Assembly (NCBI GenBank): GCA_003388555.1
Contig: QQVD01000001.1
Span: 92,501-156,500, forward strand
Direction: 5' to 3'
Source of the DNA: Acidobacteriota bacterium
GTDB lineage: Bacteria > Acidobacteriota > Thermoanaerobaculia > Multivoradales > Multivoraceae
Length of the DNA stretch: 64,000 nt
Shown here one piece after another: positions 1-64,000 of the stretch. The notes beneath the pieces were generated by a model that was not told the origin of the DNA, ran no database searches, and saw nothing but the letters and a program-made list of their open reading frames with translations. The position numbers were made by a program, and so were the translations under genes. Position 1 is the first letter of the stretch. Each line of letters begins with the position of its first letter.

Positions 1-408
<408 letters not shown>

Positions 409-497
409 AACCGATAATTCTAGTCTGGCGCAAGACTGTCCTTGTGCTCGCACACAACGGAATCATTCAGTAGTCGGAAATTCTTGATTCAAGTTTT

Positions 498-614
498 TCC
501 GGTGATCCTAGCGAGGAGGAAACACCCGTTCCCATTCCGAACACGGCAGTTAAGCTCCTCAGCGCCGATGGTACTGCACTGGAAACGGTGTGGGAGAGTA
601 GGTCGTTGCCGGGA
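498..614 (+). rRNA. rrf: 5S ribosomal RNA
   Basis: A 117-nt 5S gene with the conserved core CCCGTTCCCATTCCGAACACG (loop B/C region) at about 526-545 and CGCCGATGGTACTGC after it. The 5' TCCGGTGA and the 3' TCGTTGCCGGGA pair as helix I, which sets the ends to within 1-3 nt. It lies about 90 nt after the 23S 3' end. The spacer (409-497) shows no tRNA. Confidence 0.95.
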
Positions 615-628
615 ATTGATTTCGACGA

Positions 629-661
629 GCCCCCGTCTCCGGACGGGGGCTTTCTGTTTTT
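629..661 (+). terminator. Intrinsic terminator of the rRNA operon
   Basis: A perfect 9-bp GC stem, GCCCCCGTC (629-637) and GACGGGGGC (642-650), with a TCCG tetraloop is followed by a T-rich tract TTTCTGTTTTT. It sits 15 nt after the 5S gene, the expected place for the end of an rRNA transcript. Confidence 0.93.
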
Positions 662-761
662 GGAAGGGTCCTCCCCTCGTGCCAGCGGTCGGCCGACGAG
701 CCCCTCGAGGATGCTCGAGGATGGTGGGCTCAGAGGAGGAGGCCATCGCAGGAGGCGAGAG

Positions 762-1517
762 ATGAGCCGAACAGCGCAGGACGATTCACTGAACGGCCAG
801 GTCGTCGTGGTGACCGGCTCGTCGAGTGGGATCGGTGCCGCGATAGCCCGGCGTGGGGCTCAGCTGGGTGCCACCGTGGTCGTCAACTCGTCGCGGTCGG
901 TGGAGGCGGGTGAAGCGCTCGCGGCGGAACTGCACGGGGCGTCGTACTGCCAGGCCGACGTTGGCTCCGAAGAGGGCCGCGAGAGGCTGATCCGGTACAC
1001 CCTCGAAGAACACGGGCGCCTCGATCACCTGGTGAACAACGCGGCGAGGACGCAGGTCATCCCCCACGCCGAGCTGGAGCGACTGACCACTGAGGTCTGG
1101 CGAGACATCTTCGAGCTCAACCTGTTCGCCACCTACCAGATGACCCTCCTGGCGCTTCCCCATCTACGACGCAGCGGCCGGGGATCGGTCCTGAACATCA
1201 CCTCCCTGGCCGGTATCCGGCAGCTCGGGAGCAGTATCCCCTACGCCGTATCCAAGGCGGCGCTCAACCACCTCACACAGCTGCTGGCGAAACAGGTCGG
1301 TCCGGAGGTGAGGGTCAACGCGGTGGCGCCGGGCCTCATCGAGACGCCGTGGACGGCGGACTGGACGGCACAGCACGAAGCGATCTCCCGCAGCGCTCCA
1401 CTGCGTCGGACGGGGCGTCCGGAGGACGTCGCGCACGCGGCCGTGGCGCTGTTGACGAACGGCTACACCACGGGTGCCGTACTGCTGGTCGACGGCGGAG
1501 TCGGTCTGACGGCTTGA
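762..1517 (+). CDS. Short-chain dehydrogenase/reductase (SDR) oxidoreductase
   Basis: A 251-aa classical SDR. The Rossmann dinucleotide site TGSSSGIG is near residue 20. The structural motif is NNAA (variant of NNAG), the catalytic serine lies in the ITSLAG stretch, and the Tyr-x3-Lys pair is in YAVSK. A typical C-terminal DGG follows. The size fits the classical SDR family (about 250 aa). The ATG at 762 was chosen because GGAGG at 751-755 lies 6 nt upstream; the open frame continues further up into the 5S region, which cannot be coding. The substrate is unknown; FabG-like ketoreductase or sugar/secondary alcohol dehydrogenase are possible. It stands alone between the rRNA terminator and a convergent VWA gene. 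Confidence 0.9.
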   Translation: MSRTAQDDSLNGQVVVVTGSSSGIGAAIARRGAQLGATVVVNSSRSVEAGEALAAELHGASYCQADVGSEEGRERLIRYTLEEHGRLDHLVNNAARTQVIPHAELERLTTEVWRDIFELNLFATYQMTLLALPHLRRSGRGSVLNITSLAGIRQLGSSIPYAVSKAALNHLTQLLAKQVGPEVRVNAVAPGLIETPWTADWTAQHEAISRSAPLRRTGRPEDVAHAAVALLTNGYTTGAVLLVDGGVGLTA

Positions 1518-1582
1518 CGCCGCCTCGAAGCAGGGCTGAGCCGAGCGACCGAGCCCTCCGGGAGAGGGCGAGGCGCGCCGGC

Positions 1583-1620
1583 GGCAGCGGCAGTTCGGTT
1601 CCCGAACCGTTTCCGCTGCC
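1583..1620. terminator. Strong stem-loop between convergent genes, probable bidirectional terminator
   Basis: GGCAGCGG (1583-1590) pairs with CCGCTGCC (1613-1620). Inside it, GTTCGG and CCGAAC form a second stem around a TTC loop. It lies in the 117-bp gap between the convergent SDR and VWA genes. There is no long T-tract on either strand, so it may act with Rho or only protect 3' ends. Confidence 0.5.
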
Positions 1621-1634
1621 GATCCTCAGGGTGC

Positions 1635-4100
1635 TCAGGGGTAGTAGCCTGACATCGTGCGCACGCGACTGTCGGGAATCCCCCGCACCGAGACCGCGAC
1701 CGGGCGGAAGGAGTCGCTCCGAGACGTGTCCGAGGACTGGTAGGCGAGCAGGTACTGGGCTCGCAGGTCGACCTGGATCTGGCGGTAGATGGCTTCCAGC
1801 TCGCCGACGCCGCCGATGAAGTGACTCGTGCCGCCGGTCTCGCGAGCCAGGGCCACCAGCCGACCCCGCGCCTTGCCGTCAGGCAGTCCGAGGCCGATGG
1901 TGTAGATCGTGACGCCGGCACGCCGCGCGTACTCCAGCGTGCGCTCGAAGCTGAACTCGCTGGTCTCGTCGCGCCCGTCGGAAAGCAGCAGGATCGCGCG
2001 CTGACCGCTCACACCGGACAGGTAGTAGAGCCCGAACACGACGCTGTCGTAGAGCGAGGTCTGCCCCTCGGCGGAGAGCCCGGCCAGCCCACCGCCGAGC
2101 CGCCTGAGGTCGTTGGTCAGGGGAACCACGAGGTTCGGGAACCGATTGAAGGTGATGACCGCTGCCCGGTCCTGCGGCGTCAGAGCCTCGCTGAAGAAGG
2201 AGAGCACGGCTCGGCGAGCCTCCTCGAGGGCGCCGCGCATCGAGGCGGAGTTGTCGAGCACCACAGCGACGTGGATCGGCAGGTCGTCGACCAGGTCGAA
2301 GCGTTCGAGCCTCTGCTCGACACCGCCCTCGCGTACCTCGAAGTCGTCTGCGCCGAGCCCTCGCGCGAAGCTGCCGTCGCGCTGCAGCACCGAGACGTAG
2401 AGCTCGACGAACTGTATGTCCACCTCCTCGAGCTCGCCCGGCGCGTTCAGGAAGACCAGGTCCTCGGCCCGGTTGCCGTCGCTCAGGTAGGCAACGGCGC
2501 GGACGTAGGCGAGGGCACCGGGCGGGTCCAGGCGCAGAGGCTGCGCCCAGGGCTCCTGGTACAGCGAAGCCTGCAGCTGCTGGTTGACGAACAGATCGAC
2601 CCGCTCGACGACGCCTCCGTCGGGGATCGTCAGGCCGACCTCGGCGCGCACACTGTCCACAGCCTTCTGTCCCGGGCGTGGGCTCAGGAGGCGGGCTGAG
2701 AACCGCTGTCGGCCGGCGTTCAGCTCGATCTCGTGCGAGGCGAGCACACCACCCGCCGCGTCCAGCGCGTCGGCTCGCACCCGCCGCACGCGAGGGAAGG
2801 GCCCGAGATCGAGCTCGACCTCGAAGGGTGGACGGTTGCGTACCATCGGCGGGCCGCCGTCGAGTGAGAAGGCCACCCGCTCGATGCCGGGTCCCGCCGT
2901 GACGGTCGCAAAGCGAACGAAGCCGGTGAGCAGTCCGTCGTGCGGCGGGACCACGGTGATCCGCGGCTGGTCCGAGATCATCGCCAGGCTGGCTTCGCGC
3001 AGCAGACGGCGGGTCTCCATCGACGTCTCGGCCCTCGGCTGCCACTCCGATTCCAGCTCCGGCACCTCCAGCAGCCTCTCGCTGCGGAAGAGGCGGCCGG
3101 AGTTGAGATCCTCGACCCGAACCACCAGGTTGTGCTCACCCGGACGCAGGAAACGCTGGAAGACGAGGGGCAACTGGGCCTGACCCTCGGTGAAGCCGAA
3201 CTTGTAGCGGAAGCTCTCGAAACGGTCGTCGCCCTGGACGATCTCGCCGACCAGCAGGAAGTCGTAGGAGCGATGTCCGGCGAAGTCTCCCACCTCCGCC
3301 TCCTCGGCCGCGACCTCGACCACAACCTGAACCGCCGTCCTCTGTCCGTGGCGCCCGAGGTAGTCCACCGCAAGACCGGCCGGCAGGCGAGGCGCGTCCG
3401 GCTCGACATCCGTCGACTCGGCTCGGAACGCGGCGACCCACTCACCGTTGCGCGGTCTCGGCTTGAGCAGGATTCGATCGAGTCGCGCCAGATAGCCCGG
3501 ACCCGCGGCGACAATCTGGCGCTCGACGTCCTCGAGCACCGCACCGTTGATGCAGGAGCGCGCCGAGCGCAGACTCTGGGACAAAGAGCCGCCGGCGTTG
3601 GGATGCCAGATGCGGGCAGGACCGCTGCCGTTGCCGCCGCGCAGGAAGACGAGGACGAAACCGAAGTCGACCAGCTCGCTGTCGCGGTAGACCCAGATCA
3701 CTGCGGGAGTGCGGCTGGTCGTGCACCGCACCTCGACGACGCGATTGGGCTCACCGTGGGTCAGCAGGATTCGCGAGCGATCGTCCGCCAGCCCACCGAA
3801 TCGGCTCTCGGCGATACCGAGCCGCTCTTCGTAGCGTTCGCGGAACTCGTTGCGCCCGGTCTGGGGATAGGGATCCCTCACCCGCCAGAACTGCCGCCGG
3901 AAGGCGCTGCGCTGGTACTCCTGACCGAGACTGAGATAGAGCGCTCGCTCATCGCCGAGGACGATCGGCTCGACAGAACGCAACCAGGGGTCGCCGTCTT
4001 CGACGGCGCCGACGGCAGCGGAGATGAGCAGGAGAAGCAGGGCGAGGCCAAGCGCCGCCCGCGCAGCCGCGCCGCCGGTGCCACGACCGACTCCCGGCAT
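1635..4100 (-). CDS. Secreted GWxTD and VWA-domain protein
   Basis: An 821-aa exported protein. After a signal peptide (hydrophobic ALGLALLLLLISAAVGA within the first 35 residues) comes a GWxTD-like domain (about 60-150: FW..RDP..TGRNEF, ADDRSRILLTHGEPN). Beta-rich Ig-like regions follow (about 190-570), then a von Willebrand factor A domain (about 605-800). A MIDAS is visible: DNSAS near residue 614, a following threonine in GQTSLYD, and the SDGRDE aspartate. It resembles the VWFA-related proteins expanded in Acidobacteria. It probably acts in extracytoplasmic metal-dependent adhesion; the ligand is unknown. The ATG at 4100 was preferred over one at 4139 because GGAGG lies 7 nt before it and it gives a standard signal peptide. 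Confidence 0.85.
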   Translation of the reverse strand: MPGVGRGTGGAAARAALGLALLLLLISAAVGAVEDGDPWLRSVEPIVLGDERALYLSLGQEYQRSAFRRQFWRVRDPYPQTGRNEFRERYEERLGIAESRFGGLADDRSRILLTHGEPNRVVEVRCTTSRTPAVIWVYRDSELVDFGFVLVFLRGGNGSGPARIWHPNAGGSLSQSLRSARSCINGAVLEDVERQIVAAGPGYLARLDRILLKPRPRNGEWVAAFRAESTDVEPDAPRLPAGLAVDYLGRHGQRTAVQVVVEVAAEEAEVGDFAGHRSYDFLLVGEIVQGDDRFESFRYKFGFTEGQAQLPLVFQRFLRPGEHNLVVRVEDLNSGRLFRSERLLEVPELESEWQPRAETSMETRRLLREASLAMISDQPRITVVPPHDGLLTGFVRFATVTAGPGIERVAFSLDGGPPMVRNRPPFEVELDLGPFPRVRRVRADALDAAGGVLASHEIELNAGRQRFSARLLSPRPGQKAVDSVRAEVGLTIPDGGVVERVDLFVNQQLQASLYQEPWAQPLRLDPPGALAYVRAVAYLSDGNRAEDLVFLNAPGELEEVDIQFVELYVSVLQRDGSFARGLGADDFEVREGGVEQRLERFDLVDDLPIHVAVVLDNSASMRGALEEARRAVLSFFSEALTPQDRAAVITFNRFPNLVVPLTNDLRRLGGGLAGLSAEGQTSLYDSVVFGLYYLSGVSGQRAILLLSDGRDETSEFSFERTLEYARRAGVTIYTIGLGLPDGKARGRLVALARETGGTSHFIGGVGELEAIYRQIQVDLRAQYLLAYQSSDTSRSDSFRPVAVSVRGIPDSRVRTMSGYYP

Positions 4101-4221
4101 CCGGGAGCCTCCAACCCGTGCGCACGAGGCGGTTCGCATCCCAGGAGTCTACGCAAGGGTGGCGCCGCAACGCAGCCCACGCCCCACCGCGCACTCCGAC
4201 GAGGCGGAGAACATCGAAGCG

Positions 4222-4245
4222 GCGATGCCACCAGCGATGCCACCA
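4222..4245. repeat. Two tandem 12-bp repeats
   Basis: GCGATGCCACCA occurs twice in direct tandem in the divergent region between the VWA gene (-) and the YHS-like gene (+), about 20 bp before a possible -10 box. It could be a protein-binding site or replication slippage. Confidence 0.6.
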
Positions 4246-4264
4246 GCGAACCCGAGAGGGCGGC

Positions 4265-4270
4265 TATACT
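4265..4270 (+). promoter_or_regulatory. Possible -10 box for the YHS-like gene
   Basis: TATACT in otherwise very GC-rich DNA matches the sigma-70 -10 consensus in five of six positions. No convincing -35 is seen 16-18 bp upstream. It would give a 5' leader of about 105 nt before the ATG at 4381. Confidence 0.3.
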
Positions 4271-4380
4271 CAAGGACTCATCGCCGCCGGCGACCGGCAC
4301 CCACATGGAGTGGAGGCGTTCGGCGGGCGGGCTCGAACCTGGTGCCGACAGGTCCCTCAACAGGAAGGCTGCTCTCGACG

Positions 4381-4956
4381 ATGCGACGCGCCACGAACAG
4401 ACCCCGACTTGGCCCTCTTGCCGCCGCGCTGGCGGCCCTCTGCGTGGTGGGCGCACCGGTTCTCGCTCCGGCTCAGCTCCCCCCCGACGCCGTCGATCTG
4501 GCCAAAGTCAAGATCCCCAGGACCCTGGAGAGCACAGATCTCTGCCCGGTGCACCTGGTGCCCTCCGCTGCCGACGGCGAGACCTGGTCCCACGACGGCG
4601 TCGACTACCGGGCCAGCGAAGCCGGCTCACGGGAGACCTTCCTCGCCGACCCGGCGAAGTACGTCGACCAGCACGAGCGCGAGCTCTGGGTGCTGAACTT
4701 CATGAACGCGATGTCGACCATCTGGTGCCCGATCACCGACGAGGTGACGCCCGGTGGTCGCAAGCGCGTCGACGGCCACGGCTACACCTGGGAGAGCTGC
4801 TGCTCGTTCTGCGACGAGGAGATGAGCCCGGAGAACTTCACCGACGCCCTCGAGACCCTGCGCGAGCGCGCCGAGGAGAGCTACGAGCTCACCGGTGGAG
4901 CCTACGTCGAAGGCGCCACGAGCCCGGTCGAAGGAGCGATCAAGGACAGCTTCTGA
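4381..4956 (+). CDS. Exported YHS-like cysteine-rich protein
   Basis: A 191-aa protein with a signal peptide (residues 1-32, MRRATNR then a long Ala/Leu core ending in APAQ). Two YHS-like metal-binding segments follow. The first begins with CPVHLVP and ends with FLADPAKYV, matching the YHS pattern of a Cys, a Tyr in DGVDYR, and F..DP.KY. The second contains CPITDEV and the cluster CCSFCDEE. The family is associated with heavy-metal binding in P-type ATPases and related proteins. A periplasmic metal chaperone or sensor is a reasonable inference but is not proven. The ATG at 4381 was chosen because the signal peptide starts there; the frame is open far upstream, over the antisense VWA gene, which is spurious. 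Confidence 0.75.
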   Translation: MRRATNRPRLGPLAAALAALCVVGAPVLAPAQLPPDAVDLAKVKIPRTLESTDLCPVHLVPSAADGETWSHDGVDYRASEAGSRETFLADPAKYVDQHERELWVLNFMNAMSTIWCPITDEVTPGGRKRVDGHGYTWESCCSFCDEEMSPENFTDALETLRERAEESYELTGGAYVEGATSPVEGAIKDSF

Positions 4957-5064
4957 CCCGCTCGTCGCTCACTTTTCCACCGGCTTCCCGGCGGCTCCAT
5001 CCGAGCTCCCGCCGTTTCGGCTCCGGGGCCGGCCGGTCCGCACGTTCCTCCCGAAGACCCTCTC

Positions 5065-5631
5065 TTGCCCCGCATCACCAAGGTCTACACCCGCACCGGG
5101 GACGACGGCGAGACTTCGCTGGCCACCGGCGAGCGGGTCGCCAAGACCTCGAAGCGGATCGAGGCGTTCGGCTCGGTGGACGAGCTCAATTCGCACCTCG
5201 GTGTCGCCCTCGCCGATCCGGCCTGCGAGCTCGAAGTCCGTCGTGTCCTTCAGCAGGTGCAGAACGAGCTCTTCCACCTCGGATCGGATCTCTGCGTGCC
5301 CGACGAGGACAAGGGCCGCATGCCGGTGCCGACGATCGACGAGGCTCACGTGCTGGCGCTGGAGCGCGCCATGGACTCCTGGCAGGAGGAGCTCGAGCCG
5401 CTGCAGAACTTCATCCTCCCGGGGGGCTCCCGCGTCGCCGCTCAGCTGCACTGCGCTCGCAGCGTCTGCCGGCGCGCGGAGCGCGACGTGCTGCGACTGG
5501 CCGCCGAGGTGTCGATCAACCCGCAGATCGTGCGCTACCTCAACCGTCTCTCGGACTGCCTCTTCGTCGCGTCGCGCAGGCAGAACAGGTCCGATGGCGG
5601 CGACGACGTGCTGTGGGACAGTCACGCGTGA
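5065..5631 (+). CDS. Cob(I)yrinic acid a,c-diamide adenosyltransferase, PduO type
   Basis: A 188-aa PduO-type ATP:cob(I)alamin adenosyltransferase, which transfers the adenosyl group of ATP to reduced cobalamin to make coenzyme B12. Hallmarks seen are the N-terminal ATP-binding stretch KVYTRTGDDGETSL, FGSVDELNS, FILPGGS, and the basic CRRAERD helix near the C terminus. Full family length. The start is TTG at 5065, since the protein must begin just before KVYTRTG and no ATG/GTG is available. It lies 108 bp after the YHS-like gene and 186 bp before infC. No B12-dependent enzyme is visible nearby. Confidence 0.92.
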   Translation: MPRITKVYTRTGDDGETSLATGERVAKTSKRIEAFGSVDELNSHLGVALADPACELEVRRVLQQVQNELFHLGSDLCVPDEDKGRMPVPTIDEAHVLALERAMDSWQEELEPLQNFILPGGSRVAAQLHCARSVCRRAERDVLRLAAEVSINPQIVRYLNRLSDCLFVASRRQNRSDGGDDVLWDSHA

Positions 5632-5802
5632 GAGGGCGCACCGAGCGTCGGCATCTTGATTTGTCCGAGGCGATCTGGGAGGCTCTCCTGTCTCCGCAGC
5701 CTCAACTCTTCCGGGCGACAGCCCCGGGATCCCAGCTGCCCACCGCATCGTCTTCGGGACCGAGGCACGCCGTGTGCCAGGGCCCTGACCCACGAACGCT
5801 CC

Positions 5803-5810
5803 AAAGGAGA
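5803..5810 (+). promoter_or_regulatory. Shine-Dalgarno that fixes the ATT start of infC
   Basis: AAAGGAGA is centred 8-10 nt before ATT at 5818, an almost ideal ribosome-binding site. No ATG/GTG/TTG lies at a suitable distance, so the ATT is the start codon. Confidence 0.85.
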
Positions 5811-5817
5811 AACTGAC

Positions 5818-6399
5818 ATTCGTCGCCCACGCAGAGGATTTCCGGACAGGAGGCACGAGAACGAGCCTCGCATCAACCACCGGATCCGCAAGAGTCCCGT
5901 ACGGCTCATCGGTGCCGAGGGAGAACAGGTAGGAGTCGTACCGATCGAAGAAGCCCGCTCTCGCGCCCAGGAGGCCGGTCTCGACCTCGTAGAGGTCGGT
6001 GCCAACGCCGATCCCCCGGTCGTCAAGATCATGGACTGGGGCAAGGTCAAGTTCGAGCGCGACAAGAAGGCCAAGGAGTCGAAGAAGAAGGCCACGACGA
6101 TCGAGGTCAAGGAGGTCAAGTACCGCCCCACGATCGACGACCACGACTTCGACATCAAGACCAAGCGCGCCGAGCGCTTCCTCAAGGAAGGCAAGAAGGT
6201 CAAGGTGACCATCTTCTTCCGCTACCGGCAGCTGCGCCGCCCCGAGCTGGGCGTGCAGATCCTCGACAAGGTGACGCAGGAGCTCTCCCACATCGCCATC
6301 GTCGAGAGCCGGTCGGGTCTCGAAGGCCGTCAGATGGTCATGATCCTGGCGCCGCAGTCGATGGCGAAGCCCGGGCAGGAGCGCGCCGCCGCCTCGTGA
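5818..6399 (+). CDS. infC: Translation initiation factor IF-3 (ATT start)
   Basis: A 193-aa IF-3. It binds the 30S subunit and checks the start codon and initiator tRNA. The N domain carries RINHRIRKSPVRLIG and EQVGVVPIEEARSRAQEAGLDLVEV. A Lys-rich linker (about 80-100) joins it to the C domain with KEVKYRPTIDDHDFDIKTKRAERFL-type sequence and the end segment RSGLEGRQMVMILAP. It starts with ATT, the rare codon typical of infC, behind a strong Shine-Dalgarno. This is the known basis of IF-3 autoregulation in E. coli, where IF-3 rejects its own non-canonical start. Unusually, rpmI and rplT do not follow and thrS does not precede. The C-terminal tail is short, ending in Ala/Ser. Confidence 0.97.
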   Translation: MRRPRRGFPDRRHENEPRINHRIRKSPVRLIGAEGEQVGVVPIEEARSRAQEAGLDLVEVGANADPPVVKIMDWGKVKFERDKKAKESKKKATTIEVKEVKYRPTIDDHDFDIKTKRAERFLKEGKKVKVTIFFRYRQLRRPELGVQILDKVTQELSHIAIVESRSGLEGRQMVMILAPQSMAKPGQERAAAS

Positions 6400-6457
6400 G
6401 CCCACGTCGCCGGGGGAGGCGGCAGACCCCCGGCCGCCGGACCGACGTCAGCGGGCG

Positions 6458-7312
6458 TCAGCGGTGCCCGGACCGCGCACCGCGACGCAGCAGCGGGAAG
6501 AGCGATCGGCCGATCCACCGCTCTGCGGCGCGGCCGTCCGGATCGAGGCGTTCGAGCACACGGAACCTGGCCGTGTGCACCTGGCGCCTCGATCCCCGTC
6601 GCTCAGCGGGCACGATCGCGTGCAGCAGCTCGTGGAAGAGCACCGAGCGCACCACGGCCTCGGGCACCTCACGGTGATCGAGCACGGGGTGGACCCGGAT
6701 CAGCCGCTGTGCATCGACGAAGCTGCCGAGTTGAACGGTTCTCTGCCGCCGCGCCGCCGCGCCCTTCGGCCCCCAACGGCCCCAGAGGGCGTGCACGTCG
6801 TCGATCCGGTGACCGGCGAAGACCCGGTGTCGCCGAACCACCTCAAGTAGCCGCTGAAGGTCGTGGTGCCTGCCTGCTGCCGCCACGGCCCGGCTGCGAG
6901 GCGGGCTCCTCACCGAGCCACTGGGGACCTCGATCGCCGGCGCAGGGCGCGAGGAGAACTCCGCGCGCAGCGTGGCGAGCGCCGCCAGGCGCTGGCTGCG
7001 GCTCGAGCGGCCGTTCAGGTAGTCGGCGAGGGCCGCCACCACCTCGTCGCCGGCGCCCTCGAAGCAGCGGTCGATGCGCACCGCCCAACGCCTCGCTGCA
7101 GGACCGGCGACCGGCCGGCAGGAGAGGAAGGTGGAGCGGTTACACGTCCACACCCACGAGCCGATCTCGAAGTCGACTCTCGATTGCAGTCGCTGCCGCA
7201 GACTCGACGGCCCGCTGCCGAGCGGCGTCGTGGTGTGAGTCGGGGACAACGCCAGAGTGAGCTGGCTCGGCTCGATCCGGCGCTCGCAGTCACTGCGGCT
7301 TCGTCTGGTCAT
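6458..7312 (-). CDS. SprT/M48-like zinc metallopeptidase domain protein
   Basis: A protein of about 284 aa whose C-terminal third has the zinc site HELLH (in VRSVLFHELLHAIVP) followed by a basic segment and a conserved-looking VHTARFRVLERL. Such a pattern is typical of SprT-like/WLM minigluzincins. The N-terminal part shows NRSTFLSCRP and VRIDRCFEGAGDEVVAALADYL, resembling a beta-rich domain found before the HExxH helix in this group. The function is unknown. The start is uncertain: ATG at 7312 is used, and GTG at 7408 is also open. No good Shine-Dalgarno is seen for either. It converges on infC (58-bp gap). Confidence 0.7.
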   Translation of the reverse strand: MTRRSRSDCERRIEPSQLTLALSPTHTTTPLGSGPSSLRQRLQSRVDFEIGSWVWTCNRSTFLSCRPVAGPAARRWAVRIDRCFEGAGDEVVAALADYLNGRSSRSQRLAALATLRAEFSSRPAPAIEVPSGSVRSPPRSRAVAAAGRHHDLQRLLEVVRRHRVFAGHRIDDVHALWGRWGPKGAAARRQRTVQLGSFVDAQRLIRVHPVLDHREVPEAVVRSVLFHELLHAIVPAERRGSRRQVHTARFRVLERLDPDGRAAERWIGRSLFPLLRRGARSGHR

Positions 7313-7621
7313 CGGACAGCACGCACAGAATCGCTGAAGGTCGCGGGCGCGAGAGTCGCACGTCGAGGTCTGTCGCCCACAGATCGTACTCCGGTCGCTG
7401 CCCTCCACCTTGACAGGATCCCGGCACTGGCCAAAGCTCGGCCGGATTCCCCGTTGCCCCAGAGCGGCTGCCGACCGGGATCCCGGAGCGACCGCGCGTC
7501 GCCCCGGCCCCCGGGCCGACCCCCGCGCCTGCGCGACCCGCCCCAGCGCCGCGTGTGAAGCCGGCTCGACAGGCGGAGCACCGCGTCACGACCTTCGCAA
7601 CACCGCCACCTTCGCGATTTC
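7313..7621. other. Intergenic region without a supported gene (309 bp)
   Basis: This lies between the divergent metallopeptidase and the membrane-protein gene. Part of it could be the N terminus of the metallopeptidase if that starts at 7408. It is Pro/Arg-rich in all frames, with no recognisable promoter, repeat or RNA. Confidence 0.5.
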
Positions 7622-8194
7622 TTGAAGCTCGAACACCTCCTCTTTCTCGTTCTCGTCCTGCTCGCGGCGCTGTTCGGCTACCTGTCGCTGCAGGAGCAGC
7701 CGGTGCACGCCCAGGGTGTCGCTCATCCGGATCACCCGGCGATGGCGCTCGGTGGCGACGCCGCCAGTCGCAGCCTGCCCATCCTCGGCGCTGGCCTGGC
7801 CTTTGCCCTGCTGCAGGTCACCTTCTTCGGTGGGCTGCTGCTTCTCGGCCTGCGCCGCGGCGACCACGAGCGAGTCTTTCCCCGCTACCTGCCGGTGGCC
7901 GGAGCACTGGCGTTGCTGGCCCTGGCCTTCGTTCTCCTCTTCGTCTCCTACCGCGGCCAGGCCGTGGCAGGCGCCGACGTCCCGACCGTACTCGGTTTCC
8001 CGCCGGCCACGGCATGGATGCTCTACGGAGTCTGGTGGACACCACTGGCCCTGGTCGCGCTCTACGTCTGGCGCTTCGACGACTGGGTCTACGGCGATTG
8101 GGAACAGGCGCGCTTCGCCGAGCTCGTCGCGGCAGCACGGCAGGCCGACGAGACCGCGGCCCGCGAGTCGGCTCAGAGCGCCGAACAGAGCTGA
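7622..8194 (+). CDS. Four-helix membrane protein next to a sodium symporter, unknown function
   Basis: A 190-aa integral membrane protein with four predicted helices at about 4-21, 51-77, 92-110 and 129-150. A hydrophilic extracytoplasmic loop containing two HP motifs (HPDHPA) lies between helices 1 and 2, and the Ala/Glu-rich cytoplasmic tail is about 35 residues. I do not recognise the family. It is 24 bp upstream of the sodium:solute symporter gene and probably in the same transcript, so it may be an accessory subunit. It is too long, with twice the helices, to be a DUF4212-type small symporter subunit. The start is TTG at 7622; no clear Shine-Dalgarno is present. Confidence 0.75.
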   Translation: MKLEHLLFLVLVLLAALFGYLSLQEQPVHAQGVAHPDHPAMALGGDAASRSLPILGAGLAFALLQVTFFGGLLLLGLRRGDHERVFPRYLPVAGALALLALAFVLLFVSYRGQAVAGADVPTVLGFPPATAWMLYGVWWTPLALVALYVWRFDDWVYGDWEQARFAELVAAARQADETAARESAQSAEQS

Positions 8195-8218
8195 AGTCCG
8201 ATCTGAACGGGACCGTCC

Positions 8219-9697
8219 GTGGAAGCGCAGCGCAACACCATCGTCCTGGTCTGCGTCGGCCTGTACCTGCTGCTCTGTGTCGCGGTCGGCCTGTGGGCGA
8301 TGCGGCGCACCCACTCGGCGCGCGACTTCTTCATGGCCGGCCGCGATCTGGGCATCCTCGTCACCGGCCTCGCGGTCTTCTCCAGCACCCTGAGCGGTTT
8401 CGGCTTCGTCGGCGGTCCGGGACTGGTCTACCGCATGGGGACCAGCTCACTGTGGATGGTGGTGTGCTCTTCGATGGGCTTCCTGATCGCCTTCCACCTG
8501 CTCGCCAAGCGCCTGCGGCTGTTCGCCGAGCTGCGCGAATCGATCTCGCTGCCCGACGCGGTGGCGGCGCGCTACCGCAGCGAGCCGGCGCGCTTCCTCA
8601 CGGCGCTGGCCATCCTGCTCGGCGTGATGGGCTACCTGGCCACCCAGATCCTCGCCATGGCGACGGTGCTGCAGGACATCCTGCAGAGATCGTTCGGCCC
8701 GATCGGGATCGAGGCCTGCGTCGCCATGTCGAGCGCCGTGCTGGTCTTCTACTGCGTCACCGGAGGGATCATCGCGTCGGTGTACACAGACCTGGTACAG
8801 GGGTTCGTGATGATGGTCGCCGCGGTGCTGGTCTTCTTCGCCGCCATGTCCGCGGTCGACGGCGGCTTCTCGGGGATGACGCGGCTGCTGCTCGCCGACG
8901 ATCCCGAGTCGATCGGCCCGTGGGGCACCCTGGGCATGGTCGGCTCGTTGTCCTGGTATTTCGTCTTCGCCCTAGGGCTCGCCGGTCAGCCCCACATCAT
9001 CACCAAGATGATGATGACTCGGCGCCTCTCGGACGCGAAACACATCCTGCCGGTCTCGATCGCCGCCTACTCGGTGTCGGCGCTGCTGTGGATCAGCATC
9101 GGACTGGCGATCCGGGCGCTCGTCATCCAAGGCACCCACCCCACCCTCGAGATCTCCGATGCGGCCGCCCCTCAGTTCCTCCAGGGCTATGCCCACCCGC
9201 TGCTCGCCGGAGTGGTCTTCGCCGGGCTCTTTGCGGCCATCATGTCCACCGCCGACAGCTTCCTGAACATCGGTGCCGCAGCGGTGGTGCACGACATCCC
9301 GCGTGCCGTGCGCGGCAAGTCACTGCTGCCGGAGCTGCTCTGGGCGCGCATCGCGACGGTGGTGATCGCGGCCCTGGCCTCGGTTCTCGCGCTGCGCTCC
9401 GGCGAGCTGGTGGCGCTGCTCGGAGCCTTCGGTTGGGGGACGTTCGCCGCGGCGCTGGTGCCCGCGGTGGCGATCGGGTTCAACTGGAAACGTGCCCACG
9501 CCACGGCTGCGAACGTGGCGATCGCCGCGAGCCTGGTGATCAACTTCGGGATCAAGTTCTGGGGCATCGCGCTGCCCTGGGGATTCGACGCTGGGGCCTT
9601 GGCGCTGCTCGTCTCACTGACCCTCTTCTTCGGCCTCTCCTTCCTGCTTCCTCAGCGGCGGCTCGATCCCGACGTCGAGGCCGTCATGGACCTCTGA
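8219..9697 (+). CDS. Sodium:solute symporter family protein
   Basis: A 492-aa inner-membrane transporter of the SSS (PF00474-type) family, with about 13 hydrophobic helices. Family features are the early TM1 stretch ending in ARDFFMAGRDLG, the GFGFVGGPGLVY loop, YCVTGGIIASVYTDLVQG, and the AAIMSTADSFLNIGAAAVVHD region of TM8/9, which carries the Ser/Thr residues of the second sodium site. It should couple Na+ entry to uptake of a small solute (amino acid, carboxylate or sugar), which the sequence does not identify. The start is GTG at 8219. It follows a four-helix membrane protein by 24 bp and converges on the ADOP permease. Confidence 0.92.
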   Translation: MEAQRNTIVLVCVGLYLLLCVAVGLWAMRRTHSARDFFMAGRDLGILVTGLAVFSSTLSGFGFVGGPGLVYRMGTSSLWMVVCSSMGFLIAFHLLAKRLRLFAELRESISLPDAVAARYRSEPARFLTALAILLGVMGYLATQILAMATVLQDILQRSFGPIGIEACVAMSSAVLVFYCVTGGIIASVYTDLVQGFVMMVAAVLVFFAAMSAVDGGFSGMTRLLLADDPESIGPWGTLGMVGSLSWYFVFALGLAGQPHIITKMMMTRRLSDAKHILPVSIAAYSVSALLWISIGLAIRALVIQGTHPTLEISDAAAPQFLQGYAHPLLAGVVFAGLFAAIMSTADSFLNIGAAAVVHDIPRAVRGKSLLPELLWARIATVVIAALASVLALRSGELVALLGAFGWGTFAAALVPAVAIGFNWKRAHATAANVAIAASLVINFGIKFWGIALPWGFDAGALALLVSLTLFFGLSFLLPQRRLDPDVEAVMDL

Positions 9698-9754
9698 CCG
9701 CCGCTCAGAGCCCGGGACGGCCCGATCCGTTGGAGCCCTGGAAGGGCGACCGGA

Positions 9755-12193
9755 TCACTCGTGGCGCAGGGCGGTCACCGGGTCGATGCGAGTCGCCCGC
9801 CGAGCCGGCGCCGCGCAGGCGGCCAGAGCGATCGCCAGGAGCACGCCGGCCAGGGCCAGGTAGGTCAACGGATCGGTTCCCGAGATGCCGTAGAGCAGGC
9901 TGTCGAGGAGTCCCGACAGGCCGAGCGCCGCGAGCAGTCCCAGCAGGATCCCGCTGCCGGCGAGCATCAGGCCGCGTCGCAGGACGTGCCCGACCACCTG
10001 CAATCGAGAAGCCCCGAAGGCGACCCGCACACCGATCTCGGGCACGGTCTGCGCCACGAGATAGGACAGCACCCCGTAGATCCCGATCATCGCCAGCGCC
10101 AACGCCACGCCCGAGAAGGCGCCGAGCAGCAGGGTGTAGAAGCGGCGGTCGCTGCGCTCCGCAGCGAGGCGACTCTCGAGCATTTCGAGGTCGGTGATCG
10201 GCAGATCGGCATCGAGCGACCAGACTGCCTTGCGGACTCCGGGAGCGAGAGCGTCGAGCCCCAGATCGGTGCGCAGCAGCACGGTCATGCGGCGCGAGCG
10301 GAACTGCTCGTGTGGCAGGTAGCTCTCGATCCGCTGCTCACGCTCGAAGCCGTTGCGTTTGGTGTTCGCCACCACGCCCACGATGGTCATCCAGTCGGTG
10401 TCCTCGGCGATCTCGGTGCCGTAGGTGAAGCGCCGCCCGACAGGATCCTGGTCGGCGAAGAAGCGATCGGCGAAGGCCTGGTTGATGACCACCTGGGTCG
10501 GTCCGTCGAGGCGCTCGCTGCCGTCGAACTCGCGACCACCCAGCACCGGCACGCCGAAGGTGCCGAAGTAGCCCGGCATCACCGCGTCGATCGTCACCTC
10601 GATACGCTCCTCGTCGGTCGGTTCCGGACGCCCCTCGATACGGAAGGTGGTCGAGCGAGGGAACTCGGTGAGCAGCACGCCCGTCGTCGCGGTCGCAGCG
10701 TCGACGCCCGGCAGCGCCGCGAGACGCTCGACCAGATCGCGGTAGAAGCCGACCACCTGCTCCGACTCTCCGTACGAGCTGCGTGGCAGCGTCAGACCGA
10801 AGGTCAACGCGTCGCGGTGGCCGAAGCCCGGATCGGTGGCGTCGAGGCGCATCAGGCTGCGGATCATCAGGCCGGCTCCGGCGAGCAGCACCGTGGCCAG
10901 TGCGAGCTCGGCGATGACCAGGGCCGAACGCATCCGGCGACCGCGCACTCCGCCCTGCTGCCCCCGGCCTCCCTCCTTGAGTGCCGAGCCGAAGCGTGCG
11001 CCGGACATCGCGAGAGCCGGAAAGGCGCCGAACAAGAGGCCTGCGAGCAGAGAGACCCCGACGGTGAAGATCAGTGAGACCGGCGACAGCCTCAGGCCCT
11101 CGAGCGGGATCTCGCTCGGCGCGATCTGGGTCAGCAGGCGGAGTGCGGCGAAGCCGACGGCGACTCCGGCGAGCCCGCCGAAGAGCGACAGCAGCACCGA
11201 CTCGGTGAGCATCTGGCGCACCACACGGCCGCGACTCGCGCCCATCGCGGCGCGCACGGCGATCTCGCGTTCGCGATCGGCGGCGCGAGCCAGCAGCAGG
11301 TTGGCGACGTTGGCGATCGCCACCAGCAGGACGAAGCCGACCGCGCCCATGAGCATCCAGACGCCGGTGCGCACTCCGCCGACCAGATGCTCGTGCAGGC
11401 CGACGACGGTCACCCCGAAGCGGCGGTTGAAGTCGGGGAACTCCTGGGCCAGATTGGCCGCGACGCGGCCGAGCTCCGCTTGTAGCGTGTCGAGCTTGCC
11501 GCCAGGCGTCATCCGTCCCACCGTCCACAACCAGAGGCCGCCTCGATTGGCCCTGGTCGCCTCGCTCGGCGCCATCGGCACCCAGAGATCGACCGACGGG
11601 GTGAAGTCCTTGACCCCTTTGGGGAACTCGAACCGCGGCGGCATCACGCCGATGACGGTGCGTGCCTGGCCGTCGAGCTGGATCTGCTGGCCGAGGATCG
11701 AGTCGTCGCCGCCGAAGCGCCGCTCGAACAGGTCGTGGGACAGCACCGCGACGGCGTCGGCGCCCGGCACGTCCTCCGCAGGGCCGATCCACCGACCGTG
11801 CAGCGGCAGTGTGCCGAGCAGCGAGAAGAAGCTCCCTCCGACGCTCGCCCCCTGAAGTCTCTCGGGGTCGCCGTCGCCGGTCAGCGAGAAGCTGCCGCGG
11901 GTGAAGGCCGCGAGATCCTGCAGCGATTCGGCGCCGTCGCGCCACGCCTCGTAGTTCGGGTACGAGGTCAGGTCGAGGGGCCAACCCTGCATCTGGTTGT
12001 CGAGGTAGACCATGACCAGCTGCTCGGGGTCCTCGTACGGAAGCGGTCGTAGCAGCAGCGACTCGAGCACCGAGAAGATGGCGGTGTTGGCGCCGATGCC
12101 GAGGGCGAGCGCGGAGATCGCGGTCAACGCGAACACTGGCCGCTTGCGCAGCGCGCGCCAGCCGAAGCGGAGGTCCTCGAGGAGCGAGAGCAT
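9755..12193 (-). CDS. ADOP-family ABC-type permease (duplicated MacB/FtsX)
   Basis: An 812-aa permease with the N-terminal signature FGWRALRKRPVFALTAISAL and ALGIGANTAIFSVLESLLLRPL, diagnostic of the acidobacterial duplicated orphan permease group. Order: TM1 (about 20-42), a periplasmic MacB-PCD domain (50-240), three helices (about 270-400), a second TM-PCD unit (430-650), then three helices (690-805). No ATPase gene is adjacent, as is usual for orphan ADOPs. By analogy with MacB it may move lipopeptides, lipids or signals across the envelope by mechanotransmission; the partner is unknown. The ATG at 12193 has AAGGAG 8 nt upstream. Confidence 0.93.
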   Translation of the reverse strand: MLSLLEDLRFGWRALRKRPVFALTAISALALGIGANTAIFSVLESLLLRPLPYEDPEQLVMVYLDNQMQGWPLDLTSYPNYEAWRDGAESLQDLAAFTRGSFSLTGDGDPERLQGASVGGSFFSLLGTLPLHGRWIGPAEDVPGADAVAVLSHDLFERRFGGDDSILGQQIQLDGQARTVIGVMPPRFEFPKGVKDFTPSVDLWVPMAPSEATRANRGGLWLWTVGRMTPGGKLDTLQAELGRVAANLAQEFPDFNRRFGVTVVGLHEHLVGGVRTGVWMLMGAVGFVLLVAIANVANLLLARAADREREIAVRAAMGASRGRVVRQMLTESVLLSLFGGLAGVAVGFAALRLLTQIAPSEIPLEGLRLSPVSLIFTVGVSLLAGLLFGAFPALAMSGARFGSALKEGGRGQQGGVRGRRMRSALVIAELALATVLLAGAGLMIRSLMRLDATDPGFGHRDALTFGLTLPRSSYGESEQVVGFYRDLVERLAALPGVDAATATTGVLLTEFPRSTTFRIEGRPEPTDEERIEVTIDAVMPGYFGTFGVPVLGGREFDGSERLDGPTQVVINQAFADRFFADQDPVGRRFTYGTEIAEDTDWMTIVGVVANTKRNGFEREQRIESYLPHEQFRSRRMTVLLRTDLGLDALAPGVRKAVWSLDADLPITDLEMLESRLAAERSDRRFYTLLLGAFSGVALALAMIGIYGVLSYLVAQTVPEIGVRVAFGASRLQVVGHVLRRGLMLAGSGILLGLLAALGLSGLLDSLLYGISGTDPLTYLALAGVLLAIALAACAAPARRATRIDPVTALRHE

Positions 12194-12360
12194 GGGGTTC
12201 TCCTTGACGGAACGGCAGTGTGCTCGTGGCGGAGCCAGCGGTTGGGAGCGGCGATCGTGGGATCTGCCGGAGGATACGCGGCGGCCGCCGAAGCGTTGCA
12301 GCGCCTGCGCGAGCGCCGCGAGGCCTCAGGGCCCGAGGATCGACCTTCGGGAGAGGCGCA

Positions 12361-14508
12361 TCATTCTTCGAGGCGAGGTCCGGCGCCGGCCAGGGTGCGC
12401 AGGGTCAGCGCGGCGAGGCCGACCACGGCGAAGACCACGGCGAGCCAGATCCACGACTCGGGGCGCGACAGCGCGCCGACCAGTCGACGGGTCGGCTGGT
12501 AGGCGGGGTTGTCCTCGAGCGCCGCGGCGGAGGCCTCACCGGCGCGCAGGTTCTGCAGCAGCAGGAGTCGCGCCCTCAGTGCCTCGTAGGTCGGCGCCTC
12601 GAGCTCCGGCTCGCCGAGGAGCAGCTCGTAGTCTCCGCCCGGGGCGATGATCTGCAGCGTCGGCTGGGGCACCAGCAGGCGGACCCCGGTGAACTCGATC
12701 GGGGCGTCGTCGCCGTTCTCCACCACCAGGGCCAGCGAGGTGGCTCGGCTACGCGGCCAGCGCAGGGTGATCGGTGCACCACCCGAGACCAGACGCTGCA
12801 GACGGGTGTCCACCAGGGCCACCTCCTCGCCGCCCCGGCGCCCGACGACGCGCGCCGGGCGGTCGAAGAAGGGCTGGTCGGTGCGTAGCTCGACGCCGAC
12901 GGTGGGCAGCGGGCTCCACGGTGAGTCGAGGGCGTAGGTGGTCGTCGCGTCGCTGTTCTCCACGCGCGGCTCGATCGGCTGGCGCTGCTCTTCGTCGTCG
13001 CGCCAGATCCGATACGGCCACTGGCGGCGCGATTCGTCGATCAGTCGCAGGTCGCCGAGGTCATCCCGCAGCACGCTGAGGTCGCCGGGGCCGAGGCTCA
13101 GCTCGCTGAGGCCGTCGGGGGAGTTCACGATCGTCAGCAATCGGCGATGGCTGAAGCGGGACGGATCGACCTCAGACCCCGGGCGCAGCAGCGGTTCCAG
13201 CTGGGGGCGGTCCTCGAAGCGGGGGTTGCGCCGCAGCTCACGCAGCTCGGCCGACGGCAGCTCCTCGATGAGCAGCGCCGTCACCTCGGCCTCGGCTCCA
13301 CCGAACTGGTCGCCGAGGGCCCCCGCAGGATCGCGCTGCAGGCGCTGCGAGAGCTCGGCGAGCCCCCCGCTCGGCGCGCGCGCCCGGTTGCCGCCGACCA
13401 GGAGCTCGAGCGAGTCGGCCGCCTGCGGCCACGGGAAGAGCACGCTGGGCGGGCGAACGACCGCCTCGAGCTCGAGCGAGAAGGGGATCTCGCCCGACTC
13501 GAGCTCGAGCTCCAGCTCGGCGCCGCGCGGTGTGCGATGGTGCAGTGGCACGATCGTCTCCTCGCCGATCTCGCCGGCGCGGAAGAGCGTGCCTTCGGCG
13601 AGCAGCGAGCGGGTGCCGTCGAGCTGGACGTCCCAGAGACGGAAGAGGGAGCGCACCAGGGCCGTGTCGCTGCGCAGCACCAGGGCCTCCGGAAGCAGGG
13701 CGGCAGGGCGCTGGAAGCGGGCCTCCGTCCCGGGCAGGCGCCGCAGCGGGATGCGCCGCGTCGAGGCCGGATCGGCGAGCGGGGCGCGCCGCTCCCAGAA
13801 CCAGCTCGGCGCCAGCTCCTCGCCCGGTCCCTCGAGGCGGATGCGCACATCGGCCGCCCCCGGATCCGAGACCGCCAGGGAGAGCGACTCGCGGATCGGA
13901 TCCTGCAGGCGGAACAACGATCCCGAACCTATCTGGCGGTCGGCGACGGACTCCTCGACGCCCGCTCCAGGCTCCGCTCGCGCGAAGACCCGCACCGTGC
14001 GGGCGAAGCGCCTGGTGTCGACGCGGGCGACCAGCAGCCAGCCGTCGTCGTCGCCCGGCGGCGGCGATTCGATCACCATCGTCTCGACGTTGCGCGCCGC
14101 ATCGGGCCCCTCGCCGGTGCCCGGCTCGGTGCGCCGGTTCTCGAACGCCAGCAGCCGGGCCGGATAGCGCGTCGCCAGTTCGACCTGCCGTCGACGGCCG
14201 TCGATCACGAAGGGGACCTGTGTTTCGTTCGCGAGCAGCCGCAGGTCGGCCAGGTCGGGGGCAGCGACCGCCAGGACCTCCGGGGTCAACTGCAGCCGCA
14301 CCATCGAGCCGCTGGCGACGCTCTCGCCTGCCGCGCCCGGCTCGATGCGAGCGGTGTGGGTGAAGAGCGCTCGCAGGTCGCCGGCGTCGCTCTGTCCGGC
14401 GGCTCCCCCAGGCGAGAGGACGAAACCACCGATCAGGGCTGACGTGCCCACCCAGCGGAGGAGAGCGATCGTCGGTTGACTGGCTCGGTCGCACACCGCC
14501 TGGGTCAT
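12361..14508 (-). CDS. DUF3999 family exported protein
   Basis: A 715-aa protein with an N-terminal signal segment (about 15-40), a long beta-rich periplasmic portion, and one C-terminal helix (about 683-703, SWIWLAVVFAVVGLAALTL) that anchors it in the inner membrane. Sequence and context match the DUF3999 family, whose members typically sit beside DUF2339 genes, as here. The function is unknown; a carbohydrate-binding or envelope-related role has been assumed from the beta-sandwich look. The ATG overlaps the DUF2339 stop (ATGA at 14505-14508), suggesting coupled translation from one message. Confidence 0.8.
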   Translation of the reverse strand: MTQAVCDRASQPTIALLRWVGTSALIGGFVLSPGGAAGQSDAGDLRALFTHTARIEPGAAGESVASGSMVRLQLTPEVLAVAAPDLADLRLLANETQVPFVIDGRRRQVELATRYPARLLAFENRRTEPGTGEGPDAARNVETMVIESPPPGDDDGWLLVARVDTRRFARTVRVFARAEPGAGVEESVADRQIGSGSLFRLQDPIRESLSLAVSDPGAADVRIRLEGPGEELAPSWFWERRAPLADPASTRRIPLRRLPGTEARFQRPAALLPEALVLRSDTALVRSLFRLWDVQLDGTRSLLAEGTLFRAGEIGEETIVPLHHRTPRGAELELELESGEIPFSLELEAVVRPPSVLFPWPQAADSLELLVGGNRARAPSGGLAELSQRLQRDPAGALGDQFGGAEAEVTALLIEELPSAELRELRRNPRFEDRPQLEPLLRPGSEVDPSRFSHRRLLTIVNSPDGLSELSLGPGDLSVLRDDLGDLRLIDESRRQWPYRIWRDDEEQRQPIEPRVENSDATTTYALDSPWSPLPTVGVELRTDQPFFDRPARVVGRRGGEEVALVDTRLQRLVSGGAPITLRWPRSRATSLALVVENGDDAPIEFTGVRLLVPQPTLQIIAPGGDYELLLGEPELEAPTYEALRARLLLLQNLRAGEASAAALEDNPAYQPTRRLVGALSRPESWIWLAVVFAVVGLAALTLRTLAGAGPRLEE

Positions 14509-17500
14509 CCGTCACCTCTCGAATCGCCGCTCGATCTCGCCGCGCCTCCATCCGTGGCGTCGCTCCCCCGGGCGCCACTCCGCCCGCCGTCGTCACGCTT
14601 GAAGACGAAGCGCTGGTAGAGGAGCGAGACCAGGATCAGCGCCGCAGCCACACCGAGCAGTGAGAACACCCGGAACAGACCACGGAGTTCCCCGAGGTCG
14701 TAGAAGAAGACCTTGGCGAGTGCCGCGAGGAGCACCGCCAGGGACGCCCAACGCAGGGCACGTCCCCTGCGCATCAGGCCGATCACCAGCAGAGCGAGGC
14801 CGTATGCGGCCCACAGGCAGCTCAAGGTGACGTCGCGCAGTGGTTCACGCTCGAGCTCGATCTCGAGCCCGCGGCCGGCGGCGAAAGCGTCGAAGGTCGT
14901 CAGGTTGATCCAGACGAAGACCATCACCACCGCCGCGCCGCCGAGCGCGGCGGCGAGCCAGGCGCGCCGCCGTCCGGCGTTGGAAGCGAGCGGACTCTCC
15001 CAGTCGCGCAGCCGCTCGACCTCTCGCGGAAGCAGCAGTCGGCGGGCGTAGAGGAACGCCGCCACCGGCACCAGATACGTGTAGAGCAGCCAGTTGACCA
15101 CCGGCAGTCCGAACGGTGCGCGCGGCGCGTGGTAGTCGAGCACCGCGGGGTTGAGCACCAGGCGAGCGAAGGCCGCGGCGGCCAGCGCCGCGGCGAAGAC
15201 CTTGAGGCCGGCATGATCGATGCGGGCCCAGATCATCAGCACCGCCGCGGCCTGCAGCGCCCAGCCGACGGTGATCCACTCGCGGTCCAGCTGCAGCGGG
15301 ATCGCCAGCGCCACCAGAGAGAGGGCCGAGGCCGCGTACCAGGCCAGGGCGTCGCTGCGCCAAGGGGCGTCGGCGCGGCGAGCGGTTCGTGCCATTGCCA
15401 GGCTGCAGACGGCGCCGAGGAAGAGGGGCACCGTCGCCGGCGCCGGCCAGTCGAGGAGCCAACGCCAGTGGGCCAGCATCGGCGGCATCCACAACCAGGG
15501 CACGAACGCCGCGAAACGCGTCGCCGCCAGCCGCTCGCCGAGCCCCGTAGACCCCTTGCCCCGTGGCGCGAAGAGCGGCCACATCGTCCACACCGTCACC
15601 GTCACGGCCAGGCTCACCAGCTCGAGCACGGACTGCCCCGGTATCGCAGAGGTGAACCAGTGCGTTGCTGCGTTGGCGACGACGGCAGCGATCCAGAGCC
15701 AGACCGCTCCCGCCCACGTGGCGGCGAGAGCGGCGGTGAGGGTGATCGCGCTGGCGAGACCGAGCGTGAAGAGCGGCTGCAGTCCGCGCGTCGGTCCCAA
15801 CGCCAGCACCTGCGCGACCGCGCATGCGGTGACGGTCAGGGGAACGGTGAGAGTCAACGGGAAGCGGCGGGATCCCGCTCCGGGCTCCTCGCCCCCGGCC
15901 GTATCGAGTGGACGCCGTAACGCCCAGGCGCAGAGCGCGACGGCGAGCGCCAGGCCGCAGGCGGCCACCAGCGGCCGCTCGGCGTCGCTGACCGGGGAAC
16001 GCACCAGGCCACCCGCCAGCAGCGCTCCCAGAGCGGCGCCGGCGACTGGCCCGAGGAGAGGCCTCTGCCGCGACAGACGCAGCAGTCCGCCGCAGAGCGC
16101 GGTGGCGCCGGCGAGCACGGCCAGGAAGGCGAGGTCGGCACGGATCCAAACCGCCAACGCGGCGAGCAGCAGCAAGCCGGCCGCGAGCAGGGCGCCGCTC
16201 CGGCTCTCGAGTCCGCTTTCGCGTCCCGACCGCCTGCGCCGCAGGCCCAGCAAGACGTGCGGCAGCGGTAGCAGCAGTGCCACGCCGACGATCGCCCAAC
16301 TCCTCCAGCCGCCGGCGAATGACAGCGAGGTCGCGCTCGGCAGGCGGAGAAGCATCGCCAGACCGATCCCGAGGGTGGCGGCGCTCGCGGCCGGCGCCAA
16401 CGCCTCGAGGCGATGGGCCCGTGCCGCGATCAGGGAGGCGGCTCCGAGCAGCAGCAGGACGACCGCGAGGGGTGTGGCGGAGCGATCGAGATCGGCCTGC
16501 AGGGCGAAGTAGAGGCCGAACAGGAGCGGCGAGAGCAGCGCTCCGAGCTGCACGCCGGCCGCAGCGCCGGTTCTGGCAGCCCCGGACTCCTCGCCCCGTC
16601 GTCGCAGCAGGCCGGCGATGAAGAAGACAGCGGCGATCAGCAGCAGCAGCGACAGCGCCAGACCGACGTCGGCCACGCCGTCTCCGGCGACGATCCAGGC
16701 GAGCTGGTACAGGAGTGTCGCGACCAGCCCGATTGGCGGCAGGAAGGCCCAGCCGCGGCGCGCCGCGATCCACAGGCAGGCGGCGTTGAGCGCTGCCAGG
16801 TAGACGAAGAGCTGTACCGGGCGATCGCTCTCGGCGCCGGTCATCAACGGGGTCGCGAAACCGCCGAGCAGACCGAGCAGCGCGATCACCCGCGAGCGGT
16901 GGCGCAGCGACAGCGCTCCGCCGCAGACGGTGCAGAGCACGAAGAGCAGCGCCGCGGTGGCGTCGCCGATCATCTGGTAGAGGTTGCGCGCCGCCCAGGT
17001 GGCGGCGAAGAGGCAGACGAGGCCGGCCCCGGCGAGCGCGTTGGCGGCGTAGGGGAAGCCTCCTGCACGCCGACGCAGCGCCTCGCCAGCGGCCACCAGC
17101 AGCACGCCGGAGACGAGACCAGCGGCCACCCGCACCGCCGGCGAGACCAGGCCCTGCTCGATGCCGATCCGCACCAGGTAGATCCCCGCCAGGGCGAGTG
17201 CGATACCGCCGACCAGCGCGGCGCCGCGCACGCCGATCCACTGTTCCCAGTCGATCCTGGGACGACGAGGCACTGGCTCCGCGGTGCTCGGCGGGGCGTC
17301 GCTGGGCGGCGGGGCCGCAGCGCTCGTGTCGCCGACGGCGTCCGCGGCCTCGGTGGCTGCCCGCGGCTGGGCTGCGGCCGCTCCGGCGCTCGGAGCCGCG
17401 GCGCCCGCTTCCGGCGCAGCGGCCGCAGCGCTCGTGTCGAGTGACGGAGGGGTGGTCTCGAAGGGCTCGTCGACCGGAGCCGACGGTGGAGATTCCCCGA

Positions 17501-17708
17501 TCGCCGCGGTGCTAGCCTCTTCGGTGGAGCGTGGCGACTCGTCCGGAGCGGTCACGCGGGCGACCCGGAGCTCCAGCACTTCGGCCTCGAGCCGTGCCAG
17601 CCGCGACTCGAGACGCCCCACTGCGAGCGCCCTCGTGAGCAGCCAGACGAAGACCGCCAGGAGGGCCGTGACGGTGACCAGACCGGCGAGGCAGCCGAGT
17701 GTTTCCAT
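14505..17708 (-). CDS. DUF2339 polytopic membrane protein
   Basis: A 1067-aa membrane protein. It opens with one TM (about 5-25), then a short coiled coil (RLESRLARLEAEVLELR), then an Ala/Pro-rich linker (about 60-155). More than twenty hydrophobic helices fill the rest, starting with the motif DWEQWIGVRGAALVGGIALALAG that marks DUF2339. The role is unknown. The start at ATG 17708 was chosen because it directly precedes the first TM; the open frame runs further upstream only as an antisense shadow of the M1 peptidase leader. It is the first gene of a two-gene unit with DUF3999. Confidence 0.88.
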   Translation of the reverse strand: METLGCLAGLVTVTALLAVFVWLLTRALAVGRLESRLARLEAEVLELRVARVTAPDESPRSTEEASTAAIGESPPSAPVDEPFETTPPSLDTSAAAAAPEAGAAAPSAGAAAAQPRAATEAADAVGDTSAAAPPPSDAPPSTAEPVPRRPRIDWEQWIGVRGAALVGGIALALAGIYLVRIGIEQGLVSPAVRVAAGLVSGVLLVAAGEALRRRAGGFPYAANALAGAGLVCLFAATWAARNLYQMIGDATAALLFVLCTVCGGALSLRHRSRVIALLGLLGGFATPLMTGAESDRPVQLFVYLAALNAACLWIAARRGWAFLPPIGLVATLLYQLAWIVAGDGVADVGLALSLLLLIAAVFFIAGLLRRRGEESGAARTGAAAGVQLGALLSPLLFGLYFALQADLDRSATPLAVVLLLLGAASLIAARAHRLEALAPAASAATLGIGLAMLLRLPSATSLSFAGGWRSWAIVGVALLLPLPHVLLGLRRRRSGRESGLESRSGALLAAGLLLLAALAVWIRADLAFLAVLAGATALCGGLLRLSRQRPLLGPVAGAALGALLAGGLVRSPVSDAERPLVAACGLALAVALCAWALRRPLDTAGGEEPGAGSRRFPLTLTVPLTVTACAVAQVLALGPTRGLQPLFTLGLASAITLTAALAATWAGAVWLWIAAVVANAATHWFTSAIPGQSVLELVSLAVTVTVWTMWPLFAPRGKGSTGLGERLAATRFAAFVPWLWMPPMLAHWRWLLDWPAPATVPLFLGAVCSLAMARTARRADAPWRSDALAWYAASALSLVALAIPLQLDREWITVGWALQAAAVLMIWARIDHAGLKVFAAALAAAAFARLVLNPAVLDYHAPRAPFGLPVVNWLLYTYLVPVAAFLYARRLLLPREVERLRDWESPLASNAGRRRAWLAAALGGAAVVMVFVWINLTTFDAFAAGRGLEIELEREPLRDVTLSCLWAAYGLALLVIGLMRRGRALRWASLAVLLAALAKVFFYDLGELRGLFRVFSLLGVAAALILVSLLYQRFVFKRDDGGRSGARGSDATDGGAARSSGDSRGDG

Positions 17709-17937
17709 GGGGTTGGGGCGGTCGGGCGGGCCCCGGCGTCCGGCTCGGTGGAAGCGCTCGGACGCCGTTCCGGCTGCGACGCCCGGGGTGTGGCGGCGCG
17801 GCGATCGCCGTTCGGGTCGAGGACTCTCTTCGCCAGGGGCTCGCTGGAGCGTAGCGCAAGGGAGATGCCGGATCGCGCCGGAGATCGAGCCGCCGTGCCC
17901 CGCCGAGTCCGAAGCGGCCGCGACGAAGGTCGCGCTC

Positions 17938-19653
17938 GTGTTCGCGATCGCGTTGGCGCTGCTGGCCTGCGCGCCGCTCCTCGGCCTCTCCTCACAGTCC
18001 GCACCGGTCGGCACCAGCGCCTCCGCCGCCGCGGTCGACGTGCACTCCTACCACCTCGAGGTGGACTTCTCCGCCGGCCTCGACAGCGTCGAGATCGTCG
18101 CGGTCGTCGACCTGCTGTGGCGACGGACTCTGCGCCAGCTGCGCCTCGACTTCGCATCGCCCCGTGAGGAGGGCGCCAAGGACGCGCCGGCCGGGCTGAG
18201 CGTCACCTCGGTGGAGATCTCGGTCGACGGAGAATGGATCGCGACCCGTTTCGAGCACAGCAGCGACGTGCTGACGATCGATCTCGGCGCCGAGCAGGCC
18301 GCCGGAGGCTCGGGACGGGTTCGTGTCGTCGCCGCCGGGGTGCCGCGCGACGGTCTGCTGCTCGGCCGCAACGACGCCGGCGAGCCGGTGGCCTTCGCCG
18401 ACAACTGGCCGAACCGCGCCCGCCACTGGATCCCCTCGGTCGATCACCCCTCCGACAAGGCACTGTTCACCTTCGACGTAGAAGTGCCCGATGCCTATCG
18501 CTCGGTGGCGGTTGGCGAGCTGATCGAAGAGCGTCCCTTGCCCGCAGCTCGATGGCGCACCCGCTGGCGCACCCGCGCGCCGCTGGCGACCAAGGTCGCG
18601 ACGCTCGGCGTCGCCCGCTTCCAGGTGCGCCGCGAGCCATCCGGCGAGGTCCCGGTGGCGATCTCGAGCTGGGTCTACTCCGGCGACGAAAGGGCGCTGT
18701 CGGCCCTGGCGGTGGCGCCTCGGGTGTTGGCGGAGATGGTCGAGATGCTCGGTCCCTTCCCCTACGCCAAGCTCGCCAACGTGCAGTCGACCACCCGCTA
18801 CGGCGGCATGGAGAACGCCGGGGCGATCTTCTATCGCGAATCGGCGCTGCACGGTGACCCGGAACGCGTCGAGCGCCTGGTGGCGCACGAGATCGCCCAC
18901 CAGTGGTTCGGCGACGCGGTGAGCGAGGCGGAGTGGAACGACGTCTGGCTCAGCGAGGGTTTCGCGACCTACCTGACGGCACTCTTCGTCGAGCGGACCC
19001 GCGGCGTGGAGGCGTTCCGCGAGGTCATGCGATCAGCGCGCGACCGCGTCGTGGCGGCCGCGCACGAGCACCCGTCGGCCACCGTGCGGCCGGCCGCGGT
19101 CGGCGAGGATCTCGCCGGCCTGCTCGGCGCCCACACCTACCAGAAGGGCGCCTGGATCCTGCACATGCTGCGCGAGCGGATCGGCGACGTGGCCTTCTCG
19201 GAGGCCTTGCGTGGCTATCTCGAGGTGCATCGCCACGGCAACGCGACCACCGCCGACTTCTTCGCCGCGGTGCGTTGGGCGCGTGAGCGGACCGACCTGC
19301 TGACCGACGGCGGGCGAGGGATCGAGTCCGAGATGCGCAGCTGGCTCGAGACGCCGGGCCTGCCGCGGCTGGAGGGAGGTTGGCGGCCGACGCCGGGAGG
19401 CGTGCAGTTGGTGATCGAGCAGACCCAGGACGGCGCTCTGCGCCAGCTGCCGCTCGAGGTCGCCGTGATCGTGTCTCGACCTGAGGTCGAGGATGCCCCC
19501 TTCGCCGCGGGCGAGGCCAACCGGCTGACGGTGCCGGCTCGTCGCCGCAGTGAGATCGTGATCGCCGCGCCCGCCGGCGAGGTCGTCGAGGTGCGGCTCG
19601 ATCCCAGGGTCCGCCTGCTGTTCGAGCAGGGGTCCTGGCAACGGCTGCCCTGA
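17938..19653 (+). CDS. M1 family metallopeptidase, exported
   Basis: A gluzincin aminopeptidase-like protein (about 571 aa from the start used). The substrate-binding GAMEN-type motif appears as GGMENAG. The zinc site is HEIAHQWFGD plus a downstream Glu in WLSEGFATY, the HExxH-x18-E arrangement of family M1. A hydrophobic N terminus ending in LALLAC resembles a lipoprotein signal. It is shorter than PepN and lacks the large C-terminal ERAP-like domain; only a small beta region follows the catalytic domain. The start is uncertain: there is no ATG, GTG at 17938 has a weak GAAGG upstream, and GTG at 17788 is also open. It is divergent from DUF2339. Confidence 0.87.
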   Translation: MFAIALALLACAPLLGLSSQSAPVGTSASAAAVDVHSYHLEVDFSAGLDSVEIVAVVDLLWRRTLRQLRLDFASPREEGAKDAPAGLSVTSVEISVDGEWIATRFEHSSDVLTIDLGAEQAAGGSGRVRVVAAGVPRDGLLLGRNDAGEPVAFADNWPNRARHWIPSVDHPSDKALFTFDVEVPDAYRSVAVGELIEERPLPAARWRTRWRTRAPLATKVATLGVARFQVRREPSGEVPVAISSWVYSGDERALSALAVAPRVLAEMVEMLGPFPYAKLANVQSTTRYGGMENAGAIFYRESALHGDPERVERLVAHEIAHQWFGDAVSEAEWNDVWLSEGFATYLTALFVERTRGVEAFREVMRSARDRVVAAAHEHPSATVRPAAVGEDLAGLLGAHTYQKGAWILHMLRERIGDVAFSEALRGYLEVHRHGNATTADFFAAVRWARERTDLLTDGGRGIESEMRSWLETPGLPRLEGGWRPTPGGVQLVIEQTQDGALRQLPLEVAVIVSRPEVEDAPFAAGEANRLTVPARRRSEIVIAAPAGEVVEVRLDPRVRLLFEQGSWQRLP

Positions 19654-19676
19654 GGACCCGTGGGCGCCGGTCGACC

Positions 19677-20948
19677 TCAGAGGATTTCCGCTGTGTCGAC
19701 GGCGATCTCCGACTCCTCGGCGATCACCCGATCGTAGAAGTCGATGACCTGGCGCACGTAGGTGCGCTTCTCGCGATAGCTGCCGGGGTAGAAGCTGCGC
19801 TTGAAGCCGTAGATCGCCAGGTTGCGCAGCTCACCGGCGGTGAGGTCGAAGGCCTCGACGGCCTTGGCGATCTCGTCGGTGACGGTGGTGCGCGAGACGA
19901 GGCGGTTGTCGGTGCACAGGGCCACCGACAGCCGATCGCGCATCATCCTCCCGAAGGGATGGTCGGTGACGCTGGACAGCTCGGGCATCGTCTGCATGTT
20001 CGAGGTGATGCAGACCTCGAGCGTGATGCGGCGGTCGGAGATGTACTGCGACAGCTGGTCGACGTAGCGGGTCGGGTCGTCGGCCTGTACCTGGTGGGTC
20101 GAGTAGATGTGGGTGCCGTGTCCGATGCGGTCGGCGTGCAGCAGGGTGATCGCCTGGAAGATGCTCTCCGGCCCGTAGGCCTCTCCGGCGTGCACCGTCT
20201 TCTTGAGGAAGTTCGAGTGTGCGAACTGGAACGCCTCGACGTGGTCGGAGGCAGGGTTGCCTGCCTCGGCGCCGGCGAGGTCGAAGCCGACCACCGGCAC
20301 GCCGAGCCGGTCCCGGGCGTCGACCACCGAGCGCGCCAGCGACAGCGAGGCGACGCCGTGGACCTCCGACTTCGGCCAGGCGCGGAGCACACCGAGCAGG
20401 TCTCGGTAGTAGGGCGCGAAACCCTCGGTGAACATACGCATGGCGCAGGCGATGATCCCGTAGCGGAGCGGCGGCTCGCCGTGCATTCGGACCGACTCGC
20501 TCTGCTCGTGCTCGCGCCTCGCTCGCTCGAGACCCCGCTCCACGGCCTGCAGCACCTGGCCGACGTCGAAGCCGGGCCGCACGTGCAGCTGCGGCGCGAA
20601 GCGCACCTCGAGGTAGCGCACGCCTTCCGCGAGGCTGTCCTCGGCCAGCTCGTAGGCGATGCGCTCGAGCGCCTCGCCGTCGGTCATCACCGCGCAGGTG
20701 TAGCGGAAGCCGTGCAGGTACTCCGGGAGATCGCGGTAGCGCTCCTTGAAGACCAGCTCGAGCAGGCCGTCCTGCGTGCCCGAGGGCAGCTCGATGCCGC
20801 GCTCGCCGGCGAGCTCGATCAGGGTCCCCAGGCGCAGCGAGCCGTCGAGGTGCACGTGCAGGTCGGTCTTCGGCAGGCGCTGGATCAGCCGCCTGGTGAT
20901 GCGGCGGTCGCTGCCGGGGGACTGGCTGTCGGCGGAGTCGGTCTTCAT
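19677..20948 (-). CDS. add: Adenosine deaminase
   Basis: A 423-aa amidohydrolase of the adenosine/AMP deaminase family, converting adenosine to inosine in purine salvage. Metal ligands are visible: HVHLDGS near residue 35, the HAGEA motif with the catalytic Glu, the His in RIGHGTHI, and an Asp in CTDNRLVS. FDLAGAEAG and EVCITSNMQT are further family blocks. It is longer than E. coli Add (333 aa), with extra length inside and at the C terminus (a YREKRTYV.. tail), so a related 6-aminodeoxyfutalosine or AMP-type substrate cannot be excluded. It is cytoplasmic. It converges on the M1 peptidase gene with only 23 bp between. Confidence 0.88.
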   Translation of the reverse strand: MKTDSADSQSPGSDRRITRRLIQRLPKTDLHVHLDGSLRLGTLIELAGERGIELPSGTQDGLLELVFKERYRDLPEYLHGFRYTCAVMTDGEALERIAYELAEDSLAEGVRYLEVRFAPQLHVRPGFDVGQVLQAVERGLERARREHEQSESVRMHGEPPLRYGIIACAMRMFTEGFAPYYRDLLGVLRAWPKSEVHGVASLSLARSVVDARDRLGVPVVGFDLAGAEAGNPASDHVEAFQFAHSNFLKKTVHAGEAYGPESIFQAITLLHADRIGHGTHIYSTHQVQADDPTRYVDQLSQYISDRRITLEVCITSNMQTMPELSSVTDHPFGRMMRDRLSVALCTDNRLVSRTTVTDEIAKAVEAFDLTAGELRNLAIYGFKRSFYPGSYREKRTYVRQVIDFYDRVIAEESEIAVDTAEIL

Positions 20949-21049
20949 GGCGTCGGCGTCTCGGACGGCCTCCGGAGGTGTTCCGCAGGCGGTCCCCGAT
21001 TATCTCGCGACCGCGTCCGGATCTCCACCGTCGAGGCGCCGAGGGTCGC

Positions 21050-24000
21050 TCAGCGGCCGTCCGGCGGGCCGCCGCTTCGACCCGCCTCCCCACCCGTCGC
21101 GTCGTCGGGAGTCCGGTGCGGCTCGAAGTGCAGCCAGGCGCTGAGGTGCACCGTCGTCGCGGAGGCGGGCGGTGCGAGCTCGTTCGCCGAGTGGAACTTG
21201 GTGCCGATCTCCGGAGCGCGGCGGTGGATCGTCAGGCCGCCAGGGAGGTCGGCGCGCGCCTGGCGGGCGTCGTCGGGGAAACGCGGCGCGCCGAGACCGA
21301 TCAGCTCCTCGCCTCCCGGCATCACCAGGAGCTCGCCCTGCGGCAGCGCCAGTCGCATCCAGGTGGCCTCGTAGAGGCCTGCCGCGCTGTCGCGCGGATC
21401 CCAGCTCTCTGCGCACAGTGTGGACTGGCGCGCCCAGACGCCGAGCGCCCCGGTGCGGCGGTTGCCCCACACGCGGTGCGGCCCCCGCCCGAGCCATCGC
21501 GGCGAGGCGTCGCAGAGGGCATCGAGCTCGAAGAGCAGGCCGTCGGGGGGTGGTGTTGCCGCCGCCGAGGTGAGGGGGGTGAAGGCGTGCACCCGGATCC
21601 AGCCGTCGGGCCGCACCCACCAGGAGCGCACCAGGCCGCGGGTGTCCCGGAAGCGCACGGTGACGCCGCGGTCGGGGGAGGGCTCGCTGGCGGATCCGAG
21701 CCGTCCCGTCCGGGGCTGGGCTGGCGCCGCAGCGCTTGGGGCGGCCGTGTCGTTGCGGTCGCGGCCGACGCCGATCGGGATCGCGCCGCGCAGACCGCTG
21801 TCGCGGCCGCCCCGCCGCAGACCGAGCAGGGATCCGTGCGAGTCGAGCTCCAACGCGAGGTCGCCGACGCGTACCGTGACGCCACCCTGCTCGTCGGTCT
21901 CGACCGACGGTGCGTCGCCCGCTGCGGCGCGCGGGGGCATTGCGGCACGCCGTGGCCGCAGGCCGAGCACCGTCTCGCTCACCACTCCTTCGCCCGGCCG
22001 GTCGCGGCGCGCGACGGCGACCCGCAGCGCGTCGATGGCGGCGTCGAGATCGCCGGGAGCCGTGAGCCGCAGCGTGGCGTGCTCTCCCGGCAGAGCCTGG
22101 GGCGCCGCCACGCGCTCGGCGGCGAGCACCTCGATGCGGGGATCCGGTGAGAGCGGCGCCGGCAGGCGCAGCCACTCGAGCGCCAGCTCGCTGCGTTGGA
22201 GGTCGATCTGCTCGAAGCGGTTGTGCAGCCGCAGCAACAGAGTCTGGGGCCGATCGGCCCGCGGTGACGAGACGGCGCCGGCCACCACCACCGGGGAGAG
22301 CAGCTCGCGCACGCCCGCAGCGCTGGCCTCCGGTCGTCGCCAGGCGTCGAGGATGCCGTCGGCGGCGTGGTTGCCGAAGGTGTCGACTTCCGGCAACCCG
22401 CCGGCGTCGCGCGCCGGATCGCGGTCGGTGCGCACGACGCCCTCGTCGAACAGCGACCAGAGGAAGAGGCCGGCGAAGCGCTCGCTGGTCTCGAGGCGGC
22501 GCAGGAAGCGATCCAGCCCAGCGGCGCCGCCGCCGTCGTAGAGCGCATGCAGCATCTCGGTCGGCATCACCAGGGGCAGCTCGCCGAAGCGCGCCCGCGC
22601 CAGGCGGTGCTCGAGCCGAGTGTCGTCGAGCAGGCGCTCGAGCTCGCGCCAGCTCGGGTAGTGCTGCGTGGCGAAGCCGCCGAAGGTCGACCACGGGTGC
22701 AGCACCGGACGGCGCTGGATGTCGAGCTCGGCGAAGACGCCGTCGACCGAGCGATTCCAGCCGCCCTCGTTGCCGTTGGCCCAGAGCACGATCGAAGGGT
22801 GGTGCTGGTCGCGGCGCAGCATCTCGCGCGCGATGCGCCTGCCGTTGCCGCGCCCGTACGGGTCGTGCCAGCCGGGCAGCTCGGCGAGCACGTAGAGCCC
22901 GAGCTCGTCGCAGGCGTCGAGAAACGCCGGATCCGGAGGTGAGTGCGCGGTGCGCACGGCGTTGAAGTTCAGCTCCCGCAGCAGCCTCACGTCCTCGACG
23001 TTGCGCCCTGGGTCGATGGCGCGTCCGCTCTCGGGCCAGAAGGAGTGGCGGTTGACGCCCTTCAGCACCGTACGCCGGCCGTTGACGAAGAGACCGTCGG
23101 AACGCACCTCGACGGTGCGGAAGCCGATCGTGCGCTGGGTCAGGTGCAGCACGCGGTTGGTGATCCCCGGCGGTGAAGCGTCCGGGTCCATGCGGCGCCT
23201 GAGCGCGACCTCCAGGTCGTAGAGGTGAGGCTCCTCGGCACTCCATGGTCGGGCGCCGCCGATCCGGCCGCGCAGTGCGACGCGCTCGCCCGGACCGCAG
23301 GACCCGAAGAGCGAGCCGATCGGCCACGGCGCGAAGCGCGATCCGGCGCCCGGCCTGGTGAGCACGTCGGCGTGCACCTGACGCGGGCCTTGGGCCGTGC
23401 ACTCGACGTCGACGCGCAGCGTTCCGTCGCCGCGGGCGTCGACGGCCAAGATGCGCACGTTCTCGGCCGGCGCCGCCTCCAGCCAGACCGGGCGGTAGAT
23501 GCCGCCGAAGATCCAGTAGTCGGCCTCGCGCTCGGCGGCCTGCACATCGTCCGCCGACGAGCGTGCGTCGACCACAACCTCGAGCTGCTGCGTCGCGCCC
23601 GGACGGACCAGCCGCGTGACGTCGTAGCGGAACTCGGTGAAGCCGCCGCGGTGGGTCGGTCCAGCCGACTCGCCGTCGATGCGGACCGTGGTGTCGGTCA
23701 TCACGCCGCCGAACACCAGCTCGACGCGCCGTCCGGCCCACTCGCCGGGCACCCTGAAGCGGGTGCGGTAGGTGCCGCTCTCGGCTTCCTCCTCCTGGTG
23801 GCCGTAGAAGTAGCTGCCGTAGCCGTGCTGCTGCCAGTGCGACGGCACCGGCAGCTCGCCCGCCTCGCCGGCGCGTCGTCCGGCGTCGATCTCGAACTGC
23901 CAGGGCACCGCGTCGGCCGGGCCCGTTCCACTGAGCAGCAGCGTCTCGGTGCGTGCCGCACGGCGCCAGGCGGGCTCGACGGGGTTCGCGGTCTCCTCGT

Positions 24001-24160
24001 TCACCAGCTGCGCTCCGGCGGGTGAGGTGGCGCCGGCCTCCAGCAGCAGCGCCAGGGTCCCCAGCAGCACCGCGGTGAGGGGCGACGGGCCACACGCCGG
24101 CCGGGTCGCGCGGACGGGTCTGGGTCGTCCAGCGCAGCAGTGGGTCGGAACGCTCGTCAC
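21050..24160 (-). CDS. Secreted glycoside hydrolase family 2 (beta-galactosidase-like)
   Basis: A 1036-aa enzyme with LacZ-like architecture. A signal peptide (1-51, core LTAVLLGTLALLLEAGA) precedes the GH2 sugar-binding domain (PVPSHWQQHGYGSYFYG, FGGVMTDTTVRIDG, GGIYRPVWLE), an Ig-like domain, and the TIM barrel (RTIGFRTVEV, NGRRTVLKGVNRHSF). A C-terminal beta-sandwich follows. The probable acid/base Glu is in WANGNEGG and the nucleophile is probably the Glu in MPTEMLH. The exact sugar specificity is uncertain. The start is GTG at 24160, with GAGG 7 nt upstream; longer frames are not credible. Secretion points to polysaccharide or oligosaccharide use. It is divergent from the pigment cluster. 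Confidence 0.88.
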   Translation of the reverse strand: MTSVPTHCCAGRPRPVRATRPACGPSPLTAVLLGTLALLLEAGATSPAGAQLVNEETANPVEPAWRRAARTETLLLSGTGPADAVPWQFEIDAGRRAGEAGELPVPSHWQQHGYGSYFYGHQEEEAESGTYRTRFRVPGEWAGRRVELVFGGVMTDTTVRIDGESAGPTHRGGFTEFRYDVTRLVRPGATQQLEVVVDARSSADDVQAAEREADYWIFGGIYRPVWLEAAPAENVRILAVDARGDGTLRVDVECTAQGPRQVHADVLTRPGAGSRFAPWPIGSLFGSCGPGERVALRGRIGGARPWSAEEPHLYDLEVALRRRMDPDASPPGITNRVLHLTQRTIGFRTVEVRSDGLFVNGRRTVLKGVNRHSFWPESGRAIDPGRNVEDVRLLRELNFNAVRTAHSPPDPAFLDACDELGLYVLAELPGWHDPYGRGNGRRIAREMLRRDQHHPSIVLWANGNEGGWNRSVDGVFAELDIQRRPVLHPWSTFGGFATQHYPSWRELERLLDDTRLEHRLARARFGELPLVMPTEMLHALYDGGGAAGLDRFLRRLETSERFAGLFLWSLFDEGVVRTDRDPARDAGGLPEVDTFGNHAADGILDAWRRPEASAAGVRELLSPVVVAGAVSSPRADRPQTLLLRLHNRFEQIDLQRSELALEWLRLPAPLSPDPRIEVLAAERVAAPQALPGEHATLRLTAPGDLDAAIDALRVAVARRDRPGEGVVSETVLGLRPRRAAMPPRAAAGDAPSVETDEQGGVTVRVGDLALELDSHGSLLGLRRGGRDSGLRGAIPIGVGRDRNDTAAPSAAAPAQPRTGRLGSASEPSPDRGVTVRFRDTRGLVRSWWVRPDGWIRVHAFTPLTSAAATPPPDGLLFELDALCDASPRWLGRGPHRVWGNRRTGALGVWARQSTLCAESWDPRDSAAGLYEATWMRLALPQGELLVMPGGEELIGLGAPRFPDDARQARADLPGGLTIHRRAPEIGTKFHSANELAPPASATTVHLSAWLHFEPHRTPDDATGGEAGRSGGPPDGR

Positions 24161-24290
24161 GGGGTACCTCGGCCGACGTCGCCGCACGGTCGAGCGCAGC
24201 GCCGGGATCCATCCACCGACACCGCTCGGCGAGTCGGTGAAGGCAGCGTGCGCATCCGAAGTGCAGGGGGTGGCGAAACCGACCCAAGAA

Positions 24291-24310
24291 CGACGGCCGC
24301 GCGGCCGTCG
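24291..24310. promoter_or_regulatory. Perfect 20-bp palindrome upstream of the carotenoid-like cluster
   Basis: CGACGGCCGC followed directly by GCGGCCGTCG is a perfect self-complementary 20-mer. It lies 62 bp before the ATG of the first CrtI-family gene and 130 bp before the divergent GH2 gene. Absence of a loop favours a dimeric-protein operator over a terminator. Chance occurrence in GC-rich DNA is possible. Confidence 0.4.
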
Positions 24311-24372
24311 CCGATCAGAACACAACCGGACACCGGCCGCAGGAGGCGAGCTGGTGACGGCGAGGAAGACCG

Positions 24373-26034
24373 ATGCAGCAGCGGACCCCCGAGGTGGTGA
24401 TCGTCGGAGCGGGGCCCGGAGGCCTGGCCGCGAGCATGCTGCTGGCCTCGGCCGGAGCACGGGTGACGTTGCTCGAGCGCCGGCAGAGGGTCGGTGGCCG
24501 CACCTCGACGGTCGAGGCCCCCGGCGGCTTCCGCTTCGACCTCGGCCCGACCTTCTTCCTCTATCCCCAGATCCTGCGCGAGATCTTCGCCGCCTGCGGA
24601 CGCTCACTCGACGACGAGGTCGAGTTGCTGCGCCTCGACCCCCACTACCGGCTCGCCTTCGAGGGCCGTGCGGATCTGCGCCTGGGATCCTCAGTGGAGC
24701 AGGTGCGGCGCGAGATCGCCAGGCTGTGCCCGGCCGACGCCGACGGTTTCGAGAGTTTCCTGAACGACAACCGCGCCAAGTTCGAGGCTTTCAAGCCGAT
24801 CCTGCAGCGGCCCTTCAACGGGCTGCGCGACGTGCTGGATCTGCCGCTGTTGCAGCTGCTGCCGCTGATCCGTCCGTTGCGCAGCGTCGAGCGCGATCTG
24901 CGCCGACACTTCAGCGACCCGCGGGTGCGCCTGGCGTTCTCGTTCCAGAGCAAGTACCTCGGCATGTCGCCCTTCCAGTGCCCCAGCCTGTTCACCATCC
25001 TCTCCTTCCTCGAGTACGAGTACGGCGTCTACCACCCGGTCGGCGGCTGCGGCGCCGTGAGCGAGGCGATGGCGGGAGTCGCCCGTGACCTCGGCGTCGA
25101 CGTGCGGCTCGACGAGGAGGTGCGAGGGATCGAGTTCGAGGGCCGGCGCGCCGTCGCTGTGGCGACGCGCCGCGGCCGCATCCCCTGCGACGCGCTGATC
25201 GTCAACGCCGACTTCGCCGCTGCGATGAAGCGGCTGGTGCCCGATGGCCTGCGCCGGCGCTGGAACGATCGCCAGCTCGACCGCAAGAGCTACTCCTGCT
25301 CGACCTACATGCTCTACCTCGGCCTCGACGGTGAGCAGGGCCCGCCGGACCATCACACGATCTTCCTGGCCGAGGACTACGAGGGCAACCTGGCCGACAT
25401 CGAGCAGCACCACCGGCTCAGCGAGACTCCTTCGTTCTACGTCCAGAACGCCACCCGCACCGATCGCACCATGGCGGCGAAGGGCCGCACCTCCCTCTAC
25501 GTGCTGGCTCCGGTCTCGCACCAGCACCCGAACATCGACTGGCGTCGGGAAGCGCCCTCCTTCCGGGCTCGTCTGCTGCGTCAGCTCGAGGCGGTCGGTG
25601 TCGAGGACGTCGAGCGCCGCATCCGCTTCGAGAAGCAGATCACCCCGGCCGACTGGGAGGCCGACCACCGCATCCACCTCGGCGCCACGTTCAATCTGTC
25701 CCACAGCCTCAGGCAGTCGCTGCACCTGCGGCCGCGCAACCGCTTCGAGGACCTCGACGGCGTCTACCTGGTGGGCGGCGGTACCCACCCGGGCTCCGGC
25801 CTGCCGGTGATCTACGAGTCGGCGCGCATCGCTTCCCGTCTCGCCGCCGAGGATCTCGGTCTCGAGGCGACATGGAAGCCTGCGGCAGCCAGGCTCGACG
25901 ACGAGCGCCTGGTGCGGACGGTGCGTTCGTTCGCTGCCGACGGCGCGATGCGTTTCCCCTCCGCCGCCGGTCGCAGGGTGGCTTCGGCGCCGGAGTCGGT
26001 AGGCGGCGATCTGCGCGAAGAGGAAGTGGCGTGA
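24373..26034 (+). CDS. CrtI/CrtN-family carotenoid oxidoreductase, first copy
   Basis: A 553-aa FAD-dependent desaturase/oxidase of the phytoene-desaturase family. The dinucleotide-binding motif VVIVGAGPGGLAAS is at 8-21, then GGRTSTVEAPGGFRFDLGP. The C-terminal FAD/substrate signature LVGGGTHPGSGLPVIYESARIAS is at about 490-512. The order is as in CrtI/CrtN/CrtP, which act on C40 or C30 polyenes at the membrane. FRFDLGPTFFLYP resembles the branch associated with C30 pathways. Whether it desaturates or oxidises a terminal methyl cannot be told from sequence. The ATG at 24373 has GAGGAAG upstream. It is the first gene of a four-gene plus-strand unit. Confidence 0.88.
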   Translation: MQQRTPEVVIVGAGPGGLAASMLLASAGARVTLLERRQRVGGRTSTVEAPGGFRFDLGPTFFLYPQILREIFAACGRSLDDEVELLRLDPHYRLAFEGRADLRLGSSVEQVRREIARLCPADADGFESFLNDNRAKFEAFKPILQRPFNGLRDVLDLPLLQLLPLIRPLRSVERDLRRHFSDPRVRLAFSFQSKYLGMSPFQCPSLFTILSFLEYEYGVYHPVGGCGAVSEAMAGVARDLGVDVRLDEEVRGIEFEGRRAVAVATRRGRIPCDALIVNADFAAAMKRLVPDGLRRRWNDRQLDRKSYSCSTYMLYLGLDGEQGPPDHHTIFLAEDYEGNLADIEQHHRLSETPSFYVQNATRTDRTMAAKGRTSLYVLAPVSHQHPNIDWRREAPSFRARLLRQLEAVGVEDVERRIRFEKQITPADWEADHRIHLGATFNLSHSLRQSLHLRPRNRFEDLDGVYLVGGGTHPGSGLPVIYESARIASRLAAEDLGLEATWKPAAARLDDERLVRTVRSFAADGAMRFPSAAGRRVASAPESVGGDLREEEVA

Positions 26035-26090
26035 TGCGGCGGAGAGGCAACGAAGCCCAAGGCGGGCCTGTGCCCGGAAGGAGACCGGCG

Positions 26091-27674
26091 ATGAGTCAAC
26101 AGAGCGATCGCATCGGAGTCGTCGGCAGCGGTCTCGGGGGTCTGGCCGCGGCCTGCACCCTTGCGGCACGTGGCCACTCGGTGGTGCTCTTCGAGAAGAA
26201 CCCCTGGCTCGGCGGCAAGGCCGCGCAGCTCGAGAGCGACGGCTTCCGCTTCGACATGGGGCCCACCATCCTGACCGTGCCGAGAGTGCTGCGGCGCGTC
26301 TTCGAGGAGGCGGGTCGGCGGCTCGAGGACGAGCTCGACCTGGTCCGGCTCGATCCCCAGTGGCGCTGTTTCTACGAGGACGGCTCGGTGCTCGACCTGG
26401 TCGAGGACACCGACGAGATGGCGGCGTCGCTGCGTCAGTACTCGAGTGCCGAGGTCGCCGACGGCTACCGCGACTTCATCGCGCTGTCGCAGCGCCTGCA
26501 CGACATCTCCGAGCGCTTCTTCTTCTGGAAGAGTGTGCAGGGGATCGGCGACACCCTCGATCTGCGCGGCAGCTTCTCGCTGTCGACGCTGCGCGACGTG
26601 CTCGCGCTGCGCATGGGGTCGACGGTCGCCGGCGCGATCCGCAGGCGGGTCTCGGACGAGCGCGTGGCGCAGATGCTCGACCACTTCACCCAGTACGTCG
26701 GCTCTTCTCCTTACGGGTCGCCGGCGGTGCTCTGCAGCATCGCGCACATGCAGACCGAGGGCGGCGTCTGGTACCCGAGGGGTGGTACTCGCGCGGTGCC
26801 CGAGGCGCTGGCGCGGCTCGCCGGCGAGCTCGGGGTCGAGGTGCGTACCAACGTCTCGGTCGACAGGCTGCGCATCGAGGACGGACAGGTCGTCGGCGTC
26901 GACTGCACACAGGGCGGAGCGCGGTCGCGACACGAGTTCGTGCCGCTCGCCGCCGTGGTGTCGAACATGGACGCGGTGCGCACCTACCGCGAGCTCGCCG
27001 GCGCGCCGAGTCGCAGCGACGCCACCGTCGGCCGCGAGCCGGCCTGCTCCGGCGTGGTGCTCTACCTCGGTCTCGACCGCCGCTACGACCACCTGCTGCA
27101 CCACAACTTCGTCTTCTCCCGCAGCCCCGAGCGTGAGTTCGAGCAGATCTACGAGCTCGGCCAGCCGGCCGACGATCCCACCTGTTACGTGGCGGCGCCG
27201 TCGTGCAGCGAGCCCGAGGTGGCGCCGGCCGGAGGCGAGGCCCTCTACGTGCTGGTGCACACGCCCTACCTGAGACCGGGACACGACTGGAACGTCATGC
27301 TGCCTGCCTACCGCCGCACGATCCTCGACAAGCTGGCGCGGGTGGGAGGGATGCCGGATCTCGAAGAGCGGATCGTCTTCGAGCAGGCACTGACGCCCGA
27401 GGACATCCACCGTCGCTACCGCGTTCTCGACGGTGCCATCTACGGCCTCGCCAGCCACGGTCGGTTTCGCGGTGCGTTCAAGCCGGGCAACCGCTCGCGC
27501 TCGCTGCGCGGCCTCTACCTGGCCGGTGGCGCGGCCCATCCCGGTCCCGGCATGCCGATGGTGATGATGTCGGGCTGGATCGCCGCCGACAGCCTCGACC
27601 AGGACCTCTCCGGGGCGCTCGGCCGGGACCGGTCGCCACTGGCGGCGGCCTCCAGCGCCGCGCTCGTCGGTTGA
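26091..27674 (+). CDS. CrtI/CrtN-family carotenoid oxidoreductase, second copy
   Basis: A 527-aa paralogue-like enzyme with IGVVGSGLGGLAAACTL at 8-24, LGGKAAQLESDGFRFDMGPT, and the C-terminal signature LAGGAAHPGPGMPMVMMSG. The two CrtI-family proteins differ clearly along their length, so they are functionally distinct rather than a recent duplication. Pairs like this do successive steps in C30 carotenoid pathways (desaturation by CrtN, terminal oxidation by CrtP). The ATG at 26091 was chosen on GGAAGGAGA 7 nt upstream; the open frame begins earlier inside the first gene. The intergenic gap is 56 bp, consistent with one operon. Confidence 0.88.
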   Translation: MSQQSDRIGVVGSGLGGLAAACTLAARGHSVVLFEKNPWLGGKAAQLESDGFRFDMGPTILTVPRVLRRVFEEAGRRLEDELDLVRLDPQWRCFYEDGSVLDLVEDTDEMAASLRQYSSAEVADGYRDFIALSQRLHDISERFFFWKSVQGIGDTLDLRGSFSLSTLRDVLALRMGSTVAGAIRRRVSDERVAQMLDHFTQYVGSSPYGSPAVLCSIAHMQTEGGVWYPRGGTRAVPEALARLAGELGVEVRTNVSVDRLRIEDGQVVGVDCTQGGARSRHEFVPLAAVVSNMDAVRTYRELAGAPSRSDATVGREPACSGVVLYLGLDRRYDHLLHHNFVFSRSPEREFEQIYELGQPADDPTCYVAAPSCSEPEVAPAGGEALYVLVHTPYLRPGHDWNVMLPAYRRTILDKLARVGGMPDLEERIVFEQALTPEDIHRRYRVLDGAIYGLASHGRFRGAFKPGNRSRSLRGLYLAGGAAHPGPGMPMVMMSGWIAADSLDQDLSGALGRDRSPLAAASSAALVG

Positions 27675-27709
27675 TCGCCGGGTCGTCGAACGCCAGGAGG
27701 CAAGAGGAC

Positions 27710-28585
27710 GTGGTCGCAGTGAGCCAGGGATCGGGGAGCCGGCGATCGCCTGTCGCACCGGCCCGTCCGGCGGTGCGCATCGAGGAGCAGGGAGTGCGCT
27801 TCTCGCCGCTCCTGTACCGGTGCTTCGCGTTCTGGCTGCGTGGCTACCTGCGGCGCCACTTCGACGCGGTGCGTGCCCTGCGCACCGATCCCGAGCCCTC
27901 GCGGCTCGAAGAGCTGCTGCCGCGTCGCGGCCTCGTGGTGTACTCGAACCATCCCAGCTGGTGGGACCCGATCCTCTTCTACGTCGCCGGGGGCATGCTC
28001 TTCCCCGGCCGCGCCGGGTTCGGTCCGATGGATGCGGCGCAGCTGGAGCGCTACCGCTTCTTCCGTCGCCTTGGCGTCTTCGGAGTCGCCCCTGGCAGAC
28101 GGGGTGCGCTCTCCTTCCTGCGCGCCAGCGAGCAGATCCTGGCGCGCCAGGACTGCCTGCTCTGGGTCACCGCCCAGGGCGAGTTCGCCGACGTCCGGAG
28201 GCGGCCGACGCGCCTGCAGGGCGGTCTCGGACATCTCGCCGAGCGCGGCGTCGAGCCGCTCGACCAGCTGGTCTTCCTGCCCTGCGCGGTCGAGCTGGTG
28301 CACTGGGACGAACGCCTGCCCCAGGCGCTGCTCGCCTTCGGCGCTCCGGTGGTCGCCGGACGCCGGGACCGCCGCTCGGCCGGCCGCTGGACCGGCGAGC
28401 TCGAGCACGCGCTCGAGGCGGCCCAGGATCTGCTCTGCGCCGCGGCGCAGTCGCGGGACCCGGGGCGCTTCACCACTCTGCTCGACGGCCGTCGCGGTGT
28501 CGGCGGCGTCTACGACCTGTCGCGCCGGGTACGTGCCTTGTTGCGCGGCGAGAGCTTCGACGCCGCTCACGCGGAGACACGGTGA
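27710..28585 (+). CDS. PlsC-like acyltransferase (carotenoid cluster)
   Basis: A 291-aa membrane-associated 1-acylglycerol-phosphate-type acyltransferase domain. The catalytic H-x4-D motif is in YSNHPSWWDPILF (about residue 80), with GVAPGRRGALSFL and the WVTAQGEF segment as the later acyltransferase blocks. Its position between two CrtI-family genes and a GT2 gene suggests that it acylates a glycosylated carotenoid (a role like CrtO of the staphyloxanthin pathway, although that protein is from another family); this is an inference. The start is GTG at 27710, with AGGAGG 9 nt before it; a second GTG at 27719 is possible. Confidence 0.8.
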   Translation: MVAVSQGSGSRRSPVAPARPAVRIEEQGVRFSPLLYRCFAFWLRGYLRRHFDAVRALRTDPEPSRLEELLPRRGLVVYSNHPSWWDPILFYVAGGMLFPGRAGFGPMDAAQLERYRFFRRLGVFGVAPGRRGALSFLRASEQILARQDCLLWVTAQGEFADVRRRPTRLQGGLGHLAERGVEPLDQLVFLPCAVELVHWDERLPQALLAFGAPVVAGRRDRRSAGRWTGELEHALEAAQDLLCAAAQSRDPGRFTTLLDGRRGVGGVYDLSRRVRALLRGESFDAAHAETR

Positions 28586-28658
28586 GAGTCGCGGCGGCAG
28601 TGCCGTCGTCGGTCGCGGGCGTCGCCGCACCGCGCGCCGTCCAGGCAGCGGGTGCGCC

Positions 28659-29813
28659 GTGAGCGAGGCGCTGCGACTCGCCGCTGGGGCGAGCCTGACG
28701 CTGGCAGCGATCCCCGCGGCGCTGACGCTGGCCAACCTGCCGTTCTACCGCCGGGCTCCGAGCGCCGCGAGTCCGACCAAGACCGGTCGGCGTGGCGTCT
28801 CGATCCTGATCCCGGCACGCGACGAGGGGCACCAGATCGGCGCCACGCTCGAGGCCGCCTGCGCGACGCGCGGCATCGAGTTCGAGGTCGTAGTGCTCGA
28901 CGACCACTCGAGCGACGACACCGCCGAGCAGGTCGCCCGCCGGGCCGCCGCCGACCCGCGGGTCCGGCTCGAGGTGGCGCCTGCACTGCCGGCTGGTTGG
29001 AACGGCAAACAGCACGCCTGCTGGCGGCTCGCCGACCGCGCGCGCTACGAGTGGCTGCTCTTCCTCGACGCCGACGTGATCCTGGCGCCGGACGCGGCCA
29101 ATCGTCTCGTCGCGGCCGCCGAGAGGTCCTCCGCCGCCCTGGTCAGCGGCTTCCCGCGCCAGCGTACCGGCACCCTGCTCGAGCACCTGTTGATTCCGCT
29201 CATCCACTTCGTCCTGCTCGGTTTCCTACCCCTGATCGGCACCCGCTACACGCGTCTGCCTGGCTTCGGCGCAGGCTGCGGCCAGCTGGTGCTGGCCCGC
29301 CGCGGCCCCTACGTCGACGCTGGCGGCCACCGCGCGGTGAAATCGTCTCGCCACGACGGGCTGCAGCTGCCGCGCGCGCTGCGGCGCGCCGGCTACCGGA
29401 CCGATCTCGTCGACGCCATCGACCTGGCGAGCTGCCGGATGTACCGGGGCGCTGGCGAGGTCTGGCGCGGCCTGACCAAGAACGCCACCGAGGGCATGGC
29501 CTCGCGCATCGGGCTGCCGGTGTGGTCTGTCCTCCTGCTCGGAGGACAGGTGGCGCCCTTCCTGCTGGTCGCCGCCCTCGCCGGCGGACGGCACGGACTC
29601 GAGCCGGGCTCTCCGATCCTGACGACGGCGCTGGTCGCCTGCCTCGTAGCGCTGGTCCACCGCGCCCTGCTCGCGGCCCGTTTCCGCCAGTCGTGGTGGG
29701 GCGTGCCGCTGCATCCGCTCGCCGTCGCCCTGCTCGGCGCGGTGCAATACCACGCCCGTCTGCTGGCGGAGCTCGGTCGTGGTGTGGCGTGGAAGGGACG
29801 CGTTCACGTCTGA
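28659..29813 (+). CDS. GT2 glycosyltransferase (CrtQ-like, carotenoid cluster)
   Basis: A 384-aa membrane glycosyltransferase of family 2. N-terminal TM (about 5-25), then the GT-A domain with ILIPARDEGHQIGATLEA, the nucleotide-binding VLDDHSSDDT and the metal-binding LFLDADV. Acceptor-side residues lie in WRGLTKNATEGM, and two to three C-terminal helices follow (about 290-345). The layout fits glycosyl-4,4'-diaponeurosporenoate synthases (CrtQ) and hopanoid/lipid GT2s. With the neighbouring genes it suggests sugar addition to an oxidised carotenoid end group. The start is GTG at 28659, placed just before the first TM; the Shine-Dalgarno is weak. It is the last plus-strand gene of the unit. 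Confidence 0.82.
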   Translation: MSEALRLAAGASLTLAAIPAALTLANLPFYRRAPSAASPTKTGRRGVSILIPARDEGHQIGATLEAACATRGIEFEVVVLDDHSSDDTAEQVARRAAADPRVRLEVAPALPAGWNGKQHACWRLADRARYEWLLFLDADVILAPDAANRLVAAAERSSAALVSGFPRQRTGTLLEHLLIPLIHFVLLGFLPLIGTRYTRLPGFGAGCGQLVLARRGPYVDAGGHRAVKSSRHDGLQLPRALRRAGYRTDLVDAIDLASCRMYRGAGEVWRGLTKNATEGMASRIGLPVWSVLLLGGQVAPFLLVAALAGGRHGLEPGSPILTTALVACLVALVHRALLAARFRQSWWGVPLHPLAVALLGAVQYHARLLAELGRGVAWKGRVHV

Positions 29814-29913
29814 CTGTGGAGCCCGTGGGGCGAGCTGCTGTGGAGCGCCGGCGGGCGCCGGGCGCTGAAGTGGCGGCGCTGGCGGCGGCGACTCGCGAGA
29901 TCAGAGCCGCAGC

Positions 29914-30477
29914 TCAGGGCGGGCTCGCGTCGCTCGGCGGTGTCCTGCCGTGCTTGCGCTCGTAGGCGGTGGCGATCGCCTCGGCCTCTTCTGGGCCGCC
30001 GCGCAGCTCGAAGCGGACGCGGGACGTCTCTCCCGGCTCGACGTCGAAGCGAACCCGCCGCCAGCCGGGCGGACCGAGTCGTGGCTTGGCGTCGCGCGAG
30101 AACCCGAACGGTTCCGTCGGCAGGCCGATCCAGTTCTTGTCCAGCTCGCCGTCGCGGTCGAGGTCCTGGAAGGCACGTGCGGCGTAGGCTCCGCCGGGAA
30201 GGCCCTCGAGCCGCCAGACGACGGCGCTCTTGCCGGTCGCGGGTCCGTCGAGCGTCGCCTTGCGCACCGCGCGAGCGTCCTCCAGCCAGGTGTCGCCGCT
30301 GGAGAAGAGCGCCACCAGCACCGGGGCTCCCGGGCGCACGCCCTCGATCTGCACCACCAGCGAGGCCTTTCCTGCCGCGGTCGCTGCAGAGGCGCAGGCC
30401 ATCAGCAGCACCGTGCTCGCGGCGAGCGCCGCGCGACGGTGCATCCGGCGCTGTCGATCTCTGGGCGTGGAGGGCAT
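29914..30477 (-). CDS. DUF2141 domain exported protein
   Basis: A 187-aa secreted protein: a signal peptide (about 12-36, ending in ATAAG), then the DUF2141 beta-sandwich pattern with VALFSSGDTWL, LPGGAYAARAFQDLDRDGELD and GLPTEPFGFSRD. DUF2141 proteins are of unknown function; the conserved HDxNxNGxLD-like loop (here QDLDRDGELD) looks able to bind calcium. It converges on the GT2 gene with a 100-bp gap. The start at ATG 30477 gives a normal signal peptide; ATG at 30444 is also possible, and no strong Shine-Dalgarno is seen. Confidence 0.78.
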   Translation of the reverse strand: MPSTPRDRQRRMHRRAALAASTVLLMACASAATAAGKASLVVQIEGVRPGAPVLVALFSSGDTWLEDARAVRKATLDGPATGKSAVVWRLEGLPGGAYAARAFQDLDRDGELDKNWIGLPTEPFGFSRDAKPRLGPPGWRRVRFDVEPGETSRVRFELRGGPEEAEAIATAYERKHGRTPPSDASPP

Positions 30478-30879
30478 TCTGGATACCGATCCGTGCCCGC
30501 CGTCGGCTCGGCGGCGGGCGCGGTGTCGTGGCGGCGCAAGATTGCGCACGGGAGACGAGCCGGTGCGGGATGCCGGCTCCACGATGGGCCGACGCGTGCT
30601 GGCGCGCGGCCACCTGGTCTTCCGCATCGCCTTCGGCGGCGAGCCTGCTCCGGATGCGGGCGGCGAGCGACGCGGTGCCGTCGACGCTGCCGGCCAGCCT
30701 CTACAATCGTCCGCCCAGCGGTCACCCCGTAGGCTCCGACGCGGAGGCCGCGAGCCGGCCAGCGACCGTCACCCGATTGCCTCTGTGAGCTGGCTGCGCC
30801 GGCCCGACGGGTCGTCGATCCGCGGCCCCTCAATGCCGTCCGACACCGACAGCCCCACGAAGATTCCAGGAGAAGGTCC
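30478..30879. other. Divergent intergenic region (402 bp)
   Basis: The region lies between the DUF2141 gene (-) and the M28 peptidase (+). No coding frame is convincing. A TACAAT hexamer at 30702-30707 on the plus strand resembles a -10 box, about 173 nt before the M28 start, but without a clear -35. Nothing else was recognised. Confidence 0.4.
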
Positions 30880-32409
<1,530 letters not shown>

Positions 32410-32431
32410 CCTGAGGGGGTGCAGCGTCGGA

Positions 32432-33598
32432 TCAGAGCCCCGCGAGAGCCTGCTCGAGGTCTGCGGTCAGATCGTCGACCGCCTCGATGCCGACGCTGAG
32501 GCGCAACAGGCCGGGTGGCAGATGTTCCTGCCCCGGGATGGCGCCGCGGCGCTCGATCGTCGATTCGACGGCGCCGAGGCTGGTGGCGTGCCGGATCACC
32601 CGCAGCCGCGTGCACAGCTCGTCGGCGGCCGCGGCGCCGCCACGCACCTCGAAGCTGACGATGGTGCCGAAGCCCTCGAGATGCTCGCGCGCCCAGTCGT
32701 GCTGAGGATGGGTGGCGAGGCCGGGATGGCGCACCCGGAGCACCGCGGTATGGCGCTCGAGCCAGTCGGCGATCGCCGCGGCGTTGGCCTCGCCGGCACG
32801 CAGCCGCAGGTGCAGCGTGCGCAGGCCGCGCAGCGCCAGGAAGGTCTCCAGGGTGCCCGGGGTGGCGCCGTGCAGCTCGCGCACCCGCCGCAGACGCTCG
32901 TGCAGTGATGGGTCGCGGCAGACGAGCATCCCCGACAGCAGATCGGAGTGGCCGCCGAGGAACTTGGTCGCCGAGTGCATCACCAGGTCGGCGCCGAGCT
33001 CGAGCGGCCGCTGGTTCAGCGGCGTGGCGAAGGTGTTGTCGATCGCCAGCAGGGTCCCCGGCTCGCGGCGGGCGGCACACACCGTCGGCAGATCGGCGAG
33101 CTCGAGCAGCGGGTTCGACGGCGATTCGAGCCACACCAGGTCGGCGGCATGCTCGCCCTGCAGCGCCGCCTTCCAGCTCGCGGTATCCGGCAGCGCCACC
33201 CGCTGCACCTGCCAACCGTTGCGCTCGGCGCCCTGCTCGGCCAACGCCACCACGCCCTGGTAGCAGTCGTCGGGCAGGACCACGCGGGCGCCGCCGCGCA
33301 GCAGCGCGAACACCGCCGCCACCGCGCCCATGCCGGAGGAGAACGACAGCGCCGCGCCGCCTTCGAGCGCACCGACCGCGGTCTCGAGAGCGCGCCACGA
33401 GTCGTTGCCGTCGTCCCGCGCGTAGCCGGTGGTGTCGCGGAACTGGAAGTTCGAGGCCGCGATCAGGGGCACGTTGAGTGGCGCGCCGGGCTCGTGTGGT
33501 CGGCCGGCGGCGACCAGTCGCGTCTGCACCCGCAAGGACTCGGGATCGGCTGGGCGGCCGCGGACCCTGCCCTCCTCGCTCTGGTGGTCACGACTCAT
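32432..33598 (-). CDS. Cys/Met metabolism PLP-dependent enzyme (cystathionine synthase/lyase family)
   Basis: A 388-aa fold-type I PLP enzyme of the trans-sulfuration family. The PLP lysine is in MHSATKFLGGHSD (about residue 200). LEGGAALSFSSGMGAVAAV precedes LPDDCYQG, and AIDNTFATP carries the Asp that contacts the pyridine nitrogen. Likely activities are cystathionine gamma-synthase, O-acetyl/succinylhomoserine sulfhydrylase, or cystathionine gamma-lyase; sequence alone does not separate them. The tyrosine common in the DxxYGGT motif is kept as DDCYQG, an unusual form. The start at ATG 33598 was chosen because homology begins soon after; upstream frame is antisense shadow. Confidence 0.85.
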   Translation of the reverse strand: MSRDHQSEEGRVRGRPADPESLRVQTRLVAAGRPHEPGAPLNVPLIAASNFQFRDTTGYARDDGNDSWRALETAVGALEGGAALSFSSGMGAVAAVFALLRGGARVVLPDDCYQGVVALAEQGAERNGWQVQRVALPDTASWKAALQGEHAADLVWLESPSNPLLELADLPTVCAARREPGTLLAIDNTFATPLNQRPLELGADLVMHSATKFLGGHSDLLSGMLVCRDPSLHERLRRVRELHGATPGTLETFLALRGLRTLHLRLRAGEANAAAIADWLERHTAVLRVRHPGLATHPQHDWAREHLEGFGTIVSFEVRGGAAAADELCTRLRVIRHATSLGAVESTIERRGAIPGQEHLPPGLLRLSVGIEAVDDLTADLEQALAGL

Positions 33599-33824
33599 CG
33601 GCCGAAAGATAGCGCGGTCGCCGTCGCTCCAGCGTCGTGGGGAGACCGTGACGGGACCGGTTGCGGCCCGCGACGGGGTCTCGTACTGTGAAGGTCGCCA
33701 CCCAGCAGTCATCGATCCGCACCGCGGTCCCGCGGCGAACCCGCGCTGTCCCGCTGTCCCGCTGTCCTTGCGCCGCTTCCCGTTCGAGCTCGCGAAGGCG
33801 GATCCGTCTCGATTCGGAGGTCTC

Positions 33825-36083
33825 ATGCGATCCCACCGGAGTCGTCTCGCCGCCCCCTGCGGCATTCTCGCCGCCGCTCTCGTGCTCGTCTGCCTGCTGT
33901 CCGCCTGCGCCAGGAAGGCGCCCTCGGCGCCGGAGCGTCCCGAGACGCCCGAGGAGATGGCCGCCGCGGTGACCATCGTGCGCGACTCCTGGGGCGTGCC
34001 GCACGTGCACGGCCCGACCGACGAGAGCGTCGTCTTCGGCTTCGTCTACGCCCAGGCGGAGGACAACTTCTGGCAGATCGAGGACTCGCTGATCCAGGCG
34101 CTGGGGCGGGCCTCGGAGGTCTACGGCGAGGAGCGGATCGGGGCCGACCTGCTCGGCCGCGCGCTCGGAATCGAGCGGCTGTCGCGGCAGGAGTGGGAGC
34201 GGACGCCGGCGGAGATCCGGTCGCTCGCCGAGGCGGCGGCGGCCGGCCTGAACCACTACATCGCCGGGCACCCGGAGGAGGTGCGGCTGCTCGACGAGAT
34301 CGAGCCCTGGCATCTGCTCGCCTTCTCGCGCTTCTCGGTCTACCAGCTGTTCATGTTCTCGCGCGCCGGCATCCGCGCCGAGGAGATGGCGGGTATGGCG
34401 CGGCCGCTGGAGGACGAGGGGGCGGACTCGGCGGAGCAGGTGGCGCGGCTCGACGCATCGGTCTTCGCCGCGCTGCCCGGAGCGCCGGCCGATCCCGACG
34501 CGGCCGATGCCTGGGGATCGAACATGTGGGCGGTGACGCCCGAGCGCAGCGCCGACGGCGGCGCCCTGCTGTTCGTGAACCCGCACCAGCCCTACTTCGG
34601 GCCCGGCCAGTGGATCGAAGGCCACGTGCGCAGCGACGAGGGGCTGCACTTCTCCGGCGCCGGATTCCCGGGCAGTTTCCTGCCCACCATCGGACACAAC
34701 GAGCATCTCGGGTGGAGCCACACGGTCAACGCGCCGGACATCGTCGACGTCTACGAGCTGACCTTCGACGATCCCGACGATCCCGACGCCTACCGTTACG
34801 GCGACGGGCACCGCCGCGCCGAGCGCTTCACCACCACCCTGCGGGTGCTCGGCGAGGACGGCTCGGTGAGCGAGCGCTCCTACGAGCTACGCCGTTCGCA
34901 CCACGGCCCGATCGTCGGTGAGCGCGACGGCAAGGCGCTGGCGGTGCGCATGGCGAAGTTCGAGGAGGGCGGTCAGCTCGAACAGCGCTACCGGATGGCC
35001 ACGGCGCGCAACCTCGAGGAGTTTCGCGCCGCGATGGCGAGCCTGGCGACGCCGATGTTCAACACCGTGTACGCCGATGTCGAGGGCAACATCTGGTACG
35101 TGTACTACGGCGCGGTGCCGCGCCGCGATCCGTCGTACGACTGGTCGGCGCCGGTCGACGGCGCCGATCCAGGCACCGAGTGGCAGGGCTACCACCCGCT
35201 GGAGGAGCTGCCGCAGGTGCTCAATCCCGCCTCGGGGTACGTCCAGAACTGCAATGCCACGCCCTTCCTCGCCAGCGGCGAGGGCGACAACCCGGACCCT
35301 GCGGACTTCCCGCCCTACATGGTCTCCGAGGACGACAACCCACGCTCGCGCATCTCGCGGCGGATCCTCGAGGCGCAGCCGAGATTCACCTTCGACGAGT
35401 GGGCGCGGCTCGCCTTCGACACCCGGGTGATCGAGGCCGAAGTATGGATCCCGAGGCTCGCCGAGGCGATCTCGGACGCCGGCGCATCGACCGGCGCGGT
35501 GCGCGAGGGGCTCGAGCTGCTGCAGTCCTGGGACGGCGTCTCGACGGTCGACAGCGAAGCGATGACGCTGTTCTTCGCCTGGCGCGAGATCATGATCCAG
35601 CAGCGGAACGAAGATCTGCTCGACGCCTTCCGCAAGGCGATCGCATCGCTCGAAGCGACGTGGGGGACGTGGCGCGTGGCGTGGGGTGAGCTGAACCGTC
35701 TGCAACGTCGCCACACCTCCGGCAGCGAGCCCTTCGACGACGACGCTCCCAGCGTCGCAGTCGCCGGGGGCCCCGGGCCGCTCGGCATCGTGTTCAACTT
35801 CTACACTCGTCCGCAGCCGGGCGAGCAGCGGCGATACGGCGTCGCCGGACACTCCTTCGTGCAGGTCGCCCGCTTCGGGCAGCCGGTCGAGGCACGCTCG
35901 ATCCTGGTCTTCGGACAGCGACACGATCCGCAGTCGCCGCACTGGTTCGACCAGTCGGAGCTGTTCGCGCGGCAGCAGTTCAAACCGGCCTGGTTCACCC
36001 CCGAGGCGGTCGGCGCCGATGCCCAGCGCTCCTACCGTCCGGGCGAGGCGTCGATGGGCGCGGCGGCCTCCGGAGCGCCCTGA
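33825..36083 (+). CDS. Penicillin acylase family lipoprotein
   Basis: A 752-aa Ntn-hydrolase precursor. A lipoprotein signal ends at Cys28 (LLSAC). The alpha-subunit part includes IVRDSWGVPHVHG and YAQAEDNFWQIED. The autocatalytic site is DAWGSNMW: Ser232 should become the N-terminal nucleophile of the beta chain after processing. Later blocks HNEHLGWSHTVNAPDIVDVYEL and NVQ-like YADVEGNIWYVY match the family, which cleaves amides of acyl chains, including penicillins, acyl-homoserine lactones and cyclic lipopeptides. The real substrate is unknown. The ATG at 33825 has GGAGG 4 nt upstream. It is divergent from the PLP enzyme. Confidence 0.9.
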   Translation: MRSHRSRLAAPCGILAAALVLVCLLSACARKAPSAPERPETPEEMAAAVTIVRDSWGVPHVHGPTDESVVFGFVYAQAEDNFWQIEDSLIQALGRASEVYGEERIGADLLGRALGIERLSRQEWERTPAEIRSLAEAAAAGLNHYIAGHPEEVRLLDEIEPWHLLAFSRFSVYQLFMFSRAGIRAEEMAGMARPLEDEGADSAEQVARLDASVFAALPGAPADPDAADAWGSNMWAVTPERSADGGALLFVNPHQPYFGPGQWIEGHVRSDEGLHFSGAGFPGSFLPTIGHNEHLGWSHTVNAPDIVDVYELTFDDPDDPDAYRYGDGHRRAERFTTTLRVLGEDGSVSERSYELRRSHHGPIVGERDGKALAVRMAKFEEGGQLEQRYRMATARNLEEFRAAMASLATPMFNTVYADVEGNIWYVYYGAVPRRDPSYDWSAPVDGADPGTEWQGYHPLEELPQVLNPASGYVQNCNATPFLASGEGDNPDPADFPPYMVSEDDNPRSRISRRILEAQPRFTFDEWARLAFDTRVIEAEVWIPRLAEAISDAGASTGAVREGLELLQSWDGVSTVDSEAMTLFFAWREIMIQQRNEDLLDAFRKAIASLEATWGTWRVAWGELNRLQRRHTSGSEPFDDDAPSVAVAGGPGPLGIVFNFYTRPQPGEQRRYGVAGHSFVQVARFGQPVEARSILVFGQRHDPQSPHWFDQSELFARQQFKPAWFTPEAVGADAQRSYRPGEASMGAAASGAP

Positions 36084-36114
36084 CGACGAAGTGGCTCCGA
36101 AGAGGCCGCCGGCT

Positions 36115-37389
36115 TCAGCTGTCGGGGACGTCGAGTCCGCCCGCGATCTGCTCGAGCTCGAGCGGCCGACTGACGGCGAAACCCTGTGCCAGGTCGAAGC
36201 CGATGTCGCGGCACAGCGCATACTGCTCCGGGGTCTCGACCTCCTGAGCCAACGCGAGGCTGCCGAGCTCGTGCGCCATCTCCACCAGGGTCTCGCACAG
36301 CCGCAGCATGCGCGCGTTGCCCGGCGACAGCAGAGCGATCAGCGGGCCGCCGATCTTGAGCACGTCGGGCGGCGTCACCGACATCTCGCCGAGCCGTGAG
36401 ATCCCAGAGCCGAGCTCGCTCAGCGCGATGCCGACACCGAGACCGCGGAGCTCTTCGAAGAGGAGTCGGCGATCGGCGCTGTCCACCTGCAGCAGGTTGT
36501 CGAACTCGAGCACCAGCGGGATCTCCGGGTGGCTGCTGCGCAGAGCCTCGATCGAACGGGGGAAGCGCTCGTCGACCGCCTCCTTCGGGTGCACGTTGGA
36601 ATAGAGGTCCGGTCGACGCTGGCCCGCCACCGCCCGTTGGTGGACCAGCGGAGCGATGCGCTCGATCGCCAGCTCGCGGCTGATCGCGCTCAGGTCGGCC
36701 TCGCGATGGCGCACCGCGGCGAGCTCGAACAGGTCGCGGGGCCTCTCCGGAGTCTGCTCGTACTCGCTGCGCACCAGGCTCTCGAAGCCGATCGCCACCC
36801 CGCCGTCGATGCGCACGATCGGCTGGAAGAGCGTGCGCAGGCGCCGCTGGTCGATCAGCTCGTCGATCCTCTTCGCCGCACGCAGGTAGGCCGAGTGGTC
36901 GTGGGAGAGCTCGTGGGTGTCGCCGTCGCGCGAGTTCCCGCTGGGATCGCGCCACTCGACGCTGAACGCGACCTCGCCGAACTGGACCACGTCGCCGTGC
37001 GCCAACCGGGTCGGTCTTTCGATGCGCAGGCCGTTGACCCAGGTGCCGTTGGTGCTGGCGAGATCCTCGACCCAGAGCTCCTCGCTGCCGTTGAGGCGGA
37101 GGGCTGCGTGCGTGCTGGAGACCCCGGGGAAGGGCAGCACCAGTCGGTGGGTCGCGTTGCGCCCCACGGAGAAGGGCGACTGCTCGATCGCGACCTCACT
37201 CATCTCGCCGCTGCGCGTGGCGTCGCCGAGCAGTCGCCAGCGACTGGTCTGGGGGGCTGCTGTCTTCACGGATAGCGGCGATTCGATGTCCGGCTCGGGT
37301 GACGCCCGGGGGCGAAACGGGAGCTCTGTGGTGGGTGTCGGGGCGCGAAAGGAGCGTTCTGGCGCCGGCTCGGTCGGCGCCCGGCACAC
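36115..37389 (-). CDS. FHA domain fused to a degenerate EAL domain
   Basis: A 424-aa cytoplasmic signalling protein. An N-terminal FHA domain (about 60-150: SPFSVGRNATHRLVLPFPGVSSTHAAL, then DLASTNGTWVNG) should bind phosphothreonine peptides. A C-terminal EAL-like domain (about 190-424) begins FQPIVRIDGGVAIGFESLVRSE. Catalytic positions look lost: the loop-6 DDFGTG is SELGSG, KID is KIGG, and AEGVE is AQEVE. The Glu of ESLVR, an Asn in YSNVHP and LEFDN remain. It is therefore probably a c-di-GMP sensor or scaffold, not a phosphodiesterase. The start is GTG at 37389, uncertain. It is 42 bp downstream of the GT4 gene, same strand. Confidence 0.88.
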   Translation of the reverse strand: MCRAPTEPAPERSFRAPTPTTELPFRPRASPEPDIESPLSVKTAAPQTSRWRLLGDATRSGEMSEVAIEQSPFSVGRNATHRLVLPFPGVSSTHAALRLNGSEELWVEDLASTNGTWVNGLRIERPTRLAHGDVVQFGEVAFSVEWRDPSGNSRDGDTHELSHDHSAYLRAAKRIDELIDQRRLRTLFQPIVRIDGGVAIGFESLVRSEYEQTPERPRDLFELAAVRHREADLSAISRELAIERIAPLVHQRAVAGQRRPDLYSNVHPKEAVDERFPRSIEALRSSHPEIPLVLEFDNLLQVDSADRRLLFEELRGLGVGIALSELGSGISRLGEMSVTPPDVLKIGGPLIALLSPGNARMLRLCETLVEMAHELGSLALAQEVETPEQYALCRDIGFDLAQGFAVSRPLELEQIAGGLDVPDS

Positions 37390-37431
37390 TGAGGATCCGG
37401 TGGGCGGGGCCGGGGTCGCGAGGCCCGATGT

Positions 37432-38532
37432 TCAGCCGGCGTCGACGGGCCTGCTGGCGACCGCCCGGCACCGGGCCGTGCGTGCCTCCGCGTAGATCTC
37501 CTCGAGCCGCTTCGCGACCTGCCCCAGATCGAAATGGGAGCGTACATGGTCATGCAAGGCACGTGCACGGCGTCGCTGCTCCCCGGGATCGGCGAGCAAC
37601 TCACGCAGCTTGGTCTCGAGGGCACCCGGATCGCCGGGCGGCACCAGCCACCCCCGCTGCTGCGCCAGCAGCTCGCGACACTGCCCGACCTCGGTGGCGA
37701 GCACGGCGAGCTCCGCCCAGCCGTACTCGACCAGGGTCAGCGGCATGCCCTCGCTGCGCGAGCCGAGGAGACCGATGTCGCACGCCGAGAGGATCCGGGC
37801 GACGTCGTCGCGCTCGCCGAGAAGCACCACCTGAGCCGCCAGATCGAGGTCGGCGATCTGCTTCTCGACCTGCCCGCGGGTGCTCTCCCGGCCGCCGCGC
37901 CCGACCAGGAAGAGGCGCAGCTCGGGGTCCTCCAGCAGCAGCGGTGCCAGGCCGGCGAGGAGGGTCTGGTGGTCCTTCTGGGGCCGGAAGTTGGCGACGC
38001 AGACCAGGCGCTTGCCCGGGCTGCCGTCCAGGTCGAGAGGGGGCTGGGCTGGCGGCCGCGGCACTGCGTTGGGCAGCCAGTCGGCCGTCAGGCCCAGTTG
38101 GGCGCGGTCCCACTCGGCGAGCTCTCGGGATGCCGCGATTGCCGCGTCGACGCGTCGGCGCAGCAGCCGCAGCGGCCAGCGCCGGCGTCCCGAGGCCAGG
38201 TCCCCGAAGTGGTCGTGCCAGATCAGGGCCGGCGTGGGCAGGCCGATCAGCGCCAGCCGCGCCGAGAGCAGCGAAGTGCTGTGCGCGTGCACCACTTCGA
38301 TGCGCCGCGAGGCGAGGATCTCGTGGAGCCGGCGGTGGGCGCCCAGGTCCAACGCGCTGCGCTTCCCGAGCAGCACCACCTCGGCGGTGCACTCGGACTC
38401 CAGCGCGCCGCCGCGTCGGGTCGCGCACAGTACCACCTGGTGCCCGCGCGACAGCAGCGCGTTGCTCAGGTGGACCGCCGCCTGTTCCGCGCCACCGCGC
38501 TGCAGTGAGTCGATGAGGTGGAGGACGCGCAC
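37432..38532 (-). CDS. GT4 family glycosyltransferase
   Basis: A 366-aa GT-B glycosyltransferase. The N-terminal domain starts VLHLIDSLQRGGAEQAAVHLS, the glycine-rich acceptor loop typical of GT4. VHAHSTSLLSARLAL and the HDHFGD follow. The donor domain has NFRPQKDHQTLL, LVGRGG, and the E-x7-E signature in SEGMPLTLVEYGW. It probably adds a sugar in exopolysaccharide, glycolipid or O-antigen synthesis at the membrane surface; the acceptor is unknown. The start is GTG at 38532. It is the first gene of a two-gene unit with the FHA-EAL protein, which could be its post-translational regulator. Confidence 0.88.
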   Translation of the reverse strand: MRVLHLIDSLQRGGAEQAAVHLSNALLSRGHQVVLCATRRGGALESECTAEVVLLGKRSALDLGAHRRLHEILASRRIEVVHAHSTSLLSARLALIGLPTPALIWHDHFGDLASGRRRWPLRLLRRRVDAAIAASRELAEWDRAQLGLTADWLPNAVPRPPAQPPLDLDGSPGKRLVCVANFRPQKDHQTLLAGLAPLLLEDPELRLFLVGRGGRESTRGQVEKQIADLDLAAQVVLLGERDDVARILSACDIGLLGSRSEGMPLTLVEYGWAELAVLATEVGQCRELLAQQRGWLVPPGDPGALETKLRELLADPGEQRRRARALHDHVRSHFDLGQVAKRLEEIYAEARTARCRAVASRPVDAG

Positions 38533-38619
38533 CGGTTGGGGTCAACTCTGCCAGACTGGACGACGGAGTGATCGAGCGCCCGGGACGGCGCCATTCGTCG
38601 ACTGCTGTGGAGCCGAGAC

Positions 38620-40143
38620 ATGAGGATCAACCGGCGGCCGTGGCTCGACGCCGGGCCGACGAGTGGCGGACCGTGGACGACGATGTTGCGCTCGCTGGCG
38701 GCAGTGGCTCTCCTGGTTGCTGGCTGCGGTGGCGGCGGCGGCTGCGGCGGCGCGGCCGACCCAGGCCTGCTTCTCGGCGGCATCCAGGTCAACGAGCCGG
38801 ACATGAGCGCATGGCACCGGGAGTTGCTGCGTCAAGGCATGAACACGGTGTCTCTCACCGTCTACGCGCGTCAGCAGCTGTGGGACTCGGCCGACCTGAT
38901 CTTCGACCCGGACCAGCTCGGTGACGACGTGGTGCGCGAGATGCGGGCCGCCCGCTCCGTCGGTCTGCACACCGTGCTGGTGCTGCGGCTGGCGCTCGAC
39001 CAATCGCTCGAGGGCAACCGCTTCCTCTGGCACGGCATGGTGTCGCCGCGCGACGCGGTGGAGCTCGACGCCTGGTTCCACCGCTACTCGCGCTTCGTCC
39101 TGGAGTGGGCCGTGGTCGCCGAGCGCGAGGGGGTCGAGGCGCTCGCCATCGGCTCCGAGCTCGCGGCGCTGACGAATACCGTGCGCATCGACCGCCTCCC
39201 CGACCTGGAGAGCTACTACCTCGACGAGGCGCTGCGTCGGGAAGAGCACTCCAGGCTGCTCGCGTCCGGCGACGCAAGGCTGCGCTCGGCGCTGTCCGGC
39301 ACCGAGTCCGACGCCGAGGGTCCGATCGGAGGATCGGCGGCGGCCGAGGTGCTGTCGGCAGAGGTCGCGGCACACGCGGCCTGGGCGCGCCAGGTGACCG
39401 GAGGGGCCGATTTGGCCTTCGTGAACGGTCGTCGCGAGCATCTCGAGCGCAACTGGCGACGCCTGATCGAGGACGTGCGGCGCGTCTATTCGGGTCGTCT
39501 GACCTACGCCGCGAACTTCGACCAGGTGGAGCAGGTCGCCTTCTGGGACGCCCTCGACCTGATCGGTGTCAACGCCTACTACCCGCTACGCGAGACCCTG
39601 GCCCCGGCCGAGCCCAACGCGGTCGCCGGCAATCCCCTGCTGCGTGACGACTTCGCGGATCGCTGGCGGGGGATCCTGATGGGGCTCGACCAGCTCCGCG
39701 TCCGGCTCGCCCGGCCGCAGATGCAGGTGCTCGTCACCGAGCTCGGCTACACCGGCCGCCGGGGCTCGACGGTGCAGCCCTGGGCGGGCGAAGGCGTGGC
39801 GCTGCTGCCTGCAGGCGACGGGGGATCGGCAGCGGAGCGGCCGGTCGTCTGGCAGGCCCAGCCCGAGGCGCCGTGGGAGCGAGCGGCGGCGATCGAGGCG
39901 CTCGGCATCGCGGCCAGGGAGATCGCGCCGCCGCTGCTCGCCGGCGTCCTCTACTGGAAACTCTCGACCCTTCCCCGTCACCGCGAGATCGAGCCCTTCG
40001 TGGTGGTCCTCGGTGACCAGCCCCCCGACCCAGCGGTGGCGGCCCTGCGCTCGCTCGCCAGCGGACGCCTCACCGTCGCCGACGGTGCCAACGAAGACCG
40101 GGGTGCCGGCCGCCCGGCGCTCGCGGGGGGCGGCTCACGGTGA
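38620..40143 (+). CDS. GH113-like TIM-barrel lipoprotein
   Basis: A 507-aa protein with a lipoprotein signal (LLVAGC, Cys36 from the start used or Cys15 from ATG 38683) and a Gly-rich stretch after it. The body looks like a beta/alpha barrel. It has a probable acid/base Glu in LAIGSELAALT, DLIGVNAYYPL, and a probable nucleophile Glu in LVTELGYTG followed by QPW. This matches the pattern of GH113 beta-mannanase-like proteins. Activity on mannan-type polymers is a guess. The GTG start of the next gene overlaps its stop (GTGA at 40140-40143), so the two are translationally coupled. Confidence 0.65.
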   Translation: MRINRRPWLDAGPTSGGPWTTMLRSLAAVALLVAGCGGGGGCGGAADPGLLLGGIQVNEPDMSAWHRELLRQGMNTVSLTVYARQQLWDSADLIFDPDQLGDDVVREMRAARSVGLHTVLVLRLALDQSLEGNRFLWHGMVSPRDAVELDAWFHRYSRFVLEWAVVAEREGVEALAIGSELAALTNTVRIDRLPDLESYYLDEALRREEHSRLLASGDARLRSALSGTESDAEGPIGGSAAAEVLSAEVAAHAAWARQVTGGADLAFVNGRREHLERNWRRLIEDVRRVYSGRLTYAANFDQVEQVAFWDALDLIGVNAYYPLRETLAPAEPNAVAGNPLLRDDFADRWRGILMGLDQLRVRLARPQMQVLVTELGYTGRRGSTVQPWAGEGVALLPAGDGGSAAERPVVWQAQPEAPWERAAAIEALGIAAREIAPPLLAGVLYWKLSTLPRHREIEPFVVVLGDQPPDPAVAALRSLASGRLTVADGANEDRGAGRPALAGGGSR

Positions 40144-42158
40144 CGCCGAAGCCGACGGAGCCGAGCGATTCACCCGAGCCGACCGAGCCACCGGCAGAGG
40201 ACTCTCCGGGGACGCAGGCCGGCGGCCGCCGCGGGCTGGTGCGTCTGCTGCGTCTGTCGCCCTGGATCGCCGCGCTGGTGGTCGCCGTCTCGCTGCCGTG
40301 GCTCTTCGCCTTCGCCACCGAGAAGACGCTGCAGTCCTCGTTCGGCGAGCGGCTGGTCAACCGTAGACCCGACAGGTTCCAGATGAGCTGGCGGTCCGTC
40401 GCGTCCCCGTCGCCGGGTCGGCTGCGCTTCGAGTCGGTGACCCTGCGCGGACAGACTCCACGCACCGGCTGGCAGATCGAGGCCGAGGAGCTCGAGGCTC
40501 AGGTGTCGCTGGCGGCTCTGCTCGGCCGCATCTTCGAGTGTGAGTGGATCAGGGGTCGCGGGGTGAGCTTCGCGATGCTGCGGCTCGAGGGCGGTCGCCC
40601 TGCGCTGGCCGAGGGGGCACCGCCGATCGACCTGCCGGCGGCCGGCCGGGCGCTGCAGTCGAGCGCGAGGGAGCAGAGCGGCTGGACGATCGACCTGGAT
40701 GGCATCGCGGTGGAGGATCTGCGTCGCATCTGGATCGACCGGGAGCGCCTCGACACCAGCCCCGACGCCACCTTCGGGGGAGCCATGCGATTCGCGCTGC
40801 GCCGTCACGTCGAGATCGAAGCCGCTCGCCTCGAGCTGCACGCGGCGGCTCTCAGTGAGGCCGGCGAGGAGGTGCTGCGGGAGATCGACGGCAGCGTCGA
40901 GATCGACCTCGCGCCGATGCGACCGCGCGAGGTCGATTTCGAGGAGCTGCTGCGGGCGCTGTCGGGCCACGCGGAGTTCACCGCCGACATCTCTTCGCTG
41001 GGAGCCCTGCGACGCAGCTTCGAGACGCTGCGCTGGCTCGATCTCGACGCCAGCGGATCGCTCGTCGTCGATCTCGGCCTCGATCGCGGCACGGTGCGCC
41101 CCGGCTCGCACCTCGCCGTCGAGTCCCCGTCGGTGCGGGCGCTCCTGTTCGACCAGCAGATCGTCGGCGCCGGCACGATCGCGGGGCGCTTCGAGCAGTC
41201 CTCCGCCGGAGGATCGGCGGAGTCGACGAATCCGGTCCGGGTCGACATCGAGCTGCAGCGCTTCGCCGGTGGCCCCCGGCCGCCGAGCGAGCCGGGGCGC
41301 CTGCCGGCCGCCGACGCGGACTCCGGCGGCAGGTCGGCGTTCGAGGGCGGCGGCCTCACCGCGAGCCTCACCGGGACCTGGCCGCGGCTCAGCCGGGTGC
41401 CGCAGCTGGCCACCGGCACTCTGCACCTCGAGGATGCCCGGCTCAACGACGTCAGCGCCCTGCAGCGCTATCTGCCCGCCGGCTCCGGGGTCGTGCTGCG
41501 CTCGGGCACGGCGGATCTGGGCGTCGATCTGCGCTTCGAGGGTCATCGCGGATCGGGCTCGGCGACGCTGCAGGGCAGCGCCATCCGCTTCCGCCTGCAG
41601 GAGGTGGCGATGCGCGGCGACCTGGCCCTCGATCTGCAGCTGCCCGAGGTCGACCTCGACAGCGCCACACTGCGGGTGAACGGCAGCAGCCTGCGGGTCG
41701 ACGGCCTGCAGGTCGAGGGGTCGACGCGAACCGCCGACTGGTGGAGCCGGGCGCGGGCGTCACGGGGGACGCTGCGCTTCCGCGACAGCGGTCCCGCGTT
41801 CGCCGCCCACTTCGAGGGCGAGATGCGCGACTCGCGTCCCCTGGTCGCCTACTACCTGAAGAAGCGGCGGCTGCTGCGGCCGCTCGAGGAGCTGCTCACC
41901 GTCGAAGGTCTGCGGATCCGCGGCGATCTCGACGTCGGCGCGCAGCGTGGGCGGGTGGAGTGCTTCGCCGCCGAAGCCGAGAACCTCGAGATCCAGGCTG
42001 ATCTGACGCTGGGGCGGGGCAGGCCCGAGGGCATCGCTCTGTTCGAGTACCGCCGCTTCGCACTCGGTCTCGAGGCCGAGGCCAGCGAGCGGGACTGGAA
42101 GCTGCGGCGGCCGCGACGCTGGTTCGAGAGCCGGCGTCAGGACCGCTGCCCGGCCTGA
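40140..42158 (+). CDS. AsmA/TamB-like membrane-anchored protein, unknown function
   Basis: A 672-aa protein. The Pro/Glu-rich cytoplasmic N terminus (1-35) is followed by one TM (about 42-62, WIAALVVAVSLPWLFAFAT). A long extracytoplasmic region of amphipathic beta pattern, rich in 'LRVDGLQVEG'-type strands, makes up the rest. The organisation resembles AsmA/YhdP/TamB-like proteins that bridge the periplasm for lipid transport, but I see no diagnostic motif, so this is a structural guess. It is translationally coupled to the GH113-like gene. Its 3' end overlaps the convergent DUF35 gene by 22 bp. Confidence 0.7.
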   Translation: MTPKPTEPSDSPEPTEPPAEDSPGTQAGGRRGLVRLLRLSPWIAALVVAVSLPWLFAFATEKTLQSSFGERLVNRRPDRFQMSWRSVASPSPGRLRFESVTLRGQTPRTGWQIEAEELEAQVSLAALLGRIFECEWIRGRGVSFAMLRLEGGRPALAEGAPPIDLPAAGRALQSSAREQSGWTIDLDGIAVEDLRRIWIDRERLDTSPDATFGGAMRFALRRHVEIEAARLELHAAALSEAGEEVLREIDGSVEIDLAPMRPREVDFEELLRALSGHAEFTADISSLGALRRSFETLRWLDLDASGSLVVDLGLDRGTVRPGSHLAVESPSVRALLFDQQIVGAGTIAGRFEQSSAGGSAESTNPVRVDIELQRFAGGPRPPSEPGRLPAADADSGGRSAFEGGGLTASLTGTWPRLSRVPQLATGTLHLEDARLNDVSALQRYLPAGSGVVLRSGTADLGVDLRFEGHRGSGSATLQGSAIRFRLQEVAMRGDLALDLQLPEVDLDSATLRVNGSSLRVDGLQVEGSTRTADWWSRARASRGTLRFRDSGPAFAAHFEGEMRDSRPLVAYYLKKRRLLRPLEELLTVEGLRIRGDLDVGAQRGRVECFAAEAENLEIQADLTLGRGRPEGIALFEYRRFALGLEAEASERDWKLRRPRRWFESRRQDRCPA

Positions 42159-42619
42159 GCCTCGGTCACCTGCAGCAGGACGACGCCACGCCGCCGCGCG
42201 AAGGTGACGCGCACACGCTGGCCGATGGCGGCCTCCGCGCGCAGCGCACCGGTCCGCGGGTCGACCAGGTTGCAGAGCAGGCGCACCGGCCGGGTGCCTC
42301 GTGCCGCCATGCGTGGCGGCGGGTCGATGTCGACCAGGACGATGGCGTAGGGCTGGCCGCCGGCGAAATCGGCATCCGGGGCGCGGTGGTTCACCGTCAC
42401 CGCGACCACCGTGCCCTCGCCCGGGAGCTCGACGGGGGCGCCCAACTCACCGCCGCAGTGCCGGCAGGCGGGGCCCGGCGGGAAGGGCAGCTGGCCGCAG
42501 GCTGCGCACGGCGCGAGCTCGAGCACGCCGCGCGCGCAGGCCTCGCGGAACGCGGCGGCGAAGGGCTCACCGCGGCTCGCATCGTCGCGATCGGTGGCGT
42601 CCTCTCGTGCCGGGCTCAC
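42137..42619 (-). CDS. Zn-ribbon/OB-fold DUF35 protein
   Basis: A 160-aa protein with an N-terminal rubredoxin-like zinc ribbon (CAACG and CRHCG, about residues 37-58) and an OB fold (GEGTVVAVTVNHRAP.. to ARRRGVVLLQV). DUF35 proteins bind CoA thioesters and form complexes with thiolase-fold partners, such as ChsH2/Ltp2 of steroid side-chain degradation and SCP-x-like systems. Its GTG start overlaps the stop of the thiolase-fold gene (GTGA at 42616-42619), so the two proteins are very likely made as a complex. Confidence 0.88.
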   Translation of the reverse strand: MSPAREDATDRDDASRGEPFAAAFREACARGVLELAPCAACGQLPFPPGPACRHCGGELGAPVELPGEGTVVAVTVNHRAPDADFAGGQPYAIVLVDIDPPPRMAARGTRPVRLLCNLVDPRTGALRAEAAIGQRVRVTFARRRGVVLLQVTEAQAGQRS

Positions 42620-43785
42620 GCCGGCGCTCCGAGGATCAGGGAGACGTGCACGCTGAGCACGCCGCCGTCGCCGTGCACGAAGGCGGTCTCCGCTCCGGCC
42701 ACCTGCCGCGACTCGGCCTCACCGCGCAGCTGCCTCACCGCTTCGACGACGTGGAACATGCCGCCGGCCGCGCCCGAGTGCCCGTACGAGAGCAGCCCGC
42801 CGTGGGTGTTGCACGGCAGCGCGCCGCCGAGCTCCAGGGCGCCGTCCTGCAGCGCTTCCGAGAGCCCGCCGCGAGGGAAGAAGCCGATGCTCTCGAGCTC
42901 CACGGCCAGCGTGATGGTGAAGCTGTCGTAGATCTCGGCGACGTCGATCTGTCGCGGCTCGAGCCCGGCCTCGGCGAACGCCTGTCGCGCCGAATCGCCG
43001 CAGCCGAAGCCGTCGAGTCCCGGCGGCGCCGCGACCAGGTGCTCGTGGGTGCTGCGCTGACCGCAACCCCGAACCGCCACCCCGCGGGCCGGATCGGTGG
43101 CGCGGCGAGACACCAGGACGGCGGCGGCGCCGTCGGAGACCAGGGCGCAGTCGAAGAGTCGCAGCGGGCTGGAGATCACCCGCGCCTGCATCGCCTCCTC
43201 GAAGCTCAGCTCGCGACCGTGCATGTGCGCCTGCGGGTGGCGGTTGGCATGGGCCCGCGTCTGCACCGCGATCCGCGCCAGGTCCTCGAGGGTGAAACGT
43301 CCGGCGTGCAGCGCCTGCGAGGCGATCAGGGCGTACGCCGCCGGGATGGTGATGCCGTACGGCACCTCGTGCTCGGGATGTCCGAAACCGGCCAGGGTGC
43401 GCAGCGCACCGCCCGGCGGCATGCCGGTGAGACGGTTGTCGCCGGTGACGCAGAGCACGTGCTCACACACATCGGAGCCGACCAGGGCGGGCGCCGTCTG
43501 GACCATCATCGCCGCGGTCGCGCCGCCGGCAACCAGCGAGGCGCAGTAGGCCGGCCGCAGGCCGAGCAGCTCGGCGACCGCCGACGCCAGCATCGGGTGG
43601 GGGGTGGTGAACGAGTAGGCGCAGAGCAGTCCGTCGACCTGCGGCAGCTCGATGCCGGCGTCGCTCACGCATGCGCGCGCCACCCTGTCGTGCAACGACA
43701 GACAGGATTCAGCGGGCAGCTTGCCGCAGGGGGTGTCGGCGATCCCGGTGATCGTCGCGCTGGGGGGGCCGTGCCGGACCGGCAT
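42616..43785 (-). CDS. Thiolase-fold protein lacking the usual catalytic Cys (Ltp2-like)
   Basis: A 389-aa thiolase-superfamily protein. The C-terminal part keeps AEIYDSFTITLAVELE, NTHGGLLSYGHSGAAGGMFHVVEAV and the His of the GH.GA motif. In the N-terminal half, the place of the acyl-carrying cysteine (normally N-C-S-x-G) reads LVAGGATA, so the classic nucleophile is missing. This is the pattern of thiolase-like aldolases that work with DUF35 partners (for example Ltp2), as the coupled downstream DUF35 gene supports. A retro-aldol cleavage of a CoA-bound substrate is possible. The ATG at 43785 lies 9 bp after the M23 gene. Confidence 0.82.
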   Translation of the reverse strand: MPVRHGPPSATITGIADTPCGKLPAESCLSLHDRVARACVSDAGIELPQVDGLLCAYSFTTPHPMLASAVAELLGLRPAYCASLVAGGATAAMMVQTAPALVGSDVCEHVLCVTGDNRLTGMPPGGALRTLAGFGHPEHEVPYGITIPAAYALIASQALHAGRFTLEDLARIAVQTRAHANRHPQAHMHGRELSFEEAMQARVISSPLRLFDCALVSDGAAAVLVSRRATDPARGVAVRGCGQRSTHEHLVAAPPGLDGFGCGDSARQAFAEAGLEPRQIDVAEIYDSFTITLAVELESIGFFPRGGLSEALQDGALELGGALPCNTHGGLLSYGHSGAAGGMFHVVEAVRQLRGEAESRQVAGAETAFVHGDGGVLSVHVSLILGAPA

Positions 43786-43794
43786 GGGCCGATG

Positions 43795-44556
43795 CTACCG
43801 CTGGGATCTCAGGGTTGGGCACCCACCGGAGGTGCGCGCCCCTGCGCGCAGCAGCGGGTAGGGGTTGATCGGCTCGCCCTGCCACCACTGTTCGTCTTCG
43901 TCGAGACGGTAGACGGCGAAGTGCAGGTGGGGCGCGTCGTCCGCCGCATTGCCGCTGGAACCGACCGAGGCGATCGTCTCGCCCGGCTCGACCCAGTCGC
44001 CTTCTGTCAGCCCCGGCCGGTAGCCCTCCAGGTGGGCGTAGAAGAACACGTAGCGGCCGCTGGCGTCGTACTGGTAGATGCTCTTGCCGCCCATGGTGCT
44101 CTCGAAGAGTCGCGCCACCGGCCCCCGGGTCGCCGCCAGCACGTCGGTGTGACGAGGCGCCATGATGTCGATCGCACGGTGGGTGCGACCGCCTGAGCGC
44201 GGGTCGGCGAAGGAGTCGTAGAGGTCGTCCGGCCCGACGCCGGCGACGGGGACGACGAGTCGGGAGAGGGGGCCCTCGCGGTTCGCTGCGGCCGTCGGCC
44301 GCCCGATCTCATCGCGCCGGGGCAGCGGCTCCTCGGCGGCGGAGCCGGCGATGGCGCCGGCGTGCACCCGGGCATCCTCCAGACAGTCGCAGTCGGCCTC
44401 GATCACCACCCGGCACGACGACGCGCCGAGGGCGGCGACGGCCAGCAAGGACAGACGCAGGTGGCGCAGCGTCGCGCGGCGGCCGCGACCCCCGCGACCC
44501 TGCGGATCCGACGGTCGCCTCGGTCGCGGCGGGGCGAGAGTCTCCGCGAGAGGCAA
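43795..44556 (-). CDS. M23 (LytM-type) peptidase lipoprotein
   Basis: A 253-aa exported protein with a lipobox-like end of the signal (ALGASSC, about residue 48) and a C-terminal M23 domain. Zinc ligands are in THRAIDIMAP (H-x3-D) and PHLHFAVY; VEPGETIASVGSSGNA is the usual beta-hairpin. Such enzymes cut peptidoglycan cross-links or activate amidases. Here the first active-site His-Asp and the HxH are both present, so it is likely active. The start is TTG at 44556, uncertain; there is no ATG before the domain. The same-strand small membrane-protein gene ends 15 bp upstream, and the thiolase-like gene starts 9 bp downstream. Confidence 0.85.
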   Translation of the reverse strand: MPLAETLAPPRPRRPSDPQGRGGRGRRATLRHLRLSLLAVAALGASSCRVVIEADCDCLEDARVHAGAIAGSAAEEPLPRRDEIGRPTAAANREGPLSRLVVPVAGVGPDDLYDSFADPRSGGRTHRAIDIMAPRHTDVLAATRGPVARLFESTMGGKSIYQYDASGRYVFFYAHLEGYRPGLTEGDWVEPGETIASVGSSGNAADDAPHLHFAVYRLDEDEQWWQGEPINPYPLLRAGARTSGGCPTLRSQR

Positions 44557-44571
44557 CGTGGGACTCAGCCT

Positions 44572-44742
44572 TCAGAGCACGATGGTGCCGATGATGATCA
44601 GCGCCACGAGTCCCAGGGTGATGCGCGCCGCGGTCATCAGGCGGGTGCTGTCCGCCGGCCTGCCGCCGCGTGGGCGGACGAAGAAGACGGCGCAGATCGC
44701 GACGATCGCCACCACGACACCGAGCAGTTCGAACCAGGTCAT
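44572..44742 (-). CDS. Small two-helix membrane protein (56 aa)
   Basis: A short ORF found by eye. The reading starts MTWFELLGVVVAIVAICAVF and ends ITLGLVALIIIGTIVL, giving two hydrophobic helices (about 4-22 and 40-56) joined by a basic loop with RPRGGRP. The ATG has an excellent Shine-Dalgarno (AGGGAGAGG, ending 4 nt upstream), which is stronger than at most genes here. The length and helix-loop-helix plan look like a small membrane protein of unknown family. It lies 15 bp upstream of the M23 peptidase, same strand, so they probably share a message. Confidence 0.75.
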   Translation of the reverse strand: MTWFELLGVVVAIVAICAVFFVRPRGGRPADSTRLMTAARITLGLVALIIIGTIVL

Positions 44743-44754
44743 CGTTCCTCTCCC

Positions 44755-44796
44755 TTGTGTGGTCGGTCTTGTGTGGTCGGTCTTGTGTGGTCGGTC
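44755..44796. repeat. Three tandem 14-bp repeats
   Basis: TTGTGTGGTCGGTC is repeated three times without change just upstream of the small membrane-protein gene (minus strand), 12 bp from its ATG. It overlaps where its leader or promoter should be. Confidence 0.9.
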
Positions 44797-45027
44797 TCCC
44801 GGCGCCGTGCCCGACGCTCGCTTCTGCGCCCGTGCAAGGCTCCTACCAACCGTCGGGTGGTCCCGGGCTGCCAGGTCCGGTCGCGATCTCGCCCCGGCTT
44901 CCGTGAGCTCGGCGCGTGGGTTGCGCCGGAGCGAGCCGGCGCCGCCCGACGAGCGATCGGCAAGAAGCGGCGACGGTGGCGTAAGGCGTCCCGCCGGCGC
45001 CTGTGGCAGTGGTCGCCAGGGCGAGTC

Positions 45028-46398
45028 TCAGGCCGATGCCAGCCGTCCGGCGCGCTGGGCGACGAAGGCCGCCAGCCGGGCCGCCACGTTCTCCTCGAGG
45101 TCGGCGTAGAAGAGGCCGTAGTCGTGGTTGTGGAAGCTACGCCCGGGCATCACCGCCTGCTGGAACGCCGCCACCCACGGCTCGCTGATGTACAGGTAGC
45201 CGTCCTCGGCCAGCCCGGCGTCGACGTGCATCGGATGCACCCGCGACAGCCCCCGCGCCCGCACCCCGAGCGCTCCTCGTCCCGCCGAGAAGAGGGCGGT
45301 GGGCGAAACGCGGGCGGCAAGCAGCAGGTGCACGGCTCCGCGGTGGTTCTCCCGCCCGACCCAGCCGGTCGCGGTCTCGAAGGTGAGCGGATTGATTCCC
45401 AGCACCGCCATGTGGGCGCGCCGGCGCCAGTGGCCGCTGCCGTCGCTGCACTCGGCGTGGGCCGGCGAGCGGGGAGCCCCCGAGTACCAGACCTCGGCGC
45501 GGTCACTGCGGTGCAGCGGACCGCCGCCGCGGCCGAAGGTGTCCCAGGCGACCACGCAGCCGTTGTCCAGCGGCCCGCGGCAGGGGTGCAGGCGTTCGAA
45601 CACGGCCTCACCGTGGGAGCGCGAGGCTCCGTGGCCGTCCGCGTTCGGCGCTCCGGCCTGCCCATCCGCGAACTTGTCGCGCGGGAAGGTGTAGCCGATC
45701 ACGTAGGCGGCGACGAGCCTGGAGCAACGCTCCGGGTACGGCTCGATGCACTCCTCGAGCAGGCGGATCGCGTGGCAGCTGCCCTGGCTGTGGCTGGCGA
45801 CGAAGTAGGGCCGCCCCTGGTTGCGCTGCTCGAGGAACTGCTCGAAGGCGGCGCGCACGTCGGAGTAGGCCAGCTCGAGGGCCCGTCGCCCGCTGGGCCG
45901 GCCACCGACGAACGAGTAGAGAGTGGCCTGGCGGTAGCGCGGCGCATAGATCCGGCAGCTGCGGGCGAAGGCGGACGCCTGACCCGGGACCACCAGCTGA
46001 TCGACCAGCTCGCCGATCCGCTCGTCGCCGACCGCGGCGTTCCAGGAGGTGCCGCGCAGGTGCATCGTGGGATGGATGTAGAAGCAGTCGGCGACGGGCT
46101 CGTCGATGCCCTCGGTCCGGTGCCCGGCGCTGCCCAGCGGTGCCATCTGTGAGTTCCCCGGCGCCTCGGGCAGCACCGCCCACGACTCAGGTCGCGAGTA
46201 GTCGGGTGGCTCGGGGACGTCGCGCTGGGCGAACTCTCGTCGCGGTCGCAGTCGCCACAGCAGCAGAGGCGTCAGCAGCAACCAGGCCAGGCCCGAGAGC
46301 AGCCGCTGCCACGCCAGAAGCAGCCGGCGCAGGATCCCGGGACGTCGTGGTCGTGGCGGCGCAGGTGAATCGGTCCGACGATTCTCGGGTCGGTTCAT
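45028..46398 (-). CDS. DUF3089 alpha/beta-hydrolase-like protein
   Basis: A 456-aa protein with a Pro/Arg-rich start, a hydrophobic segment (about 25-50) and a DUF3089 domain. Family blocks are DCFYIHPTMHLRGTSWN, YAPRYRQATLYSF, the nucleophile-elbow-like ASHSQGSCHA (Ser in SxSQG) and AYVIGYTFPRDKF. The fold is alpha/beta hydrolase, with Ser in the elbow. The substrate is unknown; a lipase or esterase role has been suggested for the family. The N-terminal segment could be an uncleaved membrane anchor. It lies 110 bp downstream of the PBP gene on the same strand. Confidence 0.82.
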   Translation of the reverse strand: MNRPENRRTDSPAPPRPRRPGILRRLLLAWQRLLSGLAWLLLTPLLLWRLRPRREFAQRDVPEPPDYSRPESWAVLPEAPGNSQMAPLGSAGHRTEGIDEPVADCFYIHPTMHLRGTSWNAAVGDERIGELVDQLVVPGQASAFARSCRIYAPRYRQATLYSFVGGRPSGRRALELAYSDVRAAFEQFLEQRNQGRPYFVASHSQGSCHAIRLLEECIEPYPERCSRLVAAYVIGYTFPRDKFADGQAGAPNADGHGASRSHGEAVFERLHPCRGPLDNGCVVAWDTFGRGGGPLHRSDRAEVWYSGAPRSPAHAECSDGSGHWRRRAHMAVLGINPLTFETATGWVGRENHRGAVHLLLAARVSPTALFSAGRGALGVRARGLSRVHPMHVDAGLAEDGYLYISEPWVAAFQQAVMPGRSFHNHDYGLFYADLEENVAARLAAFVAQRAGRLASA

Positions 46399-46509
46399 GT
46401 TCTCGTGGGTGTTGAGATACGCAGGGTCCGGTCGCTGGAGCCGCGGCCCTCGACAGTCGAGGAGGGCCCTCGTTCATCGCCGCTCCGGGGCCCAGCCTCA
46501 GGCCCAGCC

Positions 46510-49500
46510 TCAGGGCATGGAGGCGGTGCCGGCCATGGAGGCCGTCGGGATCGGCCTCGACGAGGTCTCGGCGGTCGGCACCACCCAGTGGTGCTCGACG
46601 ATCCGGCCCAGGCGGCCAGTGAGACCATACACCTCGAGCAAGGGAGGTTGGCTGGTCACCGCCTCCGGCGAGTCTTCTTCCGGTGCCTGCCAGCCCGAGG
46701 TCAGAACGACGGACAGCTCGGTGAGCTCGGAGCCAGGATTCGAGGCCGGCTGGTCGCTGCGAGCTGGTGGGGCGGCCGGTCCGCCGGTATGGCGAGCGGT
46801 CGCGCCCTGTGAAGTGCTCGCGGTCCCCCGTGACCGACGGACCTGGCTCGCGGCCAGGGTCAGCCAGGGGTTTGCGGAGACCAGGCCAGGTCGATCGCGG
46901 CCGTCGGCTTCGGCGAGGCCGCCGGCTCGTCGCGCCGCCGCACCACGCGGCTTCCCGGAGTCCTGCTCCTCCCGCAGCTGCTGACGCTCTCGGGCCACCA
47001 GCGACGCGGTGACAGCTGAACGACTCTCCAGAGAGGGAGCGCGGCCGGTGCCGATCAGGGGGCAACCGCCGTCGGTCGCCTCTGCGTTCACCTGCTGGTC
47101 GCTGGAGACAGGTCGGTCGGCCCGCACGACCTGCCCCTCGCTCACCTGTGCAGCCCAGATCGGTCGACCGCTCTCGCCGGCGCGCAGCCAACGCTGCACG
47201 GTGCAGGTCCGGTCCAGGTCGGCCAGGCTCCTCGGTGCCGGCAGCTGGGTGAAGCCGTTGCTCGGCTCGATGCGCTCGGCGAAGGTCGCCCAGACCGGAG
47301 CGGCGGCGCTGCCGCCGGTCATCGAAGTCTCGCTGAAGTCGTCGCGGCCGAGCCAGACGGTGACCACTCGCTCGCGCGAGTAACCGACGAACCACGCGTC
47401 GCGCCCGTCGTTGCTGGTGCCGGTCTTGCCGGCCAGTGGCCCCTTCAGCTCTCGACCGACGCGCCAGGCGGTTCCCCGCCGGACGGTGTCCTGCAGCATT
47501 GCCGTGACCAGCGCCGCCGATTCCGCGCTCAGTCCCGCCTCCGCCCCGGGCTCCTCGCCCGCTGGGCGCCGGCGCTCCAGCGGAGTGCCGTGGCGGTCGA
47601 ACACCGCCGCGAGGAATCGCGGCCTGCTGCGCACTCCGCCGTTGGCGAGCAGGGAGTAGGCGCTGGTGACCTGCAGCGGCGAACCCTCCACCGCCCCGAG
47701 CGCCAACGAGGGGCCCTTCACCTTCGGCTCGAGGCCGGCGTGGTGCAGCGTCGTCGCCACGTTGTCGAGCCCTGCCGCCAGCGCGATGCGCAGGGAAGCT
47801 GCATTGAGACTGCGGCGCAACGACTCGGCGACCGTGACGGTGCCGTGGAAAGCGCCGCCATGGTTCGCCGGACGCCAACTCTGGCCGGCGAAGCGCACCT
47901 CGATCGGCAGGTCGAGGACGGTCGCGTTCGGTGCCGCGACGCCTGCCTCGAAGGCGGCGGCGTAGGCGAACGGCTTGGCCAGGCTGCCGATCTGCCGCCT
48001 GGCCGAGCCGGCGCGATCGAAGGCGCTGCGCCGATCGGGCCGCCCTCCGACGTAGGCCCGCACCAGACCGCTCGTCGGCTCGAGCGAGACCAGTGCCGCC
48101 TCGGTCGAGGCAGCGATCCGTCCGCTCTCGACGCTCCGCTCGAGCGCCGCGATGGCCGCAGCCTGCTCGAACCAGTCGAGGGTCGAGTGCAGGCGCAGGC
48201 CGCTGTCGACGACCGATGCCTCGGCCGCCGAGCCGGTGTCGAGGTAGTCGTTCGCCAGCTCGGTGAGCGAAGCGCGAACGAAGTGGCTGGTCCACAGCGG
48301 TCGGTGGTCGGCGCGCAGCACGATCGGCTCGGCCGCGGCCCGTCGCAGCTGGTCGGAGTCGAGCCAGCCCAGCGAGTGCATGCGATCGAGCACGCGGTCG
48401 CGCCGCGCCATGGCGTCGTCGGGGCGGCGCACCGGGTCGAAGCGCGCCGGTGAGGCGATCATGCCCGCGAGCAGGGCCGCCTCAGCGACCGACAGCTGCT
48501 CCGGCTCGACACCGAAGTAGGCGTTGGCCGCTGCGCCGACCCCGACCAGCTGACGCGACCAGCGGCTGCCGAGGTAGACCTCGTTGAGGTACGCGGCGAG
48601 GATCTTCTCCTTGCTCCAGCGCAGGTCCAGGGCGATCGCCAGGCGCGCCTCGTGCAGCTTGCGGCTCCAGCTGCGCTCCGCGGTGAGGAAGAGGTTGCGC
48701 GCCAGCTGCTGGGTGATGGTGCTGGCACCCTGCACGATGCGCCCGGCGGCGAAGTTGCTCCGGGCGGCGCGCAGGATCCCGCCGAGGGCGATGCCGTGGT
48801 GGAAGAAGTACTGGTCGTCCTCCGCCGCGAGCACCGCCCGCACCAGGTGCTCGGGGATCTGCTCGTAGGTGACCGGACGCCGGTCGATCATGCCGGAGCC
48901 GAGCAGGCGGTCCAGCTCGACGCGCGGCAGGTGCAGCCGATCGAGCTCCCGTTCGTCCAGGTGCAGACGCTCGAGGCGGCCTTCGGCGAGGGCCAGGTCG
49001 AGCAGGCCGACGCCGGGCCAGTGCACGCGATAGGTCAGCGCGACCTCGCCCGACTCGCCGCCTTCGTCTAGCGCTGTCCGTTCGTACCATCCCGGCGCTG
49101 GCGCCGGCAGCGCGGCGGTCTCGGCCTCGCTATGGCGTCCGGTGATCGCTCGACTCGACGTCGAGCGCAGGCCGCTGGCGATCAGCAGCTGTTCGATGGC
49201 CGCGGCGTCGAGCCGCCCGCCGGTGGCCAGCTCGATCGGAGCCGAGAGCACCGTCGAGGTGACTGGCCGCAGCGCCAGCGCGCGCTGCGGCGAGGGCAGG
49301 TAGACGCGCACCGCCAGGGCTCCGGCGAGCAGCGCCAGGGCGCTGGCCGCGACCAGTGCGAAGAAGCCGCGCGAGACCAGCGGGCTGCGTTCGACCGAAC
49401 GCCAGCGTCGGCCGAGCGTGGAGATCGTCGGGGCGCTGCGCAGCCGCAGTCGCTGCGCCCGGCGGCGAGCGAGTCGACCGAGTCGACGGGTGCGGCGGTG

Positions 49501-49674
49501 AACTCGCCGCAGCCAGGTCGCCGCGCGGTCGGTGGACGACGACACTGCCTTCGGCTCGCCCACGGAGAGGGCGCGCTGGGCGAGGTCTTTCGGGCTGCCG
49601 CTCGGCCTGCCGTCGCTTGCTCGGCGGCCGCGGGGGGAGGTGGTCTTGGGGTCGTTCATGGAGGGATCTCGCAT
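46510..49674 (-). CDS. Class A penicillin-binding protein (PBP1b-like)
   Basis: A 1054-aa bifunctional peptidoglycan synthase. A long basic cytoplasmic tail precedes one TM (about 103-124). A UB2H-like region is probable. The GT51 glycosyltransferase domain has AEDDQYFFHHGI and QGASTITQQLARNLF. The transpeptidase has SxxK in RRQIGSLAKPF, SLN in RRSLNAASL, and KTGT in LAGKTGTSND. The first residue of the usual RQPGS is changed (RQIGS), which is uncommon. A poorly ordered tail (about 870-1054), Ser/Arg/Gln-rich, follows the catalytic part. The ATG at 49674 or at 49659 is the start; no Shine-Dalgarno decides. Confidence 0.93.
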   Translation of the reverse strand: MRDPSMNDPKTTSPRGRRASDGRPSGSPKDLAQRALSVGEPKAVSSSTDRAATWLRRVHRRTRRLGRLARRRAQRLRLRSAPTISTLGRRWRSVERSPLVSRGFFALVAASALALLAGALAVRVYLPSPQRALALRPVTSTVLSAPIELATGGRLDAAAIEQLLIASGLRSTSSRAITGRHSEAETAALPAPAPGWYERTALDEGGESGEVALTYRVHWPGVGLLDLALAEGRLERLHLDERELDRLHLPRVELDRLLGSGMIDRRPVTYEQIPEHLVRAVLAAEDDQYFFHHGIALGGILRAARSNFAAGRIVQGASTITQQLARNLFLTAERSWSRKLHEARLAIALDLRWSKEKILAAYLNEVYLGSRWSRQLVGVGAAANAYFGVEPEQLSVAEAALLAGMIASPARFDPVRRPDDAMARRDRVLDRMHSLGWLDSDQLRRAAAEPIVLRADHRPLWTSHFVRASLTELANDYLDTGSAAEASVVDSGLRLHSTLDWFEQAAAIAALERSVESGRIAASTEAALVSLEPTSGLVRAYVGGRPDRRSAFDRAGSARRQIGSLAKPFAYAAAFEAGVAAPNATVLDLPIEVRFAGQSWRPANHGGAFHGTVTVAESLRRSLNAASLRIALAAGLDNVATTLHHAGLEPKVKGPSLALGAVEGSPLQVTSAYSLLANGGVRSRPRFLAAVFDRHGTPLERRRPAGEEPGAEAGLSAESAALVTAMLQDTVRRGTAWRVGRELKGPLAGKTGTSNDGRDAWFVGYSRERVVTVWLGRDDFSETSMTGGSAAAPVWATFAERIEPSNGFTQLPAPRSLADLDRTCTVQRWLRAGESGRPIWAAQVSEGQVVRADRPVSSDQQVNAEATDGGCPLIGTGRAPSLESRSAVTASLVARERQQLREEQDSGKPRGAAARRAGGLAEADGRDRPGLVSANPWLTLAASQVRRSRGTASTSQGATARHTGGPAAPPARSDQPASNPGSELTELSVVLTSGWQAPEEDSPEAVTSQPPLLEVYGLTGRLGRIVEHHWVVPTAETSSRPIPTASMAGTASMP

Positions 49675-49740
49675 CTGAGCTTGCGTCGACTCGGCCGTCG
49701 GGGCGAAGCGCGGAGCGAACTGTCGGTCTCGGTGGCCTCT

Positions 49741-49785
49741 GACGGTGCTGACGGTGCTGACGGTGCCGATGGTGGTGATGGCGCT
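49741..49785. repeat. Five 9-bp direct repeats (GACGGTGCT-type)
   Basis: GACGGTGCT occurs twice exactly, then GACGGTGCC, GATGGTGGT and GATGGCGCT, all in phase, about 70 bp upstream of the PBP start. Confidence 0.8.
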
Positions 49786-49800
49786 CTGGGCAGCTTGGCT

Positions 49801-49852
49801 CTGCTCGGCTCGACTGCTCGGCTCGACTGCTCGGCCCTACTGTTCGGCCCGG
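49801..49852. repeat. Four 13-bp direct repeats (CTGCTCGGCTCGA-type)
   Basis: Two exact copies of CTGCTCGGCTCGA are followed by CTGCTCGGCCCTA and CTGTTCGGCCCGG, close to the 9-bp repeats. Confidence 0.75.
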
Positions 49853-50261
49853 ACGAACCGTCCGCCGGAGCCTGGTCGGGTGGATGGCGGCGAGTGAGCG
49901 ATCCGGGCCTCCGATCGGCGTCCACCGCGCTGCGCTGCGCGTCGCTAGAGCAAGGCCTCTGCCAGCACCGGCGACTTGCCTCTTCGGCAGGGGTGCGCCG
50001 GCCCTCACGAGCCCGCCGCTGCAGCCGTCGCGCCGCGCTCGCCGGCGAAAGAGCCCCCGCCGCCGCAGCCTGTCTCCTCGCTGCGGGATCGGGATGCTGC
50101 TCGCCGGCGGAAGAAGCAGGCTCCGGACCGGTAGTTCTTTCCGCCGCGGGCGACCCTCCCGCGCGGCCTGCCAGGAGCCGGGCCAGCGGCGCGGCGGGCC
50201 GGTGATCTGCTGGGTCGCGCTGCGAGCGCGATCACGTCGCGCCGCCGCCGGTAGCGACGCT

Positions 50262-51206
50262 TCAGGCCTCGCGCAGCCAGTCGTCGACCAGACGTCGGGA
50301 GATCGACATGCGCGGCGGCAGATGCAGCTCGCGGCGCGCCGTGCGCTCGAGCAGCTCGTCGCGATGGAACCAGTGCGCCTGCTCGATCTCGGTCTCGTCG
50401 ACGGTGATCTCGTCGCTGATCGCCTCGGCCCAGAATCCGAGCATGATCGAGCTCGGGAAGGGCCACGGCTGCGACGAGTGGTACTCGACCTCGCCAATGC
50501 GCACCCCGACCTCTTCGAAGACCTCGCGGGCCACCGCGTGCTCGAGGTTCTCGCCCGGCTCGACGAACCCGGCCAGGGTCGAGAAGACGCCCGGCGGCCA
50601 CGACGCCTGCCGCCCCAGCAGGCAACGCTCACCGCCGTCGTGCACCAGCATGATCACCGCCGCATCGGTGCGCGGGAAGCCCTGCAGGCCGCAGGAGGGA
50701 TCGCTGCACACCCGCAGGTGTCCGGCATCGCGGCTCTCGGTGGGCGCGCCGCAGGCACCGCAGAAGCGATGACGACGGTGCCAGGTGGTCATCGCGCGGG
50801 CGTAGGCGAGCAGGTTGGCGGCTCGCGCGTCGAGCCGCGCTGCGACCTGCCGCAGGTCGCAGAAGGTCCCGGCGGAGGCGATCAGCGGATGGGAGTCGGG
50901 ATCGTCGAGCAGCGACAGGTCGAAGGCGAAGTGCGGCCGGCCTTCGTCGAACCCGAGCAGCACCAGGGTCGGGCGTGCGTTCTCGTCGAGCAGCTCGGCA
51001 ACGCCTGTGGCGTCGAGCAGTGCCGGCCGCACCAGCGCGTCGGCCTCCTCGGTGACCAGGCTGCGTTCCCTCCACACCACCGTGAACAGGGCCTCGGCAT
51101 GGCGCTCGAGGCGCGCCGACTCGCCCGCGTCGCGACGCACCAGGTGGCGGCGGTCCAGCGTGCGCGGATCGGTGTGGTCGGGAGCGAGGGGGTTGGGAGA
51201 CCGCAT
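50262..51206 (-). CDS. nudC: NAD(+) diphosphatase NudC
   Basis: A 314-aa Nudix hydrolase that cleaves NADH/NAD into NMN(H) and AMP and can remove NAD caps from RNA. A four-cysteine zinc ribbon (CGACG and CSDPSCG, about 148-170) is followed by the Nudix box GFVEPGENLEHAVAREVFEEVGV with all G, E and REVxEE positions. The SQPWPFP motif after it is diagnostic of NudC-type enzymes. The N-terminal NUDIX-like domain is present (residues 1-120), so it is full length. It ends 587 bp upstream of the PBP gene, on the same strand. Confidence 0.95.
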   Translation of the reverse strand: MRSPNPLAPDHTDPRTLDRRHLVRRDAGESARLERHAEALFTVVWRERSLVTEEADALVRPALLDATGVAELLDENARPTLVLLGFDEGRPHFAFDLSLLDDPDSHPLIASAGTFCDLRQVAARLDARAANLLAYARAMTTWHRRHRFCGACGAPTESRDAGHLRVCSDPSCGLQGFPRTDAAVIMLVHDGGERCLLGRQASWPPGVFSTLAGFVEPGENLEHAVAREVFEEVGVRIGEVEYHSSQPWPFPSSIMLGFWAEAISDEITVDETEIEQAHWFHRDELLERTARRELHLPPRMSISRRLVDDWLREA

Positions 51207-51242
51207 GGCCGCGCCCGGCAGTCTACGCCGACGGCCGCGGTA

Positions 51243-51284
51243 GCGCGTCTCTCAGCCGCGGTGGCGCGTCTTTCAGCCGCGGCG
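51243..51284. repeat. 21-bp tandem duplication over the dehydrogenase stop codon
   Basis: GCGCGTCTCTCAGCCGCGGTG and a near copy (two mismatches) lie head to tail. The second copy contains the stop codon and last codons of the amino-acid dehydrogenase gene, so the downstream copy is an extra gene tail. Confidence 0.85.
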
Positions 51285-52367
51285 GCGGTAGGCCATCGCC
51301 TCGGAGACCCGCTGCTTGGCGAGGGTCAGGGCCGCCTCGGTCGGCATCTGGCTGTGGGCTCTGGCCAGCTCGAGGATCTCGCGGGTGTTCTCGCGCACCT
51401 TCTCCTCGATGGTCTCGAAGGCCTGCTTCTGGGTGCCTCCCTGGTACTCGACCGAGGCACAGATGACGCCGCCCGCGTTGGCGACGAAGTCGGGCACCGA
51501 GAGGATGCCGCGGCCGTGCAGGATGCGCTCGGCCATCGGCGTGACCGGGATGTTGGCGCCCTGCAGGATGACCTTCGCCTTGATCCGCGCCGCGTTGGTC
51601 TCGTCGATGACGTCTGGGCGTGCAGCCGGCACCAGGATGTCGCAGTCGAGGTCGATGAAGGCGTCGCGGCCGAGCTTGCGCCCGCGCGGATACACCGTCA
51701 CCTGGCCGGTCTCGAGCTTCAGTCGCACCAGCTCCTCGATGTCGATGCCGTCGGGGTCGAAGACCGTGCCGTCGAGATCCGAGGCGACGGTGAGGACGGC
51801 GCCACGCTCGGCGAGGAAGCGGGCAGCGTGCTGGCCGACGTTGCCGAAGCCCTGCACCGCGACGCGGGCGCCTTCGAGACCGATCTCGCTGAACTCCTGC
51901 GCCACCTCGCCGCAGATCGCGATGCCGAATCCGGTCGCGCCCACTTGGTCGAGCGGGATGCCGCCGAGCACCTTGGAGAGTCCGACCGAGCGCCCGATCT
52001 CGTCGCGAACCCAGGCCATGGCGGTCTCGTCCGTCCCCATGTCAGGTCCCGGGATGTAGCCCTCCAGCGCTTCGATGCCGCGCGCGAACTGGCGGATCAG
52101 GGTCTCCTTGTTCGGGGTGTGCGGGTCGGCCAGGATGCCGGCCTTGCCGCCGCCGTGGCGCAGGCCCGCGAGGGCGTTCTTCCAGGTCATCGCGCGAGCC
52201 AGGCGGAAGACCTCGGCGGTGGTCACGTCGGCGGCCATGCGGATGCCGCCGATCGCCGGACCGGCGGCGATGTTGTCGATCACCACGATTCCCTTGAGAC
52301 CGCTGCGCGGCTCGTAGATGTAGACGACCTTCTCGGGTCCGTACTCGTCGGCGAACTCGTGAAACAC
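51273..52367 (-). CDS. Glu/Leu/Phe/Val dehydrogenase family protein
   Basis: A 364-aa NAD(P)-dependent amino-acid dehydrogenase that reversibly deaminates an L-amino acid to its 2-oxo acid and ammonia. Catalytic features are GIRM near residue 42, the lysine in HGGGKAGILADP, the Asp in GPDMGTDE, and the Rossmann motif QGFGNVGQHAA. Its size is that of leucine/valine dehydrogenases (about 360 aa), smaller than most glutamate dehydrogenases (about 420), so specificity is open. The start is GTG at 52367, with AGGAGAG just upstream. It ends in RRRG with a duplicated tail. Confidence 0.92.
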   Translation of the reverse strand: MFHEFADEYGPEKVVYIYEPRSGLKGIVVIDNIAAGPAIGGIRMAADVTTAEVFRLARAMTWKNALAGLRHGGGKAGILADPHTPNKETLIRQFARGIEALEGYIPGPDMGTDETAMAWVRDEIGRSVGLSKVLGGIPLDQVGATGFGIAICGEVAQEFSEIGLEGARVAVQGFGNVGQHAARFLAERGAVLTVASDLDGTVFDPDGIDIEELVRLKLETGQVTVYPRGRKLGRDAFIDLDCDILVPAARPDVIDETNAARIKAKVILQGANIPVTPMAERILHGRGILSVPDFVANAGGVICASVEYQGGTQKQAFETIEEKVRENTREILELARAHSQMPTEAALTLAKQRVSEAMAYRRRG

Positions 52368-52867
52368 GGAACTCTCCTAGTGGTGCAAGCCCGGTATGGG
52401 GTTGTTCTCTCGCGCCTCGTCGAGTGAGCCTCCCGGTGTCGGGAGGACCCGATCGCGGCGTGCCGGTGGCGCGTTGCCCGGCACACGTTCCGGCGCTCGA
52501 TTCGAGCCGCGGAGTCGATGGCTGGCCAGGGCGACCGTGGCCCGCCGTTCTTCTGGGGCGCCCGCCCCGTCGGCGCACCACCGCTGCGCTGCCTGGAGCG
52601 CATCGCGGACCGCCCCTGCTGTCTCGGCTGCCGGTCTGCTTTCGGGTCGACCGTGGTCGGGAGATCGGAAGGCGCGCGCGGCGCGGAGACTCTATCCGAG
52701 CCGCTCGTCGGTGACGTCGTCGCTCTGCCGTCCTCCGCTCCGACCAAAGTCCTGGTCGGATCCACGATCTGCCAGACTGCGGCGGGGATGCGTGGAAGGT
52801 GGCGGCTGAGCGACGCGGGCCGCCTGGGCCGTCCGGACCGCGACATCGCAGAGGTGCGACCAAGACG
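52368..52867. other. Divergent intergenic region (500 bp)
   Basis: The region lies between the dehydrogenase (-) and aminotransferase (+). It holds an 8-bp perfect inverted repeat (52739-52760) but no convincing gene: a frame at 52518-52871 is Arg/Cys-rich with no recognisable domain. Confidence 0.5.
52739..52760. promoter_or_regulatory. Inverted repeat upstream of the aminotransferase
   Basis: TCCGACCA and TGGTCGGA, perfect 8-bp arms around a 6-bp spacer, 107 bp upstream of the ATG at 52868. Suitable in size for a dimeric regulator, but it could be chance. Confidence 0.35.
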
Positions 52868-54211
52868 ATGAGCAAGCTCGACGAGATCAACCAGGCGCTG
52901 CGGAGCGAGGCGCCGGCGGTGTGGACCGCGCTGTCGCCGACCGCCCGCCAGGCGGTCTATCCGGCCGACATCCCCTTCCAGGCCGCCGAGGCCCGCGGCA
53001 CCCGCTACAACGCCACCATCGGTCAGATCACCGACGGCGCCGGCGGCGTGCTGCAGCTGCCGGCGGTCGCCTCGCTGCTCGCCGGCCTCTCAGACGCCGC
53101 CCGCAACCGGGCTCTCCTCTATTCGCCGATCCCCGGCCAGACCGAGCTGAGGCGACTGTGGCGAGAGCGCGAGCGCCGGCAGGCCGAGTGGGACGAGGCC
53201 TCGGAGGCACGCCCGTTACCGCCCTCCAGCTCGCCCCTGGTGACCTCCGGCCTGACCCACGCGCTGGCGCTGGCAGCGGACCTCTTCGGCGGCCCGGATC
53301 GCGCCGTCCTGGTGCCCGATCCCTGCTGGGGCAACTACCGTCAGGTCTTCGCGCTGCGCACCGGAGCGCGGATCGAGCGCTATCCGTTCTATCGCGACGG
53401 CGAGTTCTGGCCGGGCGGCGTCGCGCCGGCCCTGGCGCGGCTGCCGCCGGGAGAGCCGGCGGTGGTGGTGCTGAACTTCCCCTCCAACCCGGGTGGCTAC
53501 ATGCCGACCAGGGCGCAGCGCAGCGAGCTCGTCGCTTCGCTCGTGGCGGCGGCGGCCGATCGGCCGGTCGTGGCGCTGTGCGACGAGGCCTATGCGTCGC
53601 TGGTCTACGACCCGGAGATCCCTCGGCGGTCGCTGTTCTGGGATCTCTGCGGGCGCTCGCCGCAGCTGATCCCGGTCCGCGCCTCCGGTGCGACCAAGGA
53701 GTTCCTCCTGTTCGGAGGGCGGATCGGCTTCCTCACCCTGCCGTGGGACGACGAGCATCCGGTCGCCTCGGCGCTCGACGACAAGCTGCGCTGCCTCCTG
53801 CGCGCGGGGGTCGGCTCGCCCGTGGCGCTCAGCCAGGAGATCCTGCTGCAGGCACTGCAGGACGAGGGCCTCGAGGGTCAGGTCGACGCAGTGCGTTCCG
53901 AGATGGCGAGACGCCACCGCTCGATGTGCGGCGCGCTCGCCGCCGCCGAGGCCCGCGGGGCTCCGCTGCGCCTCCTGCCGAGCAACAGCGGCGCCTTCGT
54001 GCTGCTCGAGCTGAGCGCGGGCCTGGATGCCGAAAGCGCCCGCCGTCACCTCATCGAGCACGCTTCGGTCGGTGTCGTCGCCGTCCCGCCACGCTACCTG
54101 CGACTCGCCTTCTGCTCCACCGCGCCGGAGGACATCGAGCCGCTCGTCGACAGGTTGGTCGTAGGGCTGCAGGGGCTCGAGGTCGCGACCGCCGGTACCG
54201 CTGGAGCGTGA
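52868..54211 (+). CDS. Class I/II PLP-dependent aminotransferase
   Basis: A 447-aa fold-type I aminotransferase. Seen motifs: LVTSGLTHALALA, then VVVLNFPSNPGGY (the NxPxNPTG pattern), DEAYASLVYD (PLP-binding Asp and Tyr) and SGATKEFLLFGGRIGF, which contains the Schiff-base lysine. The substrate-carboxylate arginine is probably in YLRLAFCS. The substrate is unknown (aromatic or branched amino acid is possible). The divergent dehydrogenase could work in the same amino acid pathway. The ATG at 52868 is used; the Shine-Dalgarno is GAGGTG at a longer distance. Confidence 0.88.
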   Translation: MSKLDEINQALRSEAPAVWTALSPTARQAVYPADIPFQAAEARGTRYNATIGQITDGAGGVLQLPAVASLLAGLSDAARNRALLYSPIPGQTELRRLWRERERRQAEWDEASEARPLPPSSSPLVTSGLTHALALAADLFGGPDRAVLVPDPCWGNYRQVFALRTGARIERYPFYRDGEFWPGGVAPALARLPPGEPAVVVLNFPSNPGGYMPTRAQRSELVASLVAAAADRPVVALCDEAYASLVYDPEIPRRSLFWDLCGRSPQLIPVRASGATKEFLLFGGRIGFLTLPWDDEHPVASALDDKLRCLLRAGVGSPVALSQEILLQALQDEGLEGQVDAVRSEMARRHRSMCGALAAAEARGAPLRLLPSNSGAFVLLELSAGLDAESARRHLIEHASVGVVAVPPRYLRLAFCSTAPEDIEPLVDRLVVGLQGLEVATAGTAGA

Positions 54212-54300
54212 GGGCGCCCCGGCGCAGCGGCGATCTCCCGGCAATGATGCCGGGCTCTCGACTGCGCTGCGCGGCGGCGGCCAGCCGTTATGCTGACCGT

Positions 54301-55290
54301 GTGGAACCCGCCCCGACAGGTGGAGCGCGCCAGCCGGAATCGCCGACGAAGTGTCCGGACGGCGAGCTGCCGTTGCTGCCCCTCGCCGCCTCCTGCGCCG
54401 CGATCGTGGCGCTGACGGCGGCTTTGGCGGGGTCGCCGGCCAGCGCCCAGGTCCAGATCCTCGATCCTCCGGACCTCGAGGCGGCGGCCTTCTCCGACGG
54501 CGAGTTCCTGTCGCTCTACGGTGACCGCTCGGCGGTCGGCTTCCAGCCCGGCGCGCTCGATCGCGCCCACCACTTCCTGCGTCGCCTCGAGGTGATCACC
54601 GAGGCCTTCAACCGCTGGAGCGGGGTCGCCGTCCCGGTGGTCGGCTACCTGGTCGATCGCGAGAAGTGGAACGAGATGCAGATGCCAGGGCTCTACGGCA
54701 TACCCCTGCGCACCAGCGCCACCGCCATCGTGCTGCCGTCCCGTGGCGACGACGAGACGGTGCGCATGTGGCGTTCGATCCTCGGCGTCGAGCAACTGCC
54801 GCTGAACCCGGGCGAGCCGTTGCGCGGCACTTCGGAGGAGGCCGCCTCGCTGGCGATCGTCGACGTGCTGGCGCAGGTCGAGGCGGCGCGTGCCTTCGCC
54901 CTGCAGGCCGAGCTGGTCGCCGACGAGGAGTGGATCGGCGAGGTGGCGGCGCATCTCGCGGCGCGCACTCTGTTCGCCGACGTCGAGCCGGCGAAGCTGG
55001 GCGCGATCGATTTCGTCTACGACCGCATCTACGAGCGCTTCGGCGGCGAGCGCCAGCACGCGCTCGCCGAGTTCCGCGCCGACGGCCTGGTCGGCGAGGT
55101 CGCCGATGCCGAGACCTGGCTCTGGTTCCAGGGCGCCTTCGCCCGCGCGGCGCGTGTGCTGCACGAGCAGCGCGGGCGCAAGTCGGTCAAGCACCTCAAG
55201 AAGCTCTCCGAGCGAGGGCGACTCGACGGGGCCGGGCTGCGGGACGCCTACCCCGGTCTCGCCGCCTGGCTCGACTCCGCCTTCCGCTGA
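54301..55290 (+). CDS. Exported protein of unknown function
   Basis: A 329-aa protein (from GTG 54301; ATG at 54244 or 54247 is also open) with a signal peptide core LPLLPLAASCAAIVALTAALA ending near PASAQV. No recognised domain. The body is Ala/Glu-rich and alpha-helical with LEVITEAFNRWSG, DREKWNEMQMPGLYG and AIDFVYDRIYERFGGERQHAL. The C terminus is Leu/Lys-rich. A TATGCT hexamer lies at 54289-54294, only six bases before the GTG, which would make a leaderless message if it is the -10 box. It ends 55 bp from the convergent thioredoxin gene. Confidence 0.8.
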   Translation: MEPAPTGGARQPESPTKCPDGELPLLPLAASCAAIVALTAALAGSPASAQVQILDPPDLEAAAFSDGEFLSLYGDRSAVGFQPGALDRAHHFLRRLEVITEAFNRWSGVAVPVVGYLVDREKWNEMQMPGLYGIPLRTSATAIVLPSRGDDETVRMWRSILGVEQLPLNPGEPLRGTSEEAASLAIVDVLAQVEAARAFALQAELVADEEWIGEVAAHLAARTLFADVEPAKLGAIDFVYDRIYERFGGERQHALAEFRADGLVGEVADAETWLWFQGAFARAARVLHEQRGRKSVKHLKKLSERGRLDGAGLRDAYPGLAAWLDSAFR

Positions 55291-55345
55291 GGCCCGAGCA
55301 CAGCTCCGCGAGACTCGTGTCGGTCTTGACCGATCCTCGGTCGGC

Positions 55346-55939
55346 TCACTCTGCAGGACCGAGCAGCTCGAGCGACCTCTTCTCCAGGTCCTTGTAGAGC
55401 AGGCGCCCGGCGTGTTGCTCCACCAACTCGCCGCCGCGATCGAAGAAGAAGGTCGTCGGCAGGGCGCCGATCCACTCGGGATCGATCGGGTCGATGAACG
55501 CGTACTCGTCGGCCTCGCTGTTGAGATAGGAGATCAGGCCCGGCGCCCGCTCGGCGAAGAACGGACGCACCTTCTCCTCGAGCGTCGCCGGATCGTCCAT
55601 CGAGACGGCCAGCACGGTGAGCCCACGTTCGCGGTAGCGCTTCTGCAGCAGCTCGAGGTCGGGCAACTCCTGGACGCAGGGGATGCACCAGGTCGCCCAC
55701 AAGTTGACGACCACGACCTCGCCCTCGTGGTGCTCGAGGACGCGAGCGAAGTCGGTCGCCGAGATCGGCTCGACCTGGCGCGGCGACAGCAGACGCTCGG
55801 GGAGCGGGTCGCCGTCCTCTGCCGCCGCAGGACCGGCCAGCAGGGCTGCCGAGAGGGCGATCGTCAGCGCTGCCGCGAGTGGTGTGCGGCGAGCCGGGCC
55901 AGCGGGGCAGGTGCGTCGCGCGGCGGCGTCGCGCGGCAT
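55346..55939 (-). CDS. TlpA-like thioredoxin-fold exported protein
   Basis: A protein of about 197 aa with an N-terminal signal (TPLAAALTIALSAALLAGPAAA) and a TlpA/ResA-type thioredoxin domain. The active site is WATWCIPCVQELP (CIPC). A cis-proline stretch in GALPTTFFFDR follows. It probably acts in the periplasm, reducing disulfides, for example for cytochrome c maturation or methionine/cysteine repair. The start is uncertain: ATG 55939 gives the best signal peptide, and ATG 56002 is also open. No Shine-Dalgarno decides. Confidence 0.87.
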   Translation of the reverse strand: MPRDAAARRTCPAGPARRTPLAAALTIALSAALLAGPAAAEDGDPLPERLLSPRQVEPISATDFARVLEHHEGEVVVVNLWATWCIPCVQELPDLELLQKRYRERGLTVLAVSMDDPATLEEKVRPFFAERAPGLISYLNSEADEYAFIDPIDPEWIGALPTTFFFDRGGELVEQHAGRLLYKDLEKRSLELLGPAE

Positions 55940-56200
55940 GTCGATGGCGCCGAGTGGGAGCGGCGGGCGCGAGGGTGTCGAGTCGGACAAGGCGGCCTCC
56001 ATGACCGGAGCTGGTTGGATCAAAGGGTTCTTCGCCGGTCGGCGCGGAGTCTCCGGGGCAGATCGGTGTGCAGACGCGGATCGCCCCTCGGTCTGCGTCA
56101 GCACGATCAGCGGAGCGGAGCGCATCCGGGCTCAGCCTGCGGCAATCTATCCGAGCCATCGACGGCATCGGATTGGCGCCTCGGCTCCCCGGCTATCCAG

Positions 56201-56270
56201 TGACGCCGGATGGCGCCGGATGGCGGCGTATGGCGCGGGATGACGCCGGATGACGCCGGATGACGCCGGA
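56201..56270. repeat. Seven-unit decamer array (TGACGCCGGA-type)
   Basis: Seven consecutive 10-bp units: exact TGACGCCGGA at units 1, 5, 6 and 7, and variants TGGCGCCGGA, TGGCGGCGTA and TGGCGCGGGA at 2, 3 and 4. The array is flanked by GCTATCC (56192-56198) and its inverse GGATAGC (56268-56274). It lies in the divergent region before moaA. Confidence 0.9.
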
Positions 56271-56286
56271 TAGCTGGTGGCTTGAG

Positions 56287-56292
56287 TAGACT
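56287..56292 (+). promoter_or_regulatory. Possible -10 box for the moaA/hopanoid region
   Basis: TAGACT just after the decamer array. The place of a -35 would fall in the last decamer unit. The leader to ATG 56387 would be about 88 nt. Confidence 0.25.
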
Positions 56293-56386
56293 TTCTCTTC
56301 TGCGTGCTGCCGACTGCACGCCGCCGTCGGCCAGTCGGCAGCTACGCTTCCAGGTGCACGACCCGACCAGCGACGACCCGGAAGGC

Positions 56387-57505
56387 ATGACCATCAGAGA
56401 ACGATCGCAGCACAGCGGGCCGGCTCCGGCCGGGACCGCCTCCGCAGGGCGTTCGGGCCTCGGCGCCGAGGAGCCGCTCGTCGACCGCCTCGGGCGTGGT
56501 CTCGACGACCTGCGCATCTCGGTGATCGATCGCTGCAACTACCGCTGCACCTTCTGCATGCCCGCCGATCGCGACTACCAGTTCCTGCCCCGGGAGGAGC
56601 TGCTGACGTTCGAGGAGATCGCGCGGCTGGCCGGGCTCTTCGTCGGTCTCGGGGTGCACAAGATCCGCCTCACCGGCGGTGAGCCGCTGCTGCGCAAGGA
56701 TCTGCCGGCCCTGGTGGAGATGCTGGCGTCGATCGACGGTGTCGAGGACCTGGCGCTCACCACCAACGGCGTCCTGCTGGAGAGGATGGCGGAGCCCCTG
56801 GCGGCGGCGGGTCTGCGCCGCGTCACCGTCAGCCTCGAGTCCCTGCGTGACGATCGCTACGGCGCGATCAACGGGGTGGGGCATCCGGTGGCGCCGATCC
56901 TGCGTGGCATCGAGGCCGCACAGCGCGCCGGGCTGGAACCGGTGAAGGTCAACGTCGTGGTGCAGCGTGGCGTCAACGACGACGAGGTCGTCGACCTGGC
57001 GCGCGAGCTCGGCCGTCGGCGCTGCGTGGTGCGCTTCATCGAGTTCATGGACGTCGGCACCCTCAACGACTGGGGCGAGGCGAAGGTGCTGTCGGCGCGC
57101 GAGATCGTGCAGCGGGTGGCGGCCGAGCTGCCGCTGACCCCGCGCGCCCGCCGCCGTGCCAGCGACACGGCGCTGCGTCACGAGTACCTCGGGGGGACCC
57201 CTGACGGGCCTCCGGCGGGGCTCGAGGTCGGCGCCATCGCCTCGATCACCGAGCCGTTCTGCGGCGACTGCACCCGCGCCCGGCTGACCAGCGAGGGCGC
57301 TCTGCACACCTGCCTCTTCTCGCACGCCGGCCTCGATCTCAAGGCCCCGCTGCGCGGCGGCGCGACGGACGCCCAGATCGAGCGGCTGATCGCCGACCGC
57401 TGGCGCCGCCGCGCCGACCGTTACTCGGAGGAGCGCGCCGAACGCATGGCCAGCGGAAGCCGGGTGGCGGAGCCGAAGATCGAGATGTATCGGATCGGCG
57501 GATGA
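56387..57505 (+). CDS. moaA: GTP 3',8-cyclase MoaA
   Basis: A 372-aa radical SAM enzyme that converts GTP to 3',8-cyclo-7,8-dihydro-GTP, the first step of molybdenum cofactor synthesis. The SAM cluster CNYRCTFC (Cys50, 54, 57) and the GGEPLL motif are present. The second [4Fe-4S] cluster that holds GTP is in FCGDCTRAR...C. The C terminus ends in GG, as required for MoaA activity. The N-terminal 30 residues are an unmatched Ser/Pro/Gly extension; ATG 56387 is used, and GTG 56354 or TTG 56282 are open. The next gene (shc) starts 37 bp downstream, so they may be cotranscribed. No other molybdopterin gene is visible. Confidence 0.93.
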   Translation: MTIRERSQHSGPAPAGTASAGRSGLGAEEPLVDRLGRGLDDLRISVIDRCNYRCTFCMPADRDYQFLPREELLTFEEIARLAGLFVGLGVHKIRLTGGEPLLRKDLPALVEMLASIDGVEDLALTTNGVLLERMAEPLAAAGLRRVTVSLESLRDDRYGAINGVGHPVAPILRGIEAAQRAGLEPVKVNVVVQRGVNDDEVVDLARELGRRRCVVRFIEFMDVGTLNDWGEAKVLSAREIVQRVAAELPLTPRARRRASDTALRHEYLGGTPDGPPAGLEVGAIASITEPFCGDCTRARLTSEGALHTCLFSHAGLDLKAPLRGGATDAQIERLIADRWRRRADRYSEERAERMASGSRVAEPKIEMYRIGG

Positions 57506-57542
57506 CGGGAACCGCACTGGCCCGGCGGAGCGGATCCGCCCG

Positions 57543-59777
57543 ATGAGTCTGGATCCGGCTCCCCAGCGAGCACGCTCCAGCCAGCCGTCCGCCGCGGGTC
57601 TGGCCTCCGCGGAGCCGGCCCGGGCTCGCCTGGAGCTGGTCGCCGAGACGCCTCTGCAGGCGGCGGTGACCAGCGCCAGCCGGCACCTGCTCGAGCTGCA
57701 GTTCGACGACGGCCACTGGTGCGCCGAGCTCGAGGGCGACACCATCCTCGAGTCCGAGTACCTGATGCTGCTGTGGTTCCTCGGCCGCCGCGACGACCCG
57801 CGCTTCGACCAGGGATGTCGCTACCTGCGCAGCCGTCAGCTCGACGAGGGCGGCTGGGCGATCTTCCCCGGCGGCCCCCCCGACCCGAGCCCCTCGGTGA
57901 AGGCGTACTTCATGCTCAAGCTGTGCGGCGATCCGCCGGACGCCGAGCACATGCAGCGCGCTCGCGAGTCGATTCGGCGCATGGGCGGCATCGCGGCCTG
58001 CAACTCGTTCACCAAGATCTACCTGGCGATGTTCGGGCAGTGGCCCTGGAGCCGGGCGCCGGCGGTGCCGCCGGAGCTCATCCTGCTGCCGCGCTGGTTC
58101 CCGATCAACATCTACGAGATGTCGTCCTGGTCGCGCGCGATCGTGGTGCCGCTGGCGATCCTCTGGGCTCACCGGCCGCGGGTCGAGGTGCCGGTCGATC
58201 TCGCCGAGCTCGACACCGGCGAGCCGGCGCCGCGGCCGGGTGACTCGTTGCGGCAGCGTTTCTGGTTCGCCTTCTTCCGCGGCGGCGATCGCTTCGTCAA
58301 GCTGGCCGAGCGGCTCGGTCTGTTCGCCGCCACTCGTGGCGTCGCACTGCGGCGCTGCGAGCGGTGGACCACCGAGCGGCTCGACGCGAGCGCCGGGCTG
58401 GGGGCGATCTTCCCGGCGATCGTCAACGCCGTGGTGGCGCTGCGCCTGCAGGGCTACCCGGAGGACCATCCGTTCGTCGCGCATCAGCTCGCCGAGCTCG
58501 AGAAGCTGGAGATCGTCGAGCCGCTCAGCGATCCACGCTCTCCGGTCGCCGCTACGACCCGAGGTCGCGGCCGCGCCGCGGCGCCGGCAGGCGGGGCATA
58601 CGTTGTCGCACCCGCGCCGACTCCCGCCGCAGGCGATCTCGCGCTCAGGGTGCAGCCCTGCCAGTCGCCGGTGTGGGATACGGCACTGTCGCTCAACGCT
58701 CTGCTCGAGTGCGGGGTCGACGCCAGCGACGCCCGGGTGCAGCAGGGCCTGCAGTGGCTGCTCGAGATGGAGGTGCGTCAGCCCGGTGACTGGCAGATCA
58801 AGAACGGAGACCGCGAGGTGGAGCCCTCCGGCTGGTTCTTCGAATACGCCAACGGCTTCTATCCGGACTGCGACGACACCGCCGAGGTCCTGGCGGTGTT
58901 GGGCAGGGCGCGCATGGAGGATCCGGCCTGGGAACAGCGTCGGCAGCAGGCGGTGCAGCGCGCCCTGCGCTGGCAGCTCAGCATGCAGAACCGCGACGGC
59001 GGTTGGGGAGCCTTCGATCGTGAGTGCAGTCGCGAGCTGCTCACCTACGTGCCGTTCGCCGACCACAACGCGATGATCGACCCCAGCACGGTCGACGTCA
59101 CCTCGCGCACGGTCGAGGCCCTGGTGCTACACCTCGGCCAGGGACACCCGTCGGTGCAGCGTGCGCTGGCCTTCATCGAGCGCAGCCAGGAGGCCGACGG
59201 CACGTGGTTCGGCCGCTGGGGCTCGAACTATCTGTATGGGACCTGGCTGGCGCTGTGCGCGCTCGCCGCGGCCGGACGCCGGGACGGCGAGGCCGCGCGC
59301 CGCGGAGTGCAGTGGCTGCTGGCGGTGCAGCGAGAGGACGGGGGCTGGGGCGAGAGCCTCGCCTCCTACGTCGATCCGTCGTGCAAGGGTGCCGGGCCGA
59401 GCACCGCGGCGCAGACCGCCTGGGCGCTGCTCGGGCTGATGGCGGTGCATCCCGACCTCGGCCCGGGTTGCGCGCCGGACGAAGAGCGTGACGCCGTGCG
59501 GCGCTCGGTCGAGGCCGGTGTCGCGCGTCTGGTCGCGAGCCAGGAGGCCGACGGCGGCTGGCGCGACGTCGAGTGGACCGGCACCGGCTTCCCCGCCGTC
59601 TTCTACCTGCGCTACCACTTCTACGACCGCTACTTCCCGCTCCAGGCGCTGGCCACGGCGCAGCGCTGCGGAGTGCGGGGCGCTGAGCGTCGCGGCACAG
59701 CGCCGGGCGGCGACGGCTGCGCGGAGCGCGACCCGGGAGAGCTCGCCGTCGTCGGCGCCAGCGAGGGATCGACATGA
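57543..59777 (+). CDS. shc: Squalene-hopene cyclase
   Basis: A 744-aa cyclase that folds squalene into hopene/hopanol at the membrane. The protonating motif PDCDD (Asp442, Asp444, Asp445) is intact. Several QW-type repeats are visible, such as QLDEGGWAIFPGG, QNRDGGWGAF, QEADGTWFGRWG, QREDGGWGES and QEADGGWRDVEWTG. It is longer than the usual 630-720 aa: a low-complexity Ala/Pro/Arg stretch at about 335-367 sits before the LRVQPCQSPVWDTALSLNALLE segment, and the C-terminal tail is also extended. It overlaps hpnH by four bases (ATGA). Confidence 0.97.
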   Translation: MSLDPAPQRARSSQPSAAGLASAEPARARLELVAETPLQAAVTSASRHLLELQFDDGHWCAELEGDTILESEYLMLLWFLGRRDDPRFDQGCRYLRSRQLDEGGWAIFPGGPPDPSPSVKAYFMLKLCGDPPDAEHMQRARESIRRMGGIAACNSFTKIYLAMFGQWPWSRAPAVPPELILLPRWFPINIYEMSSWSRAIVVPLAILWAHRPRVEVPVDLAELDTGEPAPRPGDSLRQRFWFAFFRGGDRFVKLAERLGLFAATRGVALRRCERWTTERLDASAGLGAIFPAIVNAVVALRLQGYPEDHPFVAHQLAELEKLEIVEPLSDPRSPVAATTRGRGRAAAPAGGAYVVAPAPTPAAGDLALRVQPCQSPVWDTALSLNALLECGVDASDARVQQGLQWLLEMEVRQPGDWQIKNGDREVEPSGWFFEYANGFYPDCDDTAEVLAVLGRARMEDPAWEQRRQQAVQRALRWQLSMQNRDGGWGAFDRECSRELLTYVPFADHNAMIDPSTVDVTSRTVEALVLHLGQGHPSVQRALAFIERSQEADGTWFGRWGSNYLYGTWLALCALAAAGRRDGEAARRGVQWLLAVQREDGGWGESLASYVDPSCKGAGPSTAAQTAWALLGLMAVHPDLGPGCAPDEERDAVRRSVEAGVARLVASQEADGGWRDVEWTGTGFPAVFYLRYHFYDRYFPLQALATAQRCGVRGAERRGTAPGGDGCAERDPGELAVVGASEGST

Positions 59778-60775
59778 GACTGCCTCTGCACATCGCCACC
59801 GATCAGCTCAAGAACCAGGTGCGGCAACGCCTCAAGGGCCGCAGGCGCTACCCCTACGTGTTGATGCTCGAGCCGCTCTACACATGCAACCTGGCCTGCA
59901 TCGGCTGCGCCGTCGAGCGCCACACCGGCAAGCTCAAGGACCGCCTGCCGCTCGAGCAGTGCCTGCTGGCGGTCGACGAGAGCGGCGCGCCGACGGTGTC
60001 GATCTGCGGCGGCGAGCCGACGATCTACCCGGAGCTGCCCGAGCTGGTCGCCGGCATCATCGCCCGCAAGCGCCACATCTACCTGTGCACCAACGCCCTG
60101 CTGCTCGACAGCAAGCTGTTCGGGCGCATACCTCCGGACAAGCGCCTGACGATCAACGTGCACCTCGACGGCATGCGCGAGACGCACGACTACGTCACCG
60201 CGCGCGAAGGTGTCTTCGACAAGGCGGTGGAGATGCTGCGCGAGTGCAAGCGCCGCGGCTACCACACCACGATCAACATGACGATCTTCAAGGAGACGGA
60301 GGTCGAGGAGATCGAGGAGGTCTGCCGCTTCGTGTCGGATCTCGGCATCGACGGCATCCTGATGTCGCCGGGCTACCACTACGAGTCGATCGAGCGCGAC
60401 ATCTTCCTCACCCGTCGCGACATCCAGCAGAAGTTCGAGCGGGTGCTCGAGATCAGTGACCGCTACCGCATCACCTCGACCCCGATGTTCCTCGAGTTCG
60501 CCGCCGGCAAGCGCGAGTACGACTGCTCGCCGTGGAGCACCGTGACCCGCACGCCGCTCGGCTGGAAGGGACCGTGCTACCTGATCGGCAAGCGCTTCTA
60601 CGACACCTTCGAGGAGTTCTGGAGCGAGACGGACTGGGACTACTGGGAGTCGCGCCAGGACGACCTCTGCCAGAACTGCGCCATGCACTCGGGTTTCGAG
60701 GCCTCGGTGGTGCGCAACCTGCACCGCAGCCCGAAGGACGTGCTGCGACTGGCGCGCTGGCACCTCACCGGGTGA
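59774..60775 (+). CDS. hpnH: Adenosyl-hopene transferase HpnH
   Basis: A 333-aa radical SAM enzyme that adds a 5'-deoxyadenosyl radical to diploptene, making adenosylhopane, the start of C35 hopanoids. It has the cluster CNLACIGC (Cys38, Cys42, Cys45) preceded by YPYVLMLEPLYT. The GGEPT motif and the C-terminal block with KGPCYLIGKRFYDTFEEFW and DLCQNCAMHSGFE match the HpnH family. It is membrane-peripheral and cytoplasmic. The ATG overlaps the shc stop, so translation is coupled. Confidence 0.96.
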   Translation: MRLPLHIATDQLKNQVRQRLKGRRRYPYVLMLEPLYTCNLACIGCAVERHTGKLKDRLPLEQCLLAVDESGAPTVSICGGEPTIYPELPELVAGIIARKRHIYLCTNALLLDSKLFGRIPPDKRLTINVHLDGMRETHDYVTAREGVFDKAVEMLRECKRRGYHTTINMTIFKETEVEEIEEVCRFVSDLGIDGILMSPGYHYESIERDIFLTRRDIQQKFERVLEISDRYRITSTPMFLEFAAGKREYDCSPWSTVTRTPLGWKGPCYLIGKRFYDTFEEFWSETDWDYWESRQDDLCQNCAMHSGFEASVVRNLHRSPKDVLRLARWHLTG

Positions 60776-60830
60776 GGACTCCGGTGGGGGGCGGGGCGGC
60801 GAGTCGACGACACGCCGCCGCCGCTGGGAA

Positions 60831-61829
60831 GTGCCTTTGAAGGCTCTGGTCACCGGCGGCACAGGTTTCGTCGGCGCGCACGTCGTGCGGGCGCTGCTCG
60901 CGGATGGCGCCAGCGTGCGCTGCCTGGTGCGTGGTCACAGCGACCTGGCCAACCTCGACGGGCTCGAGGTCGATCTCGTGGTCGGCGATCTGCGCGACCG
61001 CGAGAGCCTCGAGGTGGCGCTGGCCGGCAGCGAGGCTCTCTTCCACTGCGCCGCCGACTACCGGCTGGGCGTGCGCGACCCGGCCGAGCTCTACCGCAGC
61101 AACGTCGAGGGCACTCGGAATCTGCTCGAGGCGGCGCGCGCCTGCGGAGTGCGCCGCGTGGTGCACACCAGCTCGGTCGGTGCCCTCGGGCTGCTGGCCG
61201 GCGGCGAGCCGGCCGACGAGGAGACGCCGGTGCGCGCGGCGGACCTGGTCGGTCCCTACAAACGCTCCAAGCATCTCTCCGAGGAGGTCGCGCTCGAGAT
61301 GGCGCGCAGCGGTCTCGACGTGGTGGTGGTGAACCCCTCCACCCCGGTCGGCGAGCTCGATCGCAAGCCGACGCCGACCGGTCAGATGATCGTCGACTTC
61401 CTGTGCGGTCGGATGCCGGCCTACGTGCACACGGGGCTGAACCTGATCGATGTGCGCGACGTCGCGGCCGGACATCTGCTCGCCTACCGCGACGGTCGCC
61501 GCGGCGAGCGCTACATCCTCGGTCACCAGAACCTCACCCTGCGCGAGATCCTCGCCCTGCTCGCCGAGATCACCGGTCGGCCGGCGCCGCGCCTGCGGCT
61601 GCCCCACGCCGCGCCCCTCGTCGCGGCGGCGGCCTCGGAGCTGTGGGCGCGTCTGTCCGGCGGCGAGCCGCGGCTGCCGCTGGAGAGCGTGCGCATGTCG
61701 CGCAAGCTGATGTGGTTCGACGCCTCCAAGGCGGTGCGCGAGCTCGGTCTGCCGCAGAGTCCGATCCGGCCGGCGCTCGAGCGGGCGGTCGAGTTCTTCC
61801 GCGCCACCGGACAGGCGCCGGTGCGGTGA
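60831..61829 (+). CDS. hpnA: Hopanoid-associated sugar epimerase HpnA
   Basis: A 332-aa extended SDR/NAD-dependent epimerase. The NAD motif is GGTGFVGAHVVRALL and the catalytic YxxxK is in GPYKRSKHLSEE. It follows HTSSVGALG and VNPSTPVGELDRKPTPTGQ, which are typical of the hopanoid-associated group. The exact reaction is unproven in the family; a role in modifying the ribosyl side chain is usual speculation. The start is GTG at 60831 (GGGAA 6 nt before), or TTG 60837. Its stop overlaps the hpnG start by one base (TGATG). Confidence 0.9.
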   Translation: MPLKALVTGGTGFVGAHVVRALLADGASVRCLVRGHSDLANLDGLEVDLVVGDLRDRESLEVALAGSEALFHCAADYRLGVRDPAELYRSNVEGTRNLLEAARACGVRRVVHTSSVGALGLLAGGEPADEETPVRAADLVGPYKRSKHLSEEVALEMARSGLDVVVVNPSTPVGELDRKPTPTGQMIVDFLCGRMPAYVHTGLNLIDVRDVAAGHLLAYRDGRRGERYILGHQNLTLREILALLAEITGRPAPRLRLPHAAPLVAAAASELWARLSGGEPRLPLESVRMSRKLMWFDASKAVRELGLPQSPIRPALERAVEFFRATGQAPVR

Positions 61830-62794
61830 TGGTCCCGGAACCCGAAGCGACGGCACCGACGCCCGCGTCCGCGAGGCACCCGGTGCTGGTCTGCGCGGCC
61901 TTGCGCGGCGAGCTGACGCCGTGGCTGCGGGCTCTCCGGGACCGACGCTCGCTGCATTGCGGCCCGGCCCTGCTCGGCCTCGTCGAGGGCCGACTCGCCA
62001 CCAGGCTGCTGCACGTCGCCTGGTTCGGGGTCGGCGCCTCGCGCGCGGCGGCGGCGGCGGAGGAGCTGGCCGGTCGACTCTGCGGACGCACCACCGAGCG
62101 GGCGCAGCGGGTCCCGGCCGACGCTGCCGGCGCGCCGACGGTGTACCTGGTCGGCCTGGCGGGGGGCCTGGATCCGGCTCTGCGCGTCGGCGAGACGGTC
62201 TGGATCGACGGCATCGACCGCATCGACGACCTCGACGCGATGGACCGCAGCGGTCCCCGCGGTCTCCGCAGTCATGGCGACCGGATCGATGGGGTCGAGC
62301 TGCTCGAGGAGTCCGGGAGGAACGATGAGCCGGGGCGCGGCGTCGCGGTCGGCCTCGCGGCGACCGGAGCCCCGGCGCCGTCGATGCTGCGCGCTGCAGC
62401 GCCGCTGCGCGGTCGCGCCGATGGACGGCTCGCCACCCTCACCGGTCCCCGGCCCCTGGCCAGCGCGGCGGAGAAGGCGAGGCTGTGGGATGCTCTGGAG
62501 CGCCCGTTGCGAGCCCTGGTCGACATGGAGAGCCACCCCTTCGTCGATCGGCTGACAGCGGCCGGAGAACGGGTCGCGGTGCTGCGCGCGGTGAGCGACG
62601 TCGCCGACGAATCGCTGCCGGCGGTGCTGGCGGCGGGGTTCGGCCCCGGTGGTCTCGACGCCGGGCGGATCGCACGGTCGGCGGTGCTCCGCCCTCACAG
62701 CTGGTCGAGCCTGGCGCGCCTCTCCTCCCGACTGCGGCGGGGCGCTGCCGCGCTCGCTGCCGCGCTGCACGCCGAGCTCGGAGTCGACCCGTGA
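61829..62794 (+). CDS. hpnG: Adenosylhopane nucleosidase/phosphorylase HpnG
   Basis: A 321-aa member of the purine-nucleoside-phosphorylase-like fold. HpnG removes adenine from adenosylhopane to give ribosyl- or phosphoribosyl-hopane, which then leads to bacteriohopanetetrol. Evidence: LVCAALRGELTPWLRALR at the N terminus, LVGLAGGLDPALRVGETVW, and VDMESHPFVDRLTAAGERVAVLRAVSD, which holds the conserved Glu. It is longer than many relatives; an acidic/basic stretch at about 131-165 (DRIDDLDAMDRSGPRG-like) looks like an insert. It overlaps hpnA by 1 base and the next gene by four. Confidence 0.88.
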   Translation: MVPEPEATAPTPASARHPVLVCAALRGELTPWLRALRDRRSLHCGPALLGLVEGRLATRLLHVAWFGVGASRAAAAAEELAGRLCGRTTERAQRVPADAAGAPTVYLVGLAGGLDPALRVGETVWIDGIDRIDDLDAMDRSGPRGLRSHGDRIDGVELLEESGRNDEPGRGVAVGLAATGAPAPSMLRAAAPLRGRADGRLATLTGPRPLASAAEKARLWDALERPLRALVDMESHPFVDRLTAAGERVAVLRAVSDVADESLPAVLAAGFGPGGLDAGRIARSAVLRPHSWSSLARLSSRLRRGAAALAAALHAELGVDP

Positions 62795-64000
62795 ACGGTG
62801 GCTGCTGCGGAGCTGGCGAGGCGATGGAGCGGTGCAAGGGGTGGGCAAGAGCGATGCTGTCGCTGGTGGTCCTCGCCTGCGGTTCCTCCTCACCGGGCCG
62901 CCTCGCCGAGGCTCCCGTCGCACCGGCGGGCGCGGGTGCCGGACGCGAGCCGCCGGTCCTGGTCGTCATGCTCGACGCGGTGCCGTGGGAGGTGATGTCG
63001 GAGGCGCGCCGGCGCGGCCTGTTCGCAGAGCTGCACCCCCCGGTCCCTGTGGTCAGCTCGTTCCCGTCGACCACCACGGTGTCGCTCGCCGGTACCTTCG
63101 TGCCGCTCGGCATGCGTAGGCCGCCCGGCTACGAGGCGCGCTTCTTCGACTGGCAGCAGGCGAGGGTGCGCGGCGGCGGCCCGATCAGCTACAACCGCAT
63201 CGACACCTACTGGGCCGACTTCTTCGACTGGCACGTCGAGAACCCGATCCGCAAGGGCTTCGGCTTCCTGCGCCCGCTGCGCTTCGCCCGTTGGGAGATG
63301 CAGCGTGGACTCGAGCGTTTCCTCGCCAGCGGCGAGCCGGTCTTCCTGACCTACGTCTCGGCGACCGACGGCGCAGCCCACCTGCACGGTCCGGACGAGC
63401 TGCTCGAGCTGCTGGCGGCGCTCGACGAGCTGCTGGCCGCAGCGCGCCAGCGCCGCGACTTCGTCACCGTGCTGTTCTCGGACCACGGCATCGAGGGCAG
63501 CCCGGCGGCCAGCGCGACGGACGCGTCGACGCGGAACGAGTCGAGGCCGCCACCGCTGCAAAACGTGCGCACGGCGATCGCCGCGGCGCTGGGCCAAGCC
63601 GGGTACCGTCTCGGCGACCGGCTACGACAGCCTGGCGACGTCGTCTGGGTGCGCTACGGGCTACTCACCAGTGCAGTGCTGTTCACCGCCCCGGGCGACG
63701 AGTCGCAGGTGGCCCGTACGGTCGCCGCGGTGCCCGGCGTCGACCTGTGCGCCGCCCGTGACCGTGCCGCCGAACGCTGGCCGGTCTTCGCCGATGGCTC
63801 CGAGGCGGTGGTCGAGCGGCGCGACGTCGACGGCTCGGCGGTGGAGCTGCGGCTGCGAGGTGACTCCTCGGTGCTCGGTGAGGAGCTCCCCGCGGAACGG
63901 TGGCTGAGCCCTGCGGAGTGGCTGCGCGCCAGCTGGTCGGCGGCGCTGCCCGACGCGCCGTACCGCATCGTGCGCGCCTTCGACCTGGTCGACAACGCCG
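62791..64000 (+). CDS. Alkaline phosphatase/phosphodiesterase superfamily lipoprotein, truncated at the window end
   Basis: A frame open from GTG 62791 (overlapping the hpnG stop as GTGA) to the window end, about 403 codons without a stop; ATG 62824 is also possible. A lipoprotein signal LSLVVLACGSSS (Cys30) suggests export and lipid anchoring. Metal-site features of the nucleotide pyrophosphatase/phosphodiesterase group are seen: Asp in VLVVMLDAVPW, Thr nucleophile in SSFPSTTTVSLAG, Asp/His in YVSATDGAAHLHG, and SDHG in LFSDHGIEG. It should hydrolyse or transfer a phospho-ester outside the cytoplasm. Coupling to hpnG suggests a hopanoid role, which is an inference. Confidence 0.82.
   Translation, partial: MNGGCCGAGEAMERCKGWARAMLSLVVLACGSSSPGRLAEAPVAPAGAGAGREPPVLVVMLDAVPWEVMSEARRRGLFAELHPPVPVVSSFPSTTTVSLAGTFVPLGMRRPPGYEARFFDWQQARVRGGGPISYNRIDTYWADFFDWHVENPIRKGFGFLRPLRFARWEMQRGLERFLASGEPVFLTYVSATDGAAHLHGPDELLELLAALDELLAAARQRRDFVTVLFSDHGIEGSPAASATDASTRNESRPPPLQNVRTAIAAALGQAGYRLGDRLRQPGDVVWVRYGLLTSAVLFTAPGDESQVARTVAAVPGVDLCAARDRAAERWPVFADGSEAVVERRDVDGSAVELRLRGDSSVLGEELPAERWLSPAEWLRASWSAALPDAPYRIVRAFDLVDNA

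Follow-up and report, generated by a model that had tools for sequence, protein, structure and literature searches.

A probably exported NPP-like phosphohydrolase gene between hopanoid and mevalonate genes in Acidobacteriota

The 64,000-nucleotide stretch of acidobacterial DNA analysed here (the window) ends inside a gene of the alkaline phosphatase superfamily, the start of which overlaps the end of the hopanoid gene hpnG. Does its product act in hopanoid side-chain formation, or does it serve isoprenoid lipids more broadly? A first-pass annotation had proposed that the enzyme dephosphorylates, or transfers a head group onto, exported hopanoids after HpnG, a reading that we consider unlikely. 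The reading that we prefer, tentatively and at a little under an even chance, is that the product is an exported phosphohydrolase of the NPP type with a function in isoprenoid-lipid metabolism, which may accept hopanoids but would have other substrates as well. The gene for this uncharacterised and probably exported enzyme occupies a conserved position in an operon linking the supply of isoprenoid precursors with hopanoid synthesis; the Acidobacteriota that carry it are represented here mostly by metagenome-assembled genomes.

The operon and its boundaries

The gene for the NPP-fold phosphodiesterase/phosphatase-like protein with a signal peptide (hereafter the NPP-like gene) was delimited from its open reading frame and its overlaps with adjacent genes. 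It occupies positions 62791–64000 on the forward strand and continues to 64308, outside the window (window positions equal those of locus L002 plus 55000). The protein comprises 505 aa when read from the GTG at 62791 and 494 aa from the ATG at 62824. A GGAG lies a few bases 5' of the GTG start, and this codon (62791–62793) and the hpnG stop (62792–62794) have four bases in common (GTGA), just as the first-pass annotation had described; the span that it assigned to the phosphatase gene, 61829–64000, also takes in hpnG. When the gene was read beyond 64000, as had been recommended, its stop was found to overlap the GTG of fni, the gene for type 2 IPP isomerase, again by four bases.

On the same strand, the products of shc (squalene-hopene cyclase; 57543–59777; TIGR01507, 607 bits), hpnH (adenosylhopane synthase; 59774–60775; TIGR03470, 379 bits) and hpnA (hopanoid-associated sugar epimerase; 60831–61829; TIGR03466, 464.7 bits) all score above the respective cut-offs. 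The product of hpnG (61829–62794) matches PF01048 (PNP_UDP_1) above cut-off and reaches 60 bits with TIGR03468, below the cut-off of 187 bits, which marks it as a diverged hopanoid-associated phosphorylase. A moaA-like radical SAM gene (56282–57505, forward strand; PF04055 and PF06463) is located 37 bases before shc and possibly belongs to the same operon; it is present upstream of shc in two further genomes (G062 and G063).

The coupled order shc-hpnH-hpnA-hpnG-phosphatase, predicted from the window, is correct but incomplete, since it extends through fni into genes for HMGR, mevalonate kinase, a decarboxylase and squalene synthase. The NPP-like gene stands midway in this closely spaced operon, between the hopanoid side-chain genes and those for IPP isomerase, the mevalonate pathway and squalene synthase. 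While the overlap with hpnG favours a hopanoid side-chain role, the continuation of the operon into the mevalonate pathway speaks against it, and operon membership by itself can mean shared regulation.

No match to DXR was found in the window's genome, so that its isoprenoids are probably made by the mevalonate route. A second HMGR copy is located on another contig, and the operon may therefore not be the sole isoprenoid source. A probably exported phosphohydrolase encoded in a mevalonate operon of a genome lacking a DXR match could be thought to stand in for undecaprenyl-diphosphate phosphatase in carrier-lipid recycling. However, BacA/UppP was present in all 22 genomes searched, 16 with and six without the NPP-like gene, and PAP2 matches were obtained in 13 of the 22 (12 above cut-off), making replacement of BacA/UppP highly improbable.

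Enzyme class and probable export

The motifs MLDAV, FPSTTT, ATDGAAHLHG and SDHG, from which the first-pass annotation recognised the superfamily, are all in frame. In NPPs and other members of PF01663 the two-metal site follows the pattern Asp, Thr/Ser, Asp-x3-His, Asp-His, His, and the NPP-like proteins match this pattern. In residues counted from the ATG at 62824, the forward-strand positions are D51 of MLDAV (62974–62976), T84 of FPSxT (63073–63075), D182 and H186 of TDxxxH (63364–63381), D220 and H221 of SDHG (63478–63489) and, past the window end, the last metal ligand in THGxL (64096–64098). All six metal-ligand positions are invariant in an alignment of 20 proteins (18 of the clade and two remote ones; L043, L046 and L047 omitted as partial) and in one of 26 to which more remote proteins were added (without L084, L076, L079, L081, L082 and L088). 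Such invariance places the motifs beyond chance: the 19 other proteins of the smaller alignment are 25–42% identical to that of the window (clade proteins, 33–42%). The window's protein sits on a long branch (1.28) of a tree built without the partial L043, L046 and L047 and without L082 and L118. The residue at position 84, presumably the nucleophile by analogy with NPPs, is Thr in 19 of the 20 (Ser in L026 alone) and in 23 of the 26, the remainder having Ser.

Family profiles gave borderline scores. The window part of the protein reached 22.3 bits and the whole protein 23.2 bits with PF01663, against a gathering cut-off of 23 bits, and 19 of the 20 members matched this family at E ≤ 0.01; NCBIfam profiles gave no convincing match among the 20 members (best E, 4e-4). 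An AlphaFold2 model was considered for a homologue, L103, rather than for the window's own protein (pLDDT 88, pTM 0.88), and it has the NPP fold. The best Foldseek matches of this model were Xanthomonas (Xac) NPP and ENPP6 (E, 6e-12 to 4e-11), with modest TM-scores of 0.45–0.53 by query length, and VIA-align gave Z values of 19.7–21.4 to ENPP6, ENPP7 and Xac NPP, the highest being that to ENPP6. Profile searches of the PDB likewise returned ENPP6 (2e-5) and ENPP7 (2e-4), or 8e-6 and 5e-6, respectively, when more remote rows were included; the matches span about 70–90 residues around the TDxxxH and SDHG sites. The conserved residues and the fold of the homologue thus support the assignment to the alkaline phosphatase superfamily, and with considerable confidence we place the protein among two-metal hydrolases of the NPP/phosphodiesterase branch; judging from its residues, it is probably catalytic. 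A phage origin was also considered, and a scan of viral contigs confirmed no relative.

A hydrophobic N-terminal segment was present in all 20 aligned NPP-like proteins, compared with one of nine cytosolic neighbours (start codons were chosen manually). In the window's copy, hydropathy and a regular expression delimit a hydrophobic stretch (AMLSLVVLACGS; 62851–62886, forward strand) with a lipobox-like VLAC behind it. The lipobox noted in the first-pass annotation thus has a counterpart in this lipobox-like sequence, but it is not a conserved trait: the strict expression placed a lipobox after the hydrophobic stretch in none of the 19 other proteins, matching elsewhere in the N-terminus of L028 (LAAC) and L032 (VGGC) and missing a TLAC recognised by eye in L039. 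On sequence grounds, export by a Sec-type signal is very probable, and lipidation may apply at most to the window's copy and a few others. The earlier caveat, that a lipoprotein signal puts the protein outside the cytoplasm and any substrate must first be flipped, is apt.

Distribution among genomes with and without hopanoid genes

The clade of the NPP-like gene is present in 20 genomes of the window's class. As the first-pass annotation had suggested, operon context was compared among these relatives. In 17 of the 20, hpn genes adjoin the NPP-like gene, counting one genome in which the locus is split over two contigs and another (G051) whose contig has only the hpnG end. Of 18 genomes that could be assessed for isoprenoid genes, 16 have fni or others of these genes beside it, and each of the 20 has one or more copies next to hpn or isoprenoid genes. 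Lack of hpn neighbours in most relatives had been named as evidence against a hopanoid role; such linkage is conserved in the clade, whereas none of 18 loci of remote homologues (4.6 to 19.5 kb per locus) had hpn or mevalonate neighbours. The surroundings of the remote homologues gave no hint of function apart from a locally conserved gene order, in which a TPR-like gene recurs at six loci and mur/fts-like genes at three, as judged by eye. The match in G063 is such a remote paralogue (32%), outside the 20, and the hpn contig of that genome stops inside hpnA, so the slot after hpnG cannot be read. An epimerase 2.3 kb from the paralogue, 31% identical to HpnA, was not counted as hpnA because Pfam assigns it no further than to the NAD-dependent epimerase family.

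These neighbourhoods also bear on whether the gene is a mere passenger of the operon, its product being an exported phosphodiesterase of general function that salvages phosphate from nucleotides or glycerophosphodiesters outside the cell. Its closest solved relatives include NPPs acting on nucleotides and phosphocholine esters, and both the remote homologues and a second copy in G021, which is near neither hpn nor mevalonate genes, occur in other surroundings. Against this, the linkage seen in all 20 genomes, despite only 33–42% identity to the window's protein, is more than a passenger would show, and we regard scavenging as doubtful.

Some of the distribution agrees with a hopanoid side-chain role. 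The 17 hpn-linked genomes include two of family f2 (G021 and G022), in which the NPP-like gene lies with hpn genes apart from the mevalonate cluster, and all 16 genomes of families f2 and f4 that have hpnH carry it. The gene is, however, not found only alongside hopanoid genes. In G037, G040 and G048, genomes 86–89% complete, matches to shc and hpnH were not found; the shc-hpnH-hpnA-hpnG block is absent from the locus, and the NPP-like gene, its catalytic residues intact, heads the isoprenoid operon. The three are apart on the tree, some branches between them being without strong support. G037 is the one with a close hpn-bearing sister. The copies of the two are 65% and 67% identical to the same outgroup, and the rough dN/dS between G037 and the hpn-bearing G038 is 0.18; by these measures the G037 copy is as constrained as that of its sister, which also argues against the hopanoid reading.

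Conversely, the gene is lacking from 30 of the 47 genomes of the class with hpnH, among them 20 of the 21 that belong to the same family as the window, and from 71 of 89 with HMGR. Distant copies might escape these counts, since the first searches scored up to 10, 11 or 4 candidates per genome. The figures for HMGR and hpnH genomes indicate that no isoprenoid process needs the gene in general. The product of HpnG weighs against a dephosphorylating role as well: in the accessible text of PMC12583986 it is ribosylhopane, not a phosphate, and the words "phosphatase" and "phosphoribo" are absent from the main text. Within the literature accessible to us, nothing relevant was found on a phosphatase or NPP linked to hopanoids or on phosphoribohopane, and nothing on the subject for Thermoanaerobaculia and hopanoid.

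What stands of the original proposal is the hpnG overlap, the phosphatase-superfamily identity, the hpn linkage and probable export; a dedicated role does not fit the three hpn-less genomes and the 30 of 47. As the gene stays with mevalonate genes where hopanoid genes are missing, its product is probably not devoted to hopanoids, which weakens an attractive candidate for a side-chain step that still lacks an assigned enzyme. Genomes in which no hopanoid genes adjoin it allow a hopanoid role to be told apart from one in isoprenoid metabolism generally.

Possible role and comparison with known systems

According to our preferred reading, the site of action would lie outside the cytoplasmic membrane, and the substrate would carry a phosphate and be formed by, or processed together with, the isoprenoid lipids of the cell, the Thr attacking phosphorus while two metals hold the phosphate. 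That the substrate is itself an isoprenoid lipid is conceivable, though somewhat short of an even chance. Where hopanoids are present they could be one substrate, though probably not the sole one, given that genomes lacking hopanoid genes retain the NPP-like gene. A bolder version appears improbable: a new class of periplasmic phosphoesterase or head-group transferase that would handle hopanoids as well as other isoprenoid lipids on the outer face of the membrane and be expressed together with the pathway leading from HMG-CoA to the C35 hopanoid.

In other acidobacteria a gene of unknown function, ug1, directly follows hpnA-hpnG (Sinninghe Damste et al. 2017, PMC5462960, accessible text). It is likened to the NPP-like gene by position, not by sequence, and the cultivated genomes of that study encode the non-mevalonate pathway, unlike the mevalonate operon described here. 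Phosphonoacetate hydrolase PhnA resembles the homologue model in fold (VIA-align Z, 20.9), but its profile, TIGR02335, gives the NPP-like protein a weak 12.9 bits, far under the family cut-off of 407.55 bits. The closest resemblance in fold, Thr nucleophile, metal-ligand pattern and probable export is to ENPP6, ENPP7 and the Xanthomonas NPP (PF01663), with a structural identity of 12–13% and a Pfam score at the cut-off. The NPP-like proteins differ from these enzymes in a GYExRFFDW-like sequence that is conserved behind the nucleophile, and their genes in the hpn and isoprenoid neighbourhood.

Arrangement of the gene and its operon

The gene following hpnG encodes a protein of 505 aa resembling nucleotide pyrophosphatases/phosphodiesterases (NPPs). 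It starts with a GTG at 62791, and the window's end falls within it; the remainder, up to the stop at 64308, was read from the surrounding contig L002 (window position = L002 position + 55000). The overlap of this phosphatase-like gene with the hpnG stop, reported in the first-pass annotation, is confirmed (four shared bases) and is more conserved than could be known at that stage. Its 3′ end likewise shares four bases with the GTG of the next gene in L002. Upstream shc, hpnH and hpnA each score above their NCBIfam cut-offs; hpnG is strongly diverged (60 bits versus a cut-off of 187) and encodes a phosphorylase-superfamily protein. The latter (61829–62794, 321 aa) is partially matched by the TIGR03468 model, which at 212 positions is shorter than the protein.

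Past the window lies a mevalonate operon (L002 9305–15138, window 64305 onward). Identified downstream were a type 2 IPP isomerase (above cut-off), an HMG-CoA reductase (HMGR; above the Pfam cut-off, slightly below that of TIGR00533), a mevalonate-kinase-like GHMP kinase (124 bits against a cut-off of 163), a decarboxylase whose score exceeds the threshold for diphosphomevalonate decarboxylase, and a squalene/phytoene synthase (PF00494, 121.8 bits). A search for DXR gave matches in G046 and G050, two of the seven other genomes covered, and none in the remaining five or in the window's genome; isoprenoids are therefore probably made here via mevalonate. A second HMGR copy on another contig (G000:C20:15032–16198) means that the operon need not be their sole source. 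An isopentenyl phosphate kinase homologue (44%) is encoded elsewhere in the genome (G000:C12:9806–10600), and the operon kinase of a relative scores above the NF040647 cut-off, which hints at a modified mevalonate pathway.

Linkage to hopanoid and isoprenoid genes

Matches to the NPP-like gene were found in 21 of the 148 genomes of the window's class, 20 of which were counted after G063, with a remote paralogue only, was set aside. A pattern scan of named records retrieved 21 loci, by title from Thermoanaerobaculia (5), Acidobacteria/Acidobacteriota (12), uncultured bacterium (3) and Phycisphaerae (1). All 20 genomes carry at least one copy adjoining hpn or isoprenoid genes. Hpn neighbours lie on the same contig in 16 of them, although in G051 just the end of hpnG remains; G036 is a seventeenth, split case, with one contig ending with hpnG and the beginning of a gene of this kind and another ending inside the gene. 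IPP isomerase or other isoprenoid genes adjoin it in 16 of 18 assessable genomes (in G043 and G045 the contig stops at the gene); G021 and G022 have their mevalonate cluster elsewhere. Where contigs reach, the order in family f4 is mostly shc-hpnH-hpnA-hpnG-[NPP-like gene]-polyprenyl synthase-fni-HMGR-kinase-decarboxylase-isopentenyl phosphate kinase-squalene synthase-UbiD; fni and squalene synthase come immediately after the NPP-like gene in G041 and G042. A second copy in G021 (L026 4725–6131), with Ser replacing the nucleophilic Thr, sits near obgE- and nadD-like genes (by eye), apart from hpn and mevalonate genes. Remote homologues in other acidobacterial genomes (L083–L087, L117) have in common a conserved gene upstream, TPR-like by eye.

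Separation from the hopanoid genes

HpnH was detected in 46 of the 148 genomes, and G053, where hpnH is cut at a contig end, brings the total to 47. The NPP-like gene accompanies it in 17 and is missing from 30 (with a reservation for G063, whose hpn slot is unreadable), among them 20 of the 21 hpnH genomes of the family to which the window belongs. One member of this family, G062, instead has a TonB_C-domain protein (L090 6526–7611) placed after hpnG and before fni.

Conversely, G037, G040 and G048 (86–89% complete) yielded no match to HpnH or squalene-hopene cyclase, and retain the NPP-like gene with intact catalytic residues, followed by isoprenoid genes. These are incomplete metagenome-assembled genomes in which gaps are possible; simple missing sequence is argued against by the intact junction. 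In nine f4 genomes a divergent gene borders shc; here it directly adjoins the NPP-like gene, the hpn block being absent. The three do not group together in the tree: G037 is nested next to hpn-bearing G038 (SH-aLRT 97), and the branches of G048 and G040 have values of 82 and 74. Mapping hpn presence over the whole tree requires five changes, two of them forced by strongly supported branches. The G037 protein and that of its hpn-bearing sister are 65% and 67% identical to the G039 copy, and 52% and 49% to that of G046. Rough dN/dS estimates (dS 1.0 to 1.9) are 0.18 for G037 versus G038, 0.16 and 0.17 for these two, respectively, versus G039, and 0.20 between hpn-less G037 and G048. Given this retention, and conservation similar to that in the hpn-bearing sister, the gene probably keeps a function in the absence of hopanoids. 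While the overlap with hpnG stands, the proposal of a hopanoid-specific side-chain enzyme is weakened rather than overturned.

Possible role and relation to known enzymes

An N-terminal hydrophobic stretch is present in 20/20 NPP-like proteins versus 1/9 cytosolic neighbours at equal threshold (mvk, 1.82), with start codons picked by us; the lipobox-like motif appears to be a trait of the window's copy rather than of the family. Probable export and the NPP fold suggest that the enzyme would cleave a phosphoester outside the membrane, and the gene's neighbours point to an isoprenoid-derived lipid as its putative substrate. A general scavenging phosphodiesterase is a real rival, and the gene is absent from 71 of the 89 genomes in which HMGR was found. 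A role as carrier-lipid phosphatase is unlikely, BacA being found in 22/22 genomes searched.

Among the papers accessible to our literature search, none tied hopanoid genes to a phosphatase or NPP. According to PMC12583986, ribosylhopane is the product generated by HpnG and the enzyme making bacteriohopanetetrol is not established. PMC5462960 reports that in other acidobacteria hpnA-hpnG is followed by ug1, a gene of unknown function, and that the SD22 genome Mor1 carries mevalonate genes.

Against a cut-off of 23 bits, the Pfam type I phosphodiesterase match is borderline, at 22.3 for the part in the window and 23.2 over the full protein. Six residues, which from NPP work we take to be the ligands of a two-metal site, do not vary across an alignment of 20 proteins or across one of 26 that includes more remote ones; the presumed nucleophile is Thr in 19/20 and 23/26, and Ser in the others. 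In Foldseek, an AlphaFold2 model of the homologue L103 (pLDDT 88.4, pTM 0.88) matched Xac NPP and ENPP6, though at modest TM-scores, and VIA-align superimposed it on ENPP6 (Z 21.4, rmsd 4.2, 328 aligned) and on phosphonoacetate hydrolase (Z 20.9, rmsd 3.5, 313 aligned). The NPP-like gene is an uncharacterised new member of a known enzyme superfamily, placed in an interesting operon.
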